Below are positions 1 to 64,000 of a stretch of 64,000 nucleotides of DNA, one piece after another. Position 1 is the first letter of the stretch; the number at the start of each line of letters is the position of its first letter. A model generated the notes under the pieces. That model was not told the DNA's origin. It ran no database searches and worked only from the letters and a program-made list of their open reading frames with translations. Origin of the DNA: Streptomyces griseus (GTDB lineage Bacteria > Bdellovibrionota > Bdellovibrionia > Bdellovibrionales > Bdellovibrionaceae); assembly GCA_943330705.2 (NCBI GenBank), contig CALQIT020000004.1, forward strand, positions 1 through 64,000. Direction: 5' to 3'. Position numbers and translations under genes: made by a program.

Positions 1-192
1 GTTCTTTGTGTCGAAATGGAGGCCGCCGCTCTGTTTTCCGTCGCCAAATTCCGCGGCGTTCAGATTGCGTCGGCCTTCACCATTAGCGACAGCTTAGCGG
101 ATTTGCAGTGGCAGCCCCACCTGATCCACCCTTTGGTTAACGACCAGTTAGAGCTACTTTTTGCCGTCGCCGTCAAAACCGCCATGGGCTAG
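1..192 (+). CDS. Nucleoside phosphorylase, C-terminal fragment (5' end outside window)
   Basis: The reading frame is open from base 1 to a TAG at 190-192 and gives 63 residues. It contains the EMEAAALFSVAK segment typical of the purine/uridine phosphorylase (PNP_UDP_1) family, where this glutamate-rich stretch contacts the ribose of the nucleoside, followed by a SDSLAD segment matching the usual conserved Asp region. These enzymes cleave nucleosides with phosphate in the cytoplasm. The last 19 codons lie inside the 57-bp sequence that recurs at 2195-2251, so the present C-terminus may have been rebuilt by an insertion. Substrate cannot be told from this piece. The family call is fairly firm. 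Confidence 0.8.
   Translation, partial: VLCVEMEAAALFSVAKFRGVQIASAFTISDSLADLQWQPHLIHPLVNDQLELLFAVAVKTAMG
114..170. repeat. Left copy of 57-bp direct repeat bounding the AbiE module
   Basis: Bases 114-170 match 2195-2251 with 55 of 57 identities; the differences are at 123/2204 (G/A) and 166/2247 (G/T). This copy lies inside the 3' end of the phosphorylase gene. A repeat that duplicates a gene's 3' end and encloses a small gene cassette has the layout of attachment-site duplication by a site-specific integrating element. No integrase gene is seen between the copies. Confidence 0.85.
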
Positions 193-599
193 AGCTTTGC
201 TTGTCCAACCCATAAAAAAAAATACTGCCAAAACAAGAATCAGCGTGTTGAGCCGCGAATACTTCTGCACGACTTACTACTTTTTTCTTCGCCCTATGAT
301 TTGTTGGCTCTTAAAATTCCAACTCAAAAACGCGTTCCGTTTGAGAATTCTTTAATATTTGTCTCGTCCATAAAATCTACCATAAGCCCCGAAGACCTGT
401 CCCGACGCCCCGGCATCGCTTCTCAGTGCTCACTGGGCGGGTTTCTCCTGTTTGCGGCTTGATCCTGGCCTTTATGGCTCAAATTGAGGCAAGCGGTCTG
501 GGCTGACGAAATTTGCATAGTCAAATATTATACATTAAATTTATACTAGTAAAATTATATATTTATGACATATAACTACATGAAATTTGAATCAAGTAA
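193..599. other. Intergenic region upstream of the AbiE module
   Basis: No convincing gene was found here on either strand. Bases 314-350 can fold into an imperfect hairpin (CTCAAA/TTTGAG core) followed by a T-rich stretch, which could end phosphorylase transcription, but this is weak. Bases 505-600 are strikingly AT-rich and lead into the promoter at 600-628. The middle part (about 390-490) is more GC-rich than the surroundings and has no recognisable content. Confidence 0.5.
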
Positions 600-628
600 T
601 TGACAGAAAGTGCCGATTCATTTAGTAT
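600..628 (+). promoter_or_regulatory. Sigma-70-type promoter of the AbiE module
   Basis: A perfect -35 hexamer TTGACA at 600-605 is followed, after exactly 17 bases, by TAGTAT at 623-628 (four of six consensus bases). Transcription would start near 635, giving a leader just long enough to hold the strong Shine-Dalgarno AGAAGGAGG at 637-645. This argues that translation begins at ATG 651 rather than at the upstream in-frame TTG 600, which is part of the -35 box. Confidence 0.6.
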
Positions 629-650
629 GAAACTGAAGAAGGAGGCCTCT

Positions 651-1235
651 ATGGAGCGAACAGTATTGGATCAGCTTAAAGCGCATCTTCGCGCCGGGCG
701 TGTGTATCGACGCGAAGAGCTTGTTCAATGGTCAAAGAATGTTGATCGCCATTTGAAGACCCTTACCACTGAAGGCGTGCTTAAAAAGCTTCGCACTGGG
801 CTCTACTATTGCCCTCGAAAATTTGAGTTTGGTGAAGCTCCTGCGGAAGAGCATGCACTCGTTGAAGCCTTTCTCCGCTCAGACCGCTTTGTTGTGACCT
901 CTCCTAATCTCTTCAATCAGCTGGGGCTTGGAACCACTCAGCTCTACAACAAAAGGGTCGTCTATAATCAAAAACGTCACGGAACATTTGACCTGGGTGG
1001 GCGCTCGTATGTTTTTCATAAACGAATGAACGTTCCTAGGCGTCTTACCCCTGAGTTTCTATTGGTGGATCTCGTCAACGAACTCGATACCCTTGCTGAA
1101 GATCGAGAGGCGCTCATGGCGCGTGTGAAAGCAAAAGCTGCGGAAATGGATCATAAACGTCTTTCCAAAGCGGTTTCTCTATTTGGAAATTGCTCAACCC
1201 AAAAGAAGTTCAGGGAGTTTCTAAATCATGCCTGA
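651..1235 (+). CDS. AbiEi-like (DUF6088-type) antitoxin/regulator of a type IV toxin-antitoxin pair
   Basis: The protein has about 194 residues. An N-terminal winged-helix-like segment (YRREELVQW ... LTTEGVLKKLRTGLYYCPR) is the usual signature of AbiEi/DUF6088 proteins: a small helix-turn-helix, then a basic G-L-Y-x-x-P-R turn. A longer alpha/beta part follows. In AbiE systems this partner represses its own operon and neutralises the nucleotidyltransferase toxin without binding it. Start ATG 651 is chosen because AGAAGGAGG lies five bases upstream and the promoter overlaps the longer candidate. The 3' end overlaps the toxin gene by eight bases, so the two are translationally coupled. Whether it protects against phage here is not shown. 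Confidence 0.75.
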   Translation: MERTVLDQLKAHLRAGRVYRREELVQWSKNVDRHLKTLTTEGVLKKLRTGLYYCPRKFEFGEAPAEEHALVEAFLRSDRFVVTSPNLFNQLGLGTTQLYNKRVVYNQKRHGTFDLGGRSYVFHKRMNVPRRLTPEFLLVDLVNELDTLAEDREALMARVKAKAAEMDHKRLSKAVSLFGNCSTQKKFREFLNHA

Positions 1236-2175
1236 GGAATTTCTTCATGATCGCAAAGACTTTAGTGCTCTTGTTGATACTGTCGCCACAAACGAGAAAA
1301 TAAACGATCCGGCCTTGGTGGAAAAAGATTACTGGATCATGCATTCACTCTACGGCCTAAAAGCTCTTGGCCTTTCGTTTGAACTCAAAGGAGGCACATC
1401 CCTTTCAAAGAGATTCGACGTTATCCAGCGGTTCTCTGAAGATATTGATATCCGCATTGAGCCCTTTGACGGAATGAAAGTCTCTTCCGGGCCCAATCAT
1501 GACAAGCCAGCTCACATTGAATCTAGACGACGTTTTTTCGAGGCGCTTAAAAATAAGATTAAAATTTCAGGGATCAAAGCGGTTGATCGTGACACCGAAT
1601 ACGATGACCAGAAACTCAGGAATGCCGGTCTTAGACTTCGCTACGACAGTTTTTATGGGTCGGTGCAGGGCCTCAAAGACGGCATTCTACTTGAGGTCGG
1701 GTTTGATCAGACAAGTCCGCATCACGGCGTTACGATCTCGTCCTGGGCCCTTGAATTCGCACTTAAAAGTAACCTCAAGGTTATCAATAATCGCGCTCAA
1801 GGCATCATTTGCTACAATCCCGAATACACCTTCGTCGAAAAGCTGCAAACAGTTGCCAAAAAATTCCGACAATTCAAAGAATCCGGACAACTGGGAAAAA
1901 ACTTTCTTCGCCACTACTACGATATTCACAGACTTCTTGATCTTCCTGCAGTGCAAAAGTTCATTGGAACCCCCGATTATCTTGAGCATAAAAAGAAGCG
2001 CTTTCGCAGCGAGAACCAAGACCTCGTTGAAGGCGGTGCCTTTGAATTCTCAGATCCGGAAATTTTTAAGAAGTTCGAGATGGAGTACAAAAAGACCGAG
2101 GCTCTTTACTATCGCGGGCAAGTGCCTCTGAGTGAAATTGTTGCCAGAATTAAAAAAGATCTGGCCCGATTGTAA
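1228..2175 (+). CDS. AbiEii/AbiGii-family nucleotidyltransferase toxin
   Basis: This 315-residue protein carries the hallmarks of the AbiEii/DUF1814 nucleotidyltransferase fold: an early EKDYWI segment, then ELKGGTSLSKRFDVI with the G-G-T/S motif, then a SEDIDI double aspartate that binds the metal and NTP. A later EKL motif near residue 210 fits the conserved lysine region. Such enzymes stall growth by transferring nucleotides to RNA targets, in known cases the tRNA acceptor stem; the target here is unknown. Its ATG overlaps the antitoxin stop. All motif residues look intact, so this module is probably active, unlike the second AbiE locus at 4796-5500. Confidence 0.85.
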   Translation: MPEEFLHDRKDFSALVDTVATNEKINDPALVEKDYWIMHSLYGLKALGLSFELKGGTSLSKRFDVIQRFSEDIDIRIEPFDGMKVSSGPNHDKPAHIESRRRFFEALKNKIKISGIKAVDRDTEYDDQKLRNAGLRLRYDSFYGSVQGLKDGILLEVGFDQTSPHHGVTISSWALEFALKSNLKVINNRAQGIICYNPEYTFVEKLQTVAKKFRQFKESGQLGKNFLRHYYDIHRLLDLPAVQKFIGTPDYLEHKKKRFRSENQDLVEGGAFEFSDPEIFKKFEMEYKKTEALYYRGQVPLSEIVARIKKDLARL

Positions 2176-2194
2176 GACGGATTTTACATCTATC

Positions 2195-2251
2195 GCCCCA
2201 CCTAATCCACCCTTTGGTTAACGACCAGTTAGAGCTACTTTTTGCCTTCGC
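2195..2251. repeat. Right copy of 57-bp direct repeat bounding the AbiE module
   Basis: Partner of 114-170 with two mismatches. This copy starts 20 bases after the toxin stop and overlaps the stop and last codons of the minus-strand lipoprotein gene, whose TAG is at 2235-2237. The phosphorylase reading frame stays open through this copy, so it looks like the displaced original 3' end of that gene. Confidence 0.85.
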
Positions 2252-3584
2252 AATACCAAGCCTGAAGATCGATTTCTTGCTCTTCACAATTAGTAACTGA
2301 GCTACATTTTGCGTTAAGCAAAGCTTGGCAGGCTTGTTTCGCTTTTGATTGTGCTACAAAATCATCGGACCCGTAACCTATGAATACATTTTTCGTCGAA
2401 TAGTCCTCTGTCATACAGGCCCATTTTGTAGGGTTCGACGGCTGAGGTTGGGGCAAGGGTCTTGGAACAGGGCCTGGTAATGGCACTGGTGCTGGCGAAG
2501 GCGCTGGCCGTCCGGGCTGGTGGGGCTCAGAGGTCGAAGGCTCCTGCTGTTCAGTTGGCTGGTCATCCTGCTCTTTAGTCAAAGACATCATGGAGTTTGC
2601 AAATTTATCTCGCTCGGCTGTAAAGACTTTTTCGGTAACTTCCAGACCATCGACAAAAAATTTTCCATCGCCATTTCTTCCATTTAAGGTGACAGTCGCC
2701 TTAAGCTTAGAACTGGCGCCTGAGGGTTCTTGCAAATACTGCAGGTCTTCTTCTATTCCGCCAAAAATCTGAGGCACTGACGCTTGACCATCTTTGGCAA
2801 TAGCGATCGTCGTCTGCGTTTTCAAATTCTGATTGCCGGAGATCAAATGAGCATGGCCATCAAGATCCACGGCGCGAAGATCAAAAGCCGCCTTCATGTT
2901 TGTCTTAATATTGATCGATTCCTCAGGACTTTGAGTCCCGGGAAGGGACTGCTCAATCTCGAAAGCCATATTGATATTGCCACTTCGGACCTCGAGCTCC
3001 TTAGCAAGTTTATCATCGAGCACACGATAATTCATTTTCACAGATGCTTTAAACTTGCAGACTGTCGCCGCAGATGACTCTTTGCAAGGACCTGCGCCAT
3101 CAGCCCCTGCTATTTCTATTTCTAGATTCATTTCGATAGGACAAGCACTGCCTGAGATCTTCATATGCATCGGAGGAAATTGCCCCGCAGCACCACTTAA
3201 AGATTTATTCTGATTTTCAGCCTTGGGAAGATCGATTTTACATTGGGACGATTGCAGGGATTGCCCCAATGTTTGACCCTTTTTCTGCATGGCAGACTTG
3301 CCATCTGGAGGCAAAGCAGACTTGCCGTCAGGGGCCAAATTAGCTGTACTAGAATCAAGAACAAGGGTCGCCAAAATTTGATTATTTCCAGTTCCTGCTT
3401 TTCCCCGTCCCATGGTATTTCCAGCCTCAAATAATGCTGTCTGTCCGCTAAAAGCACCACTTGCAACGCCAGTTATTTTAGAATTTTTTGGGTCTCCGGA
3501 AGGGCCATTGCCGCCGGATCCACCACCGGTACCACATCCTGCCAAAAAAACCATTAATACCAGACTTTGAATTTGTAATTTCAT
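2235..3584 (-). CDS. Exported lipoprotein with proline-rich linker and C-terminal cysteine module
   Basis: This 449-residue protein starts with a signal peptide and a lipobox LAGC (lipidated Cys17), followed by a Gly/Ser-rich tether, so it should be anchored on the outer or inner membrane facing the periplasm or surface. A direct repeat of about nine residues (L-A/P-P-D-G-K-S-A) lies near residues 85-103. The middle is a beta-rich domain of unknown family. Residues about 345-388 form a Pro-rich linker, then a C-terminal module of about 60 residues with a W-x-C, F-x-G-x-G, A-x-x-x-C, C-x-x-x-x-x-C pattern. Similar modules occur twice in the next upstream gene, so the two probably share a role. 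No catalytic motif is seen. Confidence 0.65.
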   Translation of the reverse strand: MKLQIQSLVLMVFLAGCGTGGGSGGNGPSGDPKNSKITGVASGAFSGQTALFEAGNTMGRGKAGTGNNQILATLVLDSSTANLAPDGKSALPPDGKSAMQKKGQTLGQSLQSSQCKIDLPKAENQNKSLSGAAGQFPPMHMKISGSACPIEMNLEIEIAGADGAGPCKESSAATVCKFKASVKMNYRVLDDKLAKELEVRSGNINMAFEIEQSLPGTQSPEESINIKTNMKAAFDLRAVDLDGHAHLISGNQNLKTQTTIAIAKDGQASVPQIFGGIEEDLQYLQEPSGASSKLKATVTLNGRNGDGKFFVDGLEVTEKVFTAERDKFANSMMSLTKEQDDQPTEQQEPSTSEPHQPGRPAPSPAPVPLPGPVPRPLPQPQPSNPTKWACMTEDYSTKNVFIGYGSDDFVAQSKAKQACQALLNAKCSSVTNCEEQEIDLQAWYCEGKK

Positions 3585-3652
3585 ATTTCCTCCATTGGTT
3601 ATCCACTACATATCTATTAGTTAAAAAATACTTCCTTTAAACTTTTCCAAAA

Positions 3653-4612
3653 TTAGCGACATTCCATAAATTGAAAATCAGGACAAAATTGAGTTGAAAC
3701 CCCCTGCGCCTGACTACCAACAAAACAAGACACATGGGCATTGAACTTGGCTTCTAATAAATTTCGACCCTTGCCTGTAAAAATTTTCGAACTTACTCCG
3801 TTTTCTGCGACACATTTAAAAGGTTGGGAATCCCAGATCTCGTCACATTCAACGGAGCTCCGTTGACACCAATTGGCGTCTGGGTCGTCTTGACAGCGGG
3901 TGCGAACGGCTAAGCTCCCTTCAACGGGATCGGCCTCGTAGCTGACATAAATCTGATTGCGTCTAGTGTTTTTGATTATGCAAAGATATTTTCCGTCAGG
4001 ACGATCTGGGTATCCACCGAGAACATTTGCAATTTCCTTTTTAATTTGATTCGTGGGTAAAGTTGAAAACAGTAGCCCGGTGATTTTTCGTGATTTGTCA
4101 GAATCCGTCGAACCATAATGGGTTCGCATCCAAAAGTAGACGGCCTCATGGAAAAGCAGGGCTGCCTTATCGATGGTCGGCAGATTTTGGCTATGCCAAA
4201 GGTCAGAACTTATCAAAATCTTTTGATCTTCCTCGCGAAAGTTAGCGATGTTCAGTGGCTGCCACTGACCCTGAGGACAAAGCGAAGACAATGGTTTGAT
4301 CGCATTATTGAAGTCGCGGGTTGATAGCAGTTCGGCATTCACCATGGAACGATGTTGCTCTACATATTCAAAGCGCGGTTTTAAAGCGCTATACAAATCG
4401 GGAAGCTCAACCTGCAACCACTGCTTTCGCAATTCATACAATTTTAAAGGGTCTGTTTCAGAGCTTTCAATGATCGACAAGCCGTATTGTTCTTTGGCCT
4501 CGAACAAATCAGTCAACAAGCCAGAGTAAAATTTCTGCCCACCCGCATCGGCCCGGCAGGCCCAAATAACCCCACCATTTCCAACAGTGTCACCGCCCCT
4601 TGTCCATCCCAA
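3653..4612 (-). CDS. Exported protein with HE motif and two tandem C-terminal cysteine modules; 5' end disrupted or unusual
   Basis: The longest in-frame stretch with a bacterial start (TTG at 4612) gives 319 residues and starts after what should be a signal peptide. Codons 4613-4654 read as a hydrophobic stretch (YFSISICFALFASL), but TAA at 4655-4657 separates it from a GTG at 4661-4663. ALLFHEAVYFW near residue 150 resembles a zincin HE pair without the second histidine. Two tandem copies of the cysteine module (W/F/Y-x-C ... A ... C ... C) occupy the C-terminal third and match the end of the downstream lipoprotein. It may be a recently broken gene. Function unknown. Confidence 0.5.
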   Translation of the reverse strand: MGWTRGGDTVGNGGVIWACRADAGGQKFYSGLLTDLFEAKEQYGLSIIESSETDPLKLYELRKQWLQVELPDLYSALKPRFEYVEQHRSMVNAELLSTRDFNNAIKPLSSLCPQGQWQPLNIANFREEDQKILISSDLWHSQNLPTIDKAALLFHEAVYFWMRTHYGSTDSDKSRKITGLLFSTLPTNQIKKEIANVLGGYPDRPDGKYLCIIKNTRRNQIYVSYEADPVEGSLAVRTRCQDDPDANWCQRSSVECDEIWDSQPFKCVAENGVSSKIFTGKGRNLLEAKFNAHVSCFVGSQAQGVSTQFCPDFQFMECR

Positions 4613-4795
4613 GGAAGCAAAAAGTGCGAAGCAAATTGAGATTGAGAAGTAGGCTTAATTCACCTCCTGTCCTCCAGAAAAACCTGAGTAGTAACGGTCT
4701 ATCCAGTTTCTTCTGTCATTTGCAGGCTATCCCTTGGGACTTGGTCCGTATAAAAGTTGACTTTATTTTTAAAAAATGTCAAAATTTATACCATA

Positions 4796-5362
4796 ATGAC
4801 AAAGCTACCAAAAACCCTTCAGAATGGACCTTTTACCTATAAACAAGCCATGGCCGCTGGACTCAACTTGAGAGCAGTCAGACAACTTGTTGCCGATGGG
4901 CAATGCTACACAGTCGCCAAGGGCGTCTATATGCCTACGAGCGTTGATTATAATGAAGTAAATCAATTTAAGGCGGCCACACTTGTTGTGGGAGAACCTT
5001 CGGCAATTTGTTTGGTCTCTGCACTTTCGGTGTATGGGCTTACCGACGTTATTCCACGCAAGACGTGGATCACAGTGCCAGCAAAAAAAAGAACTCAAAT
5101 ATCAACTCTTAAAGTTTTGCGCCAAAGCGATCCCCAATGGAGTATTGGAATTGAAAAAAGAGACGGCTATATGGTCACCTCCATTGAGCGCACGCTGGTT
5201 GAATCTTTCTGCTATAAAAATATGATTGGCAGCACCGTCCCTATCGAAGCTCTGCGAGAAGCCGTCAGAAAAAAACTAACGACTCCTTCTAAAGTGCTCG
5301 ATATGGCAAAAAAAATGAAAGTCGTTCACCGCATACTCCCGTACTTAGAGGCGATGGCGTGA
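4796..5362 (+). CDS. AbiEi-type antitoxin (AbiEi_4 domain), partner of a truncated toxin
   Basis: The 188-residue product starts with FTYKQAMAAGLNLRAVRQLVADG, the winged-helix domain of AbiEi_4 antitoxins, followed by the basic beta turn V-A-K-G-V-Y and by the C-terminal antitoxin domain with SALSVYGLTD and SIERTLVESF, both typical of this family. ATG 4796 fits the domain start. It has no Shine-Dalgarno, and a promoter-like TTGACT-17-CAAAAT at 4757-4785 would place the transcript start almost on the ATG, so leaderless translation is possible. The stop overlaps the GTG of the toxin remnant (ATGGCGTGA arrangement). It belongs to a different subtype from the module at 651-2175. Confidence 0.8.
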   Translation: MTKLPKTLQNGPFTYKQAMAAGLNLRAVRQLVADGQCYTVAKGVYMPTSVDYNEVNQFKAATLVVGEPSAICLVSALSVYGLTDVIPRKTWITVPAKKRTQISTLKVLRQSDPQWSIGIEKRDGYMVTSIERTLVESFCYKNMIGSTVPIEALREAVRKKLTTPSKVLDMAKKMKVVHRILPYLEAMA

Positions 5363-5577
5363 GCAAGATCATTTCCCCCGATAAAATCCAACTGGAACTC
5401 AACAAACTCGCCAAAGCTTCGAAAACTCTTTCGGTGAATGACCTTCGCATGATTTTGGCCTTGGAGCGTGTGATCGCCCACTCAATTACAAATCAATCTG
5501 TAAATCGAGGTGGCCGTGTGGCTAATTATTCAAGCTTGGGGCTCGGCCCGGCTGGATGCCGTATTCTGGCCGCGTGA
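5359..5577 (+). pseudogene. AbiEii toxin remnant, truncated after about 46 codons
   Basis: GTG 5359 begins a protein whose first 46 residues, including SVNDLRMILALERVIAH, match the N-terminal start of AbiEii toxins that pair with AbiEi_4 antitoxins. Full toxins of this family are near 280-300 residues and continue into the nucleotidyltransferase core. Here homology stops at codon 46-47, exactly where the palindromic element begins (5496), and the frame ends at 5577 inside that element. The G-S and D-x-D catalytic motifs are absent. The product cannot be an active toxin, leaving the upstream antitoxin as an orphan. Confidence 0.75.
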
Positions 5578-5640
5578 GGGCCAGGACGGCCCGTCCCGAA
5601 GCTGGAATAATTAGCCACAAGGCCACCTCGATTTACAGAT
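5496..5640. repeat. 145-bp palindromic element with 42-bp inverted arms
   Basis: Bases 5496-5537 and 5599-5640 are inverted copies with two mismatched pairs out of 42 (involving 5516 and 5532). The GC-rich centre holds a further small hairpin (CTGGCC/GGCCAG around 5565-5585). The element ends seven bases before the stop codon of the RND permease on the other strand and begins inside the toxin remnant. It is far longer than a rho-independent terminator and lacks a T-tract, so a MITE-like or REP/BIME-like element is more likely. It may still stop transcription from both sides. Confidence 0.8.
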
Positions 5641-5646
5641 CTGCGG

Positions 5647-8600
5647 CTAGGCCTCTAGACCCTCGCTACCAACAGAAGTGAATGCTTTCTTTACGTTGGC
5701 CTGGGCTGCCGTGCGACTCTTCATTCTGTCCATTAGTGAATAGACAACGGGAACTACAAAAAGTGTGAGCAGCGTAGAAACACTGACCCCGCCAATCAAA
5801 CACATTGCCATGGGTTTGGTTGTTTCTGACCCCGCACCGAAAGCCAGGGCCGATGGAATTGCGCTGGCAATTGTGGCAAACGAAGTCATCAAAATCGGAC
5901 GCAAACGAATGGGACAGGCCTCCATCAAAGCGGTATCAGCATTGCAATTCAGGCGCTGACGAACGGTATTTGCAAATTCAATCAATAAAATGGAATTCTT
6001 TTTTACGATCCCCATCAGAAGCAACAAACCAATCATCGAAAACATATTCAACGACTGTCCAGTTACTAATAAGGCGATGAAAGCACCGGTAAAACTAAAG
6101 GGCAACGCCATCAAAATCGCAACCGGATCCAGATACGAATTAAACTGTGATGCTAAAATCATATAAGCAACGATAAAACCCATAATGAGGGCGAAAATCA
6201 AACTCGATCCGGTTTCTTTAAATCCTTTGGATCCACCGGCTTGATCAACCATATAGCCGGGCTCTAAATGCTTTTTAGCTGTGGCCATGACAAAATCCAT
6301 CGCTGTCGCCTGAGAAACCCCGGGTAACATATTGGCATAAATCGAAATCGCCCGCTGCCTATTGATTCGCGAAATGGACTGCAGACTTTTTGTTTCGCGC
6401 TTTTCCACAACCGCAGAAATCGGAATCAAATTGTTCAAAGCATTGCCGATCGTTAATCGTTCGATCTCTTTTTCAGGAGTATCCTTTTTTTCGACTTGAA
6501 CTCGAATATCATAGCGATGCCCATCTTTTGCATATTGCCCAACACGGACACCACCGATCAAAGAATTGACCGTCCGACCAATAGATTGGACGCTAATTCC
6601 ATGAAAAGCAGCTTGCTTGCGATCAGGTTGAATTTGAATTTCAGGCATACCCAGAAGATAATTTGAATCGACGTCGACCATCATTTTACTTGCCTTCATC
6701 GCATCAGTAATTTTAGTCGATATTTCTGAAAGCTTTTGCCAATCTGGTCCCATAACCACGAATTCAATTGGAAAACCCCGGCCACTTGAAAATCCCCGCA
6801 TCGAAAGATCCTGCAGAAACGGTTTCAAATCCGGAATTTTCGCGATATTTTCCCTAGCGACCAGCATAAAGTTTTGCTGACTCAAAATTTTTCCAGAAAC
6901 CGGATCGATTCCGCGCTGCTTAAAGGGCTTCATCGTGACAAACATCATGCTGATATTTGAATCAGCAATTCCACCACTAAACCCACCGATGGCTGCATAA
7001 ACTAAACTCACTTCGGGTCGACTTAATAACCACTCTTCTGCCTTTCTTGTTTGTGCATTGGTGTAGGATAGCGAACTCCCGACCGGAGTCTGCAGCCGGA
7101 CCAAAAATATGCTTTGATCCTGAGCCGGGGACATTTCAAAAGGCAAAAATTTAAGCAAATAAAACGATCCTGCAACAAAAACTAGAGACCCAAACAAAAC
7201 TTTCCAGCGATGAGTTAAACTCCAACCCAGGGCGGATTGATATTTCTTCCGCAACGAATCCATCATGCGATCAAAGGCTTTTCCTAATTTCGTAGTTCTT
7301 TCAGTATTAGTGACAAAACCAGCACATCGCATCGGAGTAATTGTTAAAGACTCAATCAAAGACAAAAGTACGGCCACCGAAATTGTCACACCAAACTGTA
7401 AAAAATATTTTCCGATAAACCCCTTCATGAAGGCCACGGGCAAAAAGATCGCTATGACCGCAACCGATGCCGCCATGGCAGCAAAAGCAATTTCTCTTGC
7501 GCCGATTATCGCTGATTCGATTTTGCCGCGACCTTTTTCATTGTAACGAAAAATATTCTCCAAAACCATGATCGCATCATCGACCACAATTCCAATCGCC
7601 AGCGTAAGTCCTAGTAAGGTAAAAGTATTTAAGGTAAATCCAGCAAAGTATAAAACCGTAAAAGCGCCAACAATCGAGGTTGGAATTGACAACAAAATAT
7701 TAAACGTAGCTGAAAAACTGCCTAAGAAAATCCAACATACCAGCGAGGTCAACAGAACAGCCAACAATAGGTGCTTGTTCAACTCACGAACCGAGTCCTC
7801 GATAAAACGGGTGCTGTCAAAGTTAACTTGAACCGCCATTCCTGGTGGCAGCATGGTGCGAATCTCTTCCAATTTCAATTTGACTGCTTTGGCCACGGCG
7901 ACAGCATTTGATCCGCGCTGTTTTTTAATGCCCAAGCCTAAAGCAGGCTTTCCATTGAAACGCGACAAGCGACGAACCTCATCAAGGCCCTCTTCAACAC
8001 GAGCCAAATCATTTAATCTCAGAATTCGGCTTGGATCGGTGGTCGTCCTGCCAGCGCGACGGCTAACAACAAGATTACGAAACTCTTCGACGGATTTGGC
8101 TTCGCCCATGGTGCGAACATTCCAATTGCGATTTCCATGCTCAATAAATCCACCCGGCAACTCAGAGTGCTCGCTACTGATGGCATCGATGACGTCAGTA
8201 ACTGAAGTATTGTGCTTTAATAGCTTATCGGGCTGAACCCACACCCTAAGCGCTGGATCAACGTAACCACCTAAAAAAATGTCACCAACACCTGGAATTG
8301 AGGTGAATCGGTCGCGTAAAAAGTCGCGGGCATATTTCATCATAAATCTGAGATCATCTTTTTCGTAAGTCATCGCCAACCACATGATGGGTTGATCATC
8401 AGGATTGGTCTTGGTAATCACGGCAGGGTCCATGTCCCTAGGCAACAGACGCTGTGCCTGTGCAATTTTATTTTGCACCTCTTGCAAAGCCGTATCGATA
8501 TTCTTTTCTAAAACGAACTCTGCTGTGACATTGGCAGCCCCCGTTTTACTTGACGAACTTATCGACTTAACACCTTCAATTGTTGAAAGTGCATTTTCAA

Positions 8601-8799
8601 TGGGGTCGACAACGGTGGTCTCCATTATTTCTGGGGCAGCCCCTTCGAGGGACACGGACACATTAATAACGGGCATATCGACATCTGGAAGCTGACTTAC
8701 GCCCATCCGCGAAAAGCTAATGGCCCCGAAAATAATTAATGCCGCCATTAGCATCCAAGCAAATACCGGATTCTTAATTGAAATATCTGAGAGTCTCAT
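5647..8799 (-). CDS. RND efflux transporter permease (HAE1/AcrB type)
   Basis: This 1050-residue inner-membrane protein has the full RND layout: a first membrane helix after the MRLSDISIKNP start, a periplasmic porter domain beginning SQLPDVDMPVI, helices 2-6 with LAIGIVVDDAIMVLEN (the two Asp residues of the proton relay), a second porter domain and the last helices. It drives export by proton motive force and normally needs a membrane fusion protein and an outer-membrane channel, neither of which is adjacent. Its Shine-Dalgarno lies at the end of the HMG-CoA lyase gene three bases upstream, so it appears to be the last gene of the leucine operon. Substrate is unknown. Confidence 0.93.
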   Translation of the reverse strand: MRLSDISIKNPVFAWMLMAALIIFGAISFSRMGVSQLPDVDMPVINVSVSLEGAAPEIMETTVVDPIENALSTIEGVKSISSSSKTGAANVTAEFVLEKNIDTALQEVQNKIAQAQRLLPRDMDPAVITKTNPDDQPIMWLAMTYEKDDLRFMMKYARDFLRDRFTSIPGVGDIFLGGYVDPALRVWVQPDKLLKHNTSVTDVIDAISSEHSELPGGFIEHGNRNWNVRTMGEAKSVEEFRNLVVSRRAGRTTTDPSRILRLNDLARVEEGLDEVRRLSRFNGKPALGLGIKKQRGSNAVAVAKAVKLKLEEIRTMLPPGMAVQVNFDSTRFIEDSVRELNKHLLLAVLLTSLVCWIFLGSFSATFNILLSIPTSIVGAFTVLYFAGFTLNTFTLLGLTLAIGIVVDDAIMVLENIFRYNEKGRGKIESAIIGAREIAFAAMAASVAVIAIFLPVAFMKGFIGKYFLQFGVTISVAVLLSLIESLTITPMRCAGFVTNTERTTKLGKAFDRMMDSLRKKYQSALGWSLTHRWKVLFGSLVFVAGSFYLLKFLPFEMSPAQDQSIFLVRLQTPVGSSLSYTNAQTRKAEEWLLSRPEVSLVYAAIGGFSGGIADSNISMMFVTMKPFKQRGIDPVSGKILSQQNFMLVARENIAKIPDLKPFLQDLSMRGFSSGRGFPIEFVVMGPDWQKLSEISTKITDAMKASKMMVDVDSNYLLGMPEIQIQPDRKQAAFHGISVQSIGRTVNSLIGGVRVGQYAKDGHRYDIRVQVEKKDTPEKEIERLTIGNALNNLIPISAVVEKRETKSLQSISRINRQRAISIYANMLPGVSQATAMDFVMATAKKHLEPGYMVDQAGGSKGFKETGSSLIFALIMGFIVAYMILASQFNSYLDPVAILMALPFSFTGAFIALLVTGQSLNMFSMIGLLLLMGIVKKNSILLIEFANTVRQRLNCNADTALMEACPIRLRPILMTSFATIASAIPSALAFGAGSETTKPMAMCLIGGVSVSTLLTLFVVPVVYSLMDRMKSRTAAQANVKKAFTSVGSEGLEA

Positions 8800-8802
8800 T
8801 AT

Positions 8803-9726
8803 CTATCCTTTTTTTGGTCTGAATAATCCTGCCTGGCCAACTTTTGACGGCAAGGTCTTTCCTAATTGTTTTCCCATCCAATGATTCAGCTCAATTAAAC
8901 TATTAAGATCAATGCCGGTTGGTACTTTCATACGATCAAACAAATACACGACGTCCTCTGTTGCAACATTGCCAGCAGCACCTGGTGCATATGGGCAACC
9001 ACCAAGACCACCTAGACTTGCGTCAAAGGTGGTTATTCCTAAACTATAAGCGGCAAAGATATTAGCAATGGCTGTGCCGCGAGTATCATGAAAATGGCCC
9101 GCTATTTTTTTAAGTGACAGGACTTTTTTTAGCTTTTTAAACAAGCTAATAACTTCATTTGGTGTCGCAACCCCGATGGTGTCACCAATCGAAATCTCGA
9201 AACATCCCATGCGATGCAGACGCTGAGCCATCTTTAATACAACTTTTTCGGAAATGGGCCCCTCGAAGGGGCAAGCAAAACAAGTCGAAAGATATCCGCG
9301 TACTTTAATTTTCTTCTGCTTCGCAATCTTAACAATAGGTGCAAATCGCTCAAAACTTTCCTCGATCGAGCAATTGATATTTTTTTGTGAAAACGTTTCC
9401 GAACAAGACGCAAAAATTGCGATCTCCTGCACGCCAGAGCGCAAAGCATCTTGCATACCCTTTTCGTTCGGAACCAGAGCAGATAATCCAACTTCGCTAG
9501 CGATCTTTCCCTTGGCCTGGGCTGCCACCAAAGTCGACACGACCTCGATGGATCCGGCCATTTGTGGGACGCGGTCGGGTCTAACAAATGCGCCAACCTC
9601 AAGGCGCAACAGACCTGCCTGAATCATTTTGTAGGCGGCCTCAATGCGAACCTGCGCAGATATATTCACCTTTTCATTTTGCAGGCCATCTCTAAGCCCA
9701 ACTTCGACGATCTTTACGGATTTCAC
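8803..9726 (-). CDS. mvaB: Hydroxymethylglutaryl-CoA lyase
   Basis: The 307-residue TIM-barrel enzyme splits HMG-CoA into acetoacetate and acetyl-CoA, the last step of leucine breakdown. VGLRDGLQNE near the N-terminus holds the R-D metal/substrate residues, GHFHDTRG supplies metal-binding histidines, and GGLGGCPYAPGAAGNVATED is the HMG-CoA lyase signature with the catalytic cysteine. The length is close to other bacterial forms. Its ATG overlaps the stop of the biotin carrier gene (ATGA), showing coupling with the carboxylase genes. It is distinguished from homocitrate or isopropylmalate synthases by the GGCPYAPGA motif. Confidence 0.95.
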   Translation of the reverse strand: MKSVKIVEVGLRDGLQNEKVNISAQVRIEAAYKMIQAGLLRLEVGAFVRPDRVPQMAGSIEVVSTLVAAQAKGKIASEVGLSALVPNEKGMQDALRSGVQEIAIFASCSETFSQKNINCSIEESFERFAPIVKIAKQKKIKVRGYLSTCFACPFEGPISEKVVLKMAQRLHRMGCFEISIGDTIGVATPNEVISLFKKLKKVLSLKKIAGHFHDTRGTAIANIFAAYSLGITTFDASLGGLGGCPYAPGAAGNVATEDVVYLFDRMKVPTGIDLNSLIELNHWMGKQLGKTLPSKVGQAGLFRPKKG

Positions 9727-10184
9727 GGCTTTTGTCCTTTTTCCGGCCTCTTGGAATCCGGCGGCTTGGGCTCGGACCTCATAGAATCTGACCCGCTGGG
9801 CTCGGCCTTTTTAACTTTAGCCAATAGCTTTCCCAATCCAACTTGCTCGCCAGCCTGGCACTTGACGAACTCAAGAACTCCATCGGAATCTGCCTTCATC
9901 GTGTATTCCATTTTCATCGCTTCCATGACTAAGACGGCTTCGCCAATCCTAATTTGGTCACCAACAAATTTTAAGATTTTTGTTATTTTGCCTGGCATTG
10001 GCGCTAAAATTTCACCGTTCGAGGCCTTAGTGGCAGCGGTTTTTCCAAATAATTTTTTATCATTTTCAATCTTCCAAATTCGACCTTGAAAGTGAATCCA
10101 TAAGTGTCCATTGACCGACTGCGCTTCAGCGTTGAAAATTTGATTTTGGTATTCCAACTCAACCCGCATCAGACTCCCCTCCAA
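9723..10184 (-). CDS. Biotin carboxyl carrier protein of the methylcrotonyl-CoA carboxylase
   Basis: This 153-residue protein has a biotinyl domain from about residue 60 to 130: MPGKITKI, then EAMKME with the biotinylated lysine, then a G-V-L-E-F and G-E-Q-V-G segment. A charged Pro/Lys/Glu-rich tail of about 25 residues follows. In most MCC and PCC enzymes this domain is fused to the biotin carboxylase; here it is separate, encoded next to and overlapping both the carboxylase (by 16 bases) and the HMG-CoA lyase. It carries carboxybiotin between the two catalytic subunits in the cytoplasm. Confidence 0.9.
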   Translation of the reverse strand: MEGSLMRVELEYQNQIFNAEAQSVNGHLWIHFQGRIWKIENDKKLFGKTAATKASNGEILAPMPGKITKILKFVGDQIRIGEAVLVMEAMKMEYTMKADSDGVLEFVKCQAGEQVGLGKLLAKVKKAEPSGSDSMRSEPKPPDSKRPEKGQKP

Positions 10185-11665
10185 AAAGAACTCCAGGGGC
10201 TGATAAACTCAATTCCTGCACTGAGCGACTCGATTTGCGGACTTACTAATTTTTTAACTTGCGCTGCCATCAATTGATCCAACTCGGAAAACTGCGGGGG
10301 CTTTAAGGGTTCATTAAAATATCGATCGATAAAACGGGTCGTCATGGTTCCTTGAATAAACTCGTGATGGGAAAGAATTTCTAACAAAAAAGGAATATTA
10401 GTATGGACTCCAAAAATAATAGATTCTTTAAGAACTTGTTTCATTTTTTGAATAGCCCGGATTCGAGATTCATCCCAAACAATGACTTTTGCGATCATCG
10501 AGTCATAAAACATGGTGACCTCGTCACCTTCTTCGAAGCCGAATTCAAAACGTCGACCGGGACCTTCAGGCCAAAAAACTTTTCCTAATTTACCTGTGCT
10601 AGGAATTCCGCCCAAATAGGGATTTTCAGCATAGATGCGGCACTCGATCGCATGACCACGGGGAATCATCGGTTGACGCTCATCAAAAGCGGGTTCACCC
10701 ATTGCGGTCAAAATTTGAGCTTTGACCAAATCAACGCCGATAACTTCTTCGGTCACTGTGTGTTCAACCTGAAGACGAGTGTTAACCTCTAGTAAATAAA
10801 AATTTCCCTGTTGCAGTAAAAACTCAACCGTGCCGGCACCTTTGTAGCCAACATGACTGGCCAGCGCTGTCGCGGTTTCTGCCATTTGCCGCCGTAGATC
10901 GACTGAAAGCGAAGGGCAAATAGCTTCTTCAATAATTTTTTGATGTCGCCTTTGCACCGAGCATTCACGGTCGTAAAGATGAATCACCCGGCCAGTGGCA
11001 TCTCCGAAAATTTGAAATTCAATGTGTTTGGCCTGATCCAAATATTTTTCCAAAAAAACAGTCGCCAAGCCAAATGCCGACAGGGCCTCACGCTTGGCCG
11101 ATTCAATTAACTCTTTGGCCTCAGCCCGATTTGTTAAAATTTTCATCCCACGGCCACCGCCGCCAGCAGCCGCTTTGACAATGACGGGAAAACCAATTTT
11201 TTCAGCAGCATCAAGTAAAAATTCCAAATCTTGATTTTCGCCCTCGTAACCAGGCACAAGAGGAAAACCCAATTTTCTTGCAATTGCTTTGCAACTTACT
11301 TTGTCGCCAAGACTGCGCATCGCCTGCGGCGACGGACCAATAAAAATGAGCCCGTGCTTTTCACAGGCTTCGGCAAAATCAGCGTTTTCAGAAAGAAAAC
11401 CAAAACCCGGATGAATCGCCTGGGCACCACCAGCTATGGCACCATCAATATTGGCTTGAATATTCAAATAGCTTTCGCTACTGGAAGCCGGTCCGACACA
11501 GATTTTTTTTGTCGCTAGTCGATAGGCTCGGGTGCCGATATCGACTTCGGAATGCAACAGTACAGTTTCAATTCCCATTTCATCACAGGCGCGAATAATG
11601 CGAACGGCGACCTCGCCCCGATTTGCGATGGCAATTCTATTTATTTTTCCGTTCAGCGACCTCAT
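10169..11665 (-). CDS. Biotin carboxylase subunit, probably of methylcrotonyl-CoA carboxylase
   Basis: The 498-residue product has the three parts of biotin carboxylases: an N-terminal domain (KINRIAIANRGEVAVRIIRA), an ATP-grasp domain with the glycine-rich loop KAAAGGGGRGM and the EVNTRLQVEHTVTE active-site strand, and a C-terminal domain. It carboxylates the biotin of the neighbouring carrier protein using ATP and bicarbonate. It lacks the fused BCCP domain of typical MccA or PccA (about 650 residues), which is supplied by the next gene. Neighbours support a role in leucine breakdown rather than fatty-acid synthesis, though sharing with another carboxylase cannot be excluded. ATGA overlap with the upstream hydratase. 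Confidence 0.9.
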   Translation of the reverse strand: MRSLNGKINRIAIANRGEVAVRIIRACDEMGIETVLLHSEVDIGTRAYRLATKKICVGPASSSESYLNIQANIDGAIAGGAQAIHPGFGFLSENADFAEACEKHGLIFIGPSPQAMRSLGDKVSCKAIARKLGFPLVPGYEGENQDLEFLLDAAEKIGFPVIVKAAAGGGGRGMKILTNRAEAKELIESAKREALSAFGLATVFLEKYLDQAKHIEFQIFGDATGRVIHLYDRECSVQRRHQKIIEEAICPSLSVDLRRQMAETATALASHVGYKGAGTVEFLLQQGNFYLLEVNTRLQVEHTVTEEVIGVDLVKAQILTAMGEPAFDERQPMIPRGHAIECRIYAENPYLGGIPSTGKLGKVFWPEGPGRRFEFGFEEGDEVTMFYDSMIAKVIVWDESRIRAIQKMKQVLKESIIFGVHTNIPFLLEILSHHEFIQGTMTTRFIDRYFNEPLKPPQFSELDQLMAAQVKKLVSPQIESLSAGIEFISPWSSFWRGV

Positions 11666-12438
11666 GAATTTCTCCAGCTAGGGGGGCGTTTTTCTAAAAA
11701 GCTTTGCAAACCCTCTTGTCCTTCAACGCCAACTCGCTTTTCAGAAATCGCAAGTACTGACTTTTGCCGGACCTCGGTCCAATTCAAATCACCAATTTTT
11801 GCAATTAATTTCTTGGTTTCACGGACGGCCTCGGGTCCACACTCTTGAAATACAGCCAACCAGTCTTGCAGCTTCGCTTGCAATTGCGACTCGGGCACAA
11901 TCTCATGGACTAAGCCCAGCAAAAAGCAATCCTGAGCGGTCATCATCTTTCCCGAAAGCATCCACGGAGCTACTTTCCCGTAGCTAGATTTTTTAAGAAC
12001 AAAACCACTGATTACAGCTGGGACTAGTCCCAATTTGACTTCACTGAAGCAGACCTTAGTTTTTTCTTCACAAATTACAACATCACAGACTGAAATCAAA
12101 CCAAGCGCTCCGCCAAAGGCCGCTCCATGCACCACGCCAATGATAGGAAGCGGACATTCCGCGATGGCCTCAAACATCGAAAACAAAGCGTTTGCGTCTT
12201 GTTGATTTTGCTGGATAGAAAATTGTTTTGTTGCCTGCATCATCTGCAGATCGGCACCAGCACAAAATGATTTGCCTTGGCCACGCAGAACGATGGCGCG
12301 AATATCCTTGCGCAACGACAATTCAGAAAATACCTGTGTTAACTCAGCGATCAATTCGTTATTAAAAGCGTTGTGCACCTCTGGACGATTGAGGCACACG
12401 GTCGCAATATTTTTATGCTCAGAAAATTTTAGCAGCAT
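11662..12438 (-). CDS. Enoyl-CoA hydratase family; probable 3-methylglutaconyl-CoA hydratase
   Basis: A 258-residue crotonase-fold protein. GKSFCAGADLQMM forms the CoA/oxyanion-hole loop and GAAFGGALGLISVCD the second half of the oxyanion hole. A later FSEVKLGLVPAVIS carries the glutamate expected in hydratases of the AUH/LiuC type. It would add water to 3-methylglutaconyl-CoA to give HMG-CoA, the substrate of the lyase two genes downstream. Substrate is inferred mainly from its place between the carboxyltransferase and biotin carboxylase genes. It starts three bases after the carboxyltransferase stop. Confidence 0.88.
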   Translation of the reverse strand: MLLKFSEHKNIATVCLNRPEVHNAFNNELIAELTQVFSELSLRKDIRAIVLRGQGKSFCAGADLQMMQATKQFSIQQNQQDANALFSMFEAIAECPLPIIGVVHGAAFGGALGLISVCDVVICEEKTKVCFSEVKLGLVPAVISGFVLKKSSYGKVAPWMLSGKMMTAQDCFLLGLVHEIVPESQLQAKLQDWLAVFQECGPEAVRETKKLIAKIGDLNWTEVRQKSVLAISEKRVGVEGQEGLQSFLEKRPPSWRNS

Positions 12439-12441
12439 TCA

Positions 12442-14049
12442 TCACATCCTTAAGACGCCCTGTTTAGCCACACCCCAGTCCCGATTGAGACTAGCGGCAA
12501 TACCCAAAGCAATTACCCGGCGCGTATCAGCAGGATCAATAATCCCGTCGTCCCACATCCGAGCTGTCGAATAGTAACAAGAACTTTCCCGTTCATATTT
12601 TTCAAGAGTAGGCCGTTTGAAATCCGCCTGAGCCTCGGGGCTCATTATTTCCCCCCGAGTTGCTAGTTGATCCATCTTGACGGTTAATAAAACATTAGCC
12701 GCTTGTTCGCCACCCATTACGGCAATCTTTGAATTTGGCCACATCCACAGTTGCCGCGGATTAAAAGCGCGTCCGCACATCCCGTAGTTACCAGCGCCGT
12801 AAGAGCTACCGATAACCACCGTAAACTTGGGCACATGGGCATTGGCAACTGCCATGACCATTTTAGCACCGTGTTTTGCAATTCCTTCATTTTCATACTT
12901 TTGGCCGACCATGAATCCGGTAATATTCTGCAAAAATAACAACGGAATTTCGCGCTGCTCGCAAAGCTCAATGAAATGAGTCGTCTTCAGTGCACTTTCA
13001 GAAAACAGAACACCGTTGTTTGCAATAATTCCGACTGGCATTCCCCAAATATGAGAAAATCCACAAACAATTGTTTTTGCATAATTCATTTTGAATTCAT
13101 GAAAGCGACTGCCGTCTACCAAACGCGCGATAATTTCGCGCACGTCATAGGGGACACGGCTATCTTTAGAGACAATTCCATAAATTTCTTTGGCATCATA
13201 AAGTGGCTCTTGCGATTTCAGCGTTTTTAATTGCACAGCTTTGCGTTTGTTTAAATGCGCGACAATATTTTTTGCAATGGCGATGGCATGCTCGTCGTTC
13301 TCTGCGAAATGGTCTGTAACTCCGCTAATCTCACAGTGAATCGAGGCCCCACCCAAATCTTGAGCAGAGACTTCCTCGCCGGTTGCAGCCTTTACCAACG
13401 GTGGTCCACCTAAAAATATTGTCCCATTTTCGTTAACGATGACATTTTCATCGCTCATGGCTGGCACATAAGCCCCACCAGCTGTGCACGAACCCATTAC
13501 CACTGAGATCTGTGGGATAGCGGCTGCGGACATCCTAGCTTGATTGTAAAAGATCCGGCCAAAGTGATCTTGGTCGGGAAAGACTTCAGCTTGAAGTGGT
13601 AAAAAGGCTCCGCCGCTATCAACTAAATAAATGCAGGGTAAACCATTTTCAAAAGCAATTTCCTGTGCGCGCAGGTGCTTCTTTACTGTCATCGGAAAAT
13701 AAGTTCCGCCCTTAACCGTGGCATCATTTGCAACAATTAGGCATTCTGTTCCCGACACCACGCCGATACCAGTAATTATTCCGGCACCAGGCGCTGACCC
13801 CTCATACATGTCCCAGCTTGCTAAAGTCGAGAACTCAAGAAATGAAGTTCCTTGATCAAGTAAGGCTTCAACTCGTTCACGCGCGGTCAGTTTTCCGCGG
13901 CCTTTATGCTTTTCTTGTGCATCCTTACCGCCACCCTGCTTAACCGATGCAGTTCGTTCGCGCCAAAGATTCACAAGGGCCTGCATATGCTCTTGATTGT
14001 CTTTAAATTCCTTTGTTGAGCTACTTATTTCAGAACGAATCTCTTCCAT
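12442..14049 (-). CDS. Methylcrotonyl-CoA carboxylase carboxyltransferase subunit
   Basis: The 535-residue protein matches the MCC beta family: [21 protein letters not shown] at the start of the first crotonase-like domain, [16 protein letters not shown] in the acyl-CoA site and, in the second domain, the ITGFMVG segment and [15 protein letters not shown]. It moves CO2 from carboxybiotin to 3-methylcrotonyl-CoA. Length and motifs distinguish it from the shorter acetyl-CoA carboxylase AccD and fit MCC better than PCC. It is the first clearly metabolic gene of the operon; the separate biotin carboxylase and carrier genes lie downstream. Confidence 0.93.
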
Positions 14050-14052
14050 AAT

Positions 14053-14610
14053 TTATTTCCACTCCAGAAATTCACCACTGGTTAGACTTATTTCCATCGC
14101 CAACTGAGCTGCAAGTTGATCTGCATCAAAATACTGAGCTTGAAGTTCAAGAAAAGATTTTTGATTTTTACTAAGTTCAGCCAAGGCCGTTTCCCTGGCC
14201 AATTCAGAAAGCTCGATACGGACAACAACTTCGCTTTTTATATCCTTCAACAACTTCCAACTGGCAGCTTGAACTTGAAAATCCCTCGCATTATTCGGAC
14301 CATTTCTTTGCCACAGAAGCCGCGCGGCCTCGATTCCGACAGCGATCAGCGCACCCTCAGAGTAATTTCCATTTTCCAAAACTCGAGCTTTTCGCGGAAC
14401 AATGACTTCAATATTTCGTGCGTTTAAAAGACTGACCCGAAATCCTAGGCACCGGGAAAAACTGCGAAGCACATCTAACGCAGAGTTTAAATTTTGTTTC
14501 AACCTTGAAGAGTCCATTTGCTCGGTAAAATCAGTGGCTATCTCCTCAAGAAGATTGGATATCTTGCTGAAGTTCTTATTGAAGTCCTGTTGAAAATCAC
14601 GCAATGTCAT
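14053..14610 (-). CDS. Uncharacterised protein, possibly a hot-dog (DUF4442-like) thioesterase
   Basis: From ATG 14610 the product has 185 residues; the frame could begin at GTG 14694, but that would overlap the ribosome site and promoter of the divergent gene at 14695. A helical N-terminal part is followed by a beta-strand/long-helix/beta-strand pattern (RNIEVIVPRKARV, then GALIAVGIEAARLLW, then two long strands) that looks like a hot-dog fold acyl-CoA thioesterase. This is a judgement by pattern, not by a signature motif. As first gene of the leucine operon, three bases before the carboxyltransferase gene, it could act on an acyl-CoA intermediate. No signal peptide in the short form. Confidence 0.5.
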   Translation of the reverse strand: MTLRDFQQDFNKNFSKISNLLEEIATDFTEQMDSSRLKQNLNSALDVLRSFSRCLGFRVSLLNARNIEVIVPRKARVLENGNYSEGALIAVGIEAARLLWQRNGPNNARDFQVQAASWKLLKDIKSEVVVRIELSELARETALAELSKNQKSFLELQAQYFDADQLAAQLAMEISLTSGEFLEWK

Positions 14611-14694
14611 AGTTATAGCAATAAAGCGAATATCGGCGTGATATTCAAGGAACTTTCCTGCAACCGCTTTAAGATATTTTGCGGAGGTTGACAC

Positions 14695-15159
14695 ATGAAA
14701 TTCTCGAGCCTGGTTAGTTTGATCGTATTCATCGGAGCCCTAATCTGGTCGTGGAATTTGATTCATCAAAAAAATTCTGTTCCATTCGAGACGCATGCTG
14801 GCATTCAAGAGAAGCTAGCAGCGATTATCATCGAAACGGTTAAAGCAAAGCGTCCTGCAGCCAATGACATTGTGGTCGACAAAATTTGGACCGAATCCCT
14901 AAATAACGGCCGAGTGACTGCACACTTCTTGTATTCCTACAAGGATTCAACGGATGGTGAAAAGTTCAGTTCGCAAATCAAAGGCCATGCAGATCTTGAA
15001 CGTGGTGGCCAAGATGGCAGTGGGTCTGATCGCTGGGTGGTCGCCAAAGTAAAGACAACCTCAGACGCAATTATTTTTGAAGAAGGTCTTACTATTACAG
15101 CCGATTCTTTAAAAAATGCCGAGCCCAAAAAAGAGAGTCCCCCATCGACCTCCCACTAG
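14695..15159 (+). CDS. Small membrane-anchored protein of unknown function
   Basis: This 154-residue protein has one N-terminal membrane helix (about residues 5-21), then an extracytoplasmic alpha/beta domain, and ends in a Lys/Pro/Ser tail. GGAGG at 14681-14685 sits nine bases before the ATG, supporting the start. It is divergent from the leucine operon, and its 3' end leads into the methyltransferase region, whose apparent N-terminal coding sequence begins upstream of this gene's stop in another frame. No family is recognised. It could be a periplasmic accessory protein. Confidence 0.65.
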   Translation: MKFSSLVSLIVFIGALIWSWNLIHQKNSVPFETHAGIQEKLAAIIIETVKAKRPAANDIVVDKIWTESLNNGRVTAHFLYSYKDSTDGEKFSSQIKGHADLERGGQDGSGSDRWVVAKVKTTSDAIIFEEGLTITADSLKNAEPKKESPPSTSH

Positions 15160-15290
15160 CAAATCTACCCGAACGCAGCATCACTATTGATGAAGAAGGA
15201 TTTCCTCGTCAGGGCAGCATTCGGGTCGAAGATGAAGATTTCGGCTTTGAAGTACTAAATAATATTCGATTCGCTGAAAACGGCGCATTT

Positions 15291-16193
15291 ATGACCGTGG
15301 TCAATGATGAATCCATGATTGTCGAGGCCTTTGACGAACCCTACGTTGCTGATGAAATTGAACAGCTCGGCGATAAATGGCTGATCCATTTACCTTACCA
15401 ATTGTCGTTTGAATTTCCAATCGAGTCCCTATCTTTAGACGAATGGGATCGCTTTCATGGATATACAAAAGAAAAAAAGATCCCTTTTGTAATGTCTAGA
15501 AATGCACAAGATGAGTTTTTTAATCTTTTGCAAGAATTTGATGACGAGTCCATTACCTTCGAGGGCCGGACCTACAAAATCCCAGCTTACTTTGAGTCCC
15601 GACCTCAATTTCAGGAACCTCAAAGATGGAGTCAAGCCTATCAAACTGGTGGTGATGGTTGGGAGCTTAACCAGCCGGCACCCGCCTTGATTGATAATCT
15701 GCCAAAACTGAAGCTGCCGCGCTCTCGTATTTTGGTTTTAGGGTGTGGCACGGGAAACGATGCTGCTTTTTTTGCCGAAAGCGGCCATGTTGTTACGGCC
15801 GTCGATTTTGCTCCAGAAGCTATCAATAGTGCGAAAAAGAAGTATGCGAATTTAAGTAATATCAAGTGGATTGAATCTGACATTTTTAAACTTCCCTCAG
15901 AGATGCATGGACAGTTTGATTTGATTTTTGAACACACTTGTTTCTGCGCAGTAAATCCCACCCAACGAAAAAGCCTGGTTGATCTTTGGAGTCGCCTACT
16001 GATCCCTTCTGGTTTTTTGATGGGCATTTTCTTTACCATGGAACGCAAAGAAGCCGCTCCGTTTGGTGCGACAGAGTGGGAAATACGCGAACGTCTTAAA
16101 AACAAATTCAGAACTCTAGAATGGCGTCGATGGAAAAAATCAATACCAGAACGCAGTGGCAAAGAACTGTTTGTCTTAGCGCAAAGAAAATAA
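15291..16193 (+). CDS. SAM-dependent methyltransferase (TPMT-like) with an N-terminal DUF domain; true start probably upstream
   Basis: The ATG at 15291 gives 300 residues. The C-terminal half is a class I methyltransferase: RILVLGCGTGNDAAFFAE (SAM loop, residues about 146-163), then VDFAPEAI (acidic loop), then FDLIFEHTCFCAV and FTMERKEAAPFG, which resemble thiopurine methyltransferase relatives. Residues 1-110 form a separate domain (LIHLPYQL, LDEWDRFHGY). The same frame stays open upstream to 15081 and encodes plausible protein (LPLANLPERSITIDEEGFPRQG) but has no ATG, GTG or TTG. Either an unusual start such as ATC 15144 is used, or one base too many in the C5 run at 15139-15143 separates it from ATG 15116. 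Substrate unknown. Confidence 0.75.
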   Translation: MTVVNDESMIVEAFDEPYVADEIEQLGDKWLIHLPYQLSFEFPIESLSLDEWDRFHGYTKEKKIPFVMSRNAQDEFFNLLQEFDDESITFEGRTYKIPAYFESRPQFQEPQRWSQAYQTGGDGWELNQPAPALIDNLPKLKLPRSRILVLGCGTGNDAAFFAESGHVVTAVDFAPEAINSAKKKYANLSNIKWIESDIFKLPSEMHGQFDLIFEHTCFCAVNPTQRKSLVDLWSRLLIPSGFLMGIFFTMERKEAAPFGATEWEIRERLKNKFRTLEWRRWKKSIPERSGKELFVLAQRK

Positions 16194-16202
16194 TTTGCAG
16201 TA

Positions 16203-18152
16203 TCAACTGAGCCAGCGGCAAAGTTCTTCCCAGCGCACCATTTTAACCGTTAGAAGCTGTTCGATTTCTTTTTGACGCTGAATCAGATTTACGGTTTTGG
16301 CTTTATCTTGGTAGGTCTTGTCATCAGCCAGTATTGTCTGGCACTGAGTTTGTTCGACTTCTAGCTTTGAAATTTCATTCTCAAGATGGCTTCTTTCGCG
16401 TTCCCAACTGCGGCGCTGATTGTTCGATGGCTGGGTCTTAAATTCGGGCGCTGTTAAAGCTTCTGCTTCAGCAGATCGGTCGGTGGGCTTTTGCGACTTT
16501 GTATTTTCTTTGGTGTTTTTTATGCTGTCGGCGACCTCTCGGGTTTTGCGTTCAAGGTAATCTTCGTAGCCACCAAGTAGCTGATTGACCAAGGAGCCCT
16601 CGTCGGACTTTGAGATTTCTAGAACCGTATCTACAAGTGGCGCCATAAACTCTCGGTCATGACTTACCAAAACCAAAGTTCCGTCATAGCCCTGCAGGGC
16701 CTCGAGCAAGACTTCCCTGGAATCTGCGTCCAGATGGTTAGTGGGCTCATCCAGAATTAGAAAGTTTGACGGTGATAAAAGAAGTTTTGCCAAGGCAACA
16801 CGGGCTTTTTCACCACCTGATAAAACAGAGCAACGCTTTTCCACAGCGGAACCTGAAAATAAAAAAGCTCCCGCAATCGCACGGACTTGGGCAATTGGCA
16901 TGGTCGGCGCGACATCTTGAAGTTCATCAAATATGGATTTTTTTGGCTCTAAAGTTTCTGCCTGCATCTGTGCATAATAGCCAACTTTCACTTCGTGCCC
17001 AATGCGAACCTCACCCGAAGTTGGGCGCAAGGTTTGGGCAATCATCCGCAATAAGGTTGTCTTTCCCGCGCCATTGACACCGACGATGGCCGTGCGTGAC
17101 CCTCGTTTTATGACCCAATTCAAATCGCGAAAGACTTTTTTATCTTTAAATGAAAAAGCAGCGTCTTTGACAATTACGACTTCTTTGCCGCTGTGTGAAG
17201 CCGGTGGAAAACGAAAACGAACTGACGACATGGCATCTGGAAGTTCGATCAGATCCATTTTTTCTAACTGCTTGAGACGACTTTGTGCTTGCCTGGCCTT
17301 GGTTGCTTTTGCGCCAAACCTTTTAACGAAAGCTTGGATTTCTGCGACTTTGGCTTGTTGGCCGGCATACTGCGAGCGCAAGACCGTTAGGCGTTCTTCT
17401 TTCTGCACCACATAGGCATCCAAATTACCGCGATAGCTCCAAAGTCGCTTTTGATCAACTTCAAGAACTTCACTGACAATGCGATTTAAAAAAGCACGAT
17501 CATGGCTGATAACCAAAATCGCCCCACGGAAGGCTCGTAAAAATTCTTCTAACCAAAGCAAAGATTCCAGGTCCAGATGATTGGTGGGCTCATCCAACAA
17601 TAAAAGATCCGGTTCCATTAAAAGAATTCGCGACAAAGCCACACGCATCAGCCAACCGCCGCTGAACTCACTTAAGGATCGATTAAAATCTGTCTGCTGA
17701 AAACCCATACCTTGCAAAATTGTTTTTGCCCGGGACTCTAAACGGTATTCGTCAAGCTGTTCTAATTCCTCTAAGATTCGGCCATAGCGTTCTAATTCAT
17801 CGGGCTTGTCGGAAAGGCGATCTGGATCTTGGGAAAAGATGTCTTCGAATTCTTTCTGCGCTTGCTTTAAGACCTCGCGACGTCCATCCAGGCGCATGAC
17901 TTCGTCCAAAACATTCCGCCCAGATAATCGCGGAACTTCCTGCGAAAGATAGCCGATAGCAAGGTGATTGGCTTTGGTGACTTGACCTGTATCTGGGGAA
18001 TCAAGCCCAAGAATCATCTTGATCAAAGTGGTTTTACCGGCCCCATTGGGTCCAATTAACGCAACCTTTGAGCGATGACCAATGTGTCCATCTGCATTGT
18101 CGAAAAGAATCTTTTCGCCGAACTGCTTAACTATACTTTGAATATGAATCAC
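16203..18152 (-). CDS. ABC-F family ATPase (Uup/YheS-like)
   Basis: The 649-residue soluble protein has two ATP-binding domains without membrane segments. Domain 1 has GPNGAGKTTL, the signature FSGGWLMRVAL and LLLDEPTNHLD; domain 2 has GVNGAGKTTL, LSGGEKARVAL and LILDEPTNHLD; the interdomain linker is charged. A C-terminal coiled-coil extension (about residues 545-640, rich in Glu/Lys/Gln) resembles the Uup C-terminal domain. ABC-F proteins act on ribosomes rather than in transport. It begins with GTG overlapping the TAG of the DEAD-box helicase gene by one base, so the two RNA-linked proteins are coupled. All catalytic residues are intact, in contrast to the second ABC-F at 52423. Confidence 0.92.
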   Translation of the reverse strand: MIHIQSIVKQFGEKILFDNADGHIGHRSKVALIGPNGAGKTTLIKMILGLDSPDTGQVTKANHLAIGYLSQEVPRLSGRNVLDEVMRLDGRREVLKQAQKEFEDIFSQDPDRLSDKPDELERYGRILEELEQLDEYRLESRAKTILQGMGFQQTDFNRSLSEFSGGWLMRVALSRILLMEPDLLLLDEPTNHLDLESLLWLEEFLRAFRGAILVISHDRAFLNRIVSEVLEVDQKRLWSYRGNLDAYVVQKEERLTVLRSQYAGQQAKVAEIQAFVKRFGAKATKARQAQSRLKQLEKMDLIELPDAMSSVRFRFPPASHSGKEVVIVKDAAFSFKDKKVFRDLNWVIKRGSRTAIVGVNGAGKTTLLRMIAQTLRPTSGEVRIGHEVKVGYYAQMQAETLEPKKSIFDELQDVAPTMPIAQVRAIAGAFLFSGSAVEKRCSVLSGGEKARVALAKLLLSPSNFLILDEPTNHLDADSREVLLEALQGYDGTLVLVSHDREFMAPLVDTVLEISKSDEGSLVNQLLGGYEDYLERKTREVADSIKNTKENTKSQKPTDRSAEAEALTAPEFKTQPSNNQRRSWERERSHLENEISKLEVEQTQCQTILADDKTYQDKAKTVNLIQRQKEIEQLLTVKMVRWEELCRWLS

Positions 18153-19690
18153 TAGCGGCTGCCGAAACTTCCGCGACTGCCATCGCTTGGACCACCCGCT
18201 CGGCGACCATTCCTGGCGCCATACTTACGATCTGCGCGTTTAGCTTCACGATAACCCGCCCGCAGATTTCCCCGCCGATCGGGGCGCTCTTCGCTGCGGC
18301 GATTTTCACCAGGTTCAGAGCTAGCCAAGGGTCGACCAGCAACCTGGTTATCGGATAGCGACGACCTACGAGCTGAATTTTGTGTTGCAGTTTTATCAAT
18401 AAATATTTCTGGGTAGGTCATGGTTAAAAAGCGCGCGGCCACTTCTTCTGAAGTTAGTCCTGCCAAAGCTTTTTTCCAATTCTCGTCCAATAATAACTGG
18501 GCGCGAACAAAGTCGTCTTGGTCTTGAAATGTCGTCAATAGTTTTGATATTTTTTTAACGCCAATTTCTTTGCGAGTTGGAATCTGACCTTCTTCGATCC
18601 GACTGTTGGTAATTTTCTCTAAATCCAAAATCAAACGTCGGTAGGCCGGGGTAATTAGACTCAAGGCAAAGCCTGCCTTGCCACTACGGGCCGTCCGCCC
18701 AATACGGTGGATGTAGCTTTCAAGCTCGCGGGGAATAGAATAGTTTACCACGTGGGTAATGTCTTTAACATCAAGACCCCGCGATGCGACGTCGGTGCAC
18801 ACCAAAATACTCACGCGGCGTTCGCGAAAGGCGCGCATAGTTCTTTCTCGGGACTCTTGGTCTTTATCACCATGCAAGCTATCCACTCGATATCCGCGTT
18901 CAGATAAATAAAGGCTTAAATCGCTAACTAGATTCTTAGTCTGACAAAAAATAAGACCATAGAAATGGTCGGCTGTATCAATCAGCTTGCAAAGAATCTC
19001 GGCTTTATCTGATTCACGGGCAATGTAGTAAAGCTGCTTGATCGTCGAGGGAATTACGTCGGTCTTGTTAATCTGCACCTGTTTCGGATTGCGCAAGTAG
19101 GTGTCTGCAACTCGGCGTACATCTTTTTCCATGGTTGCAGAAAACAGCCAAGTTTGTGCATTCTTTCGTGGGATAGCAGCAAGAATTGTTTCCAATTCAT
19201 CGCGAAAGCCCATCGACATCATTTCATCAGCTTCATCTAAAATAACAGTTTTTAAGTTTTCAAGTTTGATTGATTTTTTTTGTAGATGGTCAACCACACG
19301 CCCCGGAGTTCCAACAACAATCGTCGCACCTTGCTGAATTTTTCGATTCTGCTCGGCGTATTCAACACCGCCATAAATGGCAACGGACTTAATCCCTTTG
19401 TATTTTCCCAATAGATCAATTTGCCCAGCTACTTGTAAAGCAAGCTCTCGGGTGGGCACTAAAATTAAAATCTGTACGGATTTATTCTCAGGATCGATTT
19501 GTTCAATGATTGGAATTGCAAAAGCCGCAGTTTTTCCTGTGCCGGTGGCTGCTAAGCCTACAAAATCGGTTGGATCACCTAACAGTATTGGTAAAGCTTG
19601 AATTTGAATCGGTGTTGGTTGCTCATAATTTAAATCGCTGATGGCTTTTTGCAGCTCGGGACTTAAATTCAAATCGGCAAAGGATATCAT
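18152..19690 (-). CDS. DEAD-box ATP-dependent RNA helicase
   Basis: A 512-residue protein with all helicase motifs in order: Q motif (PTPIQIQALP), AATGTGKT, PTRELALQ, TPGRVVD, DEAD, SAT, the CTDVASRGLD segment and HRIGRTAR. Residues from about 390 form a CsdA/DbpA-like extension, and the C-terminus is an Arg/Gly/Ser-rich tail of about 60 residues that probably binds RNA. It likely unwinds rRNA or mRNA during ribosome assembly or cold adaptation. It is the first gene of a two-gene operon with an ABC-F ATPase. The gene is the only one on this strand before rnpB, whose terminator lies 134 bases upstream. Confidence 0.94.
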   Translation of the reverse strand: MISFADLNLSPELQKAISDLNYEQPTPIQIQALPILLGDPTDFVGLAATGTGKTAAFAIPIIEQIDPENKSVQILILVPTRELALQVAGQIDLLGKYKGIKSVAIYGGVEYAEQNRKIQQGATIVVGTPGRVVDHLQKKSIKLENLKTVILDEADEMMSMGFRDELETILAAIPRKNAQTWLFSATMEKDVRRVADTYLRNPKQVQINKTDVIPSTIKQLYYIARESDKAEILCKLIDTADHFYGLIFCQTKNLVSDLSLYLSERGYRVDSLHGDKDQESRERTMRAFRERRVSILVCTDVASRGLDVKDITHVVNYSIPRELESYIHRIGRTARSGKAGFALSLITPAYRRLILDLEKITNSRIEEGQIPTRKEIGVKKISKLLTTFQDQDDFVRAQLLLDENWKKALAGLTSEEVAARFLTMTYPEIFIDKTATQNSARRSSLSDNQVAGRPLASSEPGENRRSEERPDRRGNLRAGYREAKRADRKYGARNGRRAGGPSDGSRGSFGSR

Positions 19691-19823
19691 GGATTTCTCG
19701 TTTCTTTAGCAGGTGACTAAATATCCTAATTTTGATGGCTTTTCTAGAAGGACCTACGGAAAAGGGACTCAATCAGTAATCCATACAAGGGTTTATGAAC
19801 TAATTACTGGGCCATTTGGATTT

Positions 19824-19860
19824 GTAAAAAGAAACCCTCACCGTTATTGCGATGAGGGCT
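19824..19860 (-). terminator. Rho-independent terminator of rnpB
   Basis: On the minus strand a CCCTCA/TGAGGG stem (19853-19858 with 19835-19840) and a 12-base loop is followed by TTTCTTTTT. It lies 14 bases past the predicted 3' end of the RNase P RNA. Confidence 0.8.
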
Positions 19861-19871
19861 TCGTAGCTTTG

Positions 19872-20313
19872 GGTATTTGGCAAATCGATAAGCCGGATTC
19901 TGTCCAGTCCATGGGCCCAAAACCCACAAACCTTGATGACCATTCCTCTAGGAGAGCCATTGCTGGCTCCCTCAAGCGATCTGACCCGAAGACTCTGCGC
20001 TAGCCGCGCTTTCTATGTCTTCCTATTTGATCTTGCTCCACGTAGAGTTTGGCTGTTTTCACTCCAGCGGCTCCCTCGAGGTCTCCCGTTCCCGACCTTG
20101 AGCTCAATGCCCTGGACATTCTCTCTGTTCCACTGTTCCTCTTCTTTTGCTGCCAGCTATGATTTTGTTGCCTGTAAAGGCTTCAATCCCATTTCTGACC
20201 TTTTCAAGAAGGAGGGGCGTTACCCCCTACGTCGCCATGCGGAGTCCGGACTTTCCTCTCGGTTGGTGAATCAACGTACCAAAACCACCCGAGCGATCAT
20301 CTGAAATGCCAGC
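19872..20313 (-). ncRNA. rnpB: RNase P RNA (bacterial type A)
   Basis: The minus strand shows the universally conserved 5' core GAGGAAAGTCCGGACTCC (complement of about 20238-20256) and the conserved 3' core ACAGAATCCGGCTTATCG (complement of about 19886-19903), roughly 350 bases apart, which is the arrangement of the RNase P catalytic RNA. A GTAACGCCCC segment after the 5' core and the AGGAATG segment before the 3' core also match. It processes the 5' ends of tRNA precursors with the protein RnpA. Ends are set by the likely P1 pairing of GGCATTTC with GATTTGCC and are approximate by about ten bases. A terminator follows at 19824-19860. Confidence 0.96.
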
Positions 20314-20396
20314 CACACCCCTACCATATTTTCGTCTTGAACTTCAAGCGGAACCTAACACACCCCAGAAACTCTAAATCTTCTACAACCCATCTA

Positions 20397-20425
20397 TTGA
20401 GTTCAGCAGGCATTTTCAATAAACT
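20397..20425 (+). promoter_or_regulatory. Candidate sigma-70 promoter of the gene at 20459
   Basis: TTGAGT at 20397-20402 and TAAACT at 20420-20425 are separated by 17 bases, placing a start near 20432 and a leader of about 27 bases that contains AAAGGAA before the ATG. Confidence 0.4.
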
Positions 20426-20458
20426 AGATCTTCTTTTGAAATTTGAAAGGAACCCGTC

Positions 20459-20887
20459 ATGTTGAATATGATAATTGCAGTCCTTCTTGCTTTGCCAATT
20501 TTCGCCAAGGAATCAACACCTCACGCAACCGAGGTAAAACGTGTTTGGAAACCCCTTTATCCGCCCAAAATTATGGACTCTGATAAAACCACTCGTCCAG
20601 GACGAACTGAAATCATAGAACCGGCTTGGTTTGCAAGTGTTACAGATTCTGTCCTTTTGAAATGGAAAGCCGCAGATCAAGCTGATGCTTATTTATTTCA
20701 AGTCGCAGAAGACGCGAACTTCAAATGGCTGGTAAAAAATGAACCTCTATTGAAGGCAACCGAATACAACATGAGTGGCTTACAGACCGGGAAATCCTAT
20801 TACTGGCGGGTTGCAGGGCTAAAGACCAGCAATGATCCGGGATCCCTAAAGGGCGAGTTCTCTAAATCCATGTTCGTTGTGAAGTAG
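20459..20887 (+). CDS. Exported protein with a fibronectin-III-like domain
   Basis: The 142-residue protein begins with a short signal peptide (MLNMIIAVLLALPIFAK). The rest contains a single beta-sandwich-like domain with AYLFQVAEDANFKWL and the YYWRVAGL strand near the C-terminus, a pattern common in fibronectin type III-like and BACON-like exported domains. It is probably periplasmic, as no lipobox cysteine is present. AAAGGAA sits before the ATG. It is monocistronic, divergent from rnpB. The binding partner is unknown. Confidence 0.65.
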   Translation: MLNMIIAVLLALPIFAKESTPHATEVKRVWKPLYPPKIMDSDKTTRPGRTEIIEPAWFASVTDSVLLKWKAADQADAYLFQVAEDANFKWLVKNEPLLKATEYNMSGLQTGKSYYWRVAGLKTSNDPGSLKGEFSKSMFVVK

Positions 20888-21077
20888 GCATTAATTTCAA
20901 ATTCTCAATTTAGAATTCACACCCCTGGCCAAAGGCCTTGTAGGGTCCAAGAAAAACGCTGGGTTTTGAAAAGCGTTTCATCGTGGTTCGTTCGAAATCA
21001 ACTCGTCCAGAAGATTAAACTAAAGTCCAGCCAGCAACTAGACGATAGTATAGGTACTGAAGATGGAGGACTATAAA
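20888..21077. other. Intergenic region with small hairpins
   Basis: No longer gene is seen. A hairpin AAACGCT/AGCGTTT around 20953-20976 and the palindrome GGCCAAAGGCC near 20927-20937 lie after the exported protein gene; neither is followed by a convincing T-run. Confidence 0.3.
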
Positions 21078-21158
21078 ATGGCAAGACAGATACTCTACCT
21101 TTCGGCCTTAGCTTTGGCCTCTGTGGTATTGATCTACCAAAACCTTGCGATGTTCTAA
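21078..21158 (+). CDS. 26-residue hydrophobic membrane peptide
   Basis: ATG 21078 to TAA 21158 encodes 26 residues: a basic start (M-A-R-Q) then one membrane helix of about 20 residues (ILYLSALALASVVLIYQ). GGAGG at 21065-21069 is eight bases before the ATG, which is stronger and better placed than for most genes in this window. No neighbour overlaps it, so this is a free-standing small gene candidate. It could be a membrane-complex subunit or regulatory peptide; no family is recognised. Confidence 0.5.
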   Translation: MARQILYLSALALASVVLIYQNLAMF

Positions 21159-21342
21159 TTTTTTGATGTTCCAAATTTATACACTTGCAGGCCTAAATTG
21201 TAACTTCCTTCAATTTTACCCCAATGTCTTAAAATGAGACAGCCTCAGCTTCTGGCAGCCACCACAGAAATCATCATAAATTTCAAATAGCTAGGGACCC
21301 ATGCGATCTAACTCAATGGATTGGCATGTGATGGTCTAAGGC

Positions 21343-21372
21343 TTGCTTTGCTATCTCTGTGAAAGCAAAGCG
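21343..21372 (+). promoter_or_regulatory. Hairpin over the ribosome-binding region of the lipoprotein gene
   Basis: GCTTTGC at 21344-21350 can pair with GCAAAGC at 21364-21370, directly before the GAGG that serves the ATG at 21381. It may modulate translation; this is inference from the sequence only. Confidence 0.25.
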
Positions 21373-21380
21373 AGGTTATT

Positions 21381-22136
21381 ATGAATTGGTCAGGAAAATT
21401 ATTTTTATCATTGGCAATAGTCAGCTGCGTGTCTTCATTGATGATCGCCTGCGGACGCAAAAGCTCTGATGATGTAAGACTAGCCACTAAAGGCAATGTC
21501 GCCATCGAAGGACCCAGCGTTGTATCGAATTCAACCCTTGAAGGTCTAGCCTACAGTATTCGTGTTTATCGAATCTATCGATACAACAATGGATATGCAA
21601 CCGGCTATGGCAACGGATCAGCAAGCGGCTACGTCAATGGTATGCAAGGCTATATACCTTCATCTGGTTGTGCGCCAGCAAACGGAGGCAACAATTACCA
21701 AGTCGGCACCTACGGAATTTTTGCCGAAGTTCTGGTTAATGGAACTTGCTTAACTTTTGCAATGAGTACACCGGGTTCCATTACCTCGAATGGCGTCTTG
21801 GGGCTTGAAATGACCTTTAACTGCGAAGCTTCAAATAACTGCGACACGGTTTACCTGAATATTGTTGGTCGAAATCCAGCAAAATACTCAGCAAACACAG
21901 TTGGTAACAATTTGACTGCTCTTCCGGGCGGTGTCTTGGGTTACGGCTACACCAATACGGGTGTGTGGACAATGCAAGCTGACACTGAAGTGAAACAGCT
22001 GGGTATTATGAAAAGTATTTCACAAGACCGAGTCATGTCGGCAATCGAAACGCAAACGGTTTACAATCAACGTTTAAGAATCGAGACCATGACAACTGAA
22101 TTGCAAAGAACAGCAAGTGAATTCAGCGGCCAATAA
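21381..22136 (+). CDS. Lipoprotein with a Gly/Tyr/Asn-rich segment
   Basis: This 251-residue protein has a signal peptide ending in LMIAC (lipidated Cys24). Residues about 60-90 hold repeated Y/N/G-rich turns (YNNGYATGYGNGSASGYVNG), followed by a domain with four cysteines that could form disulfides in the periplasm or on the surface, and a helical C-terminal end. No family is recognised. GAGG lies six to ten bases upstream of the ATG. A strong terminator follows at 22162-22196, so the gene is transcribed alone. Confidence 0.65.
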   Translation: MNWSGKLFLSLAIVSCVSSLMIACGRKSSDDVRLATKGNVAIEGPSVVSNSTLEGLAYSIRVYRIYRYNNGYATGYGNGSASGYVNGMQGYIPSSGCAPANGGNNYQVGTYGIFAEVLVNGTCLTFAMSTPGSITSNGVLGLEMTFNCEASNNCDTVYLNIVGRNPAKYSANTVGNNLTALPGGVLGYGYTNTGVWTMQADTEVKQLGIMKSISQDRVMSAIETQTVYNQRLRIETMTTELQRTASEFSGQ

Positions 22137-22161
22137 TTTCTATCGCAAAACCTATGTTTAC

Positions 22162-22196
22162 AAAAACCCTCTGTCCATAGAGGGTTTTTTGTTTTA
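22162..22196 (+). terminator. Rho-independent terminator after the lipoprotein gene
   Basis: An 11-bp perfect stem (AAAAACCCTCT, 22162-22172, with 22179-22189) with a six-base loop is followed by further T residues (TGTTTT). It ends 16 bases before the methylglyoxal synthase ATG. Confidence 0.9.
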
Positions 22197-22211
22197 AGCT
22201 ATAGTTAAACT

Positions 22212-22586
22212 ATGACCACACTGAAAATCGCTTTGATTGCCCACGATAACTTAAAAGACAAAATGGTAACTTGGGCCAAGCGCCATCGGCAGTTACTTGC
22301 AAAACACAGCCTTTGCGCCACCGGGACCACCGGGCGTCGCTTACAAAATGAAGTCGATCTAAAAGTAAAACTTTTTAAAAGTGGACCCCTTGGCGGAGAC
22401 CAACAAATTGGTGCACAAATCGCTGAAGGTAAAATCAGCTTGGTTATCTTTTTCTGGGATCCTTTGTCGCCTCATTCTCACGATGTTGATGTCAAAGCCT
22501 TGCTCAGAATCGCAGCGGTCTACGATATCCCAATGGCTTGCAATCACTCGACAGCTGACCTCATCTTGAAGGCCCTCGGGTCATAA
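22212..22586 (+). CDS. mgsA: Methylglyoxal synthase
   Basis: The 124-residue enzyme converts dihydroxyacetone phosphate to methylglyoxal and phosphate, a bypass of lower glycolysis. Visible family motifs are IALIAHDNLKDKM with the early histidine, ATGTTG (phosphate binding), SGPLGGDQQIGA with the catalytic aspartate, FFWDPLSPHSHDVDVKAL, and the CNHSTAD histidine near the C-terminus. Length is typical, without the N-terminal extension found in some species. TATAGT at 22200-22205 lies six bases before the ATG and no Shine-Dalgarno is visible, so a leaderless transcript is possible. Confidence 0.93.
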   Translation: MTTLKIALIAHDNLKDKMVTWAKRHRQLLAKHSLCATGTTGRRLQNEVDLKVKLFKSGPLGGDQQIGAQIAEGKISLVIFFWDPLSPHSHDVDVKALLRIAAVYDIPMACNHSTADLILKALGS

Positions 22587-22600
22587 TTACGCTTACAGTA

Positions 22601-22628
22601 AAGAAAGAGGGGCCTTCGCCCCTCTTGA
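22601..22628 (-). terminator. Terminator of the hibernation-factor-like gene
   Basis: A nine-base stem AAGAGGGGC/GCCCCTCTT (22605-22613 with 22618-22626) with a CTTC loop. On the minus strand it is followed by TTTCTTTACT, so it serves the minus gene ending at 22641; it may also slow plus-strand readthrough from mgsA. Confidence 0.75.
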
Positions 22629-22640
22629 GATGGGATAATT

Positions 22641-23021
22641 TTAGGCCGCTTCAAGATAGTGAAGCCACTTTTGTTTGTGCTTGGTCACTTGGGCAAGATG
22701 CCTTCGTTTGACTCGAATCTTATCATTTGCTCGGCTAAGAAAATGCAAAAGCCGATCTGCCAATATTGCTGCCGCCGCGTATGGGTTCGCTGCCGCTTTG
22801 TGAATCACAAAGGGTCGCTTGTGGGCACCCACTAAGACTAACTTCACATTGAAATGGTCCTTGCGGCTGTGCTCGTGTGAATTTTCCATCGATATGCTAA
22901 TAGTGGCGGAGGCCTTCGAGAACTCTGGAAATTTTTCCAGAACCCTTTCGATTTTTTCAGCAACTATTGCCTCGATGAAATCCGACTTTTCTAAATTCTG
23001 CTGGACGACTTTCATTTTCAT
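22641..23021 (-). CDS. HPF/RaiA-like ribosome-associated (sigma-54 modulation) protein
   Basis: From ATG 23021 the protein has 126 residues. The pattern MKVVQQNLEKSDFIEAIVAEKIERVLEKF followed by beta strands with ATISISMEN and FNVKLVLVG matches the beta-alpha-beta fold of hibernation promoting factor. A C-terminal basic segment (DKIRVKRRH, TKHKQKW) could contact rRNA. AAGGAGG six bases upstream decides the start; the longer frame would begin inside the leader. Such proteins silence or dimerise ribosomes in stationary phase. The family call rests on pattern and size; it is short and has no long-HPF dimerisation domain. Confidence 0.6.
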   Translation of the reverse strand: MKMKVVQQNLEKSDFIEAIVAEKIERVLEKFPEFSKASATISISMENSHEHSRKDHFNVKLVLVGAHKRPFVIHKAAANPYAAAAILADRLLHFLSRANDKIRVKRRHLAQVTKHKQKWLHYLEAA

Positions 23022-23063
23022 ATTGAACCTCCTTGAAATTAAAAATAGTCGTGAACACATAAA

Positions 23064-23083
23064 TTGAACAATTAATTATTCAA
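23064..23083. repeat. 20-bp near-perfect palindrome upstream of the HPF-like gene
   Basis: Nine of ten base pairs match (TTGAACAATT then AATTATTCAA). It lies 43 bases upstream of the minus-strand start codon at 23021 in a divergent intergenic region, a suitable place for an operator. Confidence 0.4.
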
Positions 23084-23318
23084 ATGAAATTCATAGGTCA
23101 TTTTTATAGATGAATTGTCATGCAACAGTTGCGCAGGGCCACTTCAACTAGTTAGCTTGCATGCAACGAGTAATTGAAATGGTCCTTATTAAAAAATTTT
23201 ACAATTCAAACCTGAATCCAGCACATTATCTCAATTACCTCCGACTTCAATCCAGAGGCCGCCTTGCCAATCTTTGCACTTGACCGATGGAAGTCGAGGC
23301 TGCAACAACCCTACTGAA

Positions 23319-24899
23319 ATGAATAACTTAGCCAATTCAAAGGATATTCTCCTTGTTACTTTAAACTCGACCTATCAGCACGCAGCTTTTGGCCTGCGCT
23401 ATTTATTTGCGAATCTTGGCAATCTGCAAGATCGCACCCAGATTTTAGAATATACGATTGAAAAAAATCCCCGCGATATCATCGAGGATATCCTGAAATT
23501 GCGACCGAAGATTGTTGGCTTTGGTGTCTATATTTGGAATGCGCGGCAAACAATGGATGTGGTTTCGGTTTTAAAGCGGGCCTGCCCTGAGATCTTAGTG
23601 GTCCTGGGCGGACCCGAAGTTAGCTACGAAAGTGAAAAGCAAGAAATTTGCGAAATGGCAGACTTCGTAATTAAAGGTGAAGCCGATTTTCTTTTTCGCG
23701 AATTTTGTAAAAAAATACTAATTGAGAAATCAATCCCCACTGGCAAATTCATCTCTGGACCTTTGCCAGATATTCTAGGTATCCAATCCCCGTATCGGTA
23801 TTACTCTGATGCGGATATCAAAAATCGGGTGATTTATATCGAGGCCTCCCGTGGGTGTCCGTACAAGTGCGAGTATTGTTTGTCTTCTTTAGACAAATCT
23901 GTGCGCAACTTTCCATTGGCTTCTTTTTTAGCAGATCTGGATTTGCTGATTCAGCGCGGAACTCGGCAATTTAAGTTTATCGATCGAACTTTTAACTTGA
24001 GCATCGCCATCAGCAGTCAGATTTTGCAGTTCTTCTTAGAGCGGATTGAGCTAGGTCTATTTTTGCATTTTGAAATGGTTCCTGACAGATTACCCAGCGA
24101 ACTACGGGATCTTATAAAGTTGTTTCCAAATGGGGCATTGCAATTTGAAATCGGAATTCAAACTTGGAATCCGGTGGTTGCAAAATTAGTTAGCCGCAAG
24201 AATGACTACGCAAAGGTTGCTGAAAATTTCAAATTTCTGTCAGAAGAAACTGGCGTCCACACCCATGCGGACTTAATTGTTGGGCTTCCAGCGGAAAACT
24301 TAGAAAGTTTTGCCTTAGGGTTTGATAAACTGCATGAGTTAAAACCTGACGAAATTCAAGTCGGTATTCTAAAACGGCTGAAGGGGACGCCGATCATTCG
24401 CCATGATCAAGAATGGCAAATGGTTTACCAAAATCATCCTCCTTTTCAAATACTTTCAACCAAATCAATGGACTATTTGACCTTACAAAAAATGAATCGT
24501 TTTGCGAAATTCTGGGACCTGGTTGCAAATAGCGGTCATTTTCCAGAGTTCACCAAGGCGGTCTTCGCAGCCCCTTGTCCTGCCGATAATTTCTCAAAAA
24601 ACGAATCTGTATTCTGGAAATTTTTTGAACTATCTAATTTTTTAAGTCATCGCCACCCGCAACTGCACAGTATTCATCTTGCAAATCTGGGTGAATCACT
24701 TTTCTTGTACCTGACTGAAATTTTATTATTCCCGGAAAATTCAGCGGCTAATATTATTTTTTCAGACTATTGTGGAAAAGGGGGTCGCGCCTTACCGGGA
24801 TACCTAAAACCTTTTATTCAAGACTATGTATTTCGCCCAGTCGCAAAAAGTAACCTGCAAGCCAGTGCTCCAGAAAGACAGAGCCGTCATCAGCAGTGA
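23319..24899 (+). CDS. B12-binding radical SAM protein with DUF4080-like C-terminus
   Basis: The product has about 526 residues. The N-terminal part is a cobalamin-binding Rossmann domain (KDILLVTLNSTY, then IVGFGVYIWN, then VVLGGPEVSYE). The radical SAM core has SRGCPYKCEYCLSS, whose three cysteines bind the 4Fe-4S cluster, then FKFIDRTFN and a FEIGIQTWNP strand. The C-terminal part (MDYLTLQKMNRFAKFWDL) fits the DUF4080 domain found in such proteins. Proteins of this class modify unknown substrates in the cytoplasm. The frame extends to TTG 23274; ATG 23319 is preferred because conserved sequence starts just after it. Neither has a strong ribosome site. Confidence 0.85.
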   Translation: MNNLANSKDILLVTLNSTYQHAAFGLRYLFANLGNLQDRTQILEYTIEKNPRDIIEDILKLRPKIVGFGVYIWNARQTMDVVSVLKRACPEILVVLGGPEVSYESEKQEICEMADFVIKGEADFLFREFCKKILIEKSIPTGKFISGPLPDILGIQSPYRYYSDADIKNRVIYIEASRGCPYKCEYCLSSLDKSVRNFPLASFLADLDLLIQRGTRQFKFIDRTFNLSIAISSQILQFFLERIELGLFLHFEMVPDRLPSELRDLIKLFPNGALQFEIGIQTWNPVVAKLVSRKNDYAKVAENFKFLSEETGVHTHADLIVGLPAENLESFALGFDKLHELKPDEIQVGILKRLKGTPIIRHDQEWQMVYQNHPPFQILSTKSMDYLTLQKMNRFAKFWDLVANSGHFPEFTKAVFAAPCPADNFSKNESVFWKFFELSNFLSHRHPQLHSIHLANLGESLFLYLTEILLFPENSAANIIFSDYCGKGGRALPGYLKPFIQDYVFRPVAKSNLQASAPERQSRHQQ

Positions 24900-24937
24900 A
24901 CGAATTGAATAGCCAGATTAAATATCCGTGGCAGGGC

Positions 24938-25432
24938 TCAGTCCCTTATAAAGTGGCAAGTATAGCCGCCTGGATTTTTTTCAAGGTAGTTTTGGTGGTA
25001 TTCTTCGGCAGGATAGAAGCTCAATGCAGGTGTTATTTCCGTAACTAACGGTTTTTTCCATTTTCCAGATTGTTCGACTTCAGTAAAAATTTGCTGGGCA
25101 ATTTTTTTCTGTTCGAGGCTATGAAAAAAGATTGCCGATCGGTACTGGCTGCCAAGATCATTTCCCTGCTGATTGATGGTTGTTGGATTATGCATGCGAA
25201 AGAAAAATCTTAAAATTTCTTCGTATTTTAATTTTGTTTCATCGAATTCAATTTCAATGGATTCAGCGTGGCCTGTTTTGCCCGTGCTAACGTCTTTATA
25301 AGTCGGGTTTTCAGTTGTTCCACCGGTATAGCCGACCGTGGTCCGAATAATTCCATCCATTTTCCTGATTAGATCTTCCATACCCCAAAAGCAGCCTCCG
25401 GCCAGCGTAGCCGTCATTTCGGTAGCCGTCAT
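24938..25432 (-). CDS. msrA: Peptide methionine-S-sulfoxide reductase
   Basis: The 164-residue enzyme repairs methionine S-sulfoxide in proteins. GGCFWGMED holds the catalytic cysteine, and TTVGYTGG, the GHAESIEIEF strand and NPTTINQQGNDLGSQYRS match the MsrA family throughout. The length is that of compact one-domain MsrA proteins, with no fused MsrB and no signal peptide, so it acts in the cytoplasm. Its ATG overlaps the stop of the upstream agmatinase-family gene by four bases. Confidence 0.96.
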   Translation of the reverse strand: MTATEMTATLAGGCFWGMEDLIRKMDGIIRTTVGYTGGTTENPTYKDVSTGKTGHAESIEIEFDETKLKYEEILRFFFRMHNPTTINQQGNDLGSQYRSAIFFHSLEQKKIAQQIFTEVEQSGKWKKPLVTEITPALSFYPAEEYHQNYLEKNPGGYTCHFIRD

Positions 25433-26466
25433 TTCAGCTCACTCATGGCGATGCAAAGTTGAAATAACAATCGCGCCCCCACATTGCCGTCCCACTGATC
25501 ACCATCGGGGCCCGGAGCCACTTCAACCAAATCAGCACCAACAATTTTTCGCCCCGAGCGGCGAACCGATTGAATGAGATATGTGGCCTGGGCGAATTCA
25601 AGACCACCTGCCACTGGAGTCCCCGTGTTTGGACAAAGTTTTGGATCTAGGCCATCAATATCAAAGCTAATATATACATTCTGGCTAAGCTGAGAAATCA
25701 TTTCATCACAGACTTGGTGCCAATTGCGCCCGTTAAAGGCGGCCTCTTTTAGGTCCCAATCAAAATAAGTTTTTATCCGGTCGTCACTTCCAATGAACTC
25801 AATCTCTGTGGGTGAAACATCGCGAATTCCGACTTGCACAAGTTTTTGGATATTTTTTAACTTCATAACATTAAACATGATCGAGGCATGCGAGTGTTCA
25901 AAACCCTCGTAGGCATTGCGAAGATCCGCATGGGCATCAAAGTGTAAAACACTGAGATCAGAAAATTTTTCGCTGTAGGCCTGAATTGGACCAAAACTGA
26001 CCGAGTGGTCGCCACCCACTGTCATTATTTTCTTTCCCTGACTGAGCCATTTTTTGGTTTGCTCGTAGGATATTTTCTGCAATTTTCTATTTTCTGAATT
26101 TGTAGACATTAGAATTTCTTGCATCGCGGGTGATGAGCTGAGGTCTCCGCCGGACTCAAGAAATCCAATATATTTTTCGCTTTGGGTGCGGGCTTGCTGG
26201 CTGTGATTCAACAAATCCTTTGGAAATGCCAAGGTCGCAATTTTCATTTTCCAAGCATCATTTAAAAATGGAGTATAAAAGTCGACTTGGTAGGAGGCCT
26301 CTAGGATCGCCTGCGGTCCCAAACGAGTTCCCGGACGGTATGAGGTCGTCACGTCCCACGGAAGCGATTGAATCAAAATTTCAGACTGTTCTGCCGAGCA
26401 ATCCAGACCAAAAAAAGATCCATTTTTAAGAGCAACGCCACTTGGGTCAAAATCTAAATCTGCCAT
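25429..26466 (-). CDS. Agmatinase/arginase (ureohydrolase) family enzyme
   Basis: From ATG 26466 the protein has 345 residues. Metal-ligand motifs of ureohydrolases are all present: GGDHSVSFG, HFDAHADLR, and SFDIDGLDP, with EVAPGPDGD near the end. These bind two Mn ions that hydrolyse a guanidino group, as in agmatine to putrescine plus urea. Arginase, agmatinase or formiminoglutamase activity cannot be separated by motifs alone; agmatinase is favoured. GGTAGG seven bases before ATG 26466 supports this start over ATG 26490. The gene overlaps msrA downstream. Confidence 0.88.
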   Translation of the reverse strand: MADLDFDPSGVALKNGSFFGLDCSAEQSEILIQSLPWDVTTSYRPGTRLGPQAILEASYQVDFYTPFLNDAWKMKIATLAFPKDLLNHSQQARTQSEKYIGFLESGGDLSSSPAMQEILMSTNSENRKLQKISYEQTKKWLSQGKKIMTVGGDHSVSFGPIQAYSEKFSDLSVLHFDAHADLRNAYEGFEHSHASIMFNVMKLKNIQKLVQVGIRDVSPTEIEFIGSDDRIKTYFDWDLKEAAFNGRNWHQVCDEMISQLSQNVYISFDIDGLDPKLCPNTGTPVAGGLEFAQATYLIQSVRRSGRKIVGADLVEVAPGPDGDQWDGNVGARLLFQLCIAMSELK

Positions 26467-26550
26467 CGAGTTACCTACCAATGCTTTCATCTAGCTAATG
26501 CAATTTAAGCATCGAAGCAAGGTGCTTGTTGAAGCACAGGCAGGTAAGAC

Positions 26551-26838
26551 TTAGTGCTTTTTATGTTTATGCTTTTTCTTGCCAGAGCTTGCTGAAGCAA
26601 CTTTTCGCTTTTTGTCATGCTTAGTTATCTTTTTGGCCTTCTTTTTCTTCTTTTTCACTTTCTTTTTTGCTGAAGCAACCTCACGGTCCGCTTTATTCAC
26701 TTTGTGATGAGAGCTCTTTTTATGAACTTTTCCATGATGCGATTTGGCGGCGTTTTTGCCATGTTTCTTTTTCCCTGCAGCATCCGCAAATAGACTGAGT
26801 GTAAAAACTAGTAAGAATGTTAGTAAACCCTTCATCAT
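26551..26838 (-). CDS. Exported lysine- and histidine-rich small basic protein
   Basis: The 95-residue product has a clear signal peptide (MMKGLLTFLLVFTLSLFADA) and then about 75 residues of almost only Lys, His, Ala, Ser and Arg, including runs KKKVKKKKKKAKK and KKKHKHKKH. GGGAGG precedes the ATG. No fold is expected. It could bind nucleic acid, lipopolysaccharide or peptidoglycan anions outside the cytoplasm, or metal through its histidines; none of these is proven. Similar low-complexity proteins arise easily, so homology would be hard to show. Three 11-bp tandem repeats lie just upstream. Confidence 0.65.
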   Translation of the reverse strand: MMKGLLTFLLVFTLSLFADAAGKKKHGKNAAKSHHGKVHKKSSHHKVNKADREVASAKKKVKKKKKKAKKITKHDKKRKVASASSGKKKHKHKKH

Positions 26839-26870
26839 AGATACCTCCCTTTCGAAATATGGAAAGACCG

Positions 26871-26903
26871 CTATGGTCTGACTATGGTCTGACTATGGCC
26901 TGT
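26871..26903. repeat. Three tandem 11-bp repeats upstream of the lysine-rich protein gene
   Basis: CTATGGTCTGA occurs at 26871-26881 and 26882-26892, with a third copy carrying changes at 26893-26903. The array lies 33-65 bases upstream of the minus-strand start codon, in its leader or promoter, and could be an array of regulator sites. Confidence 0.6.
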
Positions 26904-27316
26904 GATGACTTCAATTTCTATTCGGGGTTTTTTTGACAGGACTTAAGGTTTGAAGGCATTATATTTGCCATTCTTAAGATAATATCATGCGCTATACTGG
27001 TGAATCTGTGCAAGAACTCTGGTCGTTAGTCTAGACCTAAAATTTCGATTATTACTTCGTAAGTGTTGATTATTGTTAAATATAGTTTCAATTTTTGCGA
27101 TTTTTTATGACAGTTAAACTATGTTTGCGCGACTCAGGGATTCGGTGGGAAGAAATGTAAAATTCTCTCGGTTGAGTCAGCTTAGGCCGGCAATTGCCGC
27201 TTTTTTAACAGCCCCAACAACCAGACGCCACAAGATCTTGTATGGTGGCGTTTTGTCAGAATTATTGTGGCACAGAATTCGCTAATCGATCCCTATCTAG
27301 CGTATAGGAAAAATCA
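26904..27316. other. Intergenic region with plus-strand terminator-like hairpins
   Basis: No protein gene of supportable length is seen. The region is AT-rich up to about 27110. Two hairpins followed by T-runs lie at about 27188-27207 (CGGCAATTGCCG then CTTTTTT) and 27225-27256. No plus-strand protein gene precedes them for over 900 bases. They may end a small RNA or attenuate the outer-membrane protein operon that starts at 27317. Confidence 0.4.
27225..27256 (+). terminator. Terminator-like hairpin upstream of the outer-membrane protein gene
   Basis: ACGCCAC (27225-27231) pairs with GTGGCGT (27245-27251) around a loop containing AAGATCTT, followed by TTTTG. The stem is GC-rich but the T-run is short. 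Confidence 0.5.
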
Positions 27317-28558
27317 GTGGCCAAAATGACCCTTCTTCAAATTTTACTGACTCTGCTGACTTTTGCGGTTTTGCAAAAGCTTTCGGCCATGGATTCGACG
27401 GATCTCTTGCCACAGCGAGTGCATAGTCCGCAACTTCGCTATGGCGTGGTTTCTGCTGCCCAGGACCGTTACGATTCTAAGGGGCGCTTGCTGTCATTAA
27501 GCGACCTTCATGCCATTGAGTTGGATGTCGCAGCTTTGAAAAGCATTGAGCCCCAGATCAGTGACTTGGTTACCGCCTTGAATTCACTTGGTTCCGGCCA
27601 ACTCGGTGACAAGCTCAGTCTAGGCCAACTGCGGTTCGAAACGGCTCCCACAATCAAGTTCCAGGTCGTTGCTTTTGGCTTGGGAATAAGTCCGAAATGG
27701 ACCTTCGGAATTGGCATTCCATTTATCGACTACGAGAATAAAATCTCAATCCGTGAGCAAGGCTCAAATATCGAAACATACAAGCGCGAATTCGGGGGCC
27801 TGTCGCCAGCTTTAGACCAAGCTTTGGGTCGCCTTTCGGTAAGTCTGCCCGAGGCCGCTCAAAGCGAACTGCAAAAAAAAGGCTACAAGCCGCTTGAAAG
27901 CCGACGCGACCGATTTGCTGGGGATCTGCAGATTCAAAGTCTGTATGAAGTTTCACGCACTGCAGATCGTGCACTACTTTACAAAGCGGTTTTGAATTTG
28001 CCAACTGGTCCCCAGGATGATCCAGATGATCTTGCCGACCTGGATGTGTTTGGCGAAACAGCTGTTGAAAATCATCTCCTTGCCTCGCAACAGTTGGGTG
28101 GTCTGGGTGGTCGCTGGTCGCTCAGTGGTCGGGCTGGCTACCGTTACAATTTGCCTGATCGTCCGACAAAAAGAGTTCCTATTAGCAACGAAACTTTGCC
28201 AGGACCCGAAACAAAAGAGCAAGTTCAACGCCAGATTAGTGGCACTGCAATACTCGGAAGCTCGCTGGCCAGACAGCTGAGTAAATCCTGGAGCGTCGCT
28301 GTAGGCTATGAGTACCGCACTAAGGATCAAGATCGCTATAGCGGGCAGCGCAATGCAAACTACAATTCGCTAGCAGCTGAGTCGGACTCGACTTCGCAAA
28401 AATCAAGGTTTGAAGTTTCATATAGTTCTGTGAAATCATACCTTGATCGGCAAGCTGTTCTTCCCGCACAATTTTCCATGGAAATTTCGGACACGTTTGC
28501 CGGAAAAAACACGCCCCGACAGCTTTTGACTGAGCTCACCCTGATGATGTTCTACTAG
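27317..28558 (+). CDS. Predicted outer-membrane beta-barrel protein
   Basis: The 413-residue protein has an N-terminal signal peptide and then alternating hydrophobic strands (APTIKFQVVAFGLGI, KWTFGIGIPFIDYE, KSWSVAVGYEYRTK) ending in a C-terminal aromatic residue (LTLMMFY), the hallmark for BAM-dependent insertion of outer-membrane barrels. GTG 27317 is used, with TAGGAA seven bases upstream. It is followed after 12 bases by a large lipoprotein gene, so the two likely form a unit in the outer membrane. Substrate or role unknown. Confidence 0.7.
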   Translation: MAKMTLLQILLTLLTFAVLQKLSAMDSTDLLPQRVHSPQLRYGVVSAAQDRYDSKGRLLSLSDLHAIELDVAALKSIEPQISDLVTALNSLGSGQLGDKLSLGQLRFETAPTIKFQVVAFGLGISPKWTFGIGIPFIDYENKISIREQGSNIETYKREFGGLSPALDQALGRLSVSLPEAAQSELQKKGYKPLESRRDRFAGDLQIQSLYEVSRTADRALLYKAVLNLPTGPQDDPDDLADLDVFGETAVENHLLASQQLGGLGGRWSLSGRAGYRYNLPDRPTKRVPISNETLPGPETKEQVQRQISGTAILGSSLARQLSKSWSVAVGYEYRTKDQDRYSGQRNANYNSLAAESDSTSQKSRFEVSYSSVKSYLDRQAVLPAQFSMEISDTFAGKNTPRQLLTELTLMMFY

Positions 28559-28570
28559 GAGAATGCAAGT

Positions 28571-31165
28571 ATGAAAAAATTGAAATTTATTTTTACTTTT
28601 TTATTTCTTGCAACCGGACTTGCCATCAGCAACGGATGTGCCCCTAAAAAAGAAAATCGCGATTTTAAAGATACAAGATTTGAAATTCAACCCCGACAGC
28701 AAGATACCGCTTTAGATCTGACCTTGTTAAAGTCTGCGACGGCTTTAAGTCTAAAAATTCCAGATATCATTCTATCAAGCGATCTATTGGCGCTGGCCGA
28801 ACAGGCTATTCTTCTTGGCGAATCCAATGATCGTTCCGATATTCGAAAATTTGGAACTGATATTGTTGATTCATTTTATGGAAACCCTAACAACACCTCG
28901 CAGGTCCAATTTTCCCAAAGCCCCTACTTGCAAGCCGCTGTTGGTGAAACCGAGGGCTATGTCCGGACCGAGATTAAGAATGGATTTGTCCTTCTTCAAC
29001 AGTCGCAGGACAAAATTTTAAGCTATCTTCGTCAGTCGGCTGAAAATTACCCATGGCCACTCAATCCTGTGCCAATGCGTGAGGCCTACAGCTTTCTTAA
29101 AGTCTACTTAGAGACTTTTCAAAGATGGGTAAATACCAGCGACCTTGATCCAAGGGTTCAAGAGGCCTTTGCTATTGAACTGCGCAATCAAGTGGCCGTA
29201 TTGGATGATCTGCTGCCACGACAAATTGAAAAAATCGAAAAAGCAACCGACCTTAGGGGTGTCCTTGTCCCCCTGAAAGAAACAATTCAGAAACTCGGTT
29301 TTGTCTTGGATGATAAACAGGAAGAATCCTTAAGATGGGGACTCTTGGTTGACAAAAAACTAAAGGACATCCAAACATCAAACGATGCCTTGTCGCTACT
29401 GGTTTTTATTTGGAAAGAACTTTCTCCTTCAGACCAGGAAAAAGTATTTTCGCCAATGCCCGAATTCCATGATTTCTTGCTCAAGCGAAAGCCAAGACAA
29501 ATCGAGTGCTTGATTTCTGGCCTGTGTGTAAGCCCCTACCTTGAGCTTGCTAAAACTTTTAGAATTTTTCCAGCGATTAAAAAATATGGCATTGAAAAAT
29601 TGAAAAAAGAAATCACCGCGGCCGCTTACAAAGAGGCCATTGAGCAGATTTCTATTCAGGTCAAAAATCTAGTGCGGGGACTGCCAATCTTGATTTCACA
29701 AAAGGTCACCGCGAGCTTCGATGAACAACGATTGATCCTTGGACGCATTGATATAGATTTTGTAAGTTTCATAAATAGCGCGGCTAGCAAGTGGGCCTAT
29801 GAAAATCTTGGCGGAAACCCACGCCTGCGTGGAGCAGAGGCCCCTCGAGTGCATTTGCAAATGACTGCAGATCACATTATCGTTGAAAACGCAGATCCCG
29901 GGCCAATTAAAGAGGTCTATGCGCAGTCCATTGGGGCCTCTTGGGCTGCCTTAGTTAGCTACTGGAATTCTCGGGAACAAGATCAAAGCTTAAGCGTTGA
30001 GTCACTGTCGCGATCTATTCTTGAGCAAATCAACAAACTACTTGCTGTGGGTGGCTTCAAAATGAAGGACGGCGAATTGTATCCGTCTTTTGCCACGACC
30101 GTTACTGGGGAAAATGCAGGGCAAACGCGTCTAGATTTAAGAGCGGTCTATAAAGCTAAAGAGGTCTTTGCGGTTCCCGACCGAGTACAGATTCACAGTG
30201 GCTTAAATAAAAAATATGGCGCCTTGGAGCTCAATGTCAGTGCAGATTCGCAGTCTGAAATGCTGCGTGGACTTAGCAAGATGATCTGCTTTCTACGCGA
30301 TTGGGAAACGAACTCCTACAACCGAACTCTGGGAAAAGTAATGGTGTCTGATTTGGATTTAGACATTCCTACCAAAGGTCTTAAACAAAAAATGTTTCCA
30401 AAAGAAACGATGTATACTTTGTCCGTTGCCAATGCTGCGGTAATTTTGACAAATATTGTTAAAGACCTATCGCCCGTATTTTTGCTTAATCCAGAAAGTA
30501 AGTTGGTTTGGGCGAATGAGTTTGGCAACGTCCAATTTGATAATGCAACGATGGCTGGAGTTGTCGACTTAGTGAATGGAAAGCGCACTGAAACAGTGAA
30601 TACAAAATCAGTGGCACGCTATATAATTGCTCTGGTCGCTTTTGTGAAAGCAACCGAAGGCTTGGAAAAAACATCAAGCTCGCTGTTGCAGGAAAAGGAT
30701 GCTGACGGAAAATCAAGCGTTTCCCAAATTATGGAGGCACGGCAAAAATTAAGACTTTTAGTTTTAGGACTTGCAAACTTTATAGCCCGACAGGTTACAT
30801 CTGAGGATGGTGGGGTTTACGGTCACTTTAATTTGCTCGATCGCAAAGCTTCAACCGGAATTCCCAGGGAACTTAGTGATCAGGTTTGGGCGATTAAGGC
30901 TTTGCTTGCAGCTCACGAATTGTTGGGCATGAGCCTATTCAAGGCAGCCGCCTTGGATACCTACTATTTTATGAACAAGAAGCTATACCGTGATTCGCTT
31001 GGCTTCTATTCAATTAACGACCAGCAAGTAGAGATCCCCGACATCATTGAACTTGGATACACGCTTACCACTCTTAGCGAAATCAAAGAATTACTGACTG
31101 GGGATAGTCGCAAACAAGCCATTTTTCTAATTTCAAGTTGGCTGAAGCCTTTGCGAAAAAATTAA
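28571..31165 (+). CDS. Large predicted lipoprotein paired with the outer-membrane protein
   Basis: This 864-residue protein starts with a signal peptide and an atypical lipobox ISNGC (Cys23). The remainder is mostly alpha-helical with long amphipathic stretches and no recognised catalytic motif; residues about 560-700 contain a beta-rich section. AGGAG before the ATG and a 12-base gap from the preceding outer-membrane protein gene indicate co-transcription. It is probably a periplasm-facing or surface lipoprotein that acts with that barrel. No family is recognised with confidence. Confidence 0.65.
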   Translation: MKKLKFIFTFLFLATGLAISNGCAPKKENRDFKDTRFEIQPRQQDTALDLTLLKSATALSLKIPDIILSSDLLALAEQAILLGESNDRSDIRKFGTDIVDSFYGNPNNTSQVQFSQSPYLQAAVGETEGYVRTEIKNGFVLLQQSQDKILSYLRQSAENYPWPLNPVPMREAYSFLKVYLETFQRWVNTSDLDPRVQEAFAIELRNQVAVLDDLLPRQIEKIEKATDLRGVLVPLKETIQKLGFVLDDKQEESLRWGLLVDKKLKDIQTSNDALSLLVFIWKELSPSDQEKVFSPMPEFHDFLLKRKPRQIECLISGLCVSPYLELAKTFRIFPAIKKYGIEKLKKEITAAAYKEAIEQISIQVKNLVRGLPILISQKVTASFDEQRLILGRIDIDFVSFINSAASKWAYENLGGNPRLRGAEAPRVHLQMTADHIIVENADPGPIKEVYAQSIGASWAALVSYWNSREQDQSLSVESLSRSILEQINKLLAVGGFKMKDGELYPSFATTVTGENAGQTRLDLRAVYKAKEVFAVPDRVQIHSGLNKKYGALELNVSADSQSEMLRGLSKMICFLRDWETNSYNRTLGKVMVSDLDLDIPTKGLKQKMFPKETMYTLSVANAAVILTNIVKDLSPVFLLNPESKLVWANEFGNVQFDNATMAGVVDLVNGKRTETVNTKSVARYIIALVAFVKATEGLEKTSSSLLQEKDADGKSSVSQIMEARQKLRLLVLGLANFIARQVTSEDGGVYGHFNLLDRKASTGIPRELSDQVWAIKALLAAHELLGMSLFKAAALDTYYFMNKKLYRDSLGFYSINDQQVEIPDIIELGYTLTTLSEIKELLTGDSRKQAIFLISSWLKPLRKN

Positions 31166-31181
31166 ATCCTGTATAAATTTA

Positions 31182-31832
31182 TTATGCACTCCAATAGACA
31201 GACCAGTGCTCAAAGTGAACAGGCTCTACCACCTGCGATAGCCACGGGTGGGAATAGCCGATCCACTGTCTGATATCGCGGCCACGCCCGATGACTCGTA
31301 TATTTCTTTTTTTTGCTATTTCTTTCAATCGCTCAAGCATGGCAAGAATATTTTTTCGGGTTCCAAAGTCATAGATAAAATAGGCTTCCGCCGTCATTAG
31401 CTCAAAATCCGCAGCGGCAATATCTGCTTGCTTAAGTATGCAATTTGCTAAATCTAGCTTTTCAAAAATACGTTGCCCCTCATTGGCTCTTTCCTGCACC
31501 AATTCATAGCCAACAAACTTAACTCGCGGCCTCAACATTCCTAATACAATACCCATGCGCCCGTAACCTGCCCCTAAATCCAGCCATGTTTCGCCATCCT
31601 GAGGGTCAAGCTGATCAATCATTTCACGAATCTCTGAATATGGAGTTTGCCATACCTGGGGGGATAGGTGGGACCAAATTTGCTGATCGTTAATTTTGAA
31701 ATCTGCCTGACGCGCTAAAAGCCTTTGCTCCACCTCAGAAATAGAAAATCCCAGTTGCTGGTCAATCTGCACCGACTGGGTCTTGGCTTCTTCGTAGTTT
31801 GCCGGAATCTTAAGCAACAGTTTTTTAATCAT
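31182..31832 (-). CDS. Class I SAM-dependent methyltransferase
   Basis: The 216-residue protein contains WLDLGAGYGRMGIVLG, the SAM-binding glycine loop, followed by FVGYELVQER (acidic loop end) and a AEAYFIYDFGT strand in the position of the family's motif III. N-terminal residues 1-70 are helical and may hold the substrate. It is related in layout to DUF-type methyltransferases acting on RNA or small molecules, but the substrate cannot be named. It is transcribed opposite to its neighbours and convergent with the lipoprotein gene, with no visible shared operon. Confidence 0.75.
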   Translation of the reverse strand: MIKKLLLKIPANYEEAKTQSVQIDQQLGFSISEVEQRLLARQADFKINDQQIWSHLSPQVWQTPYSEIREMIDQLDPQDGETWLDLGAGYGRMGIVLGMLRPRVKFVGYELVQERANEGQRIFEKLDLANCILKQADIAAADFELMTAEAYFIYDFGTRKNILAMLERLKEIAKKRNIRVIGRGRDIRQWIGYSHPWLSQVVEPVHFEHWSVYWSA

Positions 31833-32017
31833 AGGATCTTCATTTCACTATTTTCTGAGGATCCTGCCAACTCCTGAGTGAATACCTAACGAGGACGTAC
31901 GAGGGGGCGTCTTCATTTCACTAGACCAAAGCCCTATGTTGCAGAAAATATAGTCTACAATGTTTCTATCTTGGGCGGATACAATAGAGCAGTCGCAGCG
32001 AATAATTTGGAGACCCA

Positions 32018-34489
32018 ATGTCAGAAAAGTGGAAAGTTCATAAATTTGGTGGAACTAGTGTTCTTAATGCGGATCGCTTTCGAAATGTTTATAAAATTCT
32101 TACCGGACCGGCCCGCAGTGAATTCCAGGCCATCGTCGTTTCTGCAATGAAAGGGACAACGGATGATCTCATTCGTTGTGTCGAAATGGCCAAAGAGCAA
32201 AATGAAAACTACAAATCATTAATCGGTAAAATAGAAGAAAGGCACTGCAAGGAAATTTCTGACCTTTTAGACAAAGACCGAGCTCAATCGCTGAACCAAA
32301 TTATCAAAGCCGATATCGACGAATTGTTGCAAATTTTGCGGGGAGTATGGTTGGTCAAAAATGCCTCGGACCGAGTTGTGGATATGGTCTCGGGAATGGG
32401 CGAAGTTTGGTCAGCGCAAATTTTAAGCGCCTACTTTCAAAGTCAAGGCTGCGCTTGCCCATGGCTTGATGCCAGAAAAGTGCTAGTGGTAAACCATGCC
32501 GAGCAAAGAGTTGTCGTTGATTGGAAAACGTCTAAAACACGATTTGCAAATTGGATGAACGATAATCCAGCAAAGGTGGTAGCGATAACTGGTTTTGTTG
32601 CCGCAACCGAAGATGGCACAATAACCACCTTAGGACGAAATGGTAGCGATTTTTCAGGATCTATTTTCGGCGCACTTTTTGATTGTGACGAAGTTTTTAT
32701 TTGGACCGACGTCGATGGTGTTCTTTCAGCTGATCCAAGATTGGTTCCTGAAGCTGTAATTTTAAGTGAAATGTCCTACAGCGAAGTCACTGAGCTTGCC
32801 TATTTTGGCGCTAAGGTTGTACATCCGGCGACAATGGCTCCGGTTATTGCAAAAAAAATTCCGATTTGGATTAAAAATACTTTTAACCCAAGTGGCTCAG
32901 GAACAAAAATATTTCAGGATGCAAAGTCAGATCGGCCGGTAAAGGGTTTTTCAATCATCGACAAGATGAGCCTGGTTAATATCGAAGGCACCGGTATGGT
33001 GGGCGTGCCCGGAGTTGCCGAAAGGCTGTTTGGATCATTGCGCTCTGCCGGAGTTAGTGTGGTCTTGATTTCGCAAGCAAGCTCTGAACAATCAATTTGT
33101 TTTTCAATACCAGAAAATCAAGAAAATCGAGCCAAAGCCGCCGCAGAACAGGCCTTTTTCGCAGAAATTCAACAGGGACTAATCAACACCATACAGATCA
33201 CTAAAAATGTAAGTATTCTAGCTGCCGTCGGCGACAACATGGTTCACTCGCCAGGGGTTGCTGGAAAATTCTTTACAGCTCTTGGCCGCAGCGGCGTCAA
33301 CATCAGGGCCATTGCCCAAGGGTCCTCTGAGCGAAATATTTCAGCAGTGATCGACAGCAAGGACGCAATAAAAGCACTACGAACCGTGCATTCATCCTTT
33401 ATTTTACCACAACAGGTAATTTCGGTGGGCCTTATCGGACCAGGACTTATTGGTGGAGCTTTTCTAAGACAGTTAAACGAACAACTTCACGAGCTTAAGA
33501 ATAAGCGCAGCATAGAAATTCAAATTCGTGCAATCTCTGACTCTAAAAAGATGATTCTATCTGAGTCAGCAATCGATTTAAATTCTTGGCAAGAAATTCT
33601 TTCTAACAATTCCGAGCCCGTAGATCTTGATAAATTTTCCCAGCACATTAAATCTAGCCATATTCCCCACTGCGCTATTATTGAAGCCTCGGCGAGTTCA
33701 AAACTGACCCCCTTCTACCACCAATGGTTAGAGCAGGGAATTCACATTATTTCGCCAAATAAAAAAGCAAATACGGGAACCATGTTTGAATATCGCCAAA
33801 TCCGCGATGCAGCAAAAAAATCCAACAAACATTTTCTATATTCAACCAATGTCGGGGCCGGATTGCCGATTATTCAAACACTCAAGGACTTGTCGGCGAC
33901 CGGTGACGAGATCCTTATGATTCAAGGAATTCTAAGCGGAACCCTGTCATTTATTTTTAGTCAGTATAACGAAAGTACTGCTTTTTCAAAAATAGTAACA
34001 ACGGCCAAAGACCTAGGCTTTACCGAGCCCGACCCCCGAGAGGACCTTTCCGGCCAAGACGTGGCACGCAAATTTGTAATCCTAGCCAGGGAACTTGGGA
34101 TATCTATTGAAATTGATGAGGTTCAAGTTGAAAGTTTAGTTCCTAAAAATTTGCAGAATATTCCGCTTGCAGAATTTATGAGCCGGATTTCTGAACTTGA
34201 TGCTCCAATGCTATCACGCTTAAAATCTGCAAAAGCCACAGGTCAAATTCTGCGATTTGTTGGCACTATAGAAAAAAATGGAAAAGCAAAAGTGGCGCTT
34301 GAAAATCTACCCAGCAACCATAGTTTTGCAAACCTAACTGGGACCGACAACATCGTACTTTTTAAAACCAAGCGCTATTTTAACCAGCCACTAGTCATTC
34401 AAGGACCTGGTGCCGGGCCCGAGGTCACCGCCGCCGGGGTTTTTGCCGACCTGCTAAGGCTTTCTCAGTATCTGGGGGCAACCCCATGA
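32018..34489 (+). CDS. thrA: Bifunctional aspartokinase/homoserine dehydrogenase
   Basis: At 823 residues it is nearly the same length as E. coli ThrA. The aspartokinase domain begins with KFGGTSVLN; TLGRNGSDFSG and FIWTDVDGVLSADPR belong to the catalytic site. Two ACT-type regulatory segments follow (SLVNIEGTGMVGVPG and SILAAVGDNMVHSPG), through which threonine usually inhibits. The homoserine dehydrogenase domain has SVGLIGPGLIGG for NADP(H) and SPNKKANTG and TNVGAGLPII in the active site. It does the first and third steps from aspartate to threonine. GGAG seven bases before the ATG supports the start. First gene of thrABC. Confidence 0.97.
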   Translation: MSEKWKVHKFGGTSVLNADRFRNVYKILTGPARSEFQAIVVSAMKGTTDDLIRCVEMAKEQNENYKSLIGKIEERHCKEISDLLDKDRAQSLNQIIKADIDELLQILRGVWLVKNASDRVVDMVSGMGEVWSAQILSAYFQSQGCACPWLDARKVLVVNHAEQRVVVDWKTSKTRFANWMNDNPAKVVAITGFVAATEDGTITTLGRNGSDFSGSIFGALFDCDEVFIWTDVDGVLSADPRLVPEAVILSEMSYSEVTELAYFGAKVVHPATMAPVIAKKIPIWIKNTFNPSGSGTKIFQDAKSDRPVKGFSIIDKMSLVNIEGTGMVGVPGVAERLFGSLRSAGVSVVLISQASSEQSICFSIPENQENRAKAAAEQAFFAEIQQGLINTIQITKNVSILAAVGDNMVHSPGVAGKFFTALGRSGVNIRAIAQGSSERNISAVIDSKDAIKALRTVHSSFILPQQVISVGLIGPGLIGGAFLRQLNEQLHELKNKRSIEIQIRAISDSKKMILSESAIDLNSWQEILSNNSEPVDLDKFSQHIKSSHIPHCAIIEASASSKLTPFYHQWLEQGIHIISPNKKANTGTMFEYRQIRDAAKKSNKHFLYSTNVGAGLPIIQTLKDLSATGDEILMIQGILSGTLSFIFSQYNESTAFSKIVTTAKDLGFTEPDPREDLSGQDVARKFVILARELGISIEIDEVQVESLVPKNLQNIPLAEFMSRISELDAPMLSRLKSAKATGQILRFVGTIEKNGKAKVALENLPSNHSFANLTGTDNIVLFKTKRYFNQPLVIQGPGAGPEVTAAGVFADLLRLSQYLGATP

Positions 34490-35433
34490 AAAATAAAATA
34501 GTGACAGCTTTTGCCCCTGCCACCGTTGCCAATGTCGGCGTTGGCTTTGATATTCTCGGGTTTGCATTAAGCGGTTTAGGTGAAACCGCAAGCGTGGAAA
34601 AAATTGAGAACTCGAAACAAGTGCATATTAATCCAATCAAAGGCTATCCCGAAATTTCAATTGATCCTCTTAAAAACACAGCGACGGCAGGACTAGTTCG
34701 GCTGATACGTGAAAAAAATCTGGCCTTTGGATTTAAAGTGAAATTGAAAAAAGAAATTCCTGTGGGCTCCGGTCTGGGCGGGTCATCGACCTCAGCGGTG
34801 GCGTCATTGATCGCAGCCAATTCATTTCTGAAAGTCAAACTTACTCGCAGCGAGATTTTAGATTACGCTCTGACCGGCGAGGAAGTGGCCTCCGGCGCAA
34901 GACATGCGGACAATATAGCCCCTTGTATCGAGGGCGGTTTAGTTTTGGTACCAACGAATAGCACTATTCCACCAATAGGAATTAAGACGCCACCCTCTTT
35001 AAGGTGTGTGATTCTATTGCCTGAACTTTCAATTCATACCAAAGAAGCTCGGCAGATTCTTGCCTCGGCGGTTCCCCTTTCAACCATGATTCAGCAAACA
35101 TTTAATCTTGCCGGATTTATCCTAGGCTGCCAAAATGCGGATTTCGATCTGATTCGATTATCACTTAAAGACGTTGTGATCGAACCCCAAAGATCCCACC
35201 TTGTGCCGCATTTTTTGCAAATTCAGGCTGCAGCAATGGCGGCCGGAGCCTTAGGCTGCTCCCTTTCTGGATCTGGTCCTGCCCTATTCGCATTCGCACG
35301 CAACCAAAAATCAGCCGAAGAAATTCTTAAAAAAATGAAAAAAGCAGCGCTGCACTTTGAGCTGCCGCTGCGGGGGACTTGGATTTCTCCTATTGCAAAA
35401 AAGGGCGCCTTCATACTACGAGAAAAAAGATGA
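34486..35433 (+). CDS. thrB: Homoserine kinase
   Basis: A 315-residue GHMP kinase: the N-terminal APATVANVGVGFDILGFAL segment, the ATP loop IPVGSGLGGSSTSAVAS, and the C-terminal LGCSLSGSGPALFAFA motif are all present. It phosphorylates homoserine for threonine synthase. The ATG overlaps the thrA stop by four bases and its own stop overlaps the thrC start by four bases, so the three are translationally coupled. The product is cytoplasmic. Confidence 0.96.
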   Translation: MKNKIVTAFAPATVANVGVGFDILGFALSGLGETASVEKIENSKQVHINPIKGYPEISIDPLKNTATAGLVRLIREKNLAFGFKVKLKKEIPVGSGLGGSSTSAVASLIAANSFLKVKLTRSEILDYALTGEEVASGARHADNIAPCIEGGLVLVPTNSTIPPIGIKTPPSLRCVILLPELSIHTKEARQILASAVPLSTMIQQTFNLAGFILGCQNADFDLIRLSLKDVVIEPQRSHLVPHFLQIQAAAMAAGALGCSLSGSGPALFAFARNQKSAEEILKKMKKAALHFELPLRGTWISPIAKKGAFILREKR

Positions 35434-36740
35434 AGTATATTTCGACTCGGGGTAAGACACCTGCCGCAAGCCTCTCTGAAGCCATCGCCCAAGGTCTTGC
35501 CTCTGATGGAGGTCTATTTGTTCCCGAAGTGATTCCTGATGTTTTTTCTGAAATTTTTTCTGAAATCAACACAAAGCAAAGTTTGGAAAATTTGAATTTT
35601 TCTGAATTCGCTTATCAAGTTTTAAAGCCATTCTTTAAAAATGACAAACTTGCGCCACATCTTGAAAATATTTGTGCAAAGGCCTTTAACTTTCCGGTAC
35701 CTTTAGTTACCCTGGATTCTCAGACCTCTGTGCTTGAGCTTTTCCATGGACCGACAAATGCTTTTAAGGATTTCGGAGCTCGCTTCTTGGCTCTTTGTAT
35801 AGACAAGTCCGAAAGCACATCCCTGTCAAAAAAAATGGTCTTAGTTGCAACATCTGGGGATACCGGAGGTGCGGTTGCCGCAGCTTTTTCCGAATTTACT
35901 GATATTCCTGTCACAATTCTCTACCCCAATGATCGAATATCCGTGCGCCAGGAAAAGCAACTGACCTCGTGGGGTCCGCAGGTTAAAGCGTTCGCTGTTG
36001 ACGGAACTTTTGATGATTGCCAATGTTTGGTGAAACAGGCTTTTCAATCCGATTTATGGCGAAAAAATTATCATCTGCTAAGCGCCAACAGCATCAATAT
36101 TGCCAGGCTTTTGCCACAGATGGCCTACTACTGTTATGCTAGCCTAAAATACAAACTTTTGCATGGCACTGAGGCCGGATTTATAATCCCGTCAGGTAAT
36201 ATCGGAAATGGCACGGCAGCCCTGTGGGCTCAGCAAGTTGGTTTTCCAATTCATCAGATTATTTTTTCTCACAATGCCAATCGATCGGTCCCAGACTATT
36301 TGCAAAACGGCAGCTGGGCACCACAGCCGACAATTTCAACCTTGGCCAATGCAATGGATGTTGGAACTCCATCGAATATGGAAAGAGTCTTTCATCTTTT
36401 TCCATCAGTATCGGAACTTAGAAAACACCTTTCTGCGCAGTCAGTTTCTGACCAGTCCATTGCCGCGACGATAAAGAGTTGCAAAGAACAAGGCTGGGGT
36501 TATATTTTTTGTCCGCACACAGCCACCGCTGCCTATACTAGGTCTTTGCAAAAACAAGGGCACTGGATTTTGGTGGCAACAGCTGATCCGGCAAAATTTG
36601 ATAGTGTTATCGAACCCTTGCTTGGGCAAACTTTGCCAATTCCCGCAAGCTTGCAAAAAATCCTAAGCTTACCATCGGTCCGCTGTGAAATTTCAGCTGA
36701 TTTATTAAGTCTGCAAAAGCAAGTTCTCTTTGATTTGTGA
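35430..36740 (+). CDS. thrC: Threonine synthase
   Basis: From ATG 35430 the protein has 436 residues. KYISTRGKTPAASLSEAIAQGLASDGGLFVPE is the family's N-terminal signature; HGPTNAFKDFGARFLA holds the lysine that binds pyridoxal phosphate, and VATSGDTGGAVAAAF and FIIPSGNIGNGTAA bind phosphate and substrate. It makes threonine from O-phosphohomoserine. The frame is open further upstream, but the ATGA overlap with thrB and the family start place initiation here. It ends the thrABC operon; the next gene begins 15 bases later and may be co-transcribed. Confidence 0.96.
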   Translation: MKYISTRGKTPAASLSEAIAQGLASDGGLFVPEVIPDVFSEIFSEINTKQSLENLNFSEFAYQVLKPFFKNDKLAPHLENICAKAFNFPVPLVTLDSQTSVLELFHGPTNAFKDFGARFLALCIDKSESTSLSKKMVLVATSGDTGGAVAAAFSEFTDIPVTILYPNDRISVRQEKQLTSWGPQVKAFAVDGTFDDCQCLVKQAFQSDLWRKNYHLLSANSINIARLLPQMAYYCYASLKYKLLHGTEAGFIIPSGNIGNGTAALWAQQVGFPIHQIIFSHNANRSVPDYLQNGSWAPQPTISTLANAMDVGTPSNMERVFHLFPSVSELRKHLSAQSVSDQSIAATIKSCKEQGWGYIFCPHTATAAYTRSLQKQGHWILVATADPAKFDSVIEPLLGQTLPIPASLQKILSLPSVRCEISADLLSLQKQVLFDL

Positions 36741-36755
36741 AGTTTCTAAGATAAA

Positions 36756-38828
36756 ATGCGACCTGTGAAACACCTTCGTCTTTCAATCTTCTGCTTATCT
36801 TCTGCGATCGTCGCCTGTGTTTGTATGTTGATTGGCGGTTGTGGCGGTGGCTTTTCCGATGGCGGATTAGGCACGACCAGTGCACTCTCGGCTTGGTCCA
36901 TGCCCAGCCCGACAGGTGGGTTCATCCCAAATATTATTTTTATCTCAACTTCAAGTAGCGATGTTTTAGCAGCCGGGGATTTTGGCTCTGGAATATTTCG
37001 AACCGCGAATGCTGGTGCCTCTTGGGCCCCGGTCGGTAACAGTTTTCCTACAAATTTCACTGCCTATGCATTAGTTTCGGATAGTTCTGGGCGTATTTAT
37101 GCAGCTGACTATTATGGTCGCGGAATGGCCTACTCAATTAACAAGGGTGCTTCTTGGACAACTCGTCAGGCTGGACTTCCCTCTTCGGGCGCAGGTGCAG
37201 TCAATGAATTGGCAGTAAATCCTGTTGTTGTATCAAACTTGGCAGCTGCATCAAATAGCGGACTCTATTTAACCACTGATTTCGGGGTCACCTTTACAAA
37301 GTCCACTCTAATTACAGGGCTCATTGGTGCGGTTGCCTACTCCGCAAGCGGCGGTCTTTATGCGGGAAGTTCAACTGGTGCGATCTACTACTCCGCAGAC
37401 AATGGGGCGAGCTGGGCCACAATTGGCACTTTAAGCTCTGCCATTGCAAAAATATCGATTTCAACTTTTGCAGTTTATGTCGCCACCAATACCGGTGACT
37501 TAGTCAGTTATTCGCTTCCAACAAATGCGCTAAGTGCAACACTGAATAGCTCCACGACGGGCATCATTACTGGTTCTAAAATTGCTTTGGCAGTTAAAAG
37601 CACTGGGGCAGGATTAAGCAGCGACATTATTTATTTTGGCACTTCTCGCCACAGCACCGCGGCCACTTCCCGATGGGGTCTTTTTAAAAGTACAACAGGT
37701 GGAATCAGCTGGAGTCAAATGGCCGGCAATATTTCTGGTAGCTCTATCTTTAGCATAGCGATTGATCCCAATTCTAACTCCAATGTCATGGTTGGATCAG
37801 CAAGTGCAGATGGAGTATTTTACAGCACCGACGCTGGGACGAATTGGGCCAATAAAAATTCTGGCCTGTATGCCCACACCAGCTCGGCATTTGCTGAAGA
37901 TCCCACAGGCACCGGATCAATGATATTTAGTTCGTCCATCGGTAGTGGACTTGGAAAGTCGTATTTCTCTGAAAATAGTGGGGCGACTTGGACTTCATTT
38001 TCTGAAGTCGTTGCCAACGATGGTGTCGCTGCATTTTACGTCAATCCAACAAACGCCAATAAAATATTGGCCGGAACATTTTCCAGCGGTCTTTATAGTT
38101 CGGCGACAAGCATCTATGGACCGTGGACGCAAATTATCACCCAAAGTATTGGCATCGATCACATTCTTCGCGACACTGTAGACTCGACAAAAATCTATGC
38201 TTTTGGTGTTTCATCTGCGACGGCACTTTACTATTCTGGCGATTCTGGAGCAAGCTTCACCAGCCGTGGCATCGTTGCATACAATTTTGCTTCGCACCCA
38301 AGCCATGCTGGCGAAGGAATTGTTGCAAGCATTGGTGATGTTTACGCCAGCGCGGACTCATTTTCTACCCAGGCCGCACTGGGGCTTTCGACTTATGCAT
38401 CACAAGAGCAAAACTACTTTACTGCTGTTGCCTACCAACCGAACAACGCCAGCGTTGTCCTGGTGGGCGGGGCTAGCGGAGGCCTCTTTAAAACAACCAA
38501 CTACAATGTTGCCGGTTTAGGAGTCAGCTGGACCCAGATTGCAGGAACTGGAATTTCTTCAGTAGCTATAAAGGACATTATTATCGTAGCAAATTCGACC
38601 GGCTCGACCTATTACGTGGTTACTGATGGCAGTGCCACAAACTACGGAAGTAGCGCGACCCCGGGCGTCTTTCGCTCTAAAGATGATGGAGTTAGCTGGG
38701 TAAAAATTAGCTCGACTTTGACAATTAATAATTCATTCCTAAGTTTTGTACCCTCGGTCGGTAGCCCAACCTCCCAGTTCTTTGGTCGTCGCTGGGGTGG
38801 CGGAATTTCAAAACTTACCGACAACTGA
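36756..38828 (+). CDS. Lipoprotein with Asp-box (BNR) repeats, beta-propeller
   Basis: The 690-residue protein has a signal peptide with lipobox LIGGC (Cys29) and a Gly-rich tether. About nine Asp-box motifs of the form S/T-x-D/N-x-G-x-S/T-W occur through the chain (SINKGASWTT, SADNGASWAT, STTGGISWSQ, STDAGTNWAN, SENSGATWTS, SGDSGASFTS, SKDDGVSWVK among them), each marking a hairpin turn of a sialidase- or sortilin-like propeller. No sialidase arginine triad or FRIP motif is apparent, so it is more likely a binding or structural propeller. ATG 36756 lacks a good ribosome site; GTG 36765 is an alternative. It follows thrC closely. Confidence 0.8.
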   Translation: MRPVKHLRLSIFCLSSAIVACVCMLIGGCGGGFSDGGLGTTSALSAWSMPSPTGGFIPNIIFISTSSSDVLAAGDFGSGIFRTANAGASWAPVGNSFPTNFTAYALVSDSSGRIYAADYYGRGMAYSINKGASWTTRQAGLPSSGAGAVNELAVNPVVVSNLAAASNSGLYLTTDFGVTFTKSTLITGLIGAVAYSASGGLYAGSSTGAIYYSADNGASWATIGTLSSAIAKISISTFAVYVATNTGDLVSYSLPTNALSATLNSSTTGIITGSKIALAVKSTGAGLSSDIIYFGTSRHSTAATSRWGLFKSTTGGISWSQMAGNISGSSIFSIAIDPNSNSNVMVGSASADGVFYSTDAGTNWANKNSGLYAHTSSAFAEDPTGTGSMIFSSSIGSGLGKSYFSENSGATWTSFSEVVANDGVAAFYVNPTNANKILAGTFSSGLYSSATSIYGPWTQIITQSIGIDHILRDTVDSTKIYAFGVSSATALYYSGDSGASFTSRGIVAYNFASHPSHAGEGIVASIGDVYASADSFSTQAALGLSTYASQEQNYFTAVAYQPNNASVVLVGGASGGLFKTTNYNVAGLGVSWTQIAGTGISSVAIKDIIIVANSTGSTYYVVTDGSATNYGSSATPGVFRSKDDGVSWVKISSTLTINNSFLSFVPSVGSPTSQFFGRRWGGGISKLTDN

Positions 38829-38830
38829 CT

Positions 38831-38886
38831 TTGCTGAGCTAAGCTAAGATCAGATCAGATCAGATCAGCTCAGCTCAGCTCAGCTG
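38831..38886. repeat. Pentanucleotide microsatellite with hairpin potential
   Basis: Four copies of AGATC (38847-38866) are followed by three of AGCTC (38867-38881) and a variant AGCTG. GCTGAGCT at the left edge can pair with AGCTCAGC at the right edge, making a long hairpin between two convergent genes. It may be a slippage-prone site and could help end transcription, but has no T-run. Confidence 0.75.
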
Positions 38887-38890
38887 AAAA

Positions 38891-39010
38891 CTAAACGCTT
38901 GGTCCAAATGTCCAGGCAATAAAAATAGTGATCGCAAGTGGAATTGAAACATAAATAAAAAATGGTAACATTTCTTTGATCACCGCATCGGATTCACTTA
39001 ATTTACTCAT
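38891..39010 (-). CDS. 39-residue single-helix membrane protein
   Basis: ATG 39010 to TAG 38891 encodes 39 residues: a charged N-terminal segment (MSKLSESDAVIKEM) and one membrane helix (about residues 16-34) ending in W-T-F-G-P-S-V. AGAGGT four bases before the ATG is a good ribosome site. The amphipathic start and single helix resemble small subunits of membrane complexes. It is not part of the decayed gene upstream, as it has its own ribosome site and intact frame. Function unknown. Confidence 0.55.
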   Translation of the reverse strand: MSKLSESDAVIKEMLPFFIYVSIPLAITIFIAWTFGPSV

Positions 39011-39094
39011 ATTTACCTCTTCTTTGATTTACGCCAGGCCCCTAGCATTAGTGAGCTTTAGTCATAGTGAAACCTTTAAATGAATTATCGTCAA

Positions 39095-39935
39095 TTATTC
39101 ACTGATCTTCTTCTTCCAGATGGCGTAAAGCGAAGGAATTCCCCACACCGCTCCGACATAGGTCCCAATACCCCCAGCCAATAGGCTTTGCCCAAGATGC
39201 TTAAGTGCAGGGTGCTGAGCAAACATCAAAGGTGCAAAATCAAAAATCAAAATTTACAACATTTGGAAAACAAGAAAACAGAAACAAGCACGACAACAAA
39301 AGTGCTGCCGGCACCATCCAGCGAAGTTCACTGCCCAAGGTACTTGAAAAAAGTTTAACTATATCTGCAAAAGATCTAGCCTCTGGAAATTGACTTCGAA
39401 TCGTAGAAATCTCCCCTTGAGTAGTGGGAAACCATATATGCAGCCAATTTTTTCCATAGTGAATGTCCTCAAGATAAGCCGCTGTTTTTATTTGCTCATC
39501 GCGCACAACAAAATCCACACAATTATGCATTAACCAGTATGGGGCAAAAAATATTGAGCAGGTTGTTGCCATGCCGGAAAGAGCATCAACAATCTCCAGC
39601 GCCGAGTCCAAATAAAAAATACCGCACTAAGTATCAAAATGATCCAGCCTGCTGTTGAAACAGCCGATACATCACTGCGAATTTGCGATTCATTTTCTAA
39701 GGTCGAAAAATGGGGACCAATGGCACCGACATATCTGCATTTTATCGAATCGCATATCGTTTTCAAATGATCGGAAAGTTCAAATAATTTTTTAGTTTCA
39801 AAAGGCGGATGATTAAATTGAAGCGCCGGTCCCTGCGACCATACTGCCGGTGGGCAAAGATGCCTTTGCTAAGGTGGCACTGTAAAGTGAGTCCACTTCT
39901 TTACCCGAAAAGGGATGACGAAGAATGTAGTCGCT
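39095..39935 (-). pseudogene. Decayed polytopic membrane protein, probably an MMPL/RND-superfamily exporter
   Basis: Four overlapping minus-strand frames together read as one membrane protein: 39813-39935 (YSATLAKASLPTGSMVAGTG), 39560-39820 (FNHPPFETKKLFELSDHLK, a helix WIILILSAVFF, then RRWRLLMLFPA), 39240-39575 (ATTCSIFFAPYW, then RWMVPAALLLSCLFLF), and 39095-39255 (AQHPALKHLGQSLLAGG, the look of the last exporter helices). Changes of frame are needed near 39818, 39570 and 39245. The remaining 280 codons are far fewer than the 700-800 of full exporters, so internal deletions are likely too. The family is inferred from helix-flanking patterns only. Confidence 0.5.
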
Positions 39936-39949
39936 TTAAGTGCAAGGAT

Positions 39950-41527
39950 CTACTCTTCCAATTCAGCAAGAAGATCCAAGCCAAACTTTTCCAACTTGGA
40001 TTCGCCGATACCGTAAATTTTTCGCAGACCCTCGATCGTATCAGGGTTATCAACTGCTAACTCGCGCAAAGTTTTATCGCCAAACACCACAAAAGCTGGC
40101 ATGTCTAGCTCGGTTGCTTTTAATTTACGCCATTTCTTAAGTTTTTGAAAACGGAATTCTTGCTCTTGATTGAGTACGACTTCAGTCACTTTTGACTTTT
40201 TGCGAAGCGGAGTACGACCCGTTTTTTCAGCGGTCACGTTAGCAGCAAGAAGGGTCAAAGCCTCTGGCGACGGACGCTGAATACGCCGATCCGATTTTGG
40301 CAAACAACTATCGCAATGCCCACATTGAGAAATTCTTTGCGAGTCTTTGTAGTAAGTCAAAATCTCAGAGTGGCGACACTCACTGCCCTCTGAATAGCTA
40401 ACTAGCGCATCCAAATTTCTCCAGCGGGAGTTTTTTATTGGTTGTGGAGCATCTGAACTATCAATGAAGTAGGATTGCAGCCCTTTATCTTTTCTGGAAT
40501 AGAGCATGATGCAGGTGGAGTTTTGACCATCCCGCCCGGCCCGGCCCATTTCCTGATAGAGCGAATCAATATTCGCAGGCATTTGAAAATGAATGACCAA
40601 CCGAACATCAGGCTGGTCAATCCCCATGCCAAAGGCGTTTGTCGCTACTAAAATTCGCAAATCCCCCCGGGTGTAAGCTTCTTGGGTTTCCGTTCTTTCT
40701 CGTGAAGCCAGACCCGCATGATAGAAACCAACCTGAGAAAAAGACTTTTGTATAAACTTTGAAAGTTCTTCGGTAACTTTTCGAGTTCCGCAATAGACTA
40801 TGACTCGGCCTTTCGGATTTTTTCGAAGAGCCTCCATCAGCAAGCCTGTTTTTATTTTGTCGTCTTCGCAAAACTCGACTTGGTAATAAAGATTGGGGCG
40901 GTAGAATCCGTGAACTTTCTTTTCTGGTTTTACCAAATGTAAGTTTTTAGAAACATCATTGAGAACCGTCGGCGTGGCCGAAGCGGTCAATGCTAAAATC
41001 GGGACATCAGGTCGCAATTCTTTCAATATCTTAAGCTGACTGTATTCCTCGCGAAAATCATGACCCCACTGAGATACACAATGGGCCTCGTCGATTGCAA
41101 AAACAGCTATTGGACGTCCTATTATCCATTTTTGAAAGCCATCTTTTTGGGCCCGTTCCGGGGAAAGATACAAAACATAGGCCCCCCCGCAAGCAATCTG
41201 AGAAAAAACTTCACGCTTATCAGCGTCCAACTGACCTGAATGAAGACATCCAGCTGGAATTCCTTGTCGACGTAAAGAAGCAACCTGGTCCTTCATCAAC
41301 GCAATTAAGGGAGAGATAACCACAACCAGCTGTTTTGTGATAACTGCGGGAAATTGATAACATAGGGATTTACCGCCACCGGTTGGTAAAACTGCTAGCA
41401 CATCCTTCTTCTGCAAAACAGCTTCAATGATCTCCTTTTGTCCATGTCGAAAAGACTTCAGGCCAAAGTGCTGTTCTAGAATTTTTTCGAAGCTTTTATC
41501 TGGGGTACTCATAGACACTACTTTCAT
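39950..41527 (-). CDS. recQ: RecQ-family DNA helicase lacking the winged-helix domain
   Basis: The 525-residue protein has the RecQ helicase core: PTGGGKS (residues 48-54), ISPLIALMKDQ, DEAH (146-149), TASATP, and the ATNAFGMGIDQPDV and QEMGRAGRDG motifs. Four zinc cysteines sit at 384, 402, 405 and 408. An HRDC domain follows from about 456 to the end. Only about 45 residues separate zinc site and HRDC, so the winged-helix part of RQC, about 110 residues in E. coli RecQ, is missing. It unwinds DNA 3' to 5' in recombination repair. ATG 41527 or 41512 may be the start; neither has a strong ribosome site. Confidence 0.92.
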   Translation of the reverse strand: MKVVSMSTPDKSFEKILEQHFGLKSFRHGQKEIIEAVLQKKDVLAVLPTGGGKSLCYQFPAVITKQLVVVISPLIALMKDQVASLRRQGIPAGCLHSGQLDADKREVFSQIACGGAYVLYLSPERAQKDGFQKWIIGRPIAVFAIDEAHCVSQWGHDFREEYSQLKILKELRPDVPILALTASATPTVLNDVSKNLHLVKPEKKVHGFYRPNLYYQVEFCEDDKIKTGLLMEALRKNPKGRVIVYCGTRKVTEELSKFIQKSFSQVGFYHAGLASRERTETQEAYTRGDLRILVATNAFGMGIDQPDVRLVIHFQMPANIDSLYQEMGRAGRDGQNSTCIMLYSRKDKGLQSYFIDSSDAPQPIKNSRWRNLDALVSYSEGSECRHSEILTYYKDSQRISQCGHCDSCLPKSDRRIQRPSPEALTLLAANVTAEKTGRTPLRKKSKVTEVVLNQEQEFRFQKLKKWRKLKATELDMPAFVVFGDKTLRELAVDNPDTIEGLRKIYGIGESKLEKFGLDLLAELEE

Positions 41528-41668
41528 TGATGTGCACTGGCGTTTGCAAGACCGAATCCGGCTGGAATCAAGAAACTATCCGGACGGACCCAAATTCGAT
41601 CTCGATTTCGGACCCGACCTTGCATTTGAGTATTTACAGGATTTACGACCCACGTGTAAGCTTTTTAG

Positions 41669-42148
41669 ATGAACAAGAAAAATTTAGTGCAATTCATAAT
41701 TCAGCAGCTCGAAACCGACATGGCAATGCTGCGTGAAGCAGCCAGGGCGACTTACGAGGCTGCGACCCACGAAGAAAGCAAGCCCGAGAACGAATATGAT
41801 ACCCGCGGCCTTGAAGCAGCCTATCTTGCAGGCGCACAAGCAAAAAGGGTCGGAGAGGTTGAGGAACTACTTTCTATCTGCAAATATATACAAATTAAGG
41901 ATTTCACCGCCACGGATGCTATTAGCTCGACGGCGTTGGTTCAAATTGCGCTTAATGATCGCAAAAGCTACGTATTTCTGATGTCCAAAGGTGGCGGCAT
42001 GGTCCTTAGCTTTGAGGGCCATCCTATTCAGATCGTCACTCCGAACTCACCCTTAGGTGAAGCTCTTTTAGGCCTTAAATCTGGCGATACGGCTGTCGTT
42101 GAAAAGGGGAAGCAAATTCTGGAATATGAAATCCTATCCGTTCAATAA
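41669..42148 (+). CDS. GreA/GreB-like C-terminal domain protein
   Basis: The 159-residue protein has a helical N-terminal half with the NEYDTRGLEAAYLAGAQ segment known from a GreA-like subfamily in proteobacteria, and a C-terminal domain ending in ITPNSPLGEALLGLKSGDTAV-type sequence, the FKBP-like domain of GreA/GreB/Rnk proteins (S-P-L-G-x-A-L-L-G). It may bind RNA polymerase near the secondary channel. It lacks the full coiled-coil with acidic tip of GreA, so transcript cleavage is not assured. Start ATG 41669 has no clear ribosome site. Confidence 0.75.
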   Translation: MNKKNLVQFIIQQLETDMAMLREAARATYEAATHEESKPENEYDTRGLEAAYLAGAQAKRVGEVEELLSICKYIQIKDFTATDAISSTALVQIALNDRKSYVFLMSKGGGMVLSFEGHPIQIVTPNSPLGEALLGLKSGDTAVVEKGKQILEYEILSVQ

Positions 42149-42156
42149 TTTCAAAA

Positions 42157-44514
42157 TTAGATTTTAGCGTAAACCTTTAGTCGTAAATCGCTATACACAG
42201 TGGATTTTGAGGACTTCGGTTTGATTTTTAAATAGAAACGCTTTTTAGCCTGTGGTTTAAGACTATTTCCCGCATTGAAAATCAAGATATGAGCATAATC
42301 TTTACAACCTTGATCGGATGCAGAATTTATCTCATCGCAGATGCCAGTCGCTGAAAGTTCAAATTCTGCAAAATCAGATGGGCTATTTAAAGTAAAAATC
42401 TGTGGTCCTTTTTCTTCGTTAACCCAGTGAACAGCACCCTGCAATGGACTGCTATTGGTTTGCACTTTGACTTGCACTGGATATTTGAATCGATAGAAAC
42501 TAGCCTCTTGTAAGCTGACTTTTATTTTGAAATTCTTACTTTCGTTAGGACCCATTTCCAATTGAATTGGATTGTAGCGGGTTCCCAATCCGTCTTGCAC
42601 CATAGGTGCGCCATCAATCAAAGTTACTAGACTGGCAGGAGGCTCGTTTGTGAAAGTAAAATTACGGCTGGCTAGTGACGATAAGATGATCTGTTTTAAT
42701 TCTGCAGGCACCCGAAGCGAACTGCCACGTTCGTCAGCAAATAGCATCTGATTGAACCAGTCCTGTGCAGTCAATCCAGGATGGTTGCGACAAAGCCGCA
42801 TGGCCTCCAAGGTAAGATCGGTAATCTTTACGATGCCTTGGTAACCATACTTACTGTAAGCCGTGGTCAACATATCATTCATTGCTCCGCCATAGGCTTC
42901 GCCGTCGTCATGCTCTTCGTTGGTTAGCGAAAATCCAGTGTTATTGATAATTCGCATGCTTTGCTTGCCGTCGAAATTATCACCCTTGGTGACTTGATCA
43001 ATTACCAATTGGGCAATGAAATCCGCCATTCCTTCGCTCAGCCCACCAGTATCCGCAAGATTAAGCCTAGACCCCATCAGACGGTCCATAATTCCGTGTC
43101 CCAATTCATGCCAAATGGTTGTATTGTCCCTAGCGTAATTGCGAGCATCATTTGAATAAGTTGAAAAATTAATCGTGTCGTCGTTGTAAAAAGCGTTATC
43201 ACGGCTTTCAACGTCTGGGTGATAGAGAAAGGCCTCGAAGGCTCGAGTTGAAAGCTCTGGATCGGTAAAGCCCATGGACCATAAAGATTCAAACATTTGA
43301 TTGATCGCAAAATAAACCTGAATTTGATCAAAGCCATTGTTGATGTAATAAACTGGATCATGTTGTGGATGACGGAAAATTTCCAAATTGTTAACTTCTT
43401 CTTGCGACGCAAAAGACTTGCCGAGGAAAGGCGCCTCTAGTTTAGCTTCATACTTTTCTGGATCTTCTTGGGTCGGATTCCAGGAAACACCAGCAGTTGG
43501 TGCATACCTTTGCTCCAGAACAATTCCCTTAAACGCCGTGAAGGCCTCACGAACAATATTGATCGAGGCATATCGACCATGCAGTGTTAGCCCCTGCCCA
43601 CCGAAAAAATTTGTCGACTGCGGGAATTTTGAAAGTTCAACCAAAGCCTTGTTCCGCAACTGCGGCAATGACCAATATCCTTTGTCCTGAAAGGCTGGGT
43701 CCAAGGATTTGATTGGATCCATCAAATCCCCAAGGTAGCGCTGCTTATTTAGCTCTACGAAAGGGTCGCTGTTTGGCAATTTAAGAGTAGGAAATAAATA
43801 TTTTAACCGAACAGGTGAAGTTGCTGCAGAACGAGGGGCCAATGACCCGGCAGCAAGGTTTTCACTGTCCTCTTCCCAAATTAAGAAGGCCTTTGCCGGA
43901 ATGCTAAAAAGTTCGTCTTGTGGAAATCCACGATAGGATGAGCTAACAACTTTTCCAGTTAATAGTGAGACTTCAACTTTGTGAATCCCACGTTTTGCGA
44001 AAAGCTTGACCACTCGAATGAGCTTAGATCCCACCCAGAAATCCTCGATCGTGGATTTAAGGATCTTGTTGTCCTCTTGGAATTGAATCGCTTTTATCGC
44101 CACCTGAAGACTAGCACTTTTTGCTGTTTGCGCAGACCGATTTCGGATCAATGCCACTGCTAACCCCGTTGGCATTACTTCTTGAGAACTGACATCCGCT
44201 TCAAACTGCACAAGGCTGTCATCACTTGGTTTTGTCCACAGACGCAGGCCCTTGTCTTTGATTTGAATGCCCTTAAAAGTCTGAACCCACATCGTGAAAT
44301 TCGAATTCGCCAAAGGAGTCTCTTCAACCTTTAGTAAATCAGTTTCGTTCAGTTCAAAACCAGTTTCGCTTTTAATTAATTTTAGCAAAGTGGGTAAGTC
44401 TGACTTGATCTGAGAAGGATAGGTGACACGGATCTTAAAATCTTTTGCTAACGCCATTGGGGATAGGATGCTCAGCGTAATAAGCAGATAAACCAGATTC
44501 GAAATTTTTTTCAT
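42157..44514 (-). CDS. Secreted metallopeptidase, M36/thermolysin-like gluzincin
   Basis: The 785-residue protein has a signal peptide and a long propeptide-like N-terminal part of FTP/PepSY type (SETGFELNETDLL, WVQTFKGIQIKDKGLRLW). The catalytic zinc site WHELGHGIMDRLMG gives the HExxH pair, and GGLSEGMADFIAQL about 20 residues later supplies the third ligand glutamate. A C-terminal beta domain follows. Such enzymes are exported, mature by losing the propeptide, and digest proteins. It begins a cluster of exported peptidases (S1 at 45154, C11 at 46014), fitting a lifestyle that uses external protein. Confidence 0.85.
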   Translation of the reverse strand: MKKISNLVYLLITLSILSPMALAKDFKIRVTYPSQIKSDLPTLLKLIKSETGFELNETDLLKVEETPLANSNFTMWVQTFKGIQIKDKGLRLWTKPSDDSLVQFEADVSSQEVMPTGLAVALIRNRSAQTAKSASLQVAIKAIQFQEDNKILKSTIEDFWVGSKLIRVVKLFAKRGIHKVEVSLLTGKVVSSSYRGFPQDELFSIPAKAFLIWEEDSENLAAGSLAPRSAATSPVRLKYLFPTLKLPNSDPFVELNKQRYLGDLMDPIKSLDPAFQDKGYWSLPQLRNKALVELSKFPQSTNFFGGQGLTLHGRYASINIVREAFTAFKGIVLEQRYAPTAGVSWNPTQEDPEKYEAKLEAPFLGKSFASQEEVNNLEIFRHPQHDPVYYINNGFDQIQVYFAINQMFESLWSMGFTDPELSTRAFEAFLYHPDVESRDNAFYNDDTINFSTYSNDARNYARDNTTIWHELGHGIMDRLMGSRLNLADTGGLSEGMADFIAQLVIDQVTKGDNFDGKQSMRIINNTGFSLTNEEHDDGEAYGGAMNDMLTTAYSKYGYQGIVKITDLTLEAMRLCRNHPGLTAQDWFNQMLFADERGSSLRVPAELKQIILSSLASRNFTFTNEPPASLVTLIDGAPMVQDGLGTRYNPIQLEMGPNESKNFKIKVSLQEASFYRFKYPVQVKVQTNSSPLQGAVHWVNEEKGPQIFTLNSPSDFAEFELSATGICDEINSASDQGCKDYAHILIFNAGNSLKPQAKKRFYLKIKPKSSKSTVYSDLRLKVYAKI

Positions 44515-44735
44515 CTTTACCCCACTTCTGCCAGTGGAGATAGCAGACTACGTCCTGATTCTCAACCCTTCTTGTTTTATAGTTTCAAGTTTTCCTACTC
44601 AAGCCCAATCTGAAGCTCAAGAAAAATTGGGCGGATTGGGCGAACAAATCGAAAGGGACTCTGAAAAAAGTCAAAAACCTGGACACGAAAATGACAAGGA
44701 ATTTGATCGGACTGCTTAATCCAGATGTGATTTTC

Positions 44736-44999
44736 TTAAACGCTAGGGATTGTCGCCCGTGTTCTTTTTTTGAACTCTGCTTTGGTCATTAAAGTCACTG
44801 ACTCTGTATTTGGGTCAAAAACAATCTTAATCAAACCGGAATTCAACTGGCCGTTGATCTGACGAATTTTTTGCTCATGCGATATCTCGTTCCAACCGTA
44901 ATCTGTGCCCTCACGGGAAATAAAACCGTCTATAACCCCAGCTACGGCCTCGGGACTAAGTTCGTTTAAAGCTACTTCTAAAGGGGATTTGGTATCCAT
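44736..44999 (-). CDS. YheU-family (UPF0270) small protein
   Basis: From ATG 44999 the product has 87 residues. The core (ALNELSPEAVAGVIDGFISREGTDYG, then E-Q-K-I-x-x-I-N-G-Q-L and V-T-L-M-T-K-A-E-F) aligns by pattern with E. coli YheU: a helix ending L-S-P-E-x-x-x-x-x-I-x-x-F-x-x-R-E-G-T-D-Y-G. An AGG-containing site precedes this ATG; a start eight codons further upstream is less likely. Cytoplasmic, unknown function. It is separated by 220 bases from the metallopeptidase gene. Confidence 0.85.
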   Translation of the reverse strand: MDTKSPLEVALNELSPEAVAGVIDGFISREGTDYGWNEISHEQKIRQINGQLNSGLIKIVFDPNTESVTLMTKAEFKKRTRATIPSV

Positions 45000-45153
45000 A
45001 ACCTGCCTTTTTTCTTTCAATGATCCGGATCGCGGCCATCAGTTTCATTGAGCTCACAGCTTAGCCAAAAAGTAGCTGGATTCAAAGATTGCTAGAACAG
45101 ATTTCCTACAAAGAACTTCAAACGGAAACCCAAATGATTCAAGGAGAACCAAG

Positions 45154-45978
45154 ATGAATCTACTCAATCCCGCCCGATTTTTTCTATTTTCGCGTATTTT
45201 GACCCTCAGCGCAGTCCTTACGGCCTGTGCGCCAGACTCACCACATACATCATCAAATCCAGGCACTGAGCCCCTTTCGGATGACTCCAGCATAGTCCAT
45301 GGGAAAAATGTAAAGGAGAAATCTGAACTCAGTCGGTCTGTGGTCGCCTTAGTTTCGACCAGGCAAGACGGACAGGCAGTTTGTACTGGAACCATACTCG
45401 CCGAGGATATGGTCTTAACGGCCGCCCACTGTGTTGAGGGTCAGCCACAGAAAATTTCAGTGGTTTTTGGCAATCAGGTCCATTTGGCAAAGCCTGAATC
45501 AATTCGAAATGTTGAATCCTTTATACAAAATCCACTTTGGCATCACCCCAGCGAAAAGGGTCAAGGCGACTTGGCAATTGTTCACTTCTTGGGAAAACTT
45601 CCAACTGGGTACCAGGCAGTAAAACTTGCAAGTGATGACTTTAAACTATTCTCAGGCCAAGAAGTGCAGATCATCGGATATGGCGTCACCAATGGCCTCA
45701 GCCACCTTGGTGCGGGAGTTCTGCGGCAAGCGCAAACCACTGTCATTGGCCAAAAAACAAAATCTGAAATCATTACTGACGGCCGACTCAGTAGTGTTTG
45801 TTTTGGTGACTCAGGCGGACCCGCGTTCACTCAGGTCGATGGAAACTTTACACAATGGGGAATCGCCAGTTCAGTCAAGAATCAAGCTTGCAACCAGTCT
45901 TCGGTGCACACAGCTGTCATGGGATATAAAAAATGGATTTTAGCAAGCATGCAAAAATTAAGAAAATTTGGAAAATAG
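45154..45978 (+). CDS. Trypsin-like serine protease (S1), lipoprotein
   Basis: The 274-residue protein has a signal peptide and lipobox VLTAC (Cys25), then an activation-like SIVHGKNV segment. The catalytic triad is complete: LTAAHC histidine, GDLAI aspartate and CFGDSGGP serine. VCTGTIL and NQACNQSS cysteines fit the usual disulfides. AAGGAG before the ATG supports the start. It would sit anchored in a membrane, probably outer, and cut proteins outside the cytoplasm. The S1 fold is uncommon in most Gram-negative genomes but frequent in predatory ones; that link is inference. Confidence 0.92.
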   Translation: MNLLNPARFFLFSRILTLSAVLTACAPDSPHTSSNPGTEPLSDDSSIVHGKNVKEKSELSRSVVALVSTRQDGQAVCTGTILAEDMVLTAAHCVEGQPQKISVVFGNQVHLAKPESIRNVESFIQNPLWHHPSEKGQGDLAIVHFLGKLPTGYQAVKLASDDFKLFSGQEVQIIGYGVTNGLSHLGAGVLRQAQTTVIGQKTKSEIITDGRLSSVCFGDSGGPAFTQVDGNFTQWGIASSVKNQACNQSSVHTAVMGYKKWILASMQKLRKFGK

Positions 45979-46013
45979 AAACTTTGGAATATGCCGCAAA
46001 TTAAAGATTATTT

Positions 46014-47522
46014 TTAACGCATAAAAAACTGGGTCCAAGCGGGCGCTCCCGTTTGGGCAAATCTTAATTGCAGATAGGATTGAATCATTTCTATGCCAGC
46101 TGGAAAATGTCCTATTGCCCTTTCTTGGGCGCCCATCAATGAAAAAAGCGTCAGTCCATGGGACCCTGTGCTTTGCAAATTCATCGCATTTGCAATTACT
46201 GGGCTGCCGGCTGGAAAATTGTCGTGATAAATGACCTCAACGCTATCTCCATTCGAGTTTCTTGAAAATCCTCCATCAGAAAATCGGCTACGAAGAATTA
46301 CGGTTCGAGCTTCGTGGTGAGCTTGCTCAGCTCCAATGGCTACGACCCAGAATTGCATCGGCATTTGGTAAGAAAAGGATGCCGAATACTCCCGCCTTCC
46401 TGTTTTGATCAATGGAAGAATCCGAATGCTGTTCGGAATTCTTAGGTCGGAAAGATACAAACTTCCGGGATAATGGCGCCGAACCTTAACCATCCGTTGC
46501 CCTTCCGAAGGCCCAGCTTGGATTTCATCTCTTGGGTAGCCGTAAAGGTTAAGAACGTTTTTAATGCTGGAACCAAGACGGCCATCTGCCGGCGCAATTT
46601 CAAGAGCATTTTTCAAAGAAATATCTAGGTCAAATCCGCCATAGGAAGGGTTTACCAAAGTATTGCTAATTTGTGCTCGAAGAAGCGGAAGGGAAGCTAC
46701 CATTTCCTTTGCTGCGGCATTAAAGACACTCGTAAATTTTGCAATCTTGCTAAGATCTAAAGCGATATATTGAATATATTTTTGATCTGGATAACCAAGT
46801 GCATACCTATAAACGATATCTTTAGCCAATTCGACAGCCGTACGGCCTGGTTTTTCAATAAGATTTTGCAGAATGCCACTATAATCACTACCGCTACGCG
46901 GAACCAAAAACTGTGAACCAACCATAATACCAACGCTATCTTTTAGCTCGAAGGCTACCTCTAAAGATGACATAAGGCAGGCATCAAAACTAAGCAAATC
47001 GATTTTTGGGGCCGTTCGATTGGAATTAGGGTATGCTTGAAAGCCTTCTAGGCCCCGGCGCAGTTCAGGTAAAGTCAGATGATTATTTGGGTTATTGTCA
47101 TAGGAAACCCCCTGCCATCCAGTACCGTGATTCCAAATAATTAGGGCATATTTTTTTGCAGGAAAATTTGTTGTTCCCCACTTTAGAAATTCAGACAAAG
47201 TCTGGGCCGAGCCCATATCAGTTTCTGGTAGGTCTTGTAATACTTGAGCTGTAGTTTTACCAGGAACTGGATTGGAATTGCGACGAACATAATAGCGGTG
47301 AGTACTTTCCCCCGCCGTATTTGGATCCAATTGAACGACGACGTTCACATCCTTCGAGGATCCAACCTTCTCCATTTCAGCTAAATCATTCAGTCCAGAA
47401 TAGTAAAGGTCATTATCAGCATTCATAAAAACCAAAAAAGTCCACTCTTTAACGTCTGCTGATTGCGCTTGCAATGATAAAAAAAATAGAAAAAGAAGCA
47501 GCGATGAGGTCAAAAAATGCAT
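46014..47522 (-). CDS. Clostripain-like cysteine peptidase (C11)
   Basis: The 502-residue protein has an N-terminal signal peptide (LLLFLFFLSLQAQSA). The C11 core is clear: WTFLVFMNADNDL at the start, YALIIWNHGTGWQG with the catalytic histidine, and LLSFDACLMSSLEVA with the catalytic cysteine, followed by GSQFLVPRSGSDY. Such caspase-fold enzymes are exported and often cleave after arginine, sometimes after self-processing. The last part (about 320-500) is an added beta-rich region. It is divergent from nothing nearby and shares no operon with the S1 protease, which faces the other way. Confidence 0.9.
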   Translation of the reverse strand: MHFLTSSLLLFLFFLSLQAQSADVKEWTFLVFMNADNDLYYSGLNDLAEMEKVGSSKDVNVVVQLDPNTAGESTHRYYVRRNSNPVPGKTTAQVLQDLPETDMGSAQTLSEFLKWGTTNFPAKKYALIIWNHGTGWQGVSYDNNPNNHLTLPELRRGLEGFQAYPNSNRTAPKIDLLSFDACLMSSLEVAFELKDSVGIMVGSQFLVPRSGSDYSGILQNLIEKPGRTAVELAKDIVYRYALGYPDQKYIQYIALDLSKIAKFTSVFNAAAKEMVASLPLLRAQISNTLVNPSYGGFDLDISLKNALEIAPADGRLGSSIKNVLNLYGYPRDEIQAGPSEGQRMVKVRRHYPGSLYLSDLRIPNSIRILPLIKTGRREYSASFSYQMPMQFWVVAIGAEQAHHEARTVILRSRFSDGGFSRNSNGDSVEVIYHDNFPAGSPVIANAMNLQSTGSHGLTLFSLMGAQERAIGHFPAGIEMIQSYLQLRFAQTGAPAWTQFFMR

Positions 47523-47543
47523 CGGCTCCTCCTTTGGATAAGC

Positions 47544-47789
47544 TTACTCTTTGGTTTTCAATCGATCGTTATTTTGTTCAATAAATTTTTGAATTTCATC
47601 CGCAATTCCAAGCAGCTTCAGCCACTGCTCTTTATAAAGGGTTACCGGAAATCGCCCCATCCCGTAAACCGAAAGAGCACCTTTTTCGCTTACTTTCATC
47701 GACAGCGTTCCCCGTGCTGCTTTTGTATTTTTTAGCGCTTCATTTTCAGCTTTAAGTCTTTCCAGTTCTGCCTTCATATCTTCTGACAT
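47544..47789 (-). CDS. Conserved small protein with N-terminal coiled coil
   Basis: From ATG 47789 the product has 81 residues. GAGGT five bases before this ATG rules out the longer form. A short coiled coil (MKAELERLKAENEALK) is followed by a compact beta domain with VSEKGALSVYGMGRFPVTLYKEQW, a pattern I recognise from small uncharacterised bacterial proteins, and a final helix. It is cytoplasmic. It lies 21 bases upstream of the C11 peptidase gene on the same strand and may be co-transcribed with it. Function is not known. Confidence 0.7.
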   Translation of the reverse strand: MSEDMKAELERLKAENEALKNTKAARGTLSMKVSEKGALSVYGMGRFPVTLYKEQWLKLLGIADEIQKFIEQNNDRLKTKE

Positions 47790-47867
47790 TTTGTACCTCA
47801 TCCTTGGTAATAACGGTGGTGTATTATTGGCACAGTAAAATGGCTCGGTCAATTCGCCCTTTAAAAT

Positions 47868-49673
47868 CTAATTCTTATGCCAAAACTTGCTTCCAATCTT
47901 CAGCTGGCGATCAGCTTCATGAAAAAAGTACTCTGAAGGTCGGGAAAACGATGTTATTCGCCGGTCCAGTCCATCATTCAACGAAACATGAACTCCATCA
48001 CGACCTGAAGTTTGGTGGCACTGAGCGCAGGATACGCGGTCAAAACGAATGGCCTGGGTATCCAGACGCTTTGGATCACGATAGACAGTCGGAGTTAAAT
48101 CAGCCATCAGCTGCTGCAGCTTTTGTTGCTGCTCGCCGGTCGAGTGCTTGATAGCGCTGCGAAACAGATCACTGTCGTAGGTCGAGGAGTAATATCCAAG
48201 GTCCACTCCTTCGCGAATAATCCGCAGTGCTTGCAGCGACAAATCGCTGGACAGTGACCTTGTCAAAGCACCGAAAGTCCAAATTCCTGTCAATGACGAG
48301 CTAAAAGAAATGGACTCTATTGGGCGATCGGTAAAATCATGAATAAATTGAGCTAGAACCTGCGGGTAATCTGGGTCCTTATCTTCTCTGGTTTTTACCA
48401 GCTCATCAAGTCGCCTTAAAAATTGTTGGTGCTGAAGATCCCTAGTGCTCTGGTCAGCATGTCGATCAACTACATCATATTTAAGATGATAGTAAAGTTG
48501 TTCAAAGGGCCGCCCCGCAGCTCTTGGATCCATTAACTGATAAACAAAACGCAACTGCGGAATCACTTTTAATCCATCCCAATGGGCATCATCCTGAGCT
48601 TCATAGGGTTTAATCGTAATGCCAACTAATGCATAATTATTCATGTCAGAAACATCATGAACCACATCTGTTATTTTTTCTAAATACAAACCAGAAGTAT
48701 AAATATTGGCTTCGCTCACGTCGCTAAGCTTAAGAACATCATGACCGGGTTCTTTCTCGGGATTAAAATCAGTAGTGGGCCGACCATTTAAAAAATCCAT
48801 TACTTTGCCAAAATCAACTTCTGACAAAAGTTTTCGTAACGGCCATTCCCGTTGTAAATCCTCTGTCCCCTCAATGAAAAGATGTTTGGCAAACTGCAAT
48901 GCAATAAGTCCTGGCTGCGGTCTGGGTTGATTCACCCCGTAGTCTTCACTGTGTCCATTTGGGTAATACCACAAACTATTTTGCTTAAGTTTTTCTAAAT
49001 CGAAACGTGGCCACTTGTGCTTATTTCGTTCTTCACTAATGTGATGGATTGCGGATAATTTCCATTCAAATCGATGCAAAATATTTTGTGGGAAATCTGC
49101 AAAAGTCATGGCTTTGTGATATTTTTTTACAAACGCCATCGGCTTAAAAGTGGGATCAGGATCCTCGGAATAATGTCGCCCACACTGGGCTCCGGGTCTA
49201 ATCCGGGTGTAATGCTCCAGACGAACAACGATTTGCTCGTAACCTTCGGCCCGTTCTTTTTGAAAAACGTTTTTAGGATATTCGCTAATGTGACGAAGAC
49301 CATATAGACCTTGGACCAAGCATCCTTCAGGTGTTGTCATCGAGGTATAATGATCAATATGCCTTTGCTTCTGTGAAAAAAAAGCAGGAATCAATTGAGC
49401 CCAACTTCCTTGGTGACCCTTTTGAAACATTGGATAAAGGGGCTCTGCCGCGCCCAATCCCGAGTCCACAAATTCATAATTGAAACCAGGTTTTGGAAAC
49501 TCTAACAGCGATTCAAAAATAGTAATATTATCGTAAATGGATCCCGGCCGAAGTCCCACATTATTTGATTGCAGAATCTTAACCCGCGTAAAGTTGCGAA
49601 CCACTTCAACGACTTTTTCTTTTGCCTGAGCAGATAAAGAAACTGTAAAAATAACTGCAAATAACCACTGCAT
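47868..49673 (-). CDS. Exported protein with a single CxxCH heme-binding motif
   Basis: From ATG 49673 the precursor has 601 residues with a signal peptide (MQWLFAVIFTVSLSAQA); AGGAGG before this ATG decides the start. The chain is rich in charged and aromatic residues and has no recognised domain until CAQCH about 50 residues from the C-terminus, which would attach a c-type heme if it is exported through the Sec route. A short C-terminal segment with SEYFFHEADRQ follows. No other heme ligands are evident. It may be an exported redox enzyme or a cytochrome-peroxidase-like protein; this is not established. Confidence 0.65.
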   Translation of the reverse strand: MQWLFAVIFTVSLSAQAKEKVVEVVRNFTRVKILQSNNVGLRPGSIYDNITIFESLLEFPKPGFNYEFVDSGLGAAEPLYPMFQKGHQGSWAQLIPAFFSQKQRHIDHYTSMTTPEGCLVQGLYGLRHISEYPKNVFQKERAEGYEQIVVRLEHYTRIRPGAQCGRHYSEDPDPTFKPMAFVKKYHKAMTFADFPQNILHRFEWKLSAIHHISEERNKHKWPRFDLEKLKQNSLWYYPNGHSEDYGVNQPRPQPGLIALQFAKHLFIEGTEDLQREWPLRKLLSEVDFGKVMDFLNGRPTTDFNPEKEPGHDVLKLSDVSEANIYTSGLYLEKITDVVHDVSDMNNYALVGITIKPYEAQDDAHWDGLKVIPQLRFVYQLMDPRAAGRPFEQLYYHLKYDVVDRHADQSTRDLQHQQFLRRLDELVKTREDKDPDYPQVLAQFIHDFTDRPIESISFSSSLTGIWTFGALTRSLSSDLSLQALRIIREGVDLGYYSSTYDSDLFRSAIKHSTGEQQQKLQQLMADLTPTVYRDPKRLDTQAIRFDRVSCAQCHQTSGRDGVHVSLNDGLDRRITSFSRPSEYFFHEADRQLKIGSKFWHKN

Positions 49674-49845
49674 ATGACCTCCTGAACGAGATAGCTGCTT
49701 GTGAACAATGAGCATAATCAAAAAACCAAGGCTGTGACAAGCCACCAAGGCGCTTATCTAAACTTATCAAATTATTTTGAATTGGCCAGCCAAAAGAAAC
49801 GCTAAAGCCTAGTAAAAATTTCTAAAATTTAAAAAATCAGGCTAT

Positions 49846-50580
49846 CTATGGGCCAGGCTTTCGTTCACGCTTTCTGCGATAGGTAACCCCACCAGGCCGC
49901 GCTTGAGAGGCCCGAATAAACTCCAATTGACGCTCGACCATTTGATCAAACACATAGAGAAGGTGATCGTGGCTGCGGTTGCTGGTCGTTTCGTGATCGC
50001 CAATAAGTTCAATCGTTTGATGAATCGCTTCGATGGTAGAATAATAAGTCACGGCCGGTTGCTTGCGAACTCGAAAATTGGAAGGCCGATTCGGAGTAAA
50101 ACAAATTCTTGGTAAATGAATCAAATTTTCACTGCGGCGAAGCATCTTTCCGGCCGTTGCCCAAGTTCCGTCTAAAACAAAAATACGCAGGGGCTTTTCT
50201 GGCAGAAAAACTCCTTTGCGCTCTTCCGCAGTTAAAGTTGTCAAATCAACTGACCCTTGGCCAGGGGAAAGGATAACTGATTGATGAGACTGCGACTGAA
50301 TCAACTCGTTTACCAATGGATGGTCAGTGTAGTTTTCGCCACTGATCAAGTGCGAATTTTCAAGTATCAAGTGGGACATACGACCCGTTGCAATTCTTCG
50401 GCGAACCTCGATGGGATGAATCAATATCACAAATTCAATTTTAGGATCAAATCGCTGGATATGACCACAGTAGCAACCATAGTCTGGCTGCAAGCAGCGC
50501 ACACAAAGAATGCGAGTTTTTGCGGCCTGTTCCACTAGCTTCAAGCGATTTAATTTATATTGCTGCAATTGACTTATCAC
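49846..50580 (-). CDS. DTW-domain tRNA-uridine aminocarboxypropyltransferase-like protein
   Basis: The 244-residue protein has the zinc-like cysteine set CVRCLQPDYGCYCG near the start and the LIHPIEVRRRIATGRM segment, then FVLDGTWATAGKMLR (the D-x-T-W box that names the family), and CFTPNRPSNFRVRKQP. Family members such as TapT transfer an aminocarboxypropyl group from SAM to a uridine of tRNA. A C-terminal region rich in Arg and Lys may bind RNA. No neighbour is in an operon with it. Confidence 0.85.
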   Translation of the reverse strand: MISQLQQYKLNRLKLVEQAAKTRILCVRCLQPDYGCYCGHIQRFDPKIEFVILIHPIEVRRRIATGRMSHLILENSHLISGENYTDHPLVNELIQSQSHQSVILSPGQGSVDLTTLTAEERKGVFLPEKPLRIFVLDGTWATAGKMLRRSENLIHLPRICFTPNRPSNFRVRKQPAVTYYSTIEAIHQTIELIGDHETTSNRSHDHLLYVFDQMVERQLEFIRASQARPGGVTYRRKRERKPGP

Positions 50581-50706
50581 TTTGCCCCCAACTCTAGCGA
50601 CTCTTCAGAAACGGTCGCCTTCAACGAAGGCTCTTCAAAATTGTAATTCCTAAATGATGACTTCGGAAGGCAAAAAGTCCTACAGTGAACAAATTCTGAG
50701 GTTCAT

Positions 50707-51597
50707 TTGAAATCACGTCATTTTTTTATGATTCTATTGGTAATGGCTCTTTGGGGCCTCAATTTTGTTTTTGTGCGGATTGGCTTAAATGGGGTGCCAC
50801 CGCTGCTGCTTTGTGCACTTCGTTTTCTGTTGGCCGGCTTCCCGGCAATTTTAATAATTAAAAAACCTGCCTGCTCTTGGAAGATTTTAATAGCGTATGG
50901 GCTGGTCATGTTTGCCCTTCAATTTAGTCTTCTTTTCAGCGGTATGAAAGTGGGAATGTCCCCGGCTTTGGCGTCGCTATTGATGCAAGTTCAGGTCTTT
51001 TTCAGCATGGGAATGGCGGCGTGGATATTCAAGGAAAAGTCCAGCTTATGGAAAATTGTCGGCGCTTTGATATCATTTTCAGGAATTGTCTACGTGGGAC
51101 TACATACACAAAGCGAAATTACAAATTTAGGCATCTATCTGACCTTGGCCGCTGCCTTTTCATGGGGAACTGGAAATATTATTTCAAAAAAAATCGGCAA
51201 CGTCCAACCATTGGCCCTGGTAGTTTGGGGAAGTTTTGTCGCAACTCCGGTTCTCATCGGTCTTTCAATTGTTGTTGATGGACCTGATTTGATTCGGCTT
51301 ACACTGCAAAATCTAGCGTGGCCATCGATAGCAGCCATCGGCTACATTACCTATTTTTCAACATACATAGCCTATTCACTTTGGAGCTTCCTACTGACGC
51401 AATACCCGACCCCGACGGTTGCTCCGTTTACACTTTTAATTCCCGTCTTTGGTTTTCTTGGTTCGTTTCTATTTTTAGACGAAAAAATTACCACTTGGAA
51501 AATTATTGCTGCAATGCTTGTGGTCTCTGGACTCTGTTTTAATTTACTAGAGTCCAAAATCAGGACTGGTTTTAGAATATTAAAAAAGGGAATTTAG
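50707..51597 (+). CDS. EamA-family (DMT) transporter
   Basis: The 296-residue protein contains about ten hydrophobic helices in two repeated halves, each an EamA unit: the first starts LLVMALWGLNFVFVRIGL, the second LTLAAAFSWGTGNIISKK. Such proteins move small metabolites, often amino acids or their derivatives, across the inner membrane; substrate is unknown. The start is TTG at 50707, with GAGGT about seven bases upstream; no ATG fits the first helix. Confidence 0.88.
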   Translation: MKSRHFFMILLVMALWGLNFVFVRIGLNGVPPLLLCALRFLLAGFPAILIIKKPACSWKILIAYGLVMFALQFSLLFSGMKVGMSPALASLLMQVQVFFSMGMAAWIFKEKSSLWKIVGALISFSGIVYVGLHTQSEITNLGIYLTLAAAFSWGTGNIISKKIGNVQPLALVVWGSFVATPVLIGLSIVVDGPDLIRLTLQNLAWPSIAAIGYITYFSTYIAYSLWSFLLTQYPTPTVAPFTLLIPVFGFLGSFLFLDEKITTWKIIAAMLVVSGLCFNLLESKIRTGFRILKKGI

Positions 51598-51633
51598 CAG
51601 CCCCTCTTAAAAGCAGCTGCCAAACAAATGAAA

Positions 51634-52140
51634 CTACTTTTTAAAAGGCATTTCGCCAAGATAGTCCTTCTTCCCGATTTCAACTCCATTGTGTCGCAAA
51701 ATAGCATAGGCCGTCGTTGTATGAAAATAGAAATTAGGAATTGCATGTTGAAGCAAGAACTCAGTTCCCAATAAAAATTTTCCTTCCCACCTAGGCTGGG
51801 AAACCTTACGCCCTTCGGCACCTTCGAAATCTTTAGCAGAAAATGAATTTAAATATCCAATCACACTTTCAATTCTGGCCTTTAACTGCGGCAATGTTTT
51901 TTCGCTATCTTCATGAACAGGAGCATCTTTTCCCGTAAGTCGGGAAACTCCAAGTTTTGCAGTATCGCAGGCGATTTGAACTTGCCTCATAAGATTGAAC
52001 TGATCCGGAGCAAGCCGCGATTGCAGCAAGGCCTCTGGGTCAAATTTTCTGACTTCGGCATTTTTTTCGGCCTTGTCTAAAAGACGGCTTAAATTGTGTA
52101 GCATCTTTTGAAACTGCGGAACGCTCAGGTCATAAAGCAT
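51634..52140 (-). CDS. DUF1993-family protein
   Basis: From ATG 52140 the protein has 168 residues. MLYDLSVPQFQKML at the start, RLAPDQFNLMRQVQIACD in the middle and FHTTTAYAILRHNGVEIGKKDYLG at the end fit the DUF1993 family, which adopts a DinB-like four-helix bundle. GGAGC before this ATG decides the start. The histidines near residue 140-147 could be part of a metal site, as in DinB relatives. Cytoplasmic, function unknown. Confidence 0.85.
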   Translation of the reverse strand: MLYDLSVPQFQKMLHNLSRLLDKAEKNAEVRKFDPEALLQSRLAPDQFNLMRQVQIACDTAKLGVSRLTGKDAPVHEDSEKTLPQLKARIESVIGYLNSFSAKDFEGAEGRKVSQPRWEGKFLLGTEFLLQHAIPNFYFHTTTAYAILRHNGVEIGKKDYLGEMPFKK

Positions 52141-52365
52141 AAAAGCTCCTTTTTTGTGGCTCAACTTACCACTAACTTGTCGTGGCCTACTAGTAAGTTA
52201 TACAATTGCTTATCTAGGTACTTTCCAATGGCATAGCCTAGTTTAAATAGTTGTCCCAGAGCAACTCCGCACGCCGTGCTGTAGTAATTTCATAGTCGCC
52301 AATTGCTTTTTGGGGCCAGCCATCTGTTGAAAACAGTGAAAGCTTTGAATGCCGAAGACAACAGA

Positions 52366-52394
52366 TTGATATTTCTTGCGTATTGGCATATAAG
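52366..52394 (+). promoter_or_regulatory. Sigma-70-type promoter of the ABC-F gene at 52423
   Basis: TTGATA at 52366-52371 and TATAAG at 52389-52394 are exactly 17 bases apart, each five of six consensus bases. The start site would be near 52401, giving a leader of about 22 bases. Confidence 0.6.
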
Positions 52395-52422
52395 CAGGAC
52401 TCTTTAAACAGACGGAATCCAA

Positions 52423-54015
52423 ATGCTCAGCACTTCAAATGTTAGTCTCAGTTTCGGTGGTAAAAAGCTTTTCGACGATGTGAATGTAAAATTCACTCAA
52501 GGAAACTGCTATGGATTAATAGGCGCCAATGGGGCGGGCAAGACCACTTTTCTTAAGATTCTAGCAAAGGAAATCGAGCCCAACACGGGTGAAGTTTCTA
52601 TCCCTACTGATTTGCGTCTTTCGGTTCTTAAACAGGACCATTACGCCTATGATAGTTTTGAGGTCTTAAGAACCGTTCTCATGGGAAACGAGAAGCTTTT
52701 CAAGATCATGCAAGAAAAGGATCAGCTTTATGCCAAGCCAGATTTTTCAGACGCTGATGGTATTCGAGCTTCTGATCTAGAAACTCAGTTTGCCGAACTC
52801 AATGGCTGGGAAGCAGAGTCTGAAGCCGGTATCATGCTAGCAGGAATTGGCATTGCTGATTCACTTCATTGTAAACAAATGAAAGAGCTAGATAGCGCCG
52901 ACAAGGTTAAAGTGCTTTTAGCCCAGGCCCTATTTGGTCAACCTGATATTCTTTTGCTTGATGAGCCCACGAATCATTTAGATATCTATGCAATCCAATG
53001 GTTAGAAAATTTCTTGGCCGACTTCCAAAATACCGTAATCGTGGTTTCCCATGACCGGTACTTTCTAAATAAAGTTTGTACCCATATGGCTGATATCGAT
53101 TTTTCGAAAGTAACTGTTTACTCTGGAAATTACGATTTCTGGCGGCAAGCCACTGAACTCAGTCAACGCATGCGTTCAGACCAGAATAAAAAGAACTCGG
53201 ATAAAGCCGAAGAACTTAAAGCTTTTATCCGTCGTTTTAGTGCCAATGCGTCCAAATCAAAACAAGCTTCTTCAAGGCAAAAGCAATTAGAAAAACTTGA
53301 TCTCAGTGATCTACCTGTTTCTTCACGACGCCAGCCATTTATTGGATTTGATCCGAAGCGCGAAGCTGGCAATGATATTCTTTCTGTGCAAGGCATCAGT
53401 AAAACTTTAAATGGGGAAGTTCTTCTTAAAAATATCAGTTTCAATATGCAAAAAGGGGATAAGATCGTCCTTCTTGGGCAGAATGATTTAGCTAAAACGC
53501 TTTTACTTGATATCTTGGCTGGTGAAGTTAAGCCTGATTCTGGCACTATTTCTTGGGGCGTAACAACCACCCGAAGCTATTTTCCAACTGACAATGTTAA
53601 GTTTTTTCAGTCTGAAGTTTCAACTTTGGTGGATTGGCTTCGCCAATATTCCGAAGACAAAGACGAATCTTTTATTCGCGGCTTTCTTGGTAAAGTACTA
53701 TTTAGCCGTGATGAGGCCTTGAAAAAACCAAGTGTTCTTTCTGGGGGCGAAAAAGTTCGCTGTATGTTGGCCCGAATGATGTTGTCAGGTGCCAACGTCC
53801 TACTTTTAGACGGCCCGACGAACCACCTGGATTTAGAAAGTATCACTGCCGTCAATGAAGGGATTAAACGCTTTAAGGGCGCTGTGATTTTTACTTCCCA
53901 TGATCATGAATTTATTCAAACTGTCGCCAATCGGATTATTGAAATCGATATTGGCATTGCTGATGACCGAACCATGACCTACGAACAATATGCCGCATTC
54001 AAAAAGAAGCATTAG
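52423..54015 (+). CDS. ABC-F family protein with degenerate ATPase motifs (YbiT-like)
   Basis: The 530-residue protein has two ABC domains. Domain 1: GANGAGKTT (34-42) and LLLDEPTNHLD (177-187) are normal, but the signature is LDSADKVK (about 156-163) instead of LSGGxK. Domain 2: Walker A is GQNDLAKT (352-359), the signature LSGGEKVR is normal, but the Walker B region reads LLLDGPTNHLD, with Gly464 replacing the catalytic glutamate. Since composite ATP sites use Walker motifs of one domain and the signature of the other, site 2 (Walker of domain 2 and signature of domain 1) is defective, while site 1 is intact. ABC-F proteins act on ribosomes. The identity as a YbiT relative is fairly sure. 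Confidence 0.88.
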   Translation: MLSTSNVSLSFGGKKLFDDVNVKFTQGNCYGLIGANGAGKTTFLKILAKEIEPNTGEVSIPTDLRLSVLKQDHYAYDSFEVLRTVLMGNEKLFKIMQEKDQLYAKPDFSDADGIRASDLETQFAELNGWEAESEAGIMLAGIGIADSLHCKQMKELDSADKVKVLLAQALFGQPDILLLDEPTNHLDIYAIQWLENFLADFQNTVIVVSHDRYFLNKVCTHMADIDFSKVTVYSGNYDFWRQATELSQRMRSDQNKKNSDKAEELKAFIRRFSANASKSKQASSRQKQLEKLDLSDLPVSSRRQPFIGFDPKREAGNDILSVQGISKTLNGEVLLKNISFNMQKGDKIVLLGQNDLAKTLLLDILAGEVKPDSGTISWGVTTTRSYFPTDNVKFFQSEVSTLVDWLRQYSEDKDESFIRGFLGKVLFSRDEALKKPSVLSGGEKVRCMLARMMLSGANVLLLDGPTNHLDLESITAVNEGIKRFKGAVIFTSHDHEFIQTVANRIIEIDIGIADDRTMTYEQYAAFKKKH

Positions 54016-54025
54016 GGAAAATATC

Positions 54026-54451
54026 ATGAAGTCAGCGAACTTTGCATTTATTCTGCTTCTGGGGCTGTCAAATATAGTTTTTGCCCATGGCGAAGACAAG
54101 CTTGGCCCGCACGGCGGCTATATTCGAATGCCTGGTCCTTTTCACACCGAAGTTCTTGCGCTTAGTAAGTTTCAATTGAAAATTTATTTATTGGATATCC
54201 AATGGCAGAATCCCACAACTAATGATTCCAAGATTGAAGTTAAGTATAAAAAAGGCAAAGTCAGTGAACTAGCAAAGTGTGAGCCTTCAGGATTATTTTT
54301 CAATTGTTCTTTTTCTGGAAACGTTAACTTGAAAGCTAAAGCAAAAATTGAAGTTATTGCTGAACGGGGAAAACAAAAAGGTAGTGTTGCAACCTACGAG
54401 CTGCCATTGGCTCTTGCAAACAAACAGGGCGACCACAGCAATCACCATTGA
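54026..54451 (+). CDS. Small exported His-rich protein
   Basis: From ATG 54026 the protein has 141 residues with a signal peptide (SANFAFILLLGLSNIVFA). The mature start HGEDKLGPHGGYIRM is His/Gly-rich and the tail ends in D-H-S-N-H-H, both of which could bind a metal ion. Two cysteines (C-E-P-S-G-L-F-F-N-C) may form a disulfide. It resembles small periplasmic accessory proteins that sometimes accompany metal efflux systems, but no such pump is adjacent. It starts ten bases after the ABC-F stop and is probably co-transcribed. Confidence 0.65.
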   Translation: MKSANFAFILLLGLSNIVFAHGEDKLGPHGGYIRMPGPFHTEVLALSKFQLKIYLLDIQWQNPTTNDSKIEVKYKKGKVSELAKCEPSGLFFNCSFSGNVNLKAKAKIEVIAERGKQKGSVATYELPLALANKQGDHSNHH

Positions 54452-54480
54452 ATCCATAAAATTTAGGCGGCTATTCTTCT

Positions 54481-56007
54481 TTAAATGGAAACTGGCTGTA
54501 GAATCGGTAGCTCAATAACAAATCGCGTATGCTGATGTTTGGCATCAAAGTATATGCAACCGTTGTGGCTTTCGACTAGACCTTTGGAAATACTTAGTCC
54601 TAGTCCTGTTCCTTTGCCGACGTCTTTGGTGGTAAAAAATGGTTGCATTATTTTTTCTTGAATGTCAGATGCGATTCCGCGTCCACTGTCTGTCACAAAA
54701 ATTGTAACAAACTCTCCATCTGAGGTTGCTTCAATTTCAATCCATTTTTCTTGAAGAGCTTCAATGGCGTCGTGGGCATTGTTTAAAATATTTAGTAGGG
54801 CCTGCGAAATTTGAGACGAACGACACTCAATTTGGATTCCCGTAAGCCCTTTGACGGTAAGCTTAATATTATTGTATTTCAGTTTTTGCCGACAAAGTTC
54901 AAAGGTGTCTTCAACAATTTTTTCAACGGACGTTTTGCTCATTAAATCCTTGTCCGCATTGCGCGAGAACACCCGAAGTCCATTTACTATTTTTGCGATT
55001 CTTAACGCTGTTTGTTCAATTCTTCTTAAATCATCAAGTGACTTATCTAAGTCTTGCTTTCCAGATTCAATTCTATTTGCCAGCTGCGAGGCCTTGCCAA
55101 TAATAATAGTTAAGGGATTGTTGATTTCATGTGCTAATCCACCAGCCATTTCGCCCAAAGAAGACATTTTTGCAGAGTTCATCAGTTTTACTTGAGTCTG
55201 ATTTCTTTCGGCCTCAAGGCTTTTAATTGCAGAAATATCCTGCATTAAAACTAGAAATCCTTTAACCTGTCCCGCATCTAAGTCAGGGATATACTTGACT
55301 GAAACTTGACTGAAAAAAGTGTTCAGGGTCAAAACTTCGTCCTCGAAGGACTGGGGAATTCCTTTCAAAGCCTGCTGCATTTTTGGCAAGACAAGATTCA
55401 GCTGTCTTTCGTCGGATATGTCAGCCAGCGACTTTCCGCGAATTTCATCTGGTGTCTTGTTGTAAAGTCGAGCATATGCAGAATTTGCATGAATACAGCG
55501 TAGGTCAGAGTCCCAATAGCCGATGGACGAGGGAATTGCGTCTAGAAGTTTTGCAATCTGCTTGTATCGAGGATCTGGCTGCACAAAAGATATTGCAACC
55601 TCTTTTGCCGCCATAGAATTTGCAATTGCAAAAACTTTTCCTTTCGCAGGGACGATTGTCGAATTGCACGAAAACTCCAGGTAGCTGCCATTTTTGTGTA
55701 GGTATCTACAGTTGAAATTAGCCTTTTCGATGTTTAATTTGGACGAAAAAAATTTAGCATGGCTTAACCAGGCACCATTTTGATCTTCAGCGTGAATGAA
55801 CTTAAGCACCGACTGACCAACAAGATCATCGATCGACCATCCAAGATGATTGGTCCATGCCGAATTTACTTCCAAAATTATGCCATTAAAGTTGACCACA
55901 GACATTGGACAAGAGGAATATTCAAAAAATTCCGAAGTTTTCTTTTTAGACGGCATAGGACACTTTTCGGCTTTTTTTGGGACAATCTGAGACCAATTTG
56001 AGGCCAA
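54481..56007 (-). CDS. PAS-domain sensor histidine kinase
   Basis: The up to 508-residue protein has two PAS domains (about 28-135 and 148-262, the first with NGIILEVNSAWTNHLGWS), a HisKA dimer domain with LAHEINNPLT (His293), and a HATPase domain with LLNILNNAHDAIE, VTDSGRGIA and GKGTGLGLS. No membrane helix is visible, so it senses a cytoplasmic signal. No response regulator or output domain is nearby. The TTG at 56007 starts a longer form; ATG 55956 (491 residues) is possible, and neither has a good ribosome site. Confidence 0.9.
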   Translation of the reverse strand: MASNWSQIVPKKAEKCPMPSKKKTSEFFEYSSCPMSVVNFNGIILEVNSAWTNHLGWSIDDLVGQSVLKFIHAEDQNGAWLSHAKFFSSKLNIEKANFNCRYLHKNGSYLEFSCNSTIVPAKGKVFAIANSMAAKEVAISFVQPDPRYKQIAKLLDAIPSSIGYWDSDLRCIHANSAYARLYNKTPDEIRGKSLADISDERQLNLVLPKMQQALKGIPQSFEDEVLTLNTFFSQVSVKYIPDLDAGQVKGFLVLMQDISAIKSLEAERNQTQVKLMNSAKMSSLGEMAGGLAHEINNPLTIIIGKASQLANRIESGKQDLDKSLDDLRRIEQTALRIAKIVNGLRVFSRNADKDLMSKTSVEKIVEDTFELCRQKLKYNNIKLTVKGLTGIQIECRSSQISQALLNILNNAHDAIEALQEKWIEIEATSDGEFVTIFVTDSGRGIASDIQEKIMQPFFTTKDVGKGTGLGLSISKGLVESHNGCIYFDAKHQHTRFVIELPILQPVSI

Positions 56008-56063
56008 TGATCACTAAGGATCACTGTCGGAAAAGATTGCGACTTTGATCCTGCTACCCATCC

Positions 56064-57293
56064 TTAAAAGCCCCGTAGCGAATCGTGAATATCTTGGCGA
56101 AAGGCCCGATAAATCGGAATAAAGACGGCAACTAGGGTTGCAATCCCTGCCCCCGCCCAAACCGGAAAGCTCTGAAAAATGTAGATGTTTGTCCATTGAT
56201 TGGCAGGCAAGGCCTCTTCCAGCAGTGATCGCAAAACCGGAAAGAAAATAAAGTCCAACAGGCCCCCTAAAAAACAACCGGTCATTCCTAAAAGAAAACC
56301 TTCCCATAGCAGCCATTGAGTAATCTGTCTTTTTCCGAAACCAATTGCACGCATCACTGCCAGTTGGGCTGTCATCGAATCAAATCTGGTAATAATAACT
56401 CCGGCAACACTTAGGCCACCAAGAATAATAACGAAGACTGAAACTAAAACACCAAGATATTTACCGATTCCAATCATCGCCCGTAAACGCTCGACTTCCC
56501 TATCCACGCCGATCACTTGGGCAACAGATCGTTTATTGATCAAATTTTCCAGTGGAATAAATCCATTAATTTGGGTCTTTATTAAAAAATAGTTTAGAAC
56601 CTGAGGACCCCAAATTGATCGAGTCTTCATGGACTCAATATCTTGAGCGAAGAATCGATGAGCAGCATCCACTGAAGTGTAAATTTGATTATCCCAATTT
56701 TTGTTGCTGCGGGCAATAATGCCAGAAATTGAAAATGCGAGGTGGCCAGAAGGATGAAAGTCACCGACCCATGGTGCGACCTCGATGCTGTCACCAACTT
56801 TTAACCGCAAAGACGAAGCAACATTAGCCCCGACTGATACTTGGTCAAGGGTTGTCGGCCATACACCATCAGAAAAATGCAAATCCGACGCCTGCATTAT
56901 TTCAGGATCGGTCCCAACCAGCCTGAATTTATCTAAAATACCAAAATAGACAATTGGGATAATCTCTTTAATAAATGAAGCCTGTGAGCTTTCATTATCT
57001 TCAAACCCAATGGTTTGACCAGATTTCAAGGTTAGAAATAGCTTATAGGGAATAAATCCAGGATATTCACCTTCAGAATGCAGACTGTTTAGCAGAATAT
57101 CAATTCCGCTTGATTTGGCACCGACGACCGAATCATATTCTGTCGGAAGAGTTTCAAACCGAGAACTAGAAAGAAGGTAAAGTCTCAATAACAAACCACC
57201 GCAAGCCACAGAAAGCGCAATCGAAGTTAGCGCGATCAGGGTGGATACTTTCTTTCGAACTAAACTAAGAAATGCCAGGCGAAAGGGGCTCAT
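56064..57293 (-). CDS. ABC transporter permease (FtsX/MacB-type)
   Basis: The 409-residue protein has one N-terminal membrane helix, a large periplasmic domain of about 220 residues and three C-terminal helices (VSVFVIILGGLSVAGVII; LLWEGFLLGMTGCFLGGL; WAGAGIATLVAVFIPIYR), with LAVMRAIGFGKRQITQW in the coupling region. This is the layout of MacB and LolC/E proteins, which move lipoproteins, toxins or signals rather than importing solutes. Its ATG overlaps the stop of the ATPase gene (TGATG). No membrane fusion or outer-membrane partner is adjacent. Confidence 0.9.
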   Translation of the reverse strand: MSPFRLAFLSLVRKKVSTLIALTSIALSVACGGLLLRLYLLSSSRFETLPTEYDSVVGAKSSGIDILLNSLHSEGEYPGFIPYKLFLTLKSGQTIGFEDNESSQASFIKEIIPIVYFGILDKFRLVGTDPEIMQASDLHFSDGVWPTTLDQVSVGANVASSLRLKVGDSIEVAPWVGDFHPSGHLAFSISGIIARSNKNWDNQIYTSVDAAHRFFAQDIESMKTRSIWGPQVLNYFLIKTQINGFIPLENLINKRSVAQVIGVDREVERLRAMIGIGKYLGVLVSVFVIILGGLSVAGVIITRFDSMTAQLAVMRAIGFGKRQITQWLLWEGFLLGMTGCFLGGLLDFIFFPVLRSLLEEALPANQWTNIYIFQSFPVWAGAGIATLVAVFIPIYRAFRQDIHDSLRGF

Positions 57294-57946
57294 CAGCTTA
57301 CCAAGTTTTCAAAGCTAGTGATCTTCGGAAAGAATCTAGCGATACGGTGATCATGACTTACAACCAGCAATGTTTTCCCCTGCGCGGCAGAAATCAAAAG
57401 CTCCATAACCTTACCGGCGTTTGTTTCATCCAAGCTTGAAGTTGGTTCATCGGCCAAAATGATCTGCGGATTTTTCATCAGGACTCTTGCGATTGCAACT
57501 CGCTGTTGCTCGCCTAAACTTAAAGATGCCGTTAAAACATTCTTCTTTTCTTTAAGTCCCACTTTTTCAAGAATCGCCATGGCCTGAGCCTCTGTTTTTG
57601 TTGGCTCTGTCTTTGTTGGCTGCTTGCTGCAAAGAAGAATGTTTTCAATAGCTGTCAAATGATCAATTAGATTCAATTTCTGAAAAATAAGTCCAATTTT
57701 TTCCCGACGCAATTGGCTCAGATCCTGTTCCGTCAGTGTCCGCAAGTCCGTATGATCCAGTAAAACTGAACCCTCCTGTGGATTCATTAATCCTGCAATC
57801 AAATGGAGAAGCGTCGTCTTGCCCTTGCCACTTTCACCTTGGATCAAAATATGAGAACCTGATACAACAGCAAGATGTCCGACTTTAAAAAGAATTTTTT
57901 TTGAACCTGGTAGTCTAACAATAATTTGATTTAAAAGAATATTCAT
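57293..57946 (-). CDS. ABC transporter ATPase (LolD/MacB-type)
   Basis: From ATG 57946 the protein has 217 residues; the frame extends to ATG 57991 (232). Walker A GESGKGKTT, Q-loop IFQKLNLIDHL, signature LSLGEQQRVAIAR, Walker B QIILADEPTSSLD and H-loop VVSHDHRIA are all intact, and GLIFQKLNLID is typical of LolD-type proteins. A short repeat P-T-K-T-E-P-T-K-T-E sits in the helical domain. It powers the FtsX-type permease encoded next. No strong ribosome site decides between the two starts; the shorter one matches the family start. Confidence 0.9.
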   Translation of the reverse strand: MNILLNQIIVRLPGSKKILFKVGHLAVVSGSHILIQGESGKGKTTLLHLIAGLMNPQEGSVLLDHTDLRTLTEQDLSQLRREKIGLIFQKLNLIDHLTAIENILLCSKQPTKTEPTKTEAQAMAILEKVGLKEKKNVLTASLSLGEQQRVAIARVLMKNPQIILADEPTSSLDETNAGKVMELLISAAQGKTLLVVSHDHRIARFFPKITSFENLVS

Positions 57947-58066
57947 AGAAGGACTGAGTATCGACTTATCAGCATCCATAAGCCAAGCCATGCGGCATTA
58001 GTAAATATGGCGCCCTGGACCTAAGTCTAAGCTATGCGCTGGAAAAGTCCAATCTAAGGATTGAAA

Positions 58067-61000
58067 TTAAAGGCCACCGGCACTGCTAAAAATCGCGTCG
58101 CATCTTAATCCGCCACCTAGTCCGCCAGTGGATGCACTTCTTGATTTGAGCTTCACTATTGGTTCTGCATAGCCTTCGCGAATATCGTAGCCCAGCTTTT
58201 CAGCGACTTCACGAATTTCGTCAGCGGACATCCGGATTCCGCTAATATTTATTTGTTTAGCTCGGCCATCGGCGCCCAATAGTACTCGCATTTTTTCGAT
58301 TTCTTCGACTGCAACGCCATTGACCTCTTGTTCGTCAAACCGAACCATTCTGAAATCATTTAGGCCAGAAATTTTTTGATATAATTTCGCGGTCAAAGCT
58401 CTAGCCGAATCAGGAAATAGTGAATCATATTTTGCCGAAAACTCGGTCCATCTTTTATTTATAGTCTGAAATGGAAGCTTAATTGTATGAAAACTGCTTT
58501 CATCTATAAATTTAATATTTGCGAACAACTCAGCAGGCGGAACAATTAACATCTTCGCAAATCCCGCCAAGGGCGCTAAAGCTTTCTTCAAAGCTTTTAC
58601 TCCGCGATTCATTGTAAATTCTCTAATTTTGGCGGCCCTATAGACAACCCCCGCCCAGTCACCAGGGCTGCGGAACTCCTTCAATCCGTTCTCACCAAGA
58701 AATGAATTGAGAATTAAGCTTGTAAAAGAACAATAACCACCACCGACCATGTAGTACAAATATGGGGTGATCCAAAGAAAAATATAACCCTTGGCAACCA
58801 AATGTTGAACCATGCCATAGAAGGACTTTGAATAGATTTTATAAGCAGCGGCAGGTGTCTCTGCAAAAAATAGAGCATCGACTTGGGTTTGCGTTAGGCC
58901 CTCAAGCTTCCATGGAACCTCTTGTAATTCCTTCTTTGGATCGTTTGCTACAATAGGAACCCCAGTTTCATCAACTTTAGGCATGTAAAAGTTAAATTCT
59001 TTTAAAATTTGTGATCCAACTTTTGGCGGAACTCCGCCATTGGCTGCCTTTGCTCTTTGAATCGCATCAAAAAGTTTTTGAATATCCGGCGTTGAATAAA
59101 CTAGCCCAGTGTGCTTAGCCGCCGTCACAAAAGTGTGAAAGTCGCCTTTACGTAGGCCACCAGCGTTTGCCAGAACAGCATTGCGTTTACTTAGCTTCTC
59201 AATGATTAATTGCTTTTCATTCCTAAGCTTGGCAGATATCCCTTCATTGCTTGCTAGCTGTTCTAGTTTAGCAATTGCCTTCAATCTCTTTACAAGTTTA
59301 GAAGAATCTGGGTCTTTTACGGAATAGTCCTCATCGATTGTCCGATCCGGATGGGAATCAACCACGTAGGTCGTTCTAATTCCTGTCACTTCATCAGTTA
59401 GAACGACGGTATAACCAATATGGGAATAGCCTTCTTGGAAATATCTTTGAACAAGCCATTCTCTAAATTTTTCCCATTTTGAGTAGCCGTCTTTTGTGTC
59501 GTCCTTTTCAACAAAAATTGACATTGCTAGAATTGCTTTTGCTAGGCTGCTGACTAGATTCATTTTTTTCGCAATAGCTTTGGATTCAGAGCCAACCGTA
59601 GTGCCAGCAGGAATAAATTTTCCTTCCTTGCTTTCCTCTTGGTGGGTTCCTAAATTGCCACCTGTCATGGCTTTAACTCGTAGCTTTTTCCCGCCTTCTT
59701 GCTGAATCAATAGGTCATCACCAACGAAGTTTTCAAAATCCAATCCATATTTGCTAATCAAAACCTCGCGAGTGGCATCTTCCAAAGACGAGCTTTTGCT
59801 TTCCACACCAATCCGCTTGACCAATAGGGCCATTGCTCGACCCATGTATTTTGTTCCGCCGATTTGGTAATCCAGATACATTCTGTCGACCCACTTGCTA
59901 ATATGTGGATCCATTTCTTTAGCACTTTTTTCAATCTGGCTGGCTGTAGCTAAATCTAAAGTCCCAGCATTATACATTGAAACCTTTTCTTCACCGAACA
60001 TCGAGTTAAGAATATCATTGCGAAGGTTTTCAACATGTCTATTCATAAGCGCTTTTAATTTTAGATCGACGTCTTTACGGGCAAGTTCTGGATGCTCTTC
60101 TGCCAATCTCATCCTTGCTAAGTCCATTGCTTCGCCGTCATACAAAGGCATCATTTGCTGGGCAGCTAAATGGCCGGTTAGATTTGCAATAGCTTGCCTA
60201 CCTTCAGGCGTATTCATTTTTTCTTGCATTTTTTCCATTATAATTACGGCCAGATCTCGGGTCGCATCTTCAACTAAATAGCTTTTTAAATTTCGCGCCT
60301 GTTGCACCTGACTAGCGTCATGATAGGTTTCGCCCCTGTCTATATAATCCCTAATTTTTTCAGTGGTATCGCCAAATCCTAAAGCGGTAAGAAATCGAGT
60401 CATCTCTTTGCGATCAACTGTCTTTAGATCCATTTTTCGGGTCAACGCTTCTTTTGCAATTTCTTGGCGAATCCTAGCAGATTTTGTGGATTCTGGAATC
60501 CGAGTGTCAGCAAGAAGCTCGGCAAAGTCTTCAGTGACAGCCTCATATCTTACCAAGTTGTCGACAATTTCCACTGGAATATTCCGATCAGATGTATGCT
60601 GTTCAACCAACTGATGAATCCTCATTGTTGGGTCCATCGCAGAGTAGCTGTACGCAGTTTCACGTGATAATTGCGTCTTTGACTTCTTATTAATATCTAC
60701 TTTGTATTTTAGACTATTCCCGTTGGCAGTTGTCTTTGTAACCGTAGCGCTTACATTCGCAGCGTCGCCATAGGCATTGGCATCCATAATTAAGACTCTA
60801 CCGGTTTCGTCTTTTTCATAGCCAAAATTTGAGCCAATTCCAGTCTGAGGATCAATAAATGATTTTACCGCAACCTCGACTTCACCGCTTGACTTATCAC
60901 GGCCGAAAAAACCAAACATCTTTTTCAGGAGACTTCTTGATGCCGCTGCTTCTTTAGAAAGGCTTTCATTATATTTGTAGGTAACCGTTGTCCCGTTCGG

Positions 61001-61837
61001 ATTGACCGAGAATTCTCTGGATTTAATTTGCAGTTTTCCATTTTCCATTGAGGGAACTGCGATTACAATTTTTCCACTGGTGTACTTATCTAAGTTATCA
61101 CCTTTTGCTGCTGTCATTCTTCTTAAGTTTTCATGCAGATTTAGTGATGGCTTTCCGGAAACCTTATCATGGCGTACCAAAAGTTGGGCCAACGCACGGC
61201 CAAGAAAGCTAGTTCCCGACATTTCTGGATTTGAGTACTTTGCAAGCATCCAGTTGGTAAGATCTTTTTGTAACTTTTCCCAGTTTTCTGGCTTTGATTC
61301 GACCACGACTTTGGCTTCTTCAGCAGTATAGACTGTTGCTAAAATATGCTCGAGTAGCATATTAATATCATTATGCAGAGCTTCGTTAATATCCTGTCTC
61401 AATGATTTTAGAGCCTCTTTAGTTCTCTCCGTTTCATCAGGTATGCGTTTGATTCTTTCGCGAAGTTCCTCTGACTTTCCTGTCAGACCAAAGGTTAAAA
61501 GGCGAGCCGTAAGCTCAAGCATACGGGCGCGCACGCGAACATCAGTTTCAATTCGCGGACCCGCCGTCTTAAAAATACGAATGGCTAGTTGTCTGGATAG
61601 CTCAATGACAGCAACCTTTTGTAAATCTTTAGGGTCATCAGCATTTAGACCATGTGCTATTGGATCTATTCCAGTGCGCTTCAAAAAGGCATTCAGCTCT
61701 TCAGGGGACTCGGGATCAACGGCCTGATTAGAGTTGGCCGGCGGCAATGCCCAAGCAGAACTGAGGTGACTTACCGACCCCGTAAGAGCCAGAACTAGAG
61801 AAAGCGTCACCTGCGTATACGATCTAAACTTATTCAT
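58067..61837 (-). CDS. Giant exported protein with an internal duplication and a possible permuted papain-like domain
   Basis: The 1256-residue protein has a signal peptide ending near residue 30 (SAWALPP). Two related regions, about 150-365 and 600-835, share the pattern G-T-S/K-F/Y-L/M-G-R-A-L/M-A-x-L-L-V plus following strands, showing an ancient duplication. In the second, HIGYTVVL (His806) is followed after 16 residues by YVVDSHP, and GGGYCSFTSLILNSF (Cys1036) lies some 230 residues later. This order (His before Cys, Y-C-S-x-x-x-x-x-x-x near a helix) fits permuted papain-like amidases of the YiiX type. The C-terminal end is Gly-rich. It has its own upstream region with no other gene in the operon. 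Enzyme activity is a hypothesis. Confidence 0.75.
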   Translation of the reverse strand: MNKFRSYTQVTLSLVLALTGSVSHLSSAWALPPANSNQAVDPESPEELNAFLKRTGIDPIAHGLNADDPKDLQKVAVIELSRQLAIRIFKTAGPRIETDVRVRARMLELTARLLTFGLTGKSEELRERIKRIPDETERTKEALKSLRQDINEALHNDINMLLEHILATVYTAEEAKVVVESKPENWEKLQKDLTNWMLAKYSNPEMSGTSFLGRALAQLLVRHDKVSGKPSLNLHENLRRMTAAKGDNLDKYTSGKIVIAVPSMENGKLQIKSREFSVNPNGTTVTYKYNESLSKEAAASRSLLKKMFGFFGRDKSSGEVEVAVKSFIDPQTGIGSNFGYEKDETGRVLIMDANAYGDAANVSATVTKTTANGNSLKYKVDINKKSKTQLSRETAYSYSAMDPTMRIHQLVEQHTSDRNIPVEIVDNLVRYEAVTEDFAELLADTRIPESTKSARIRQEIAKEALTRKMDLKTVDRKEMTRFLTALGFGDTTEKIRDYIDRGETYHDASQVQQARNLKSYLVEDATRDLAVIIMEKMQEKMNTPEGRQAIANLTGHLAAQQMMPLYDGEAMDLARMRLAEEHPELARKDVDLKLKALMNRHVENLRNDILNSMFGEEKVSMYNAGTLDLATASQIEKSAKEMDPHISKWVDRMYLDYQIGGTKYMGRAMALLVKRIGVESKSSSLEDATREVLISKYGLDFENFVGDDLLIQQEGGKKLRVKAMTGGNLGTHQEESKEGKFIPAGTTVGSESKAIAKKMNLVSSLAKAILAMSIFVEKDDTKDGYSKWEKFREWLVQRYFQEGYSHIGYTVVLTDEVTGIRTTYVVDSHPDRTIDEDYSVKDPDSSKLVKRLKAIAKLEQLASNEGISAKLRNEKQLIIEKLSKRNAVLANAGGLRKGDFHTFVTAAKHTGLVYSTPDIQKLFDAIQRAKAANGGVPPKVGSQILKEFNFYMPKVDETGVPIVANDPKKELQEVPWKLEGLTQTQVDALFFAETPAAAYKIYSKSFYGMVQHLVAKGYIFLWITPYLYYMVGGGYCSFTSLILNSFLGENGLKEFRSPGDWAGVVYRAAKIREFTMNRGVKALKKALAPLAGFAKMLIVPPAELFANIKFIDESSFHTIKLPFQTINKRWTEFSAKYDSLFPDSARALTAKLYQKISGLNDFRMVRFDEQEVNGVAVEEIEKMRVLLGADGRAKQINISGIRMSADEIREVAEKLGYDIREGYAEPIVKLKSRSASTGGLGGGLRCDAIFSSAGGL

Positions 61838-62010
61838 AAATACCTCACCTAACCTGAGGTATTTGCAAACCAGGTGCTGGCTAAATCAAATCTGGAAGCT
61901 TTGAGCTGACTAGTTAAAACGAGTTTCGCCATTGGGCAAAACTTTGATTTTCAAGTGTCTAAAAGTTGGACATATCGTCATTTGATTTAAGCTACTCACG
62001 AAGCCAGCAT

Positions 62011-62040
62011 AAAAAAAGCCCTCCAAAAGAGGGCTTTTTA
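62011..62040. terminator. Bidirectional rho-independent terminator after the cyclophilin gene
   Basis: An 11-bp perfect stem (AAAAAGCCCTC, 62013-62023, with 62029-62039) with a CAAAA loop has A-runs before and T-runs after, so it can act from both sides. It ends transcription of the minus-strand cyclophilin gene 44 bases after its stop. Confidence 0.9.
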
Positions 62041-62083
62041 AAAATTTCAATCTGCGGCACTAAGCCTAATTCTGAATGCTTGC

Positions 62084-62731
62084 TTATTTTCGCTCGATGG
62101 TCACGTGTTTGATGGTGACAGGTTCAACCGGTCGATCCATGGGACCAGTTTTTACTTTGCCAATGGCAAGCACAACATCTAGGCCCTCGACAGTTTCACC
62201 AAAAACAGTATATCCGTCATCCAATCTTGGTTGTGGAGCAACCGTGATATAGAATTGGCAGCCATTTGTGTTTGGGCCAGAGTTCGCCATTGCTAGAATT
62301 CCAGCTTTGCTATGTTTTGCCATAGCATGTTTTTCATTGTCGAATTTGTAGCCTGGTCCGCCCATTCCAGAACCTTCTGGATCCCCACCTTGGATCATGA
62401 ATCCGTCGATAATTCTGTGAAAAATCAAACCGTCATAGAATTTTTTACCGGCATATTTAGAAGAAACTTTTTTAGAGGTTCCTTCCGCCAAGCTAACAAA
62501 ATTTTCAACAGTTTTTGGCGACCACTCGTCATACAACTTAACTTTGAAAGTTCCTTTGGAGGTCTCAAATATAGCAAACATTTCTTTTCCTTTGGTTGCG
62601 ACTGCAACAGCTTTTTTATCAGCAGATGCATCCTTCTTTATTTCCATTTTTGCGTGAGATCGAACACTAAAAGCCATTAAAATCAGTGCCGATAAATAAA
62701 TCCAAAAAGCCTTCGCCAGGTTTGATCTCAT
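62084..62731 (-). CDS. Exported cyclophilin-type peptidyl-prolyl isomerase
   Basis: The 215-residue protein has a signal peptide (AFWIYLSALILMAFSVRSHA) and one cyclophilin domain with YDGLIFHRIIDGFMIQGGDP and GILAMANSGPNTNGCQFYIT motifs, including the catalytic FHR arginine and the QGGDP and ANSGPNTNG loops. It speeds proline isomerisation of proteins in the periplasm, like PpiA. A strong terminator follows. No other gene shares the operon. Confidence 0.93.
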   Translation of the reverse strand: MRSNLAKAFWIYLSALILMAFSVRSHAKMEIKKDASADKKAVAVATKGKEMFAIFETSKGTFKVKLYDEWSPKTVENFVSLAEGTSKKVSSKYAGKKFYDGLIFHRIIDGFMIQGGDPEGSGMGGPGYKFDNEKHAMAKHSKAGILAMANSGPNTNGCQFYITVAPQPRLDDGYTVFGETVEGLDVVLAIGKVKTGPMDRPVEPVTIKHVTIERK

Positions 62732-62775
62732 AGGATCTAAACTCCTTGTTTGCGTTTTAAAGATAACGACCTAAA

Positions 62776-64000
62776 TTATGAAGGGTTTTCGTAATCTGAC
62801 TGGCGACGAGGGTCAAGATTTTTAAGACAGATTGTGGACTCACGCAGTGCGCTTTTTAGCTCCTCTGCCAAATCCGTAGATGATTTTGCTAAGGCCTTAG
62901 AAAGCACTTGGAAGTCTTCAGAGTTTTCCCGAAACGCAGTATCTGAGTGAACGGACAGCAGCTGGCTCAATTGTTCGACCCGGCGCAGGAATTGGTAGTG
63001 GCCCTTAAGGTCCAAATACTGAGCCGCTCCAAGTAGCTTGAAAAGACGATCACAAAACTGTTCAGTGGCTGCATTTACAAAGGACAACTTCATTTCAAGC
63101 GCCTTTGTTTGCACAGCTAACTCGATATCCACAATACCACCAGCGGCATATTTCACATCAAGATCACTTTTTTTCTTACCAAATAAAGCTAACTGAATGC
63201 GCTTCAACTCATGCATTTCCTGGTTGGACAGACCTTGATTAATAAAGAAACTACTTACCTGCGGCCAGCCAGGTTTATTGATAAGCCAACGTCCGCGCAG
63301 ATAGGCCTGTCGTTCCCATGCTTCTGCCTTAGTTTGCAGATAAAGCTGAAGATCTGCGTAACAAGTAACGACAATTCCACCAGCACCAGAGGGGCGAAGA
63401 CGAAAGTCAATATCATACAAGGCTCCACCCTTCCGAGCCTCAGTCATGCGATTGACCCAGCGACGAGCAAGCTTGACGTCGTGCTCAGTTGAAGCTTGCT
63501 CTGTCACAAAAATTAAATCCAAGTCAGACCGCAATCCAAGTTCTCGGCTTCCCCATTTTCCTAACGCTAAGATTTCTGGAGCTTTGATTTTCATTTCAAT
63601 GGCAAGGGCTTGTAAGACTGCTTTTGCAATCTCATCGGCAAGTGCGGTGCACCGATCGGTCAGCAGTCCAACATTCATATCCGTCAAAAAATCAGTCCCC
63701 AAAATAAAATGTGAAAGTAGCCGATGTTCGCTAAGGCTATCCAAATAGGATTCCAAATCACCACCAGAATAAAGCTGGTTAGTGCGAAGAATAAAGCTGT
63801 CTAGCAATTCTGGGCGATTGATCAATATCTTTGAAAGATACGGCGAGGTCGAAAAAGTCCTAACCAATTGGTCAATCAAATTTTCCTGATTCAGTAAAAG
63901 AGAAAAGAAACTGCTCTTAGCCCTGGTTGAACGCAAAAAATCCCTAAGCAACAACAACGAGTAGTCTGGCTTCAGTGCCTGCTTTGAAAGCTTCTCAATA
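62776..64000 (-). CDS. glnE: Glutamine synthetase adenylyltransferase, C-terminal part (5' end outside window)
   Basis: The frame is open to the window edge, giving at least 408 residues, and ends at TGA/TAA near 62776. LGKWGSRELGLRSDLDLIFV is the nucleotidyltransferase motif of GlnE with the metal aspartates D-L-D; GALYDIDFRLRPSGAGG, AWERQAYLRGR and GGIVDIELAVQ are the further family motifs. Full GlnE has about 950 residues with two such domains; this is the second (adenylylating) one. It would add AMP to glutamine synthetase to lower its activity when nitrogen is plentiful. The N-terminal half is not in view, so a shortened form cannot be excluded. Confidence 0.93.
   Translation of the reverse strand, partial: IEKLSKQALKPDYSLLLLRDFLRSTRAKSSFFSLLLNQENLIDQLVRTFSTSPYLSKILINRPELLDSFILRTNQLYSGGDLESYLDSLSEHRLLSHFILGTDFLTDMNVGLLTDRCTALADEIAKAVLQALAIEMKIKAPEILALGKWGSRELGLRSDLDLIFVTEQASTEHDVKLARRWVNRMTEARKGGALYDIDFRLRPSGAGGIVVTCYADLQLYLQTKAEAWERQAYLRGRWLINKPGWPQVSSFFINQGLSNQEMHELKRIQLALFGKKKSDLDVKYAAGGIVDIELAVQTKALEMKLSFVNAATEQFCDRLFKLLGAAQYLDLKGHYQFLRRVEQLSQLLSVHSDTAFRENSEDFQVLSKALAKSSTDLAEELKSALRESTICLKNLDPRRQSDYENPS

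Follow-up and report, generated by a model that had tools for sequence, protein, structure and literature searches.

In this work, we have used sequence comparison to characterise an AbiE operon and its surroundings at the left end of a window of 64 kb, this being the whole stretch of DNA that was analysed. The window is the beginning of contig C4, one of the 148 contigs of a draft genome; since C4 opens within a phosphorylase gene, the window begins at a contig end. The operon lies between the 3΄ part of this nucleoside-phosphorylase-like gene and a convergent lipoprotein gene (Table 1). abiEi and abiEii overlap by 8 nt, and the operon is intact. In AbiEii the GG pair occupies residues 55–56 and the DID triplet residues 72–74, and both are invariant in all seven sequences aligned, the window's included. 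As described for the AbiE systems in the excerpted text of PMC3985639, in which the nucleotidyltransferase motif is given as hG[G/S]x15DhD, an AbiEii/DUF1814 protein bearing this motif is encoded together with an upstream AbiEi in one bicistronic operon. Judged by its sequence, the operon is a type IV AbiE toxin–antitoxin system, with a predicted toxicity and a predicted neutralisation. The NCBIfam search gave no match for AbiEi.

Table 1. Coordinates of the features found at the left end of the 64-kb window
Feature	Position	Strand	Basis or remark
Nucleoside-phosphorylase-like gene, 3΄ part (PNP_UDP_1)	1..192	+	Pfam PF01048; 5΄ part on contig C106 (L065), reverse strand
Left repeat copy	114..170	+	Inside the intact phosphorylase 3΄ end
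Interval between the copies, 2024 bp	171..2194	+	Repeat coordinates
Degenerate copy of a genome-dispersed repeat	214..393	+	Repeat comparison within its own genome
Promoter-like site TTGACA-17 nt-TAGTAT, right upstream of abiEi	600..628	+	Consensus match only
AbiEi antitoxin, predicted	651..1235	+	PADLOC AbiEi E 3e-80; Pfam DUF6088 under the cut-off
AbiEii nucleotidyltransferase toxin, predicted	1228..2175	+	Pfam AbiEii E 1.2e-26; GG-x15-DID
Right repeat copy	2195..2251	+	Phosphorylase 3΄-end remnant, trimmed ahead of the stop codon
Lipoprotein gene, convergent	2235..3584	-	About 50 C-terminal residues missing relative to the best homologue; last codons repeat-derived

The operon is bracketed by a direct repeat of 57 bp, whose two copies are identical at 55 of the 57 positions and start 2081 bp apart. 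The original prediction had described this repeat, taking the left copy for the end of the phosphorylase gene and the right copy for a stretch in the same frame that overlaps the end of the convergent lipoprotein gene, and our analyses bear it out on all these points. The pair was recovered by the window repeat search and by BLAST (E 3e-19); the left copy lies in the PF01048 gene, with 22 nt from its end to the end of the stop codon; and the right copy keeps the phosphorylase frame and overlaps the last codons of the lipoprotein gene. This right copy begins 19 bp past the abiEii stop codon and finishes at about the point from which the lipoprotein gene can be recognised. At E of at most 1e-4, comparison of the window with itself by BLAST returned the pair as the sole direct repeat whose copies lie closer than 8 kb to each other. 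Further direct repeats exist in the window, all of them shorter and weaker than the 57-bp pair.

The two genes flanking the operon differ in their state of preservation. By-eye comparison shows that the phosphorylase C-terminus is about as long as that of a Xenorhabdus homologue, so the left copy reaches the stop codon naturally. The 63-aa C-terminal part of the phosphorylase had no match in any other of the 66 family genomes searched, and thus the gene is sporadic at that sensitivity. The lipoprotein gene appears truncated by comparison with one homologue: the best one (genome G017, BLASTP E 8e-77) is 50 residues longer past the WYCEGKK end, and the truncation point falls approximately at the end of the right copy. 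The missing lipoprotein end was not found elsewhere in its own genome. The simplest reading, based on this one distant homologue, is a deletion that would account for both losses, that of the remaining part of the right copy and that of the lipoprotein end. The truncation of the lipoprotein, like the dispersed repeat at 214–393, goes beyond what the original prediction had noticed.

The 2-kb interval contains little besides the operon. Its only recognisable genes are those for AbiEi and AbiEii, and no recombinase is present among its ORFs, nor did Pfam detect one in the genes up to position 5362; the ORF list, Pfam and PADLOC agree here with the original prediction, which had noted two toxin–antitoxin genes and no recombinase between the copies. 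On the C106 side, one of the next two genes is without a Pfam domain and the other is a pantothenate kinase. Since the stretch at 214–393 is a dispersed repeat, the interval may partly be native intergenic DNA or a later insertion, and the inserted unit proper is probably shorter than the whole interval, with its right end at 2194. The nearest DNA relative, locus L079 in a MAG titled Oligoflexia bacterium, is similar to the window cassette over positions 666–2139 only. The presence in the interval of a repeat native to its own genome is an observation that counts against reading it as an insertion.

Is this arrangement found at other AbiE loci? We analysed a subfamily set consisting of the best 80 of 465 AbiEii relatives present in genome contigs which, together with the window and four family loci, gave 85 loci; 80 of these, 75 relatives among them, had enough flank. 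A locus was counted as bracketed when its upstream and downstream flanks shared a direct repeat scoring at least 38 bits; by this measure, AbiE was bracketed at 8 of the 80 testable loci, the window included, and flanking direct repeats were missing in the remaining 72. Beside the window, five bracketed loci look on inspection like duplicated target pieces. The duplicated stretch is the 3΄ end of a plasmid rep gene, including its stop codon, in Variovorax ginsengisoli (L121, 197 bp), the secA 3΄ end in a member of Omnitrophica (L158, 51 bp), a piece of an ADP-ribosylglycohydrolase gene in Oxalobacteraceae (L111, 168 bp, 83%), a 62-bp target piece in Variovorax paradoxus (L144) and a piece of a response-regulator-like gene in Limnohabitans planktonicus (L130, 282 bp), where the outer part of the repeat is a dispersed repeat in its own genome. 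The duplications at the accepted subfamily loci thus measure 51–282 bp. Two bracketed loci were rejected, L087 with several tandem-like intergenic copies and L117 with an intergenic repeat, both of dispersed appearance; the repeat at L153 (88 bp, 75%) lies further out and was not counted as a target duplication. Six pairs within the set of the best 80 share a site, and no bracketed locus is involved in them.

Flanking repeats were found in 0 of 17 further loci, drawn from 7 Burkholderiales and 12 plasmids. Two of these nineteen records were duplicates (L290 of L157, L291 of L132), leaving 17 new records, and L300 shares its site with L107, leaving 16 new sites. The genome of the window itself contains a second AbiE, of another subfamily (contig C7, L045), which has a copy of an rrf2 3΄ end on either side; the repeat consists of 96 bp at 87.5% and 61 bp at 92%, an internal stretch being missing from the right copy. 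The C7 AbiE pair adjoins an Xre-RES pair. The recurrence of this signature at unrelated genes and in unrelated bacteria suggests that these units are able to move although they encode no recombinase.

The position of the repeats was controlled at the same 85 loci, by counting direct-repeat pairs of at least 75 bits with a spacing of 1.4–3.3 kb anywhere in the sequence, the window being cut at 12 kb; each pair counts once per locus and place, and pairs are treated as independent. The central 500-bp bin around AbiE, which makes up 6% of the counted placements, held 7 of the 11 locus-level pairs (P 9e-7), and 5 of 9 when the window and L087 were left out (P 9e-5); the three central bins held 8 of 11 pairs at the subfamily loci (P 1.5e-4). 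A simple cause of this central excess may be that AbiE, unlike its flanks, is inserted DNA, rather than anything specific to AbiE. We also analysed a phylum-wide set of 100 Pfam-AbiEii loci, chosen among the matches listed for having enough flank and with the C7 case left out. Some bracketing repeat of at least 60 bits was present at 8 of the 100 loci, and the enrichment was weak: the central bin held 3 of the 11 pairs (P 0.045), and the three central bins together 4 of 11 (P 0.22). The sole phylum-wide locus accepted as a target duplication is L267, in which the 3΄ end of a rimI-like GNAT acetyltransferase gene is duplicated over 65 bp at 98%, starting 1 bp past the stop codon. On inspection, L217, L247, L256 and L234 were rejected for repeats that were intergenic, paralogous, tRNA-like or widely spaced, and L215, L220 and L257 were set aside as widely spaced.

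Similar cassettes occur bare at different sites. In Limnohabitans, the cassettes of L108/L122, L128, L131 and L145 are 92–94% identical across sites over 1.63–1.78 kb, the similarity ends just beyond the two genes, and the flanks differ. Likewise, where the L144 cassette has listed matches in 10 other Burkholderiales genomes, these stop at or near the operon ends. The search for recombination signals covered eight elements. The best common 10-mer of their repeats, with one mismatch allowed, occurs in 3 of 8, as compared with 2–3 in 15 shuffles, and exact terminal inverted repeats do not exceed 7 nt in any element (4–7 nt at most, raw lengths). The lack of a shared repeat core and of long terminal inverted repeats speaks against the action of a site-specific recombinase and against that of a classical transposase. 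The missing core bears as well on the idea of an integron cassette or a XerCD (pdif) module, whose ends would have attC or dif-like recombination sites. The site-specific insertion that the original prediction had considered is therefore unlikely, as the duplicated sequence also differs from locus to locus. Its other suggestion, a minimal mobile cassette without its own recombinase, fares better: bare operons occupy different loci and a minority of them are bracketed, so that a minimal mobile cassette is likely.

The original prediction had pointed to an empty site with a single repeat copy as a telling comparison; none was found for the window at family or order level, the relatives compared including no congener. 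Among 139 other genomes of the order, with two candidates per genome scored, none gave a reported DNA match to the end of the phosphorylase gene. For L130, no empty site was detected in 6 other Limnohabitans genomes (40 candidates per genome), and for L144 none among the matches listed in 10 other Burkholderiales genomes, 3 Variovorax (27 candidates per genome). These searches also returned weak matches (65–71%) to neighbouring genes. When E. coli strains were compared, none of 20,395 records matched any of three AbiE DNA queries, and plasmid relatives sought with the rep gene of L121 were not found.

We propose, with a probability of about one half, that the AbiE cassette was inserted in a recombinase-free manner with a long duplication of the target type, and that a deletion at its right end followed. 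The AbiE operon would have entered downstream of the phosphorylase gene as a nearly bare cassette, and its entry would have duplicated the target, with the gene's intact 3΄ end now to the left of the cassette and a remnant of this end to its right. The right copy stops 22 nt before the gene would end, so that this reading requires a second event; we infer a later deletion, which would have taken away the remainder of this copy as well as the end of the convergent lipoprotein gene. Addiction to the toxin may have stopped the repeats from recombining the cassette away. We hold only tentatively the broader view that AbiE operons in general are mobile elements free of recombinases. As bare cassettes of ~1.6 kb, they would insert often into gene 3΄ ends, leaving an intact gene and a remnant, host homologous recombination at the repeats would excise and re-insert them, and toxin addiction would remove the cells that lose them.

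A literature search (titles and abstract openings of the best-ranked part) found no report of long duplications of the target at AbiE modules. For restriction-modification gene complexes, insertion with long target duplication was reportedly described by Nobusato and colleagues in 2000 and by Furuta and colleagues in 2010. According to the excerpted texts of PMC3874152 and PMC3031569, the direct target duplications of such insertions are long (on the order of 100 bp), vary in length and show no linkage to a known mobile element. Our loci resemble these insertions in combining an addictive module with long, variable direct target duplications, and in lacking a transposase and long terminal inverted repeats. 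They differ in that the module is an AbiE, in several cases it is a gene 3΄ end that is duplicated, and no genome with the empty site is paired with them. AbiE systems are able to stabilise mobile elements such as plasmids, according to the excerpt of PMC3985639; in contrast to this role of stabiliser, the module itself appears here to be the mobile unit. If the signature of a bare cassette, a duplicated target piece and one intact gene recurs, toxin–antitoxin units would join restriction-modification systems as insertion units, and, if this is true, the mechanism would be testable through excision between the repeats, RecA dependence and retention by toxicity.

A first alternative is that the duplicated gene end was carried in by the donor. 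A foreign homologous 3΄ end with AbiE attached would have recombined homologously at the gene and been joined illegitimately just inside the recipient copy, or a circle bearing AbiE and one repeat copy would have entered by a single crossover. No recombinase would be needed, and a comparable route, homology-facilitated illegitimate recombination, is proposed in the excerpted text of PMC5361080 for the addition of effector–immunity modules to type VI secretion clusters. Here as there, a homologous anchor is present, a module is added and a displaced older gene is left downstream, with the difference that in that source the targets are type VI secretion clusters and here they are several unrelated genes. 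The two copies would come from different genomes, and they differ by 1.5–17%. All three differences in L158 are synonymous (P 0.01 if all are neutral), as are 16 of the 29 in L111 (P 0.0024). However, the synonymous share is not significant in L121 (4/7), the window (1/2), L267 (1/1) or L130 (4/10), and the L267 copies are 98% identical. Moreover, by reasoning rather than computation, about half of the differences would be synonymous also after a true target duplication with one copy under selection, so this test does not separate the two explanations. We regard a donor-carried end as a doubtful but serious competitor of recombinase-free insertion.

Two ordinary steps could also have produced the structure seen in the window, namely a tandem duplication of 114–2194 and a deletion that began within the second copy and extended into the lipoprotein gene, with AbiE having arrived earlier and separately. 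The native dispersed repeat at 214–393 sits inside such a unit, as this history would have it, but the centring of repeats on AbiE at other loci and the rrf2 case in the same genome are left unexplained, and we consider it unlikely.

Integration by an integrase typically leaves a duplicated gene 3΄ end, and the locus could be what is left of an integrative element that had its attachment site in the phosphorylase 3΄ end and whose recombinase was lost or acted in trans. The duplicated 3΄ end is shared with integrative elements of this kind, and a tyrosine recombinase gene does lie upstream of the cassette at 3 of the 85 loci (L108, L122 and L140; Pfam Phage_integrase E 3.5e-17 in L122). Against this, the interval is without a recombinase, the target gene is a different one at each bracketed locus, and the repeats have no common core beyond that of the shuffles, which makes this origin quite improbable.

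Finally, chance or an assembly artefact might be invoked, as the contig end lies 113 bp before the left copy in a draft of 148 contigs, but this is very improbable given the E value of 3e-19, the two positions at which the copies differ, so that they are not one locus assembled twice, and the same pattern in records not titled as MAGs (L121, L130 and L144).

The genome from which the window is taken carries a second AbiE pair, of a subfamily other than the window's, on contig C7 (locus L045); a copy of the rrf2 3' end lies on each side of it and an Xre-RES toxin-antitoxin pair adjoins it. At the same locus there is a broken AbiE module whose split AbiEii belongs to the window's subfamily, and this module is flanked on both sides by AAA_14-DUF4143 ATPase genes. 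The window itself also holds an AbiEi_4-type antitoxin gene with no adjoining AbiEii, which is followed by an inverted repeat.

Among the 85 loci of the window's AbiE subfamily, a tyrosine recombinase gene was found upstream of the AbiE cassette in three (L108, L122 and L140), at a distance of about 3 kb in L140, and the L122 copy matches Pfam Phage_integrase. The Limnohabitans loci L122 and L131 share a stretch with a piece of a PIN-domain (vapC-like) gene (467 bp, 89%), which is placed downstream of AbiE in the former and upstream in the latter, as if different copies of one repeat had been lost.

The dispersed repeat, of which a degenerate copy lies in the window, forms the terminus of several contigs, and a palindrome around GTGACGTCGATACGTCAC adjoins the start of several copies. 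One match was found in another genus of the order.

Features at the AbiE loci and copies of the dispersed repeat (C, contigs of the window's genome G000 unless labelled; G103, another genome)
Feature	Location	Strand
rrf2 3' end, two copies around AbiE pair	L045 (G000:C7) 9387-9736 and 11730-11880	
AbiEi gene and AbiEii interrupted by stop codons	L045 13936-15412	-
AbiEi_4-type antitoxin gene	window 4790-5362	
Inverted repeat, 145 bp (60-nt arms, 85% complementary)	window 5496-5640	
PIN-domain (vapC-like) stretch	L122, 1108-1574 after AbiEii start	
PIN-domain (vapC-like) stretch	L131, 695-1161 before AbiEii start	
Dispersed repeat copies	window 214-393; C104, C119, C65, C93, C58	
Dispersed repeat copies close to contig ends	C135, C123, C97, C71	
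Dispersed repeat copy, other genome	G103:C14:106801-106888 (L076)

Follow-up and report, generated by a model that had tools for sequence, protein, structure and literature searches.

A tandem-duplicated exported protein of the Bdellovibrionota with a predicted permuted papain-like thiol centre in its second copy

Little is understood about the permuted NlpC/P60 enzymes of bacteria, and the few that have been characterised are lipoprotein acyltransferases and phospholipase toxins. The window analysed here, a stretch of 64,000 nucleotides from a lineage with predatory relatives and many permuted papain-like enzymes, contains at 58067-61837 a gene for which an earlier note had proposed a 1256-residue exported protein with an internal duplication and a possible papain-like amidase. 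What kind of enzyme does this gene encode, if any, and on what would it act? The reading that we consider likely as a whole is an exported permuted papain-like thiol enzyme that belongs to a family of its own and is duplicated in tandem, its second copy being catalytic and, by analogy, acting on an acyl substrate.

The gene is an uninterrupted open reading frame (ORF) on the minus strand, which begins at 61837 and reaches its stop codon at 58067; upon translation of the region, the plus strand is full of stops. The product has a plausible signal peptide at its N terminus (MNKFRSYTQVTLSLVLALTGSVSHLSSAWA followed by LPPA), and export signals also begin most homologs. As read from the sequence, it is plausibly an exported protein, either periplasmic or secreted, which is in line with the earlier proposal. 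Upstream on the same strand are cyclophilin and GlnE-like sequences. A hairpin followed by T residues just past the cyclophilin gene (about 62039-62011), which was found by eye and is unlisted by the hairpin scan, suggests that the gene is transcribed separately. An ABC_tran ATPase and an FtsX-type permease follow on the same strand, 75 bases downstream. Among 15 homolog loci, there is no conserved gene neighbourhood save one block common to two relatives. The main parts of the gene are as follows.

58067..61837, minus strand: whole gene (ORF and translation, 1256 codons plus stop)
61748..61837, minus strand: signal peptide, residues 1-30, with cleavage likely behind AWA (sequence reading)
60629..61630, minus strand: first, degenerate copy, residues about 70-403 (self-alignment and independent profile; no Cys, and Val362 opposite His806)
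58487..60412, minus strand: second, intact copy, residues about 476-1117, a helical domain followed by a predicted permuted papain-like core (homolog profile and AlphaFold model of 478-1214)
58478..59737, minus strand: predicted papain-like core, residues 701-1120, broken up by inserts (the matching core of homolog L021 folds confidently and matches YiiX 2if6)

The proposed duplication was confirmed by self-alignment. BLASTP of residues 1-480 against residues 481-1256 matched 143-285 with 593-747 (E=2e-8), and a Smith-Waterman alignment of the halves, spanning about 70-403 and 514-843, scored 132 (300 shuffles: mean 42.7, SD 5.8, maximum 82). A profile built from 12 homologs from other genomes, which excluded the window protein and the two further tandem relatives, matched both halves, at 76-273 (56.9 bits) and at 476-1192 (245 bits). 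Copy 1 aligns confidently over the helical domain, which carries a GRA(L/M)A motif (213 and 666). Its papain-like part (290-403) aligns weakly and has diverged far, and is backed by two relatives whose first copies retain that part. These relatives, L002 and L008 (two genomes, both of a single different genus), are also tandem proteins and their first copies retain more of the papain-like part; that of L002 reads GYNTVG where GFSHIG is expected, and both lack a Cys at the nucleophile position and are dead. L002 is truncated by a contig edge, and the L008 gene abuts a transposase ORF at its 5' end. The latter gene (L066:6255-10154, minus strand, in genome G065) starts directly after this transposase-like ORF, which ends in EEVA and a stop; judging from the sequence, a mobile element may have taken the place of its original 5' end. 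In the window protein, Val362 of copy 1 is aligned opposite His806 of copy 2, as the earlier note had it in describing the histidine as lost, and the only two Cys of the whole protein, 1036 and 1246, are both in copy 2. By sequence, copy 1 is a pseudoenzyme devoid of the His and the Cys. Its role would probably be structural, substrate-positioning or regulatory; that it binds without cutting is a guess.

Single-sequence and profile searches found homologs in 14 of 369 genomes of Bdellovibrionota, or 15 with one marginal match at E=0.008. Their sources include one MAG named Bdellovibrionaceae and another named Oligoflexia, and no relative was found in plasmid and phage collections. This patchy distribution argues against an essential housekeeping function or a core role in predation, and the interest for a predator that had been raised is not borne out. 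Neither the whole protein nor the family profile matched Pfam, NCBIfam or PDB sequences, and the family is described by none of these libraries. A DUF6471 hit at residues 459-503 (E=0.0015) was rejected, being under its cut-off and outside the core. In a 15-row alignment (A4) with a mean column identity of 24%, the only invariant columns are G803, S805, H806, W976, Y1035 and C1036. All conserved residues except W976, D827 included, form or flank the proposed active centre, the parts of which are listed here together with two other features.

59420..59422, minus strand: His806 in SHIGY, proposed general base (invariant, 15/15)
59357..59359, minus strand: Asp827, proposed third member of the triad, where YiiX has Glu (Asp 14/15, His 1/15)
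59168..59266, minus strand: charged insert of 33 residues, 858-890, found chiefly in the window protein (almost every other A4 row is gapped here; low model confidence at its start)
58910..58912, minus strand: Trp976 in the helical insert (invariant, 15/15)
58778..58780, minus strand: Phe1020, where NlpC/P60 proteins have their signature tyrosine (Phe 14/15, Tyr 1/15)
58730..58732, minus strand: Cys1036 in GGYCSFTS, proposed nucleophile at a helix start (YCS) (invariant, 15/15; the model helix runs from its residue 559, which is residue 1036)
58100..58102, minus strand: Cys1246, 10 residues from the C terminus, sole other Cys (a C-terminal Cys is common among homologs)

The order His, polar residue, Cys that defines the permuted arrangement is thus present as H806, D827 and C1036 (15/15, 14/15 and 15/15), His806 (HIGY) and Cys1036 (GYCSFTS) lying where they had been placed earlier, whereas the canonical NlpC/P60 order is not, as His806 comes first and no Cys lies ahead of it. 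The GD motif of strand 1 occurs in 8 of the 15 homologs, and the window protein has GGN. In the YiiX set described below, an invariant Tyr lies 13 residues ahead of the Cys. The assignment of Phe1020 rests on profile alignment and on the same spacing of 13 between Phe and Cys in several homologs, the spacing of 16 in the window protein being explained by a three-residue insertion. The helical insert is otherwise variable though Trp976 is fixed, and a YiiX counterpart of this Trp is not known.

Structure prediction gave two outcomes for the fold comparison that had been suggested. The AlphaFold model of copy 2 (478-1214; pLDDT 72.6, pTM 0.75) has the order strand(His)-strand(Asp)-strand(GGLR)-strand-helix-insert-helix(Cys), which agrees with the strand/helix order of the permuted papain-like core. 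As assessed by Foldseek against the PDB, however, this 737-residue model resembles helical proteins or bundles only (E>0.2) and no papain-like protein. A compact homolog core was therefore folded instead. The core of L021 (320 residues, 21% identical to the window core) reached a pLDDT of 85.7 and a pTM of 0.86, and among 350,542 PDB chains its two top matches were chains B and A of 2if6, E. coli YiiX, with a probability of 1.00 each, TM scores by target length of 0.63 and 0.67, and E-values of only 5e-3 to 7e-3. The alignments used contained no YiiX sequence. In a viral structure library, ranks 1 and 2 were OPG091 and a protein named 'Permuted papain-like amidase'. The modelled L021 core has the five strands plus Cys helix of the common core fold. 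On sequence grounds this fold would transfer to the window protein, and the superposition of the modelled homolog core on YiiX makes a large separation of His806 and Cys1036 unlikely.

Profile comparison points the same way. We gathered 11 YiiX proteins of the same phylum with the Pfam model and aligned them (A5). When the family profile (A6) was compared with this set using hhalign, the score was 40.0, against at most 18.2 for 99 column-shuffled versions of A5 and 13.7 for the reversed one. In a global alignment, the motifs SHIG, GGxR, YCS and I(V)xP line up with SHVG, PVKxT, YCS and IxP of YiiX; because one of 100 global-mode shuffles gave an aberrant 133.5, global scores were not used as a measure of significance. 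The long C92 proteins of the phylum (500-600 residues) show a weak profile likeness (25.5 versus a null maximum of 19.2). Kinship to Lnb/DUF4105 (PF13387) was rejected, with a profile score of 18.2 versus a null maximum of 24.3. The Pfam C92 model (PF05708) matched neither the window protein at E<=10 nor the homologs at E<=0.1.

The export signal, the homology of the halves, the invariance of the catalytic residues and the YiiX-like fold of the homolog core are computational results. We are highly confident of a permuted papain-like fold, and the fold and the order of the residues place the protein in the permuted NlpC/P60 superfamily. Since there is no Pfam C92 match, and considering Phe1020, Asp827 and the large helical insert, it is not a member of YiiX/C92; it represents a new family beside YiiX/C92 in the permuted papain-like NlpC/P60 superfamily. 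The kinship with YiiX and NlpC that had been put forward holds at the level of the superfamily, by fold and residue order, and fails at that of the C92 family. The proposal of a permuted papain-like protein with His before Cys is upheld by the YiiX ranks of the L021 core, the hhalign score and the invariant residues.

Several observations on related proteins of the phylum were made along the way. Lnb/DUF4105-type proteins of about 600-700 residues are present in 79 of 114 genomes, with up to six per genome (e.g. L093-L106), numbers that far exceed one lipoprotein acyltransferase per genome. The exported C92 set of 500-600 residues (L037, L045-L062) has a long N-terminal helical part and the motif LEKTPFRLTDKFIPGHxGH, then the usual EALRPGV and VCSE. 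In genome G065, a C92 (YiiX) gene (L065:7831-8688, plus strand) adjoins a homolog of our gene on the opposite strand, and the neighbour of the homolog in genome G057 (L067:4830-6704) is a penicillin-acyltransferase-like protein.

Characterised relatives indicate what the centre might do. The features common to permuted members are a Cys/His dyad with a polar residue, a tyrosine that is conserved, a GD motif and an S1 pocket that is hydrophobic and binds acyl groups (PMC3142127). In YiiX this pocket holds a fatty acid, and the protein was proposed to be an amidase on fatty-acyl amides; the signature tyrosine, which faces the P1 carbonyl, was called essential, and the narrow hydrophobic S1 pockets of permuted members were judged unsuited to peptides (PMC3142127). 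Tox-Act1 cuts PG and PE (PMC12994826), LnsA takes part in lipoprotein N-acylation (PMC7387801), and Lnb is described as acting on lipoproteins in a statement for which its source cites others (PMC12994826). In copy 2, Asp827 would orient His806 and His806 would activate Cys1036, which, given the membership of the superfamily, would attack the acyl carbonyl to form a thioester. This thioester would be released either to water, as in an amidase or lipase, or to an amine or alcohol, as in acyl transfer, and copy 1 would be the dead tandem partner in the same chain. By its conserved catalytic residues, the protein is very probably an active thiol enzyme, in which the Phe in place of the signature tyrosine could mean weaker or altered chemistry. 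Since acyl groups are what the permuted relatives act on, we rate a lipid or lipoprotein above peptidoglycan as the probable substrate. The most likely substrate would be a phospholipid, a lipoprotein or another acylated envelope molecule, and by analogy with the relatives we lean slightly towards an acyl lipid or lipoprotein. Against this explanation count the weak Foldseek E-values of the L021 core and the missing papain-like match for the window protein's own model, the Phe at the signature position, the GGN that replaces GD in the window protein, and the lack of a conserved gene neighbourhood from which a substrate could be read. Of the peptidoglycan or lipid amidase suggested earlier, the lipid half is kept, in the direction of lipids and lipoproteins indicated by the characterised relatives (PMC12994826, PMC7387801), while the peptidoglycan half has become less likely in view of the acyl-binding S1 pocket (PMC3142127).

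The same permuted thiol centre might instead cleave peptidoglycan or protein at an amide or peptide bond, for example in wall remodelling or digestion of the prey wall. The protein is exported, belongs to a Bdellovibrio-type family, and canonical NlpC/P60 enzymes act in this way; for YiiX, too, an amidase role has been proposed, albeit with fatty-acyl amides as substrates (PMC3142127), and the Tyr-to-Phe change could go with a changed pocket. The canonical Cys-first order is nevertheless missing, the S1 pockets of permuted members are judged not to suit peptides (PMC3142127), and Pfam shows no wall-binding domain, so that we consider a cell-wall enzyme unlikely. An acyltransferase rather than a hydrolase, placing for instance an acyl chain on lipoproteins in a task like that of Lnb or LnsA, seems to us just as improbable. 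Transferases do occur among the permuted relatives, namely LRAT, LnsA and Lnb (PMC7387801, PMC12994826), and the gene adjoins the FtsX/ABC_tran-type transporter pair, but this neighbourhood is not conserved, the Lnb profile score stays below its null maximum, the window's own genome already has three Lnb-type (DUF4105) genes, and the family is far rarer than expected of a lipoprotein maturation enzyme.

The two Cys raise the question of a disulfide. Of the 14 homologs whose C termini are complete, 10 have a Cys among their final 12 residues, compared to 13 of 58 exported-like ORFs at neighbouring loci and 19 of 105 sampled from the same genome (about 18-22% over both samples); the binomial probability of 10/14 versus 13/58 is 1.3e-4 if members are taken as independent, which homologs are not. 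A C-terminal C..[VI][FL] was rejected as a genome-wide sorting tag, since in 464 kb of the same genome only this protein, 1 of 105 exported-like ORFs, has it. Elsewhere, an atypical kinase of ABC1 type that has an apparent export signal (L068:9836-11977, minus strand) ends in GLRCEVVFTVR, which closely resembles our protein's tail, GLRCDAIFSSAGGL. A putative Cys1036-Cys1246 bond, as a latch or a structural disulfide, is possible. A purely structural role without catalysis, with Cys1036 kept for this bond, would fit a mature protein with two Cys only and a lost signature tyrosine; it is highly unlikely, as the 4 homologs of the 14 that have no Cys in their last 12 residues still retain the equivalent of Cys1036, and His806, unneeded for a disulfide, is invariant too. 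Only a little less doubtful is a new class of self-controlled acyl enzyme, with a tyrosine-less catalytic domain and a dead copy in one chain, which a reversible Cys1036-Cys1246 disulfide would keep off until reduction or tail cutting. We give hardly any weight to a chance resemblance, in which an all-helical exported protein has an unrelated fold: the whole-model search yielded helical proteins only and Pfam is silent, but the core model searches in two libraries, the profile test with its null and the residue invariance stand against it. The preferred reading therefore remains the permuted thiol enzyme with an acyl substrate. Its altered active site (Phe1020) offers a test of whether the signature tyrosine is truly required, and the enzyme-pseudoenzyme pair within one chain offers a test of what a dead copy does.

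Among known systems, YiiX/Peptidase_C92 (PF05708; E. coli 2if6, B. cereus 3kw0) is the best structural match. The two share the order GD-His-acid-Cys, an SH ahead of a strand, YCS at a helix start with an IxP motif after it, and the same strand/helix order. They differ in the third triad residue, Asp in our family and an unvarying Glu in the YiiX set, and in the Phe that our family has in place of the signature Tyr. Our family is also longer, by about 100 residues from the acid to Cys and by about 50 from GD to His, and carries an added helical domain of 220 residues; the window protein has in addition a tandem dead copy and a lost GD. Lnb/DUF4105, a lipoprotein N-acyltransferase, is likewise a permuted NlpC/P60 protein, exported and large, and is common in this phylum, but there is no detectable profile similarity and its FGHTFLR and ENCS motifs are missing from our protein. 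Tox-Act1, TseH (both by description only) and LRAT/HRASLS resemble it in having a permuted His-then-Cys core that acts on acyl groups; no sequence match turned up, and 114 genomes of the phylum searched with an LRAT model gave no hit. Finally, the poxvirus OPG091 (G6R) group and the permuted papain-like amidases of giant viruses, which provide the top viral-library matches of the core, are small viral proteins that lack the helical inserts.
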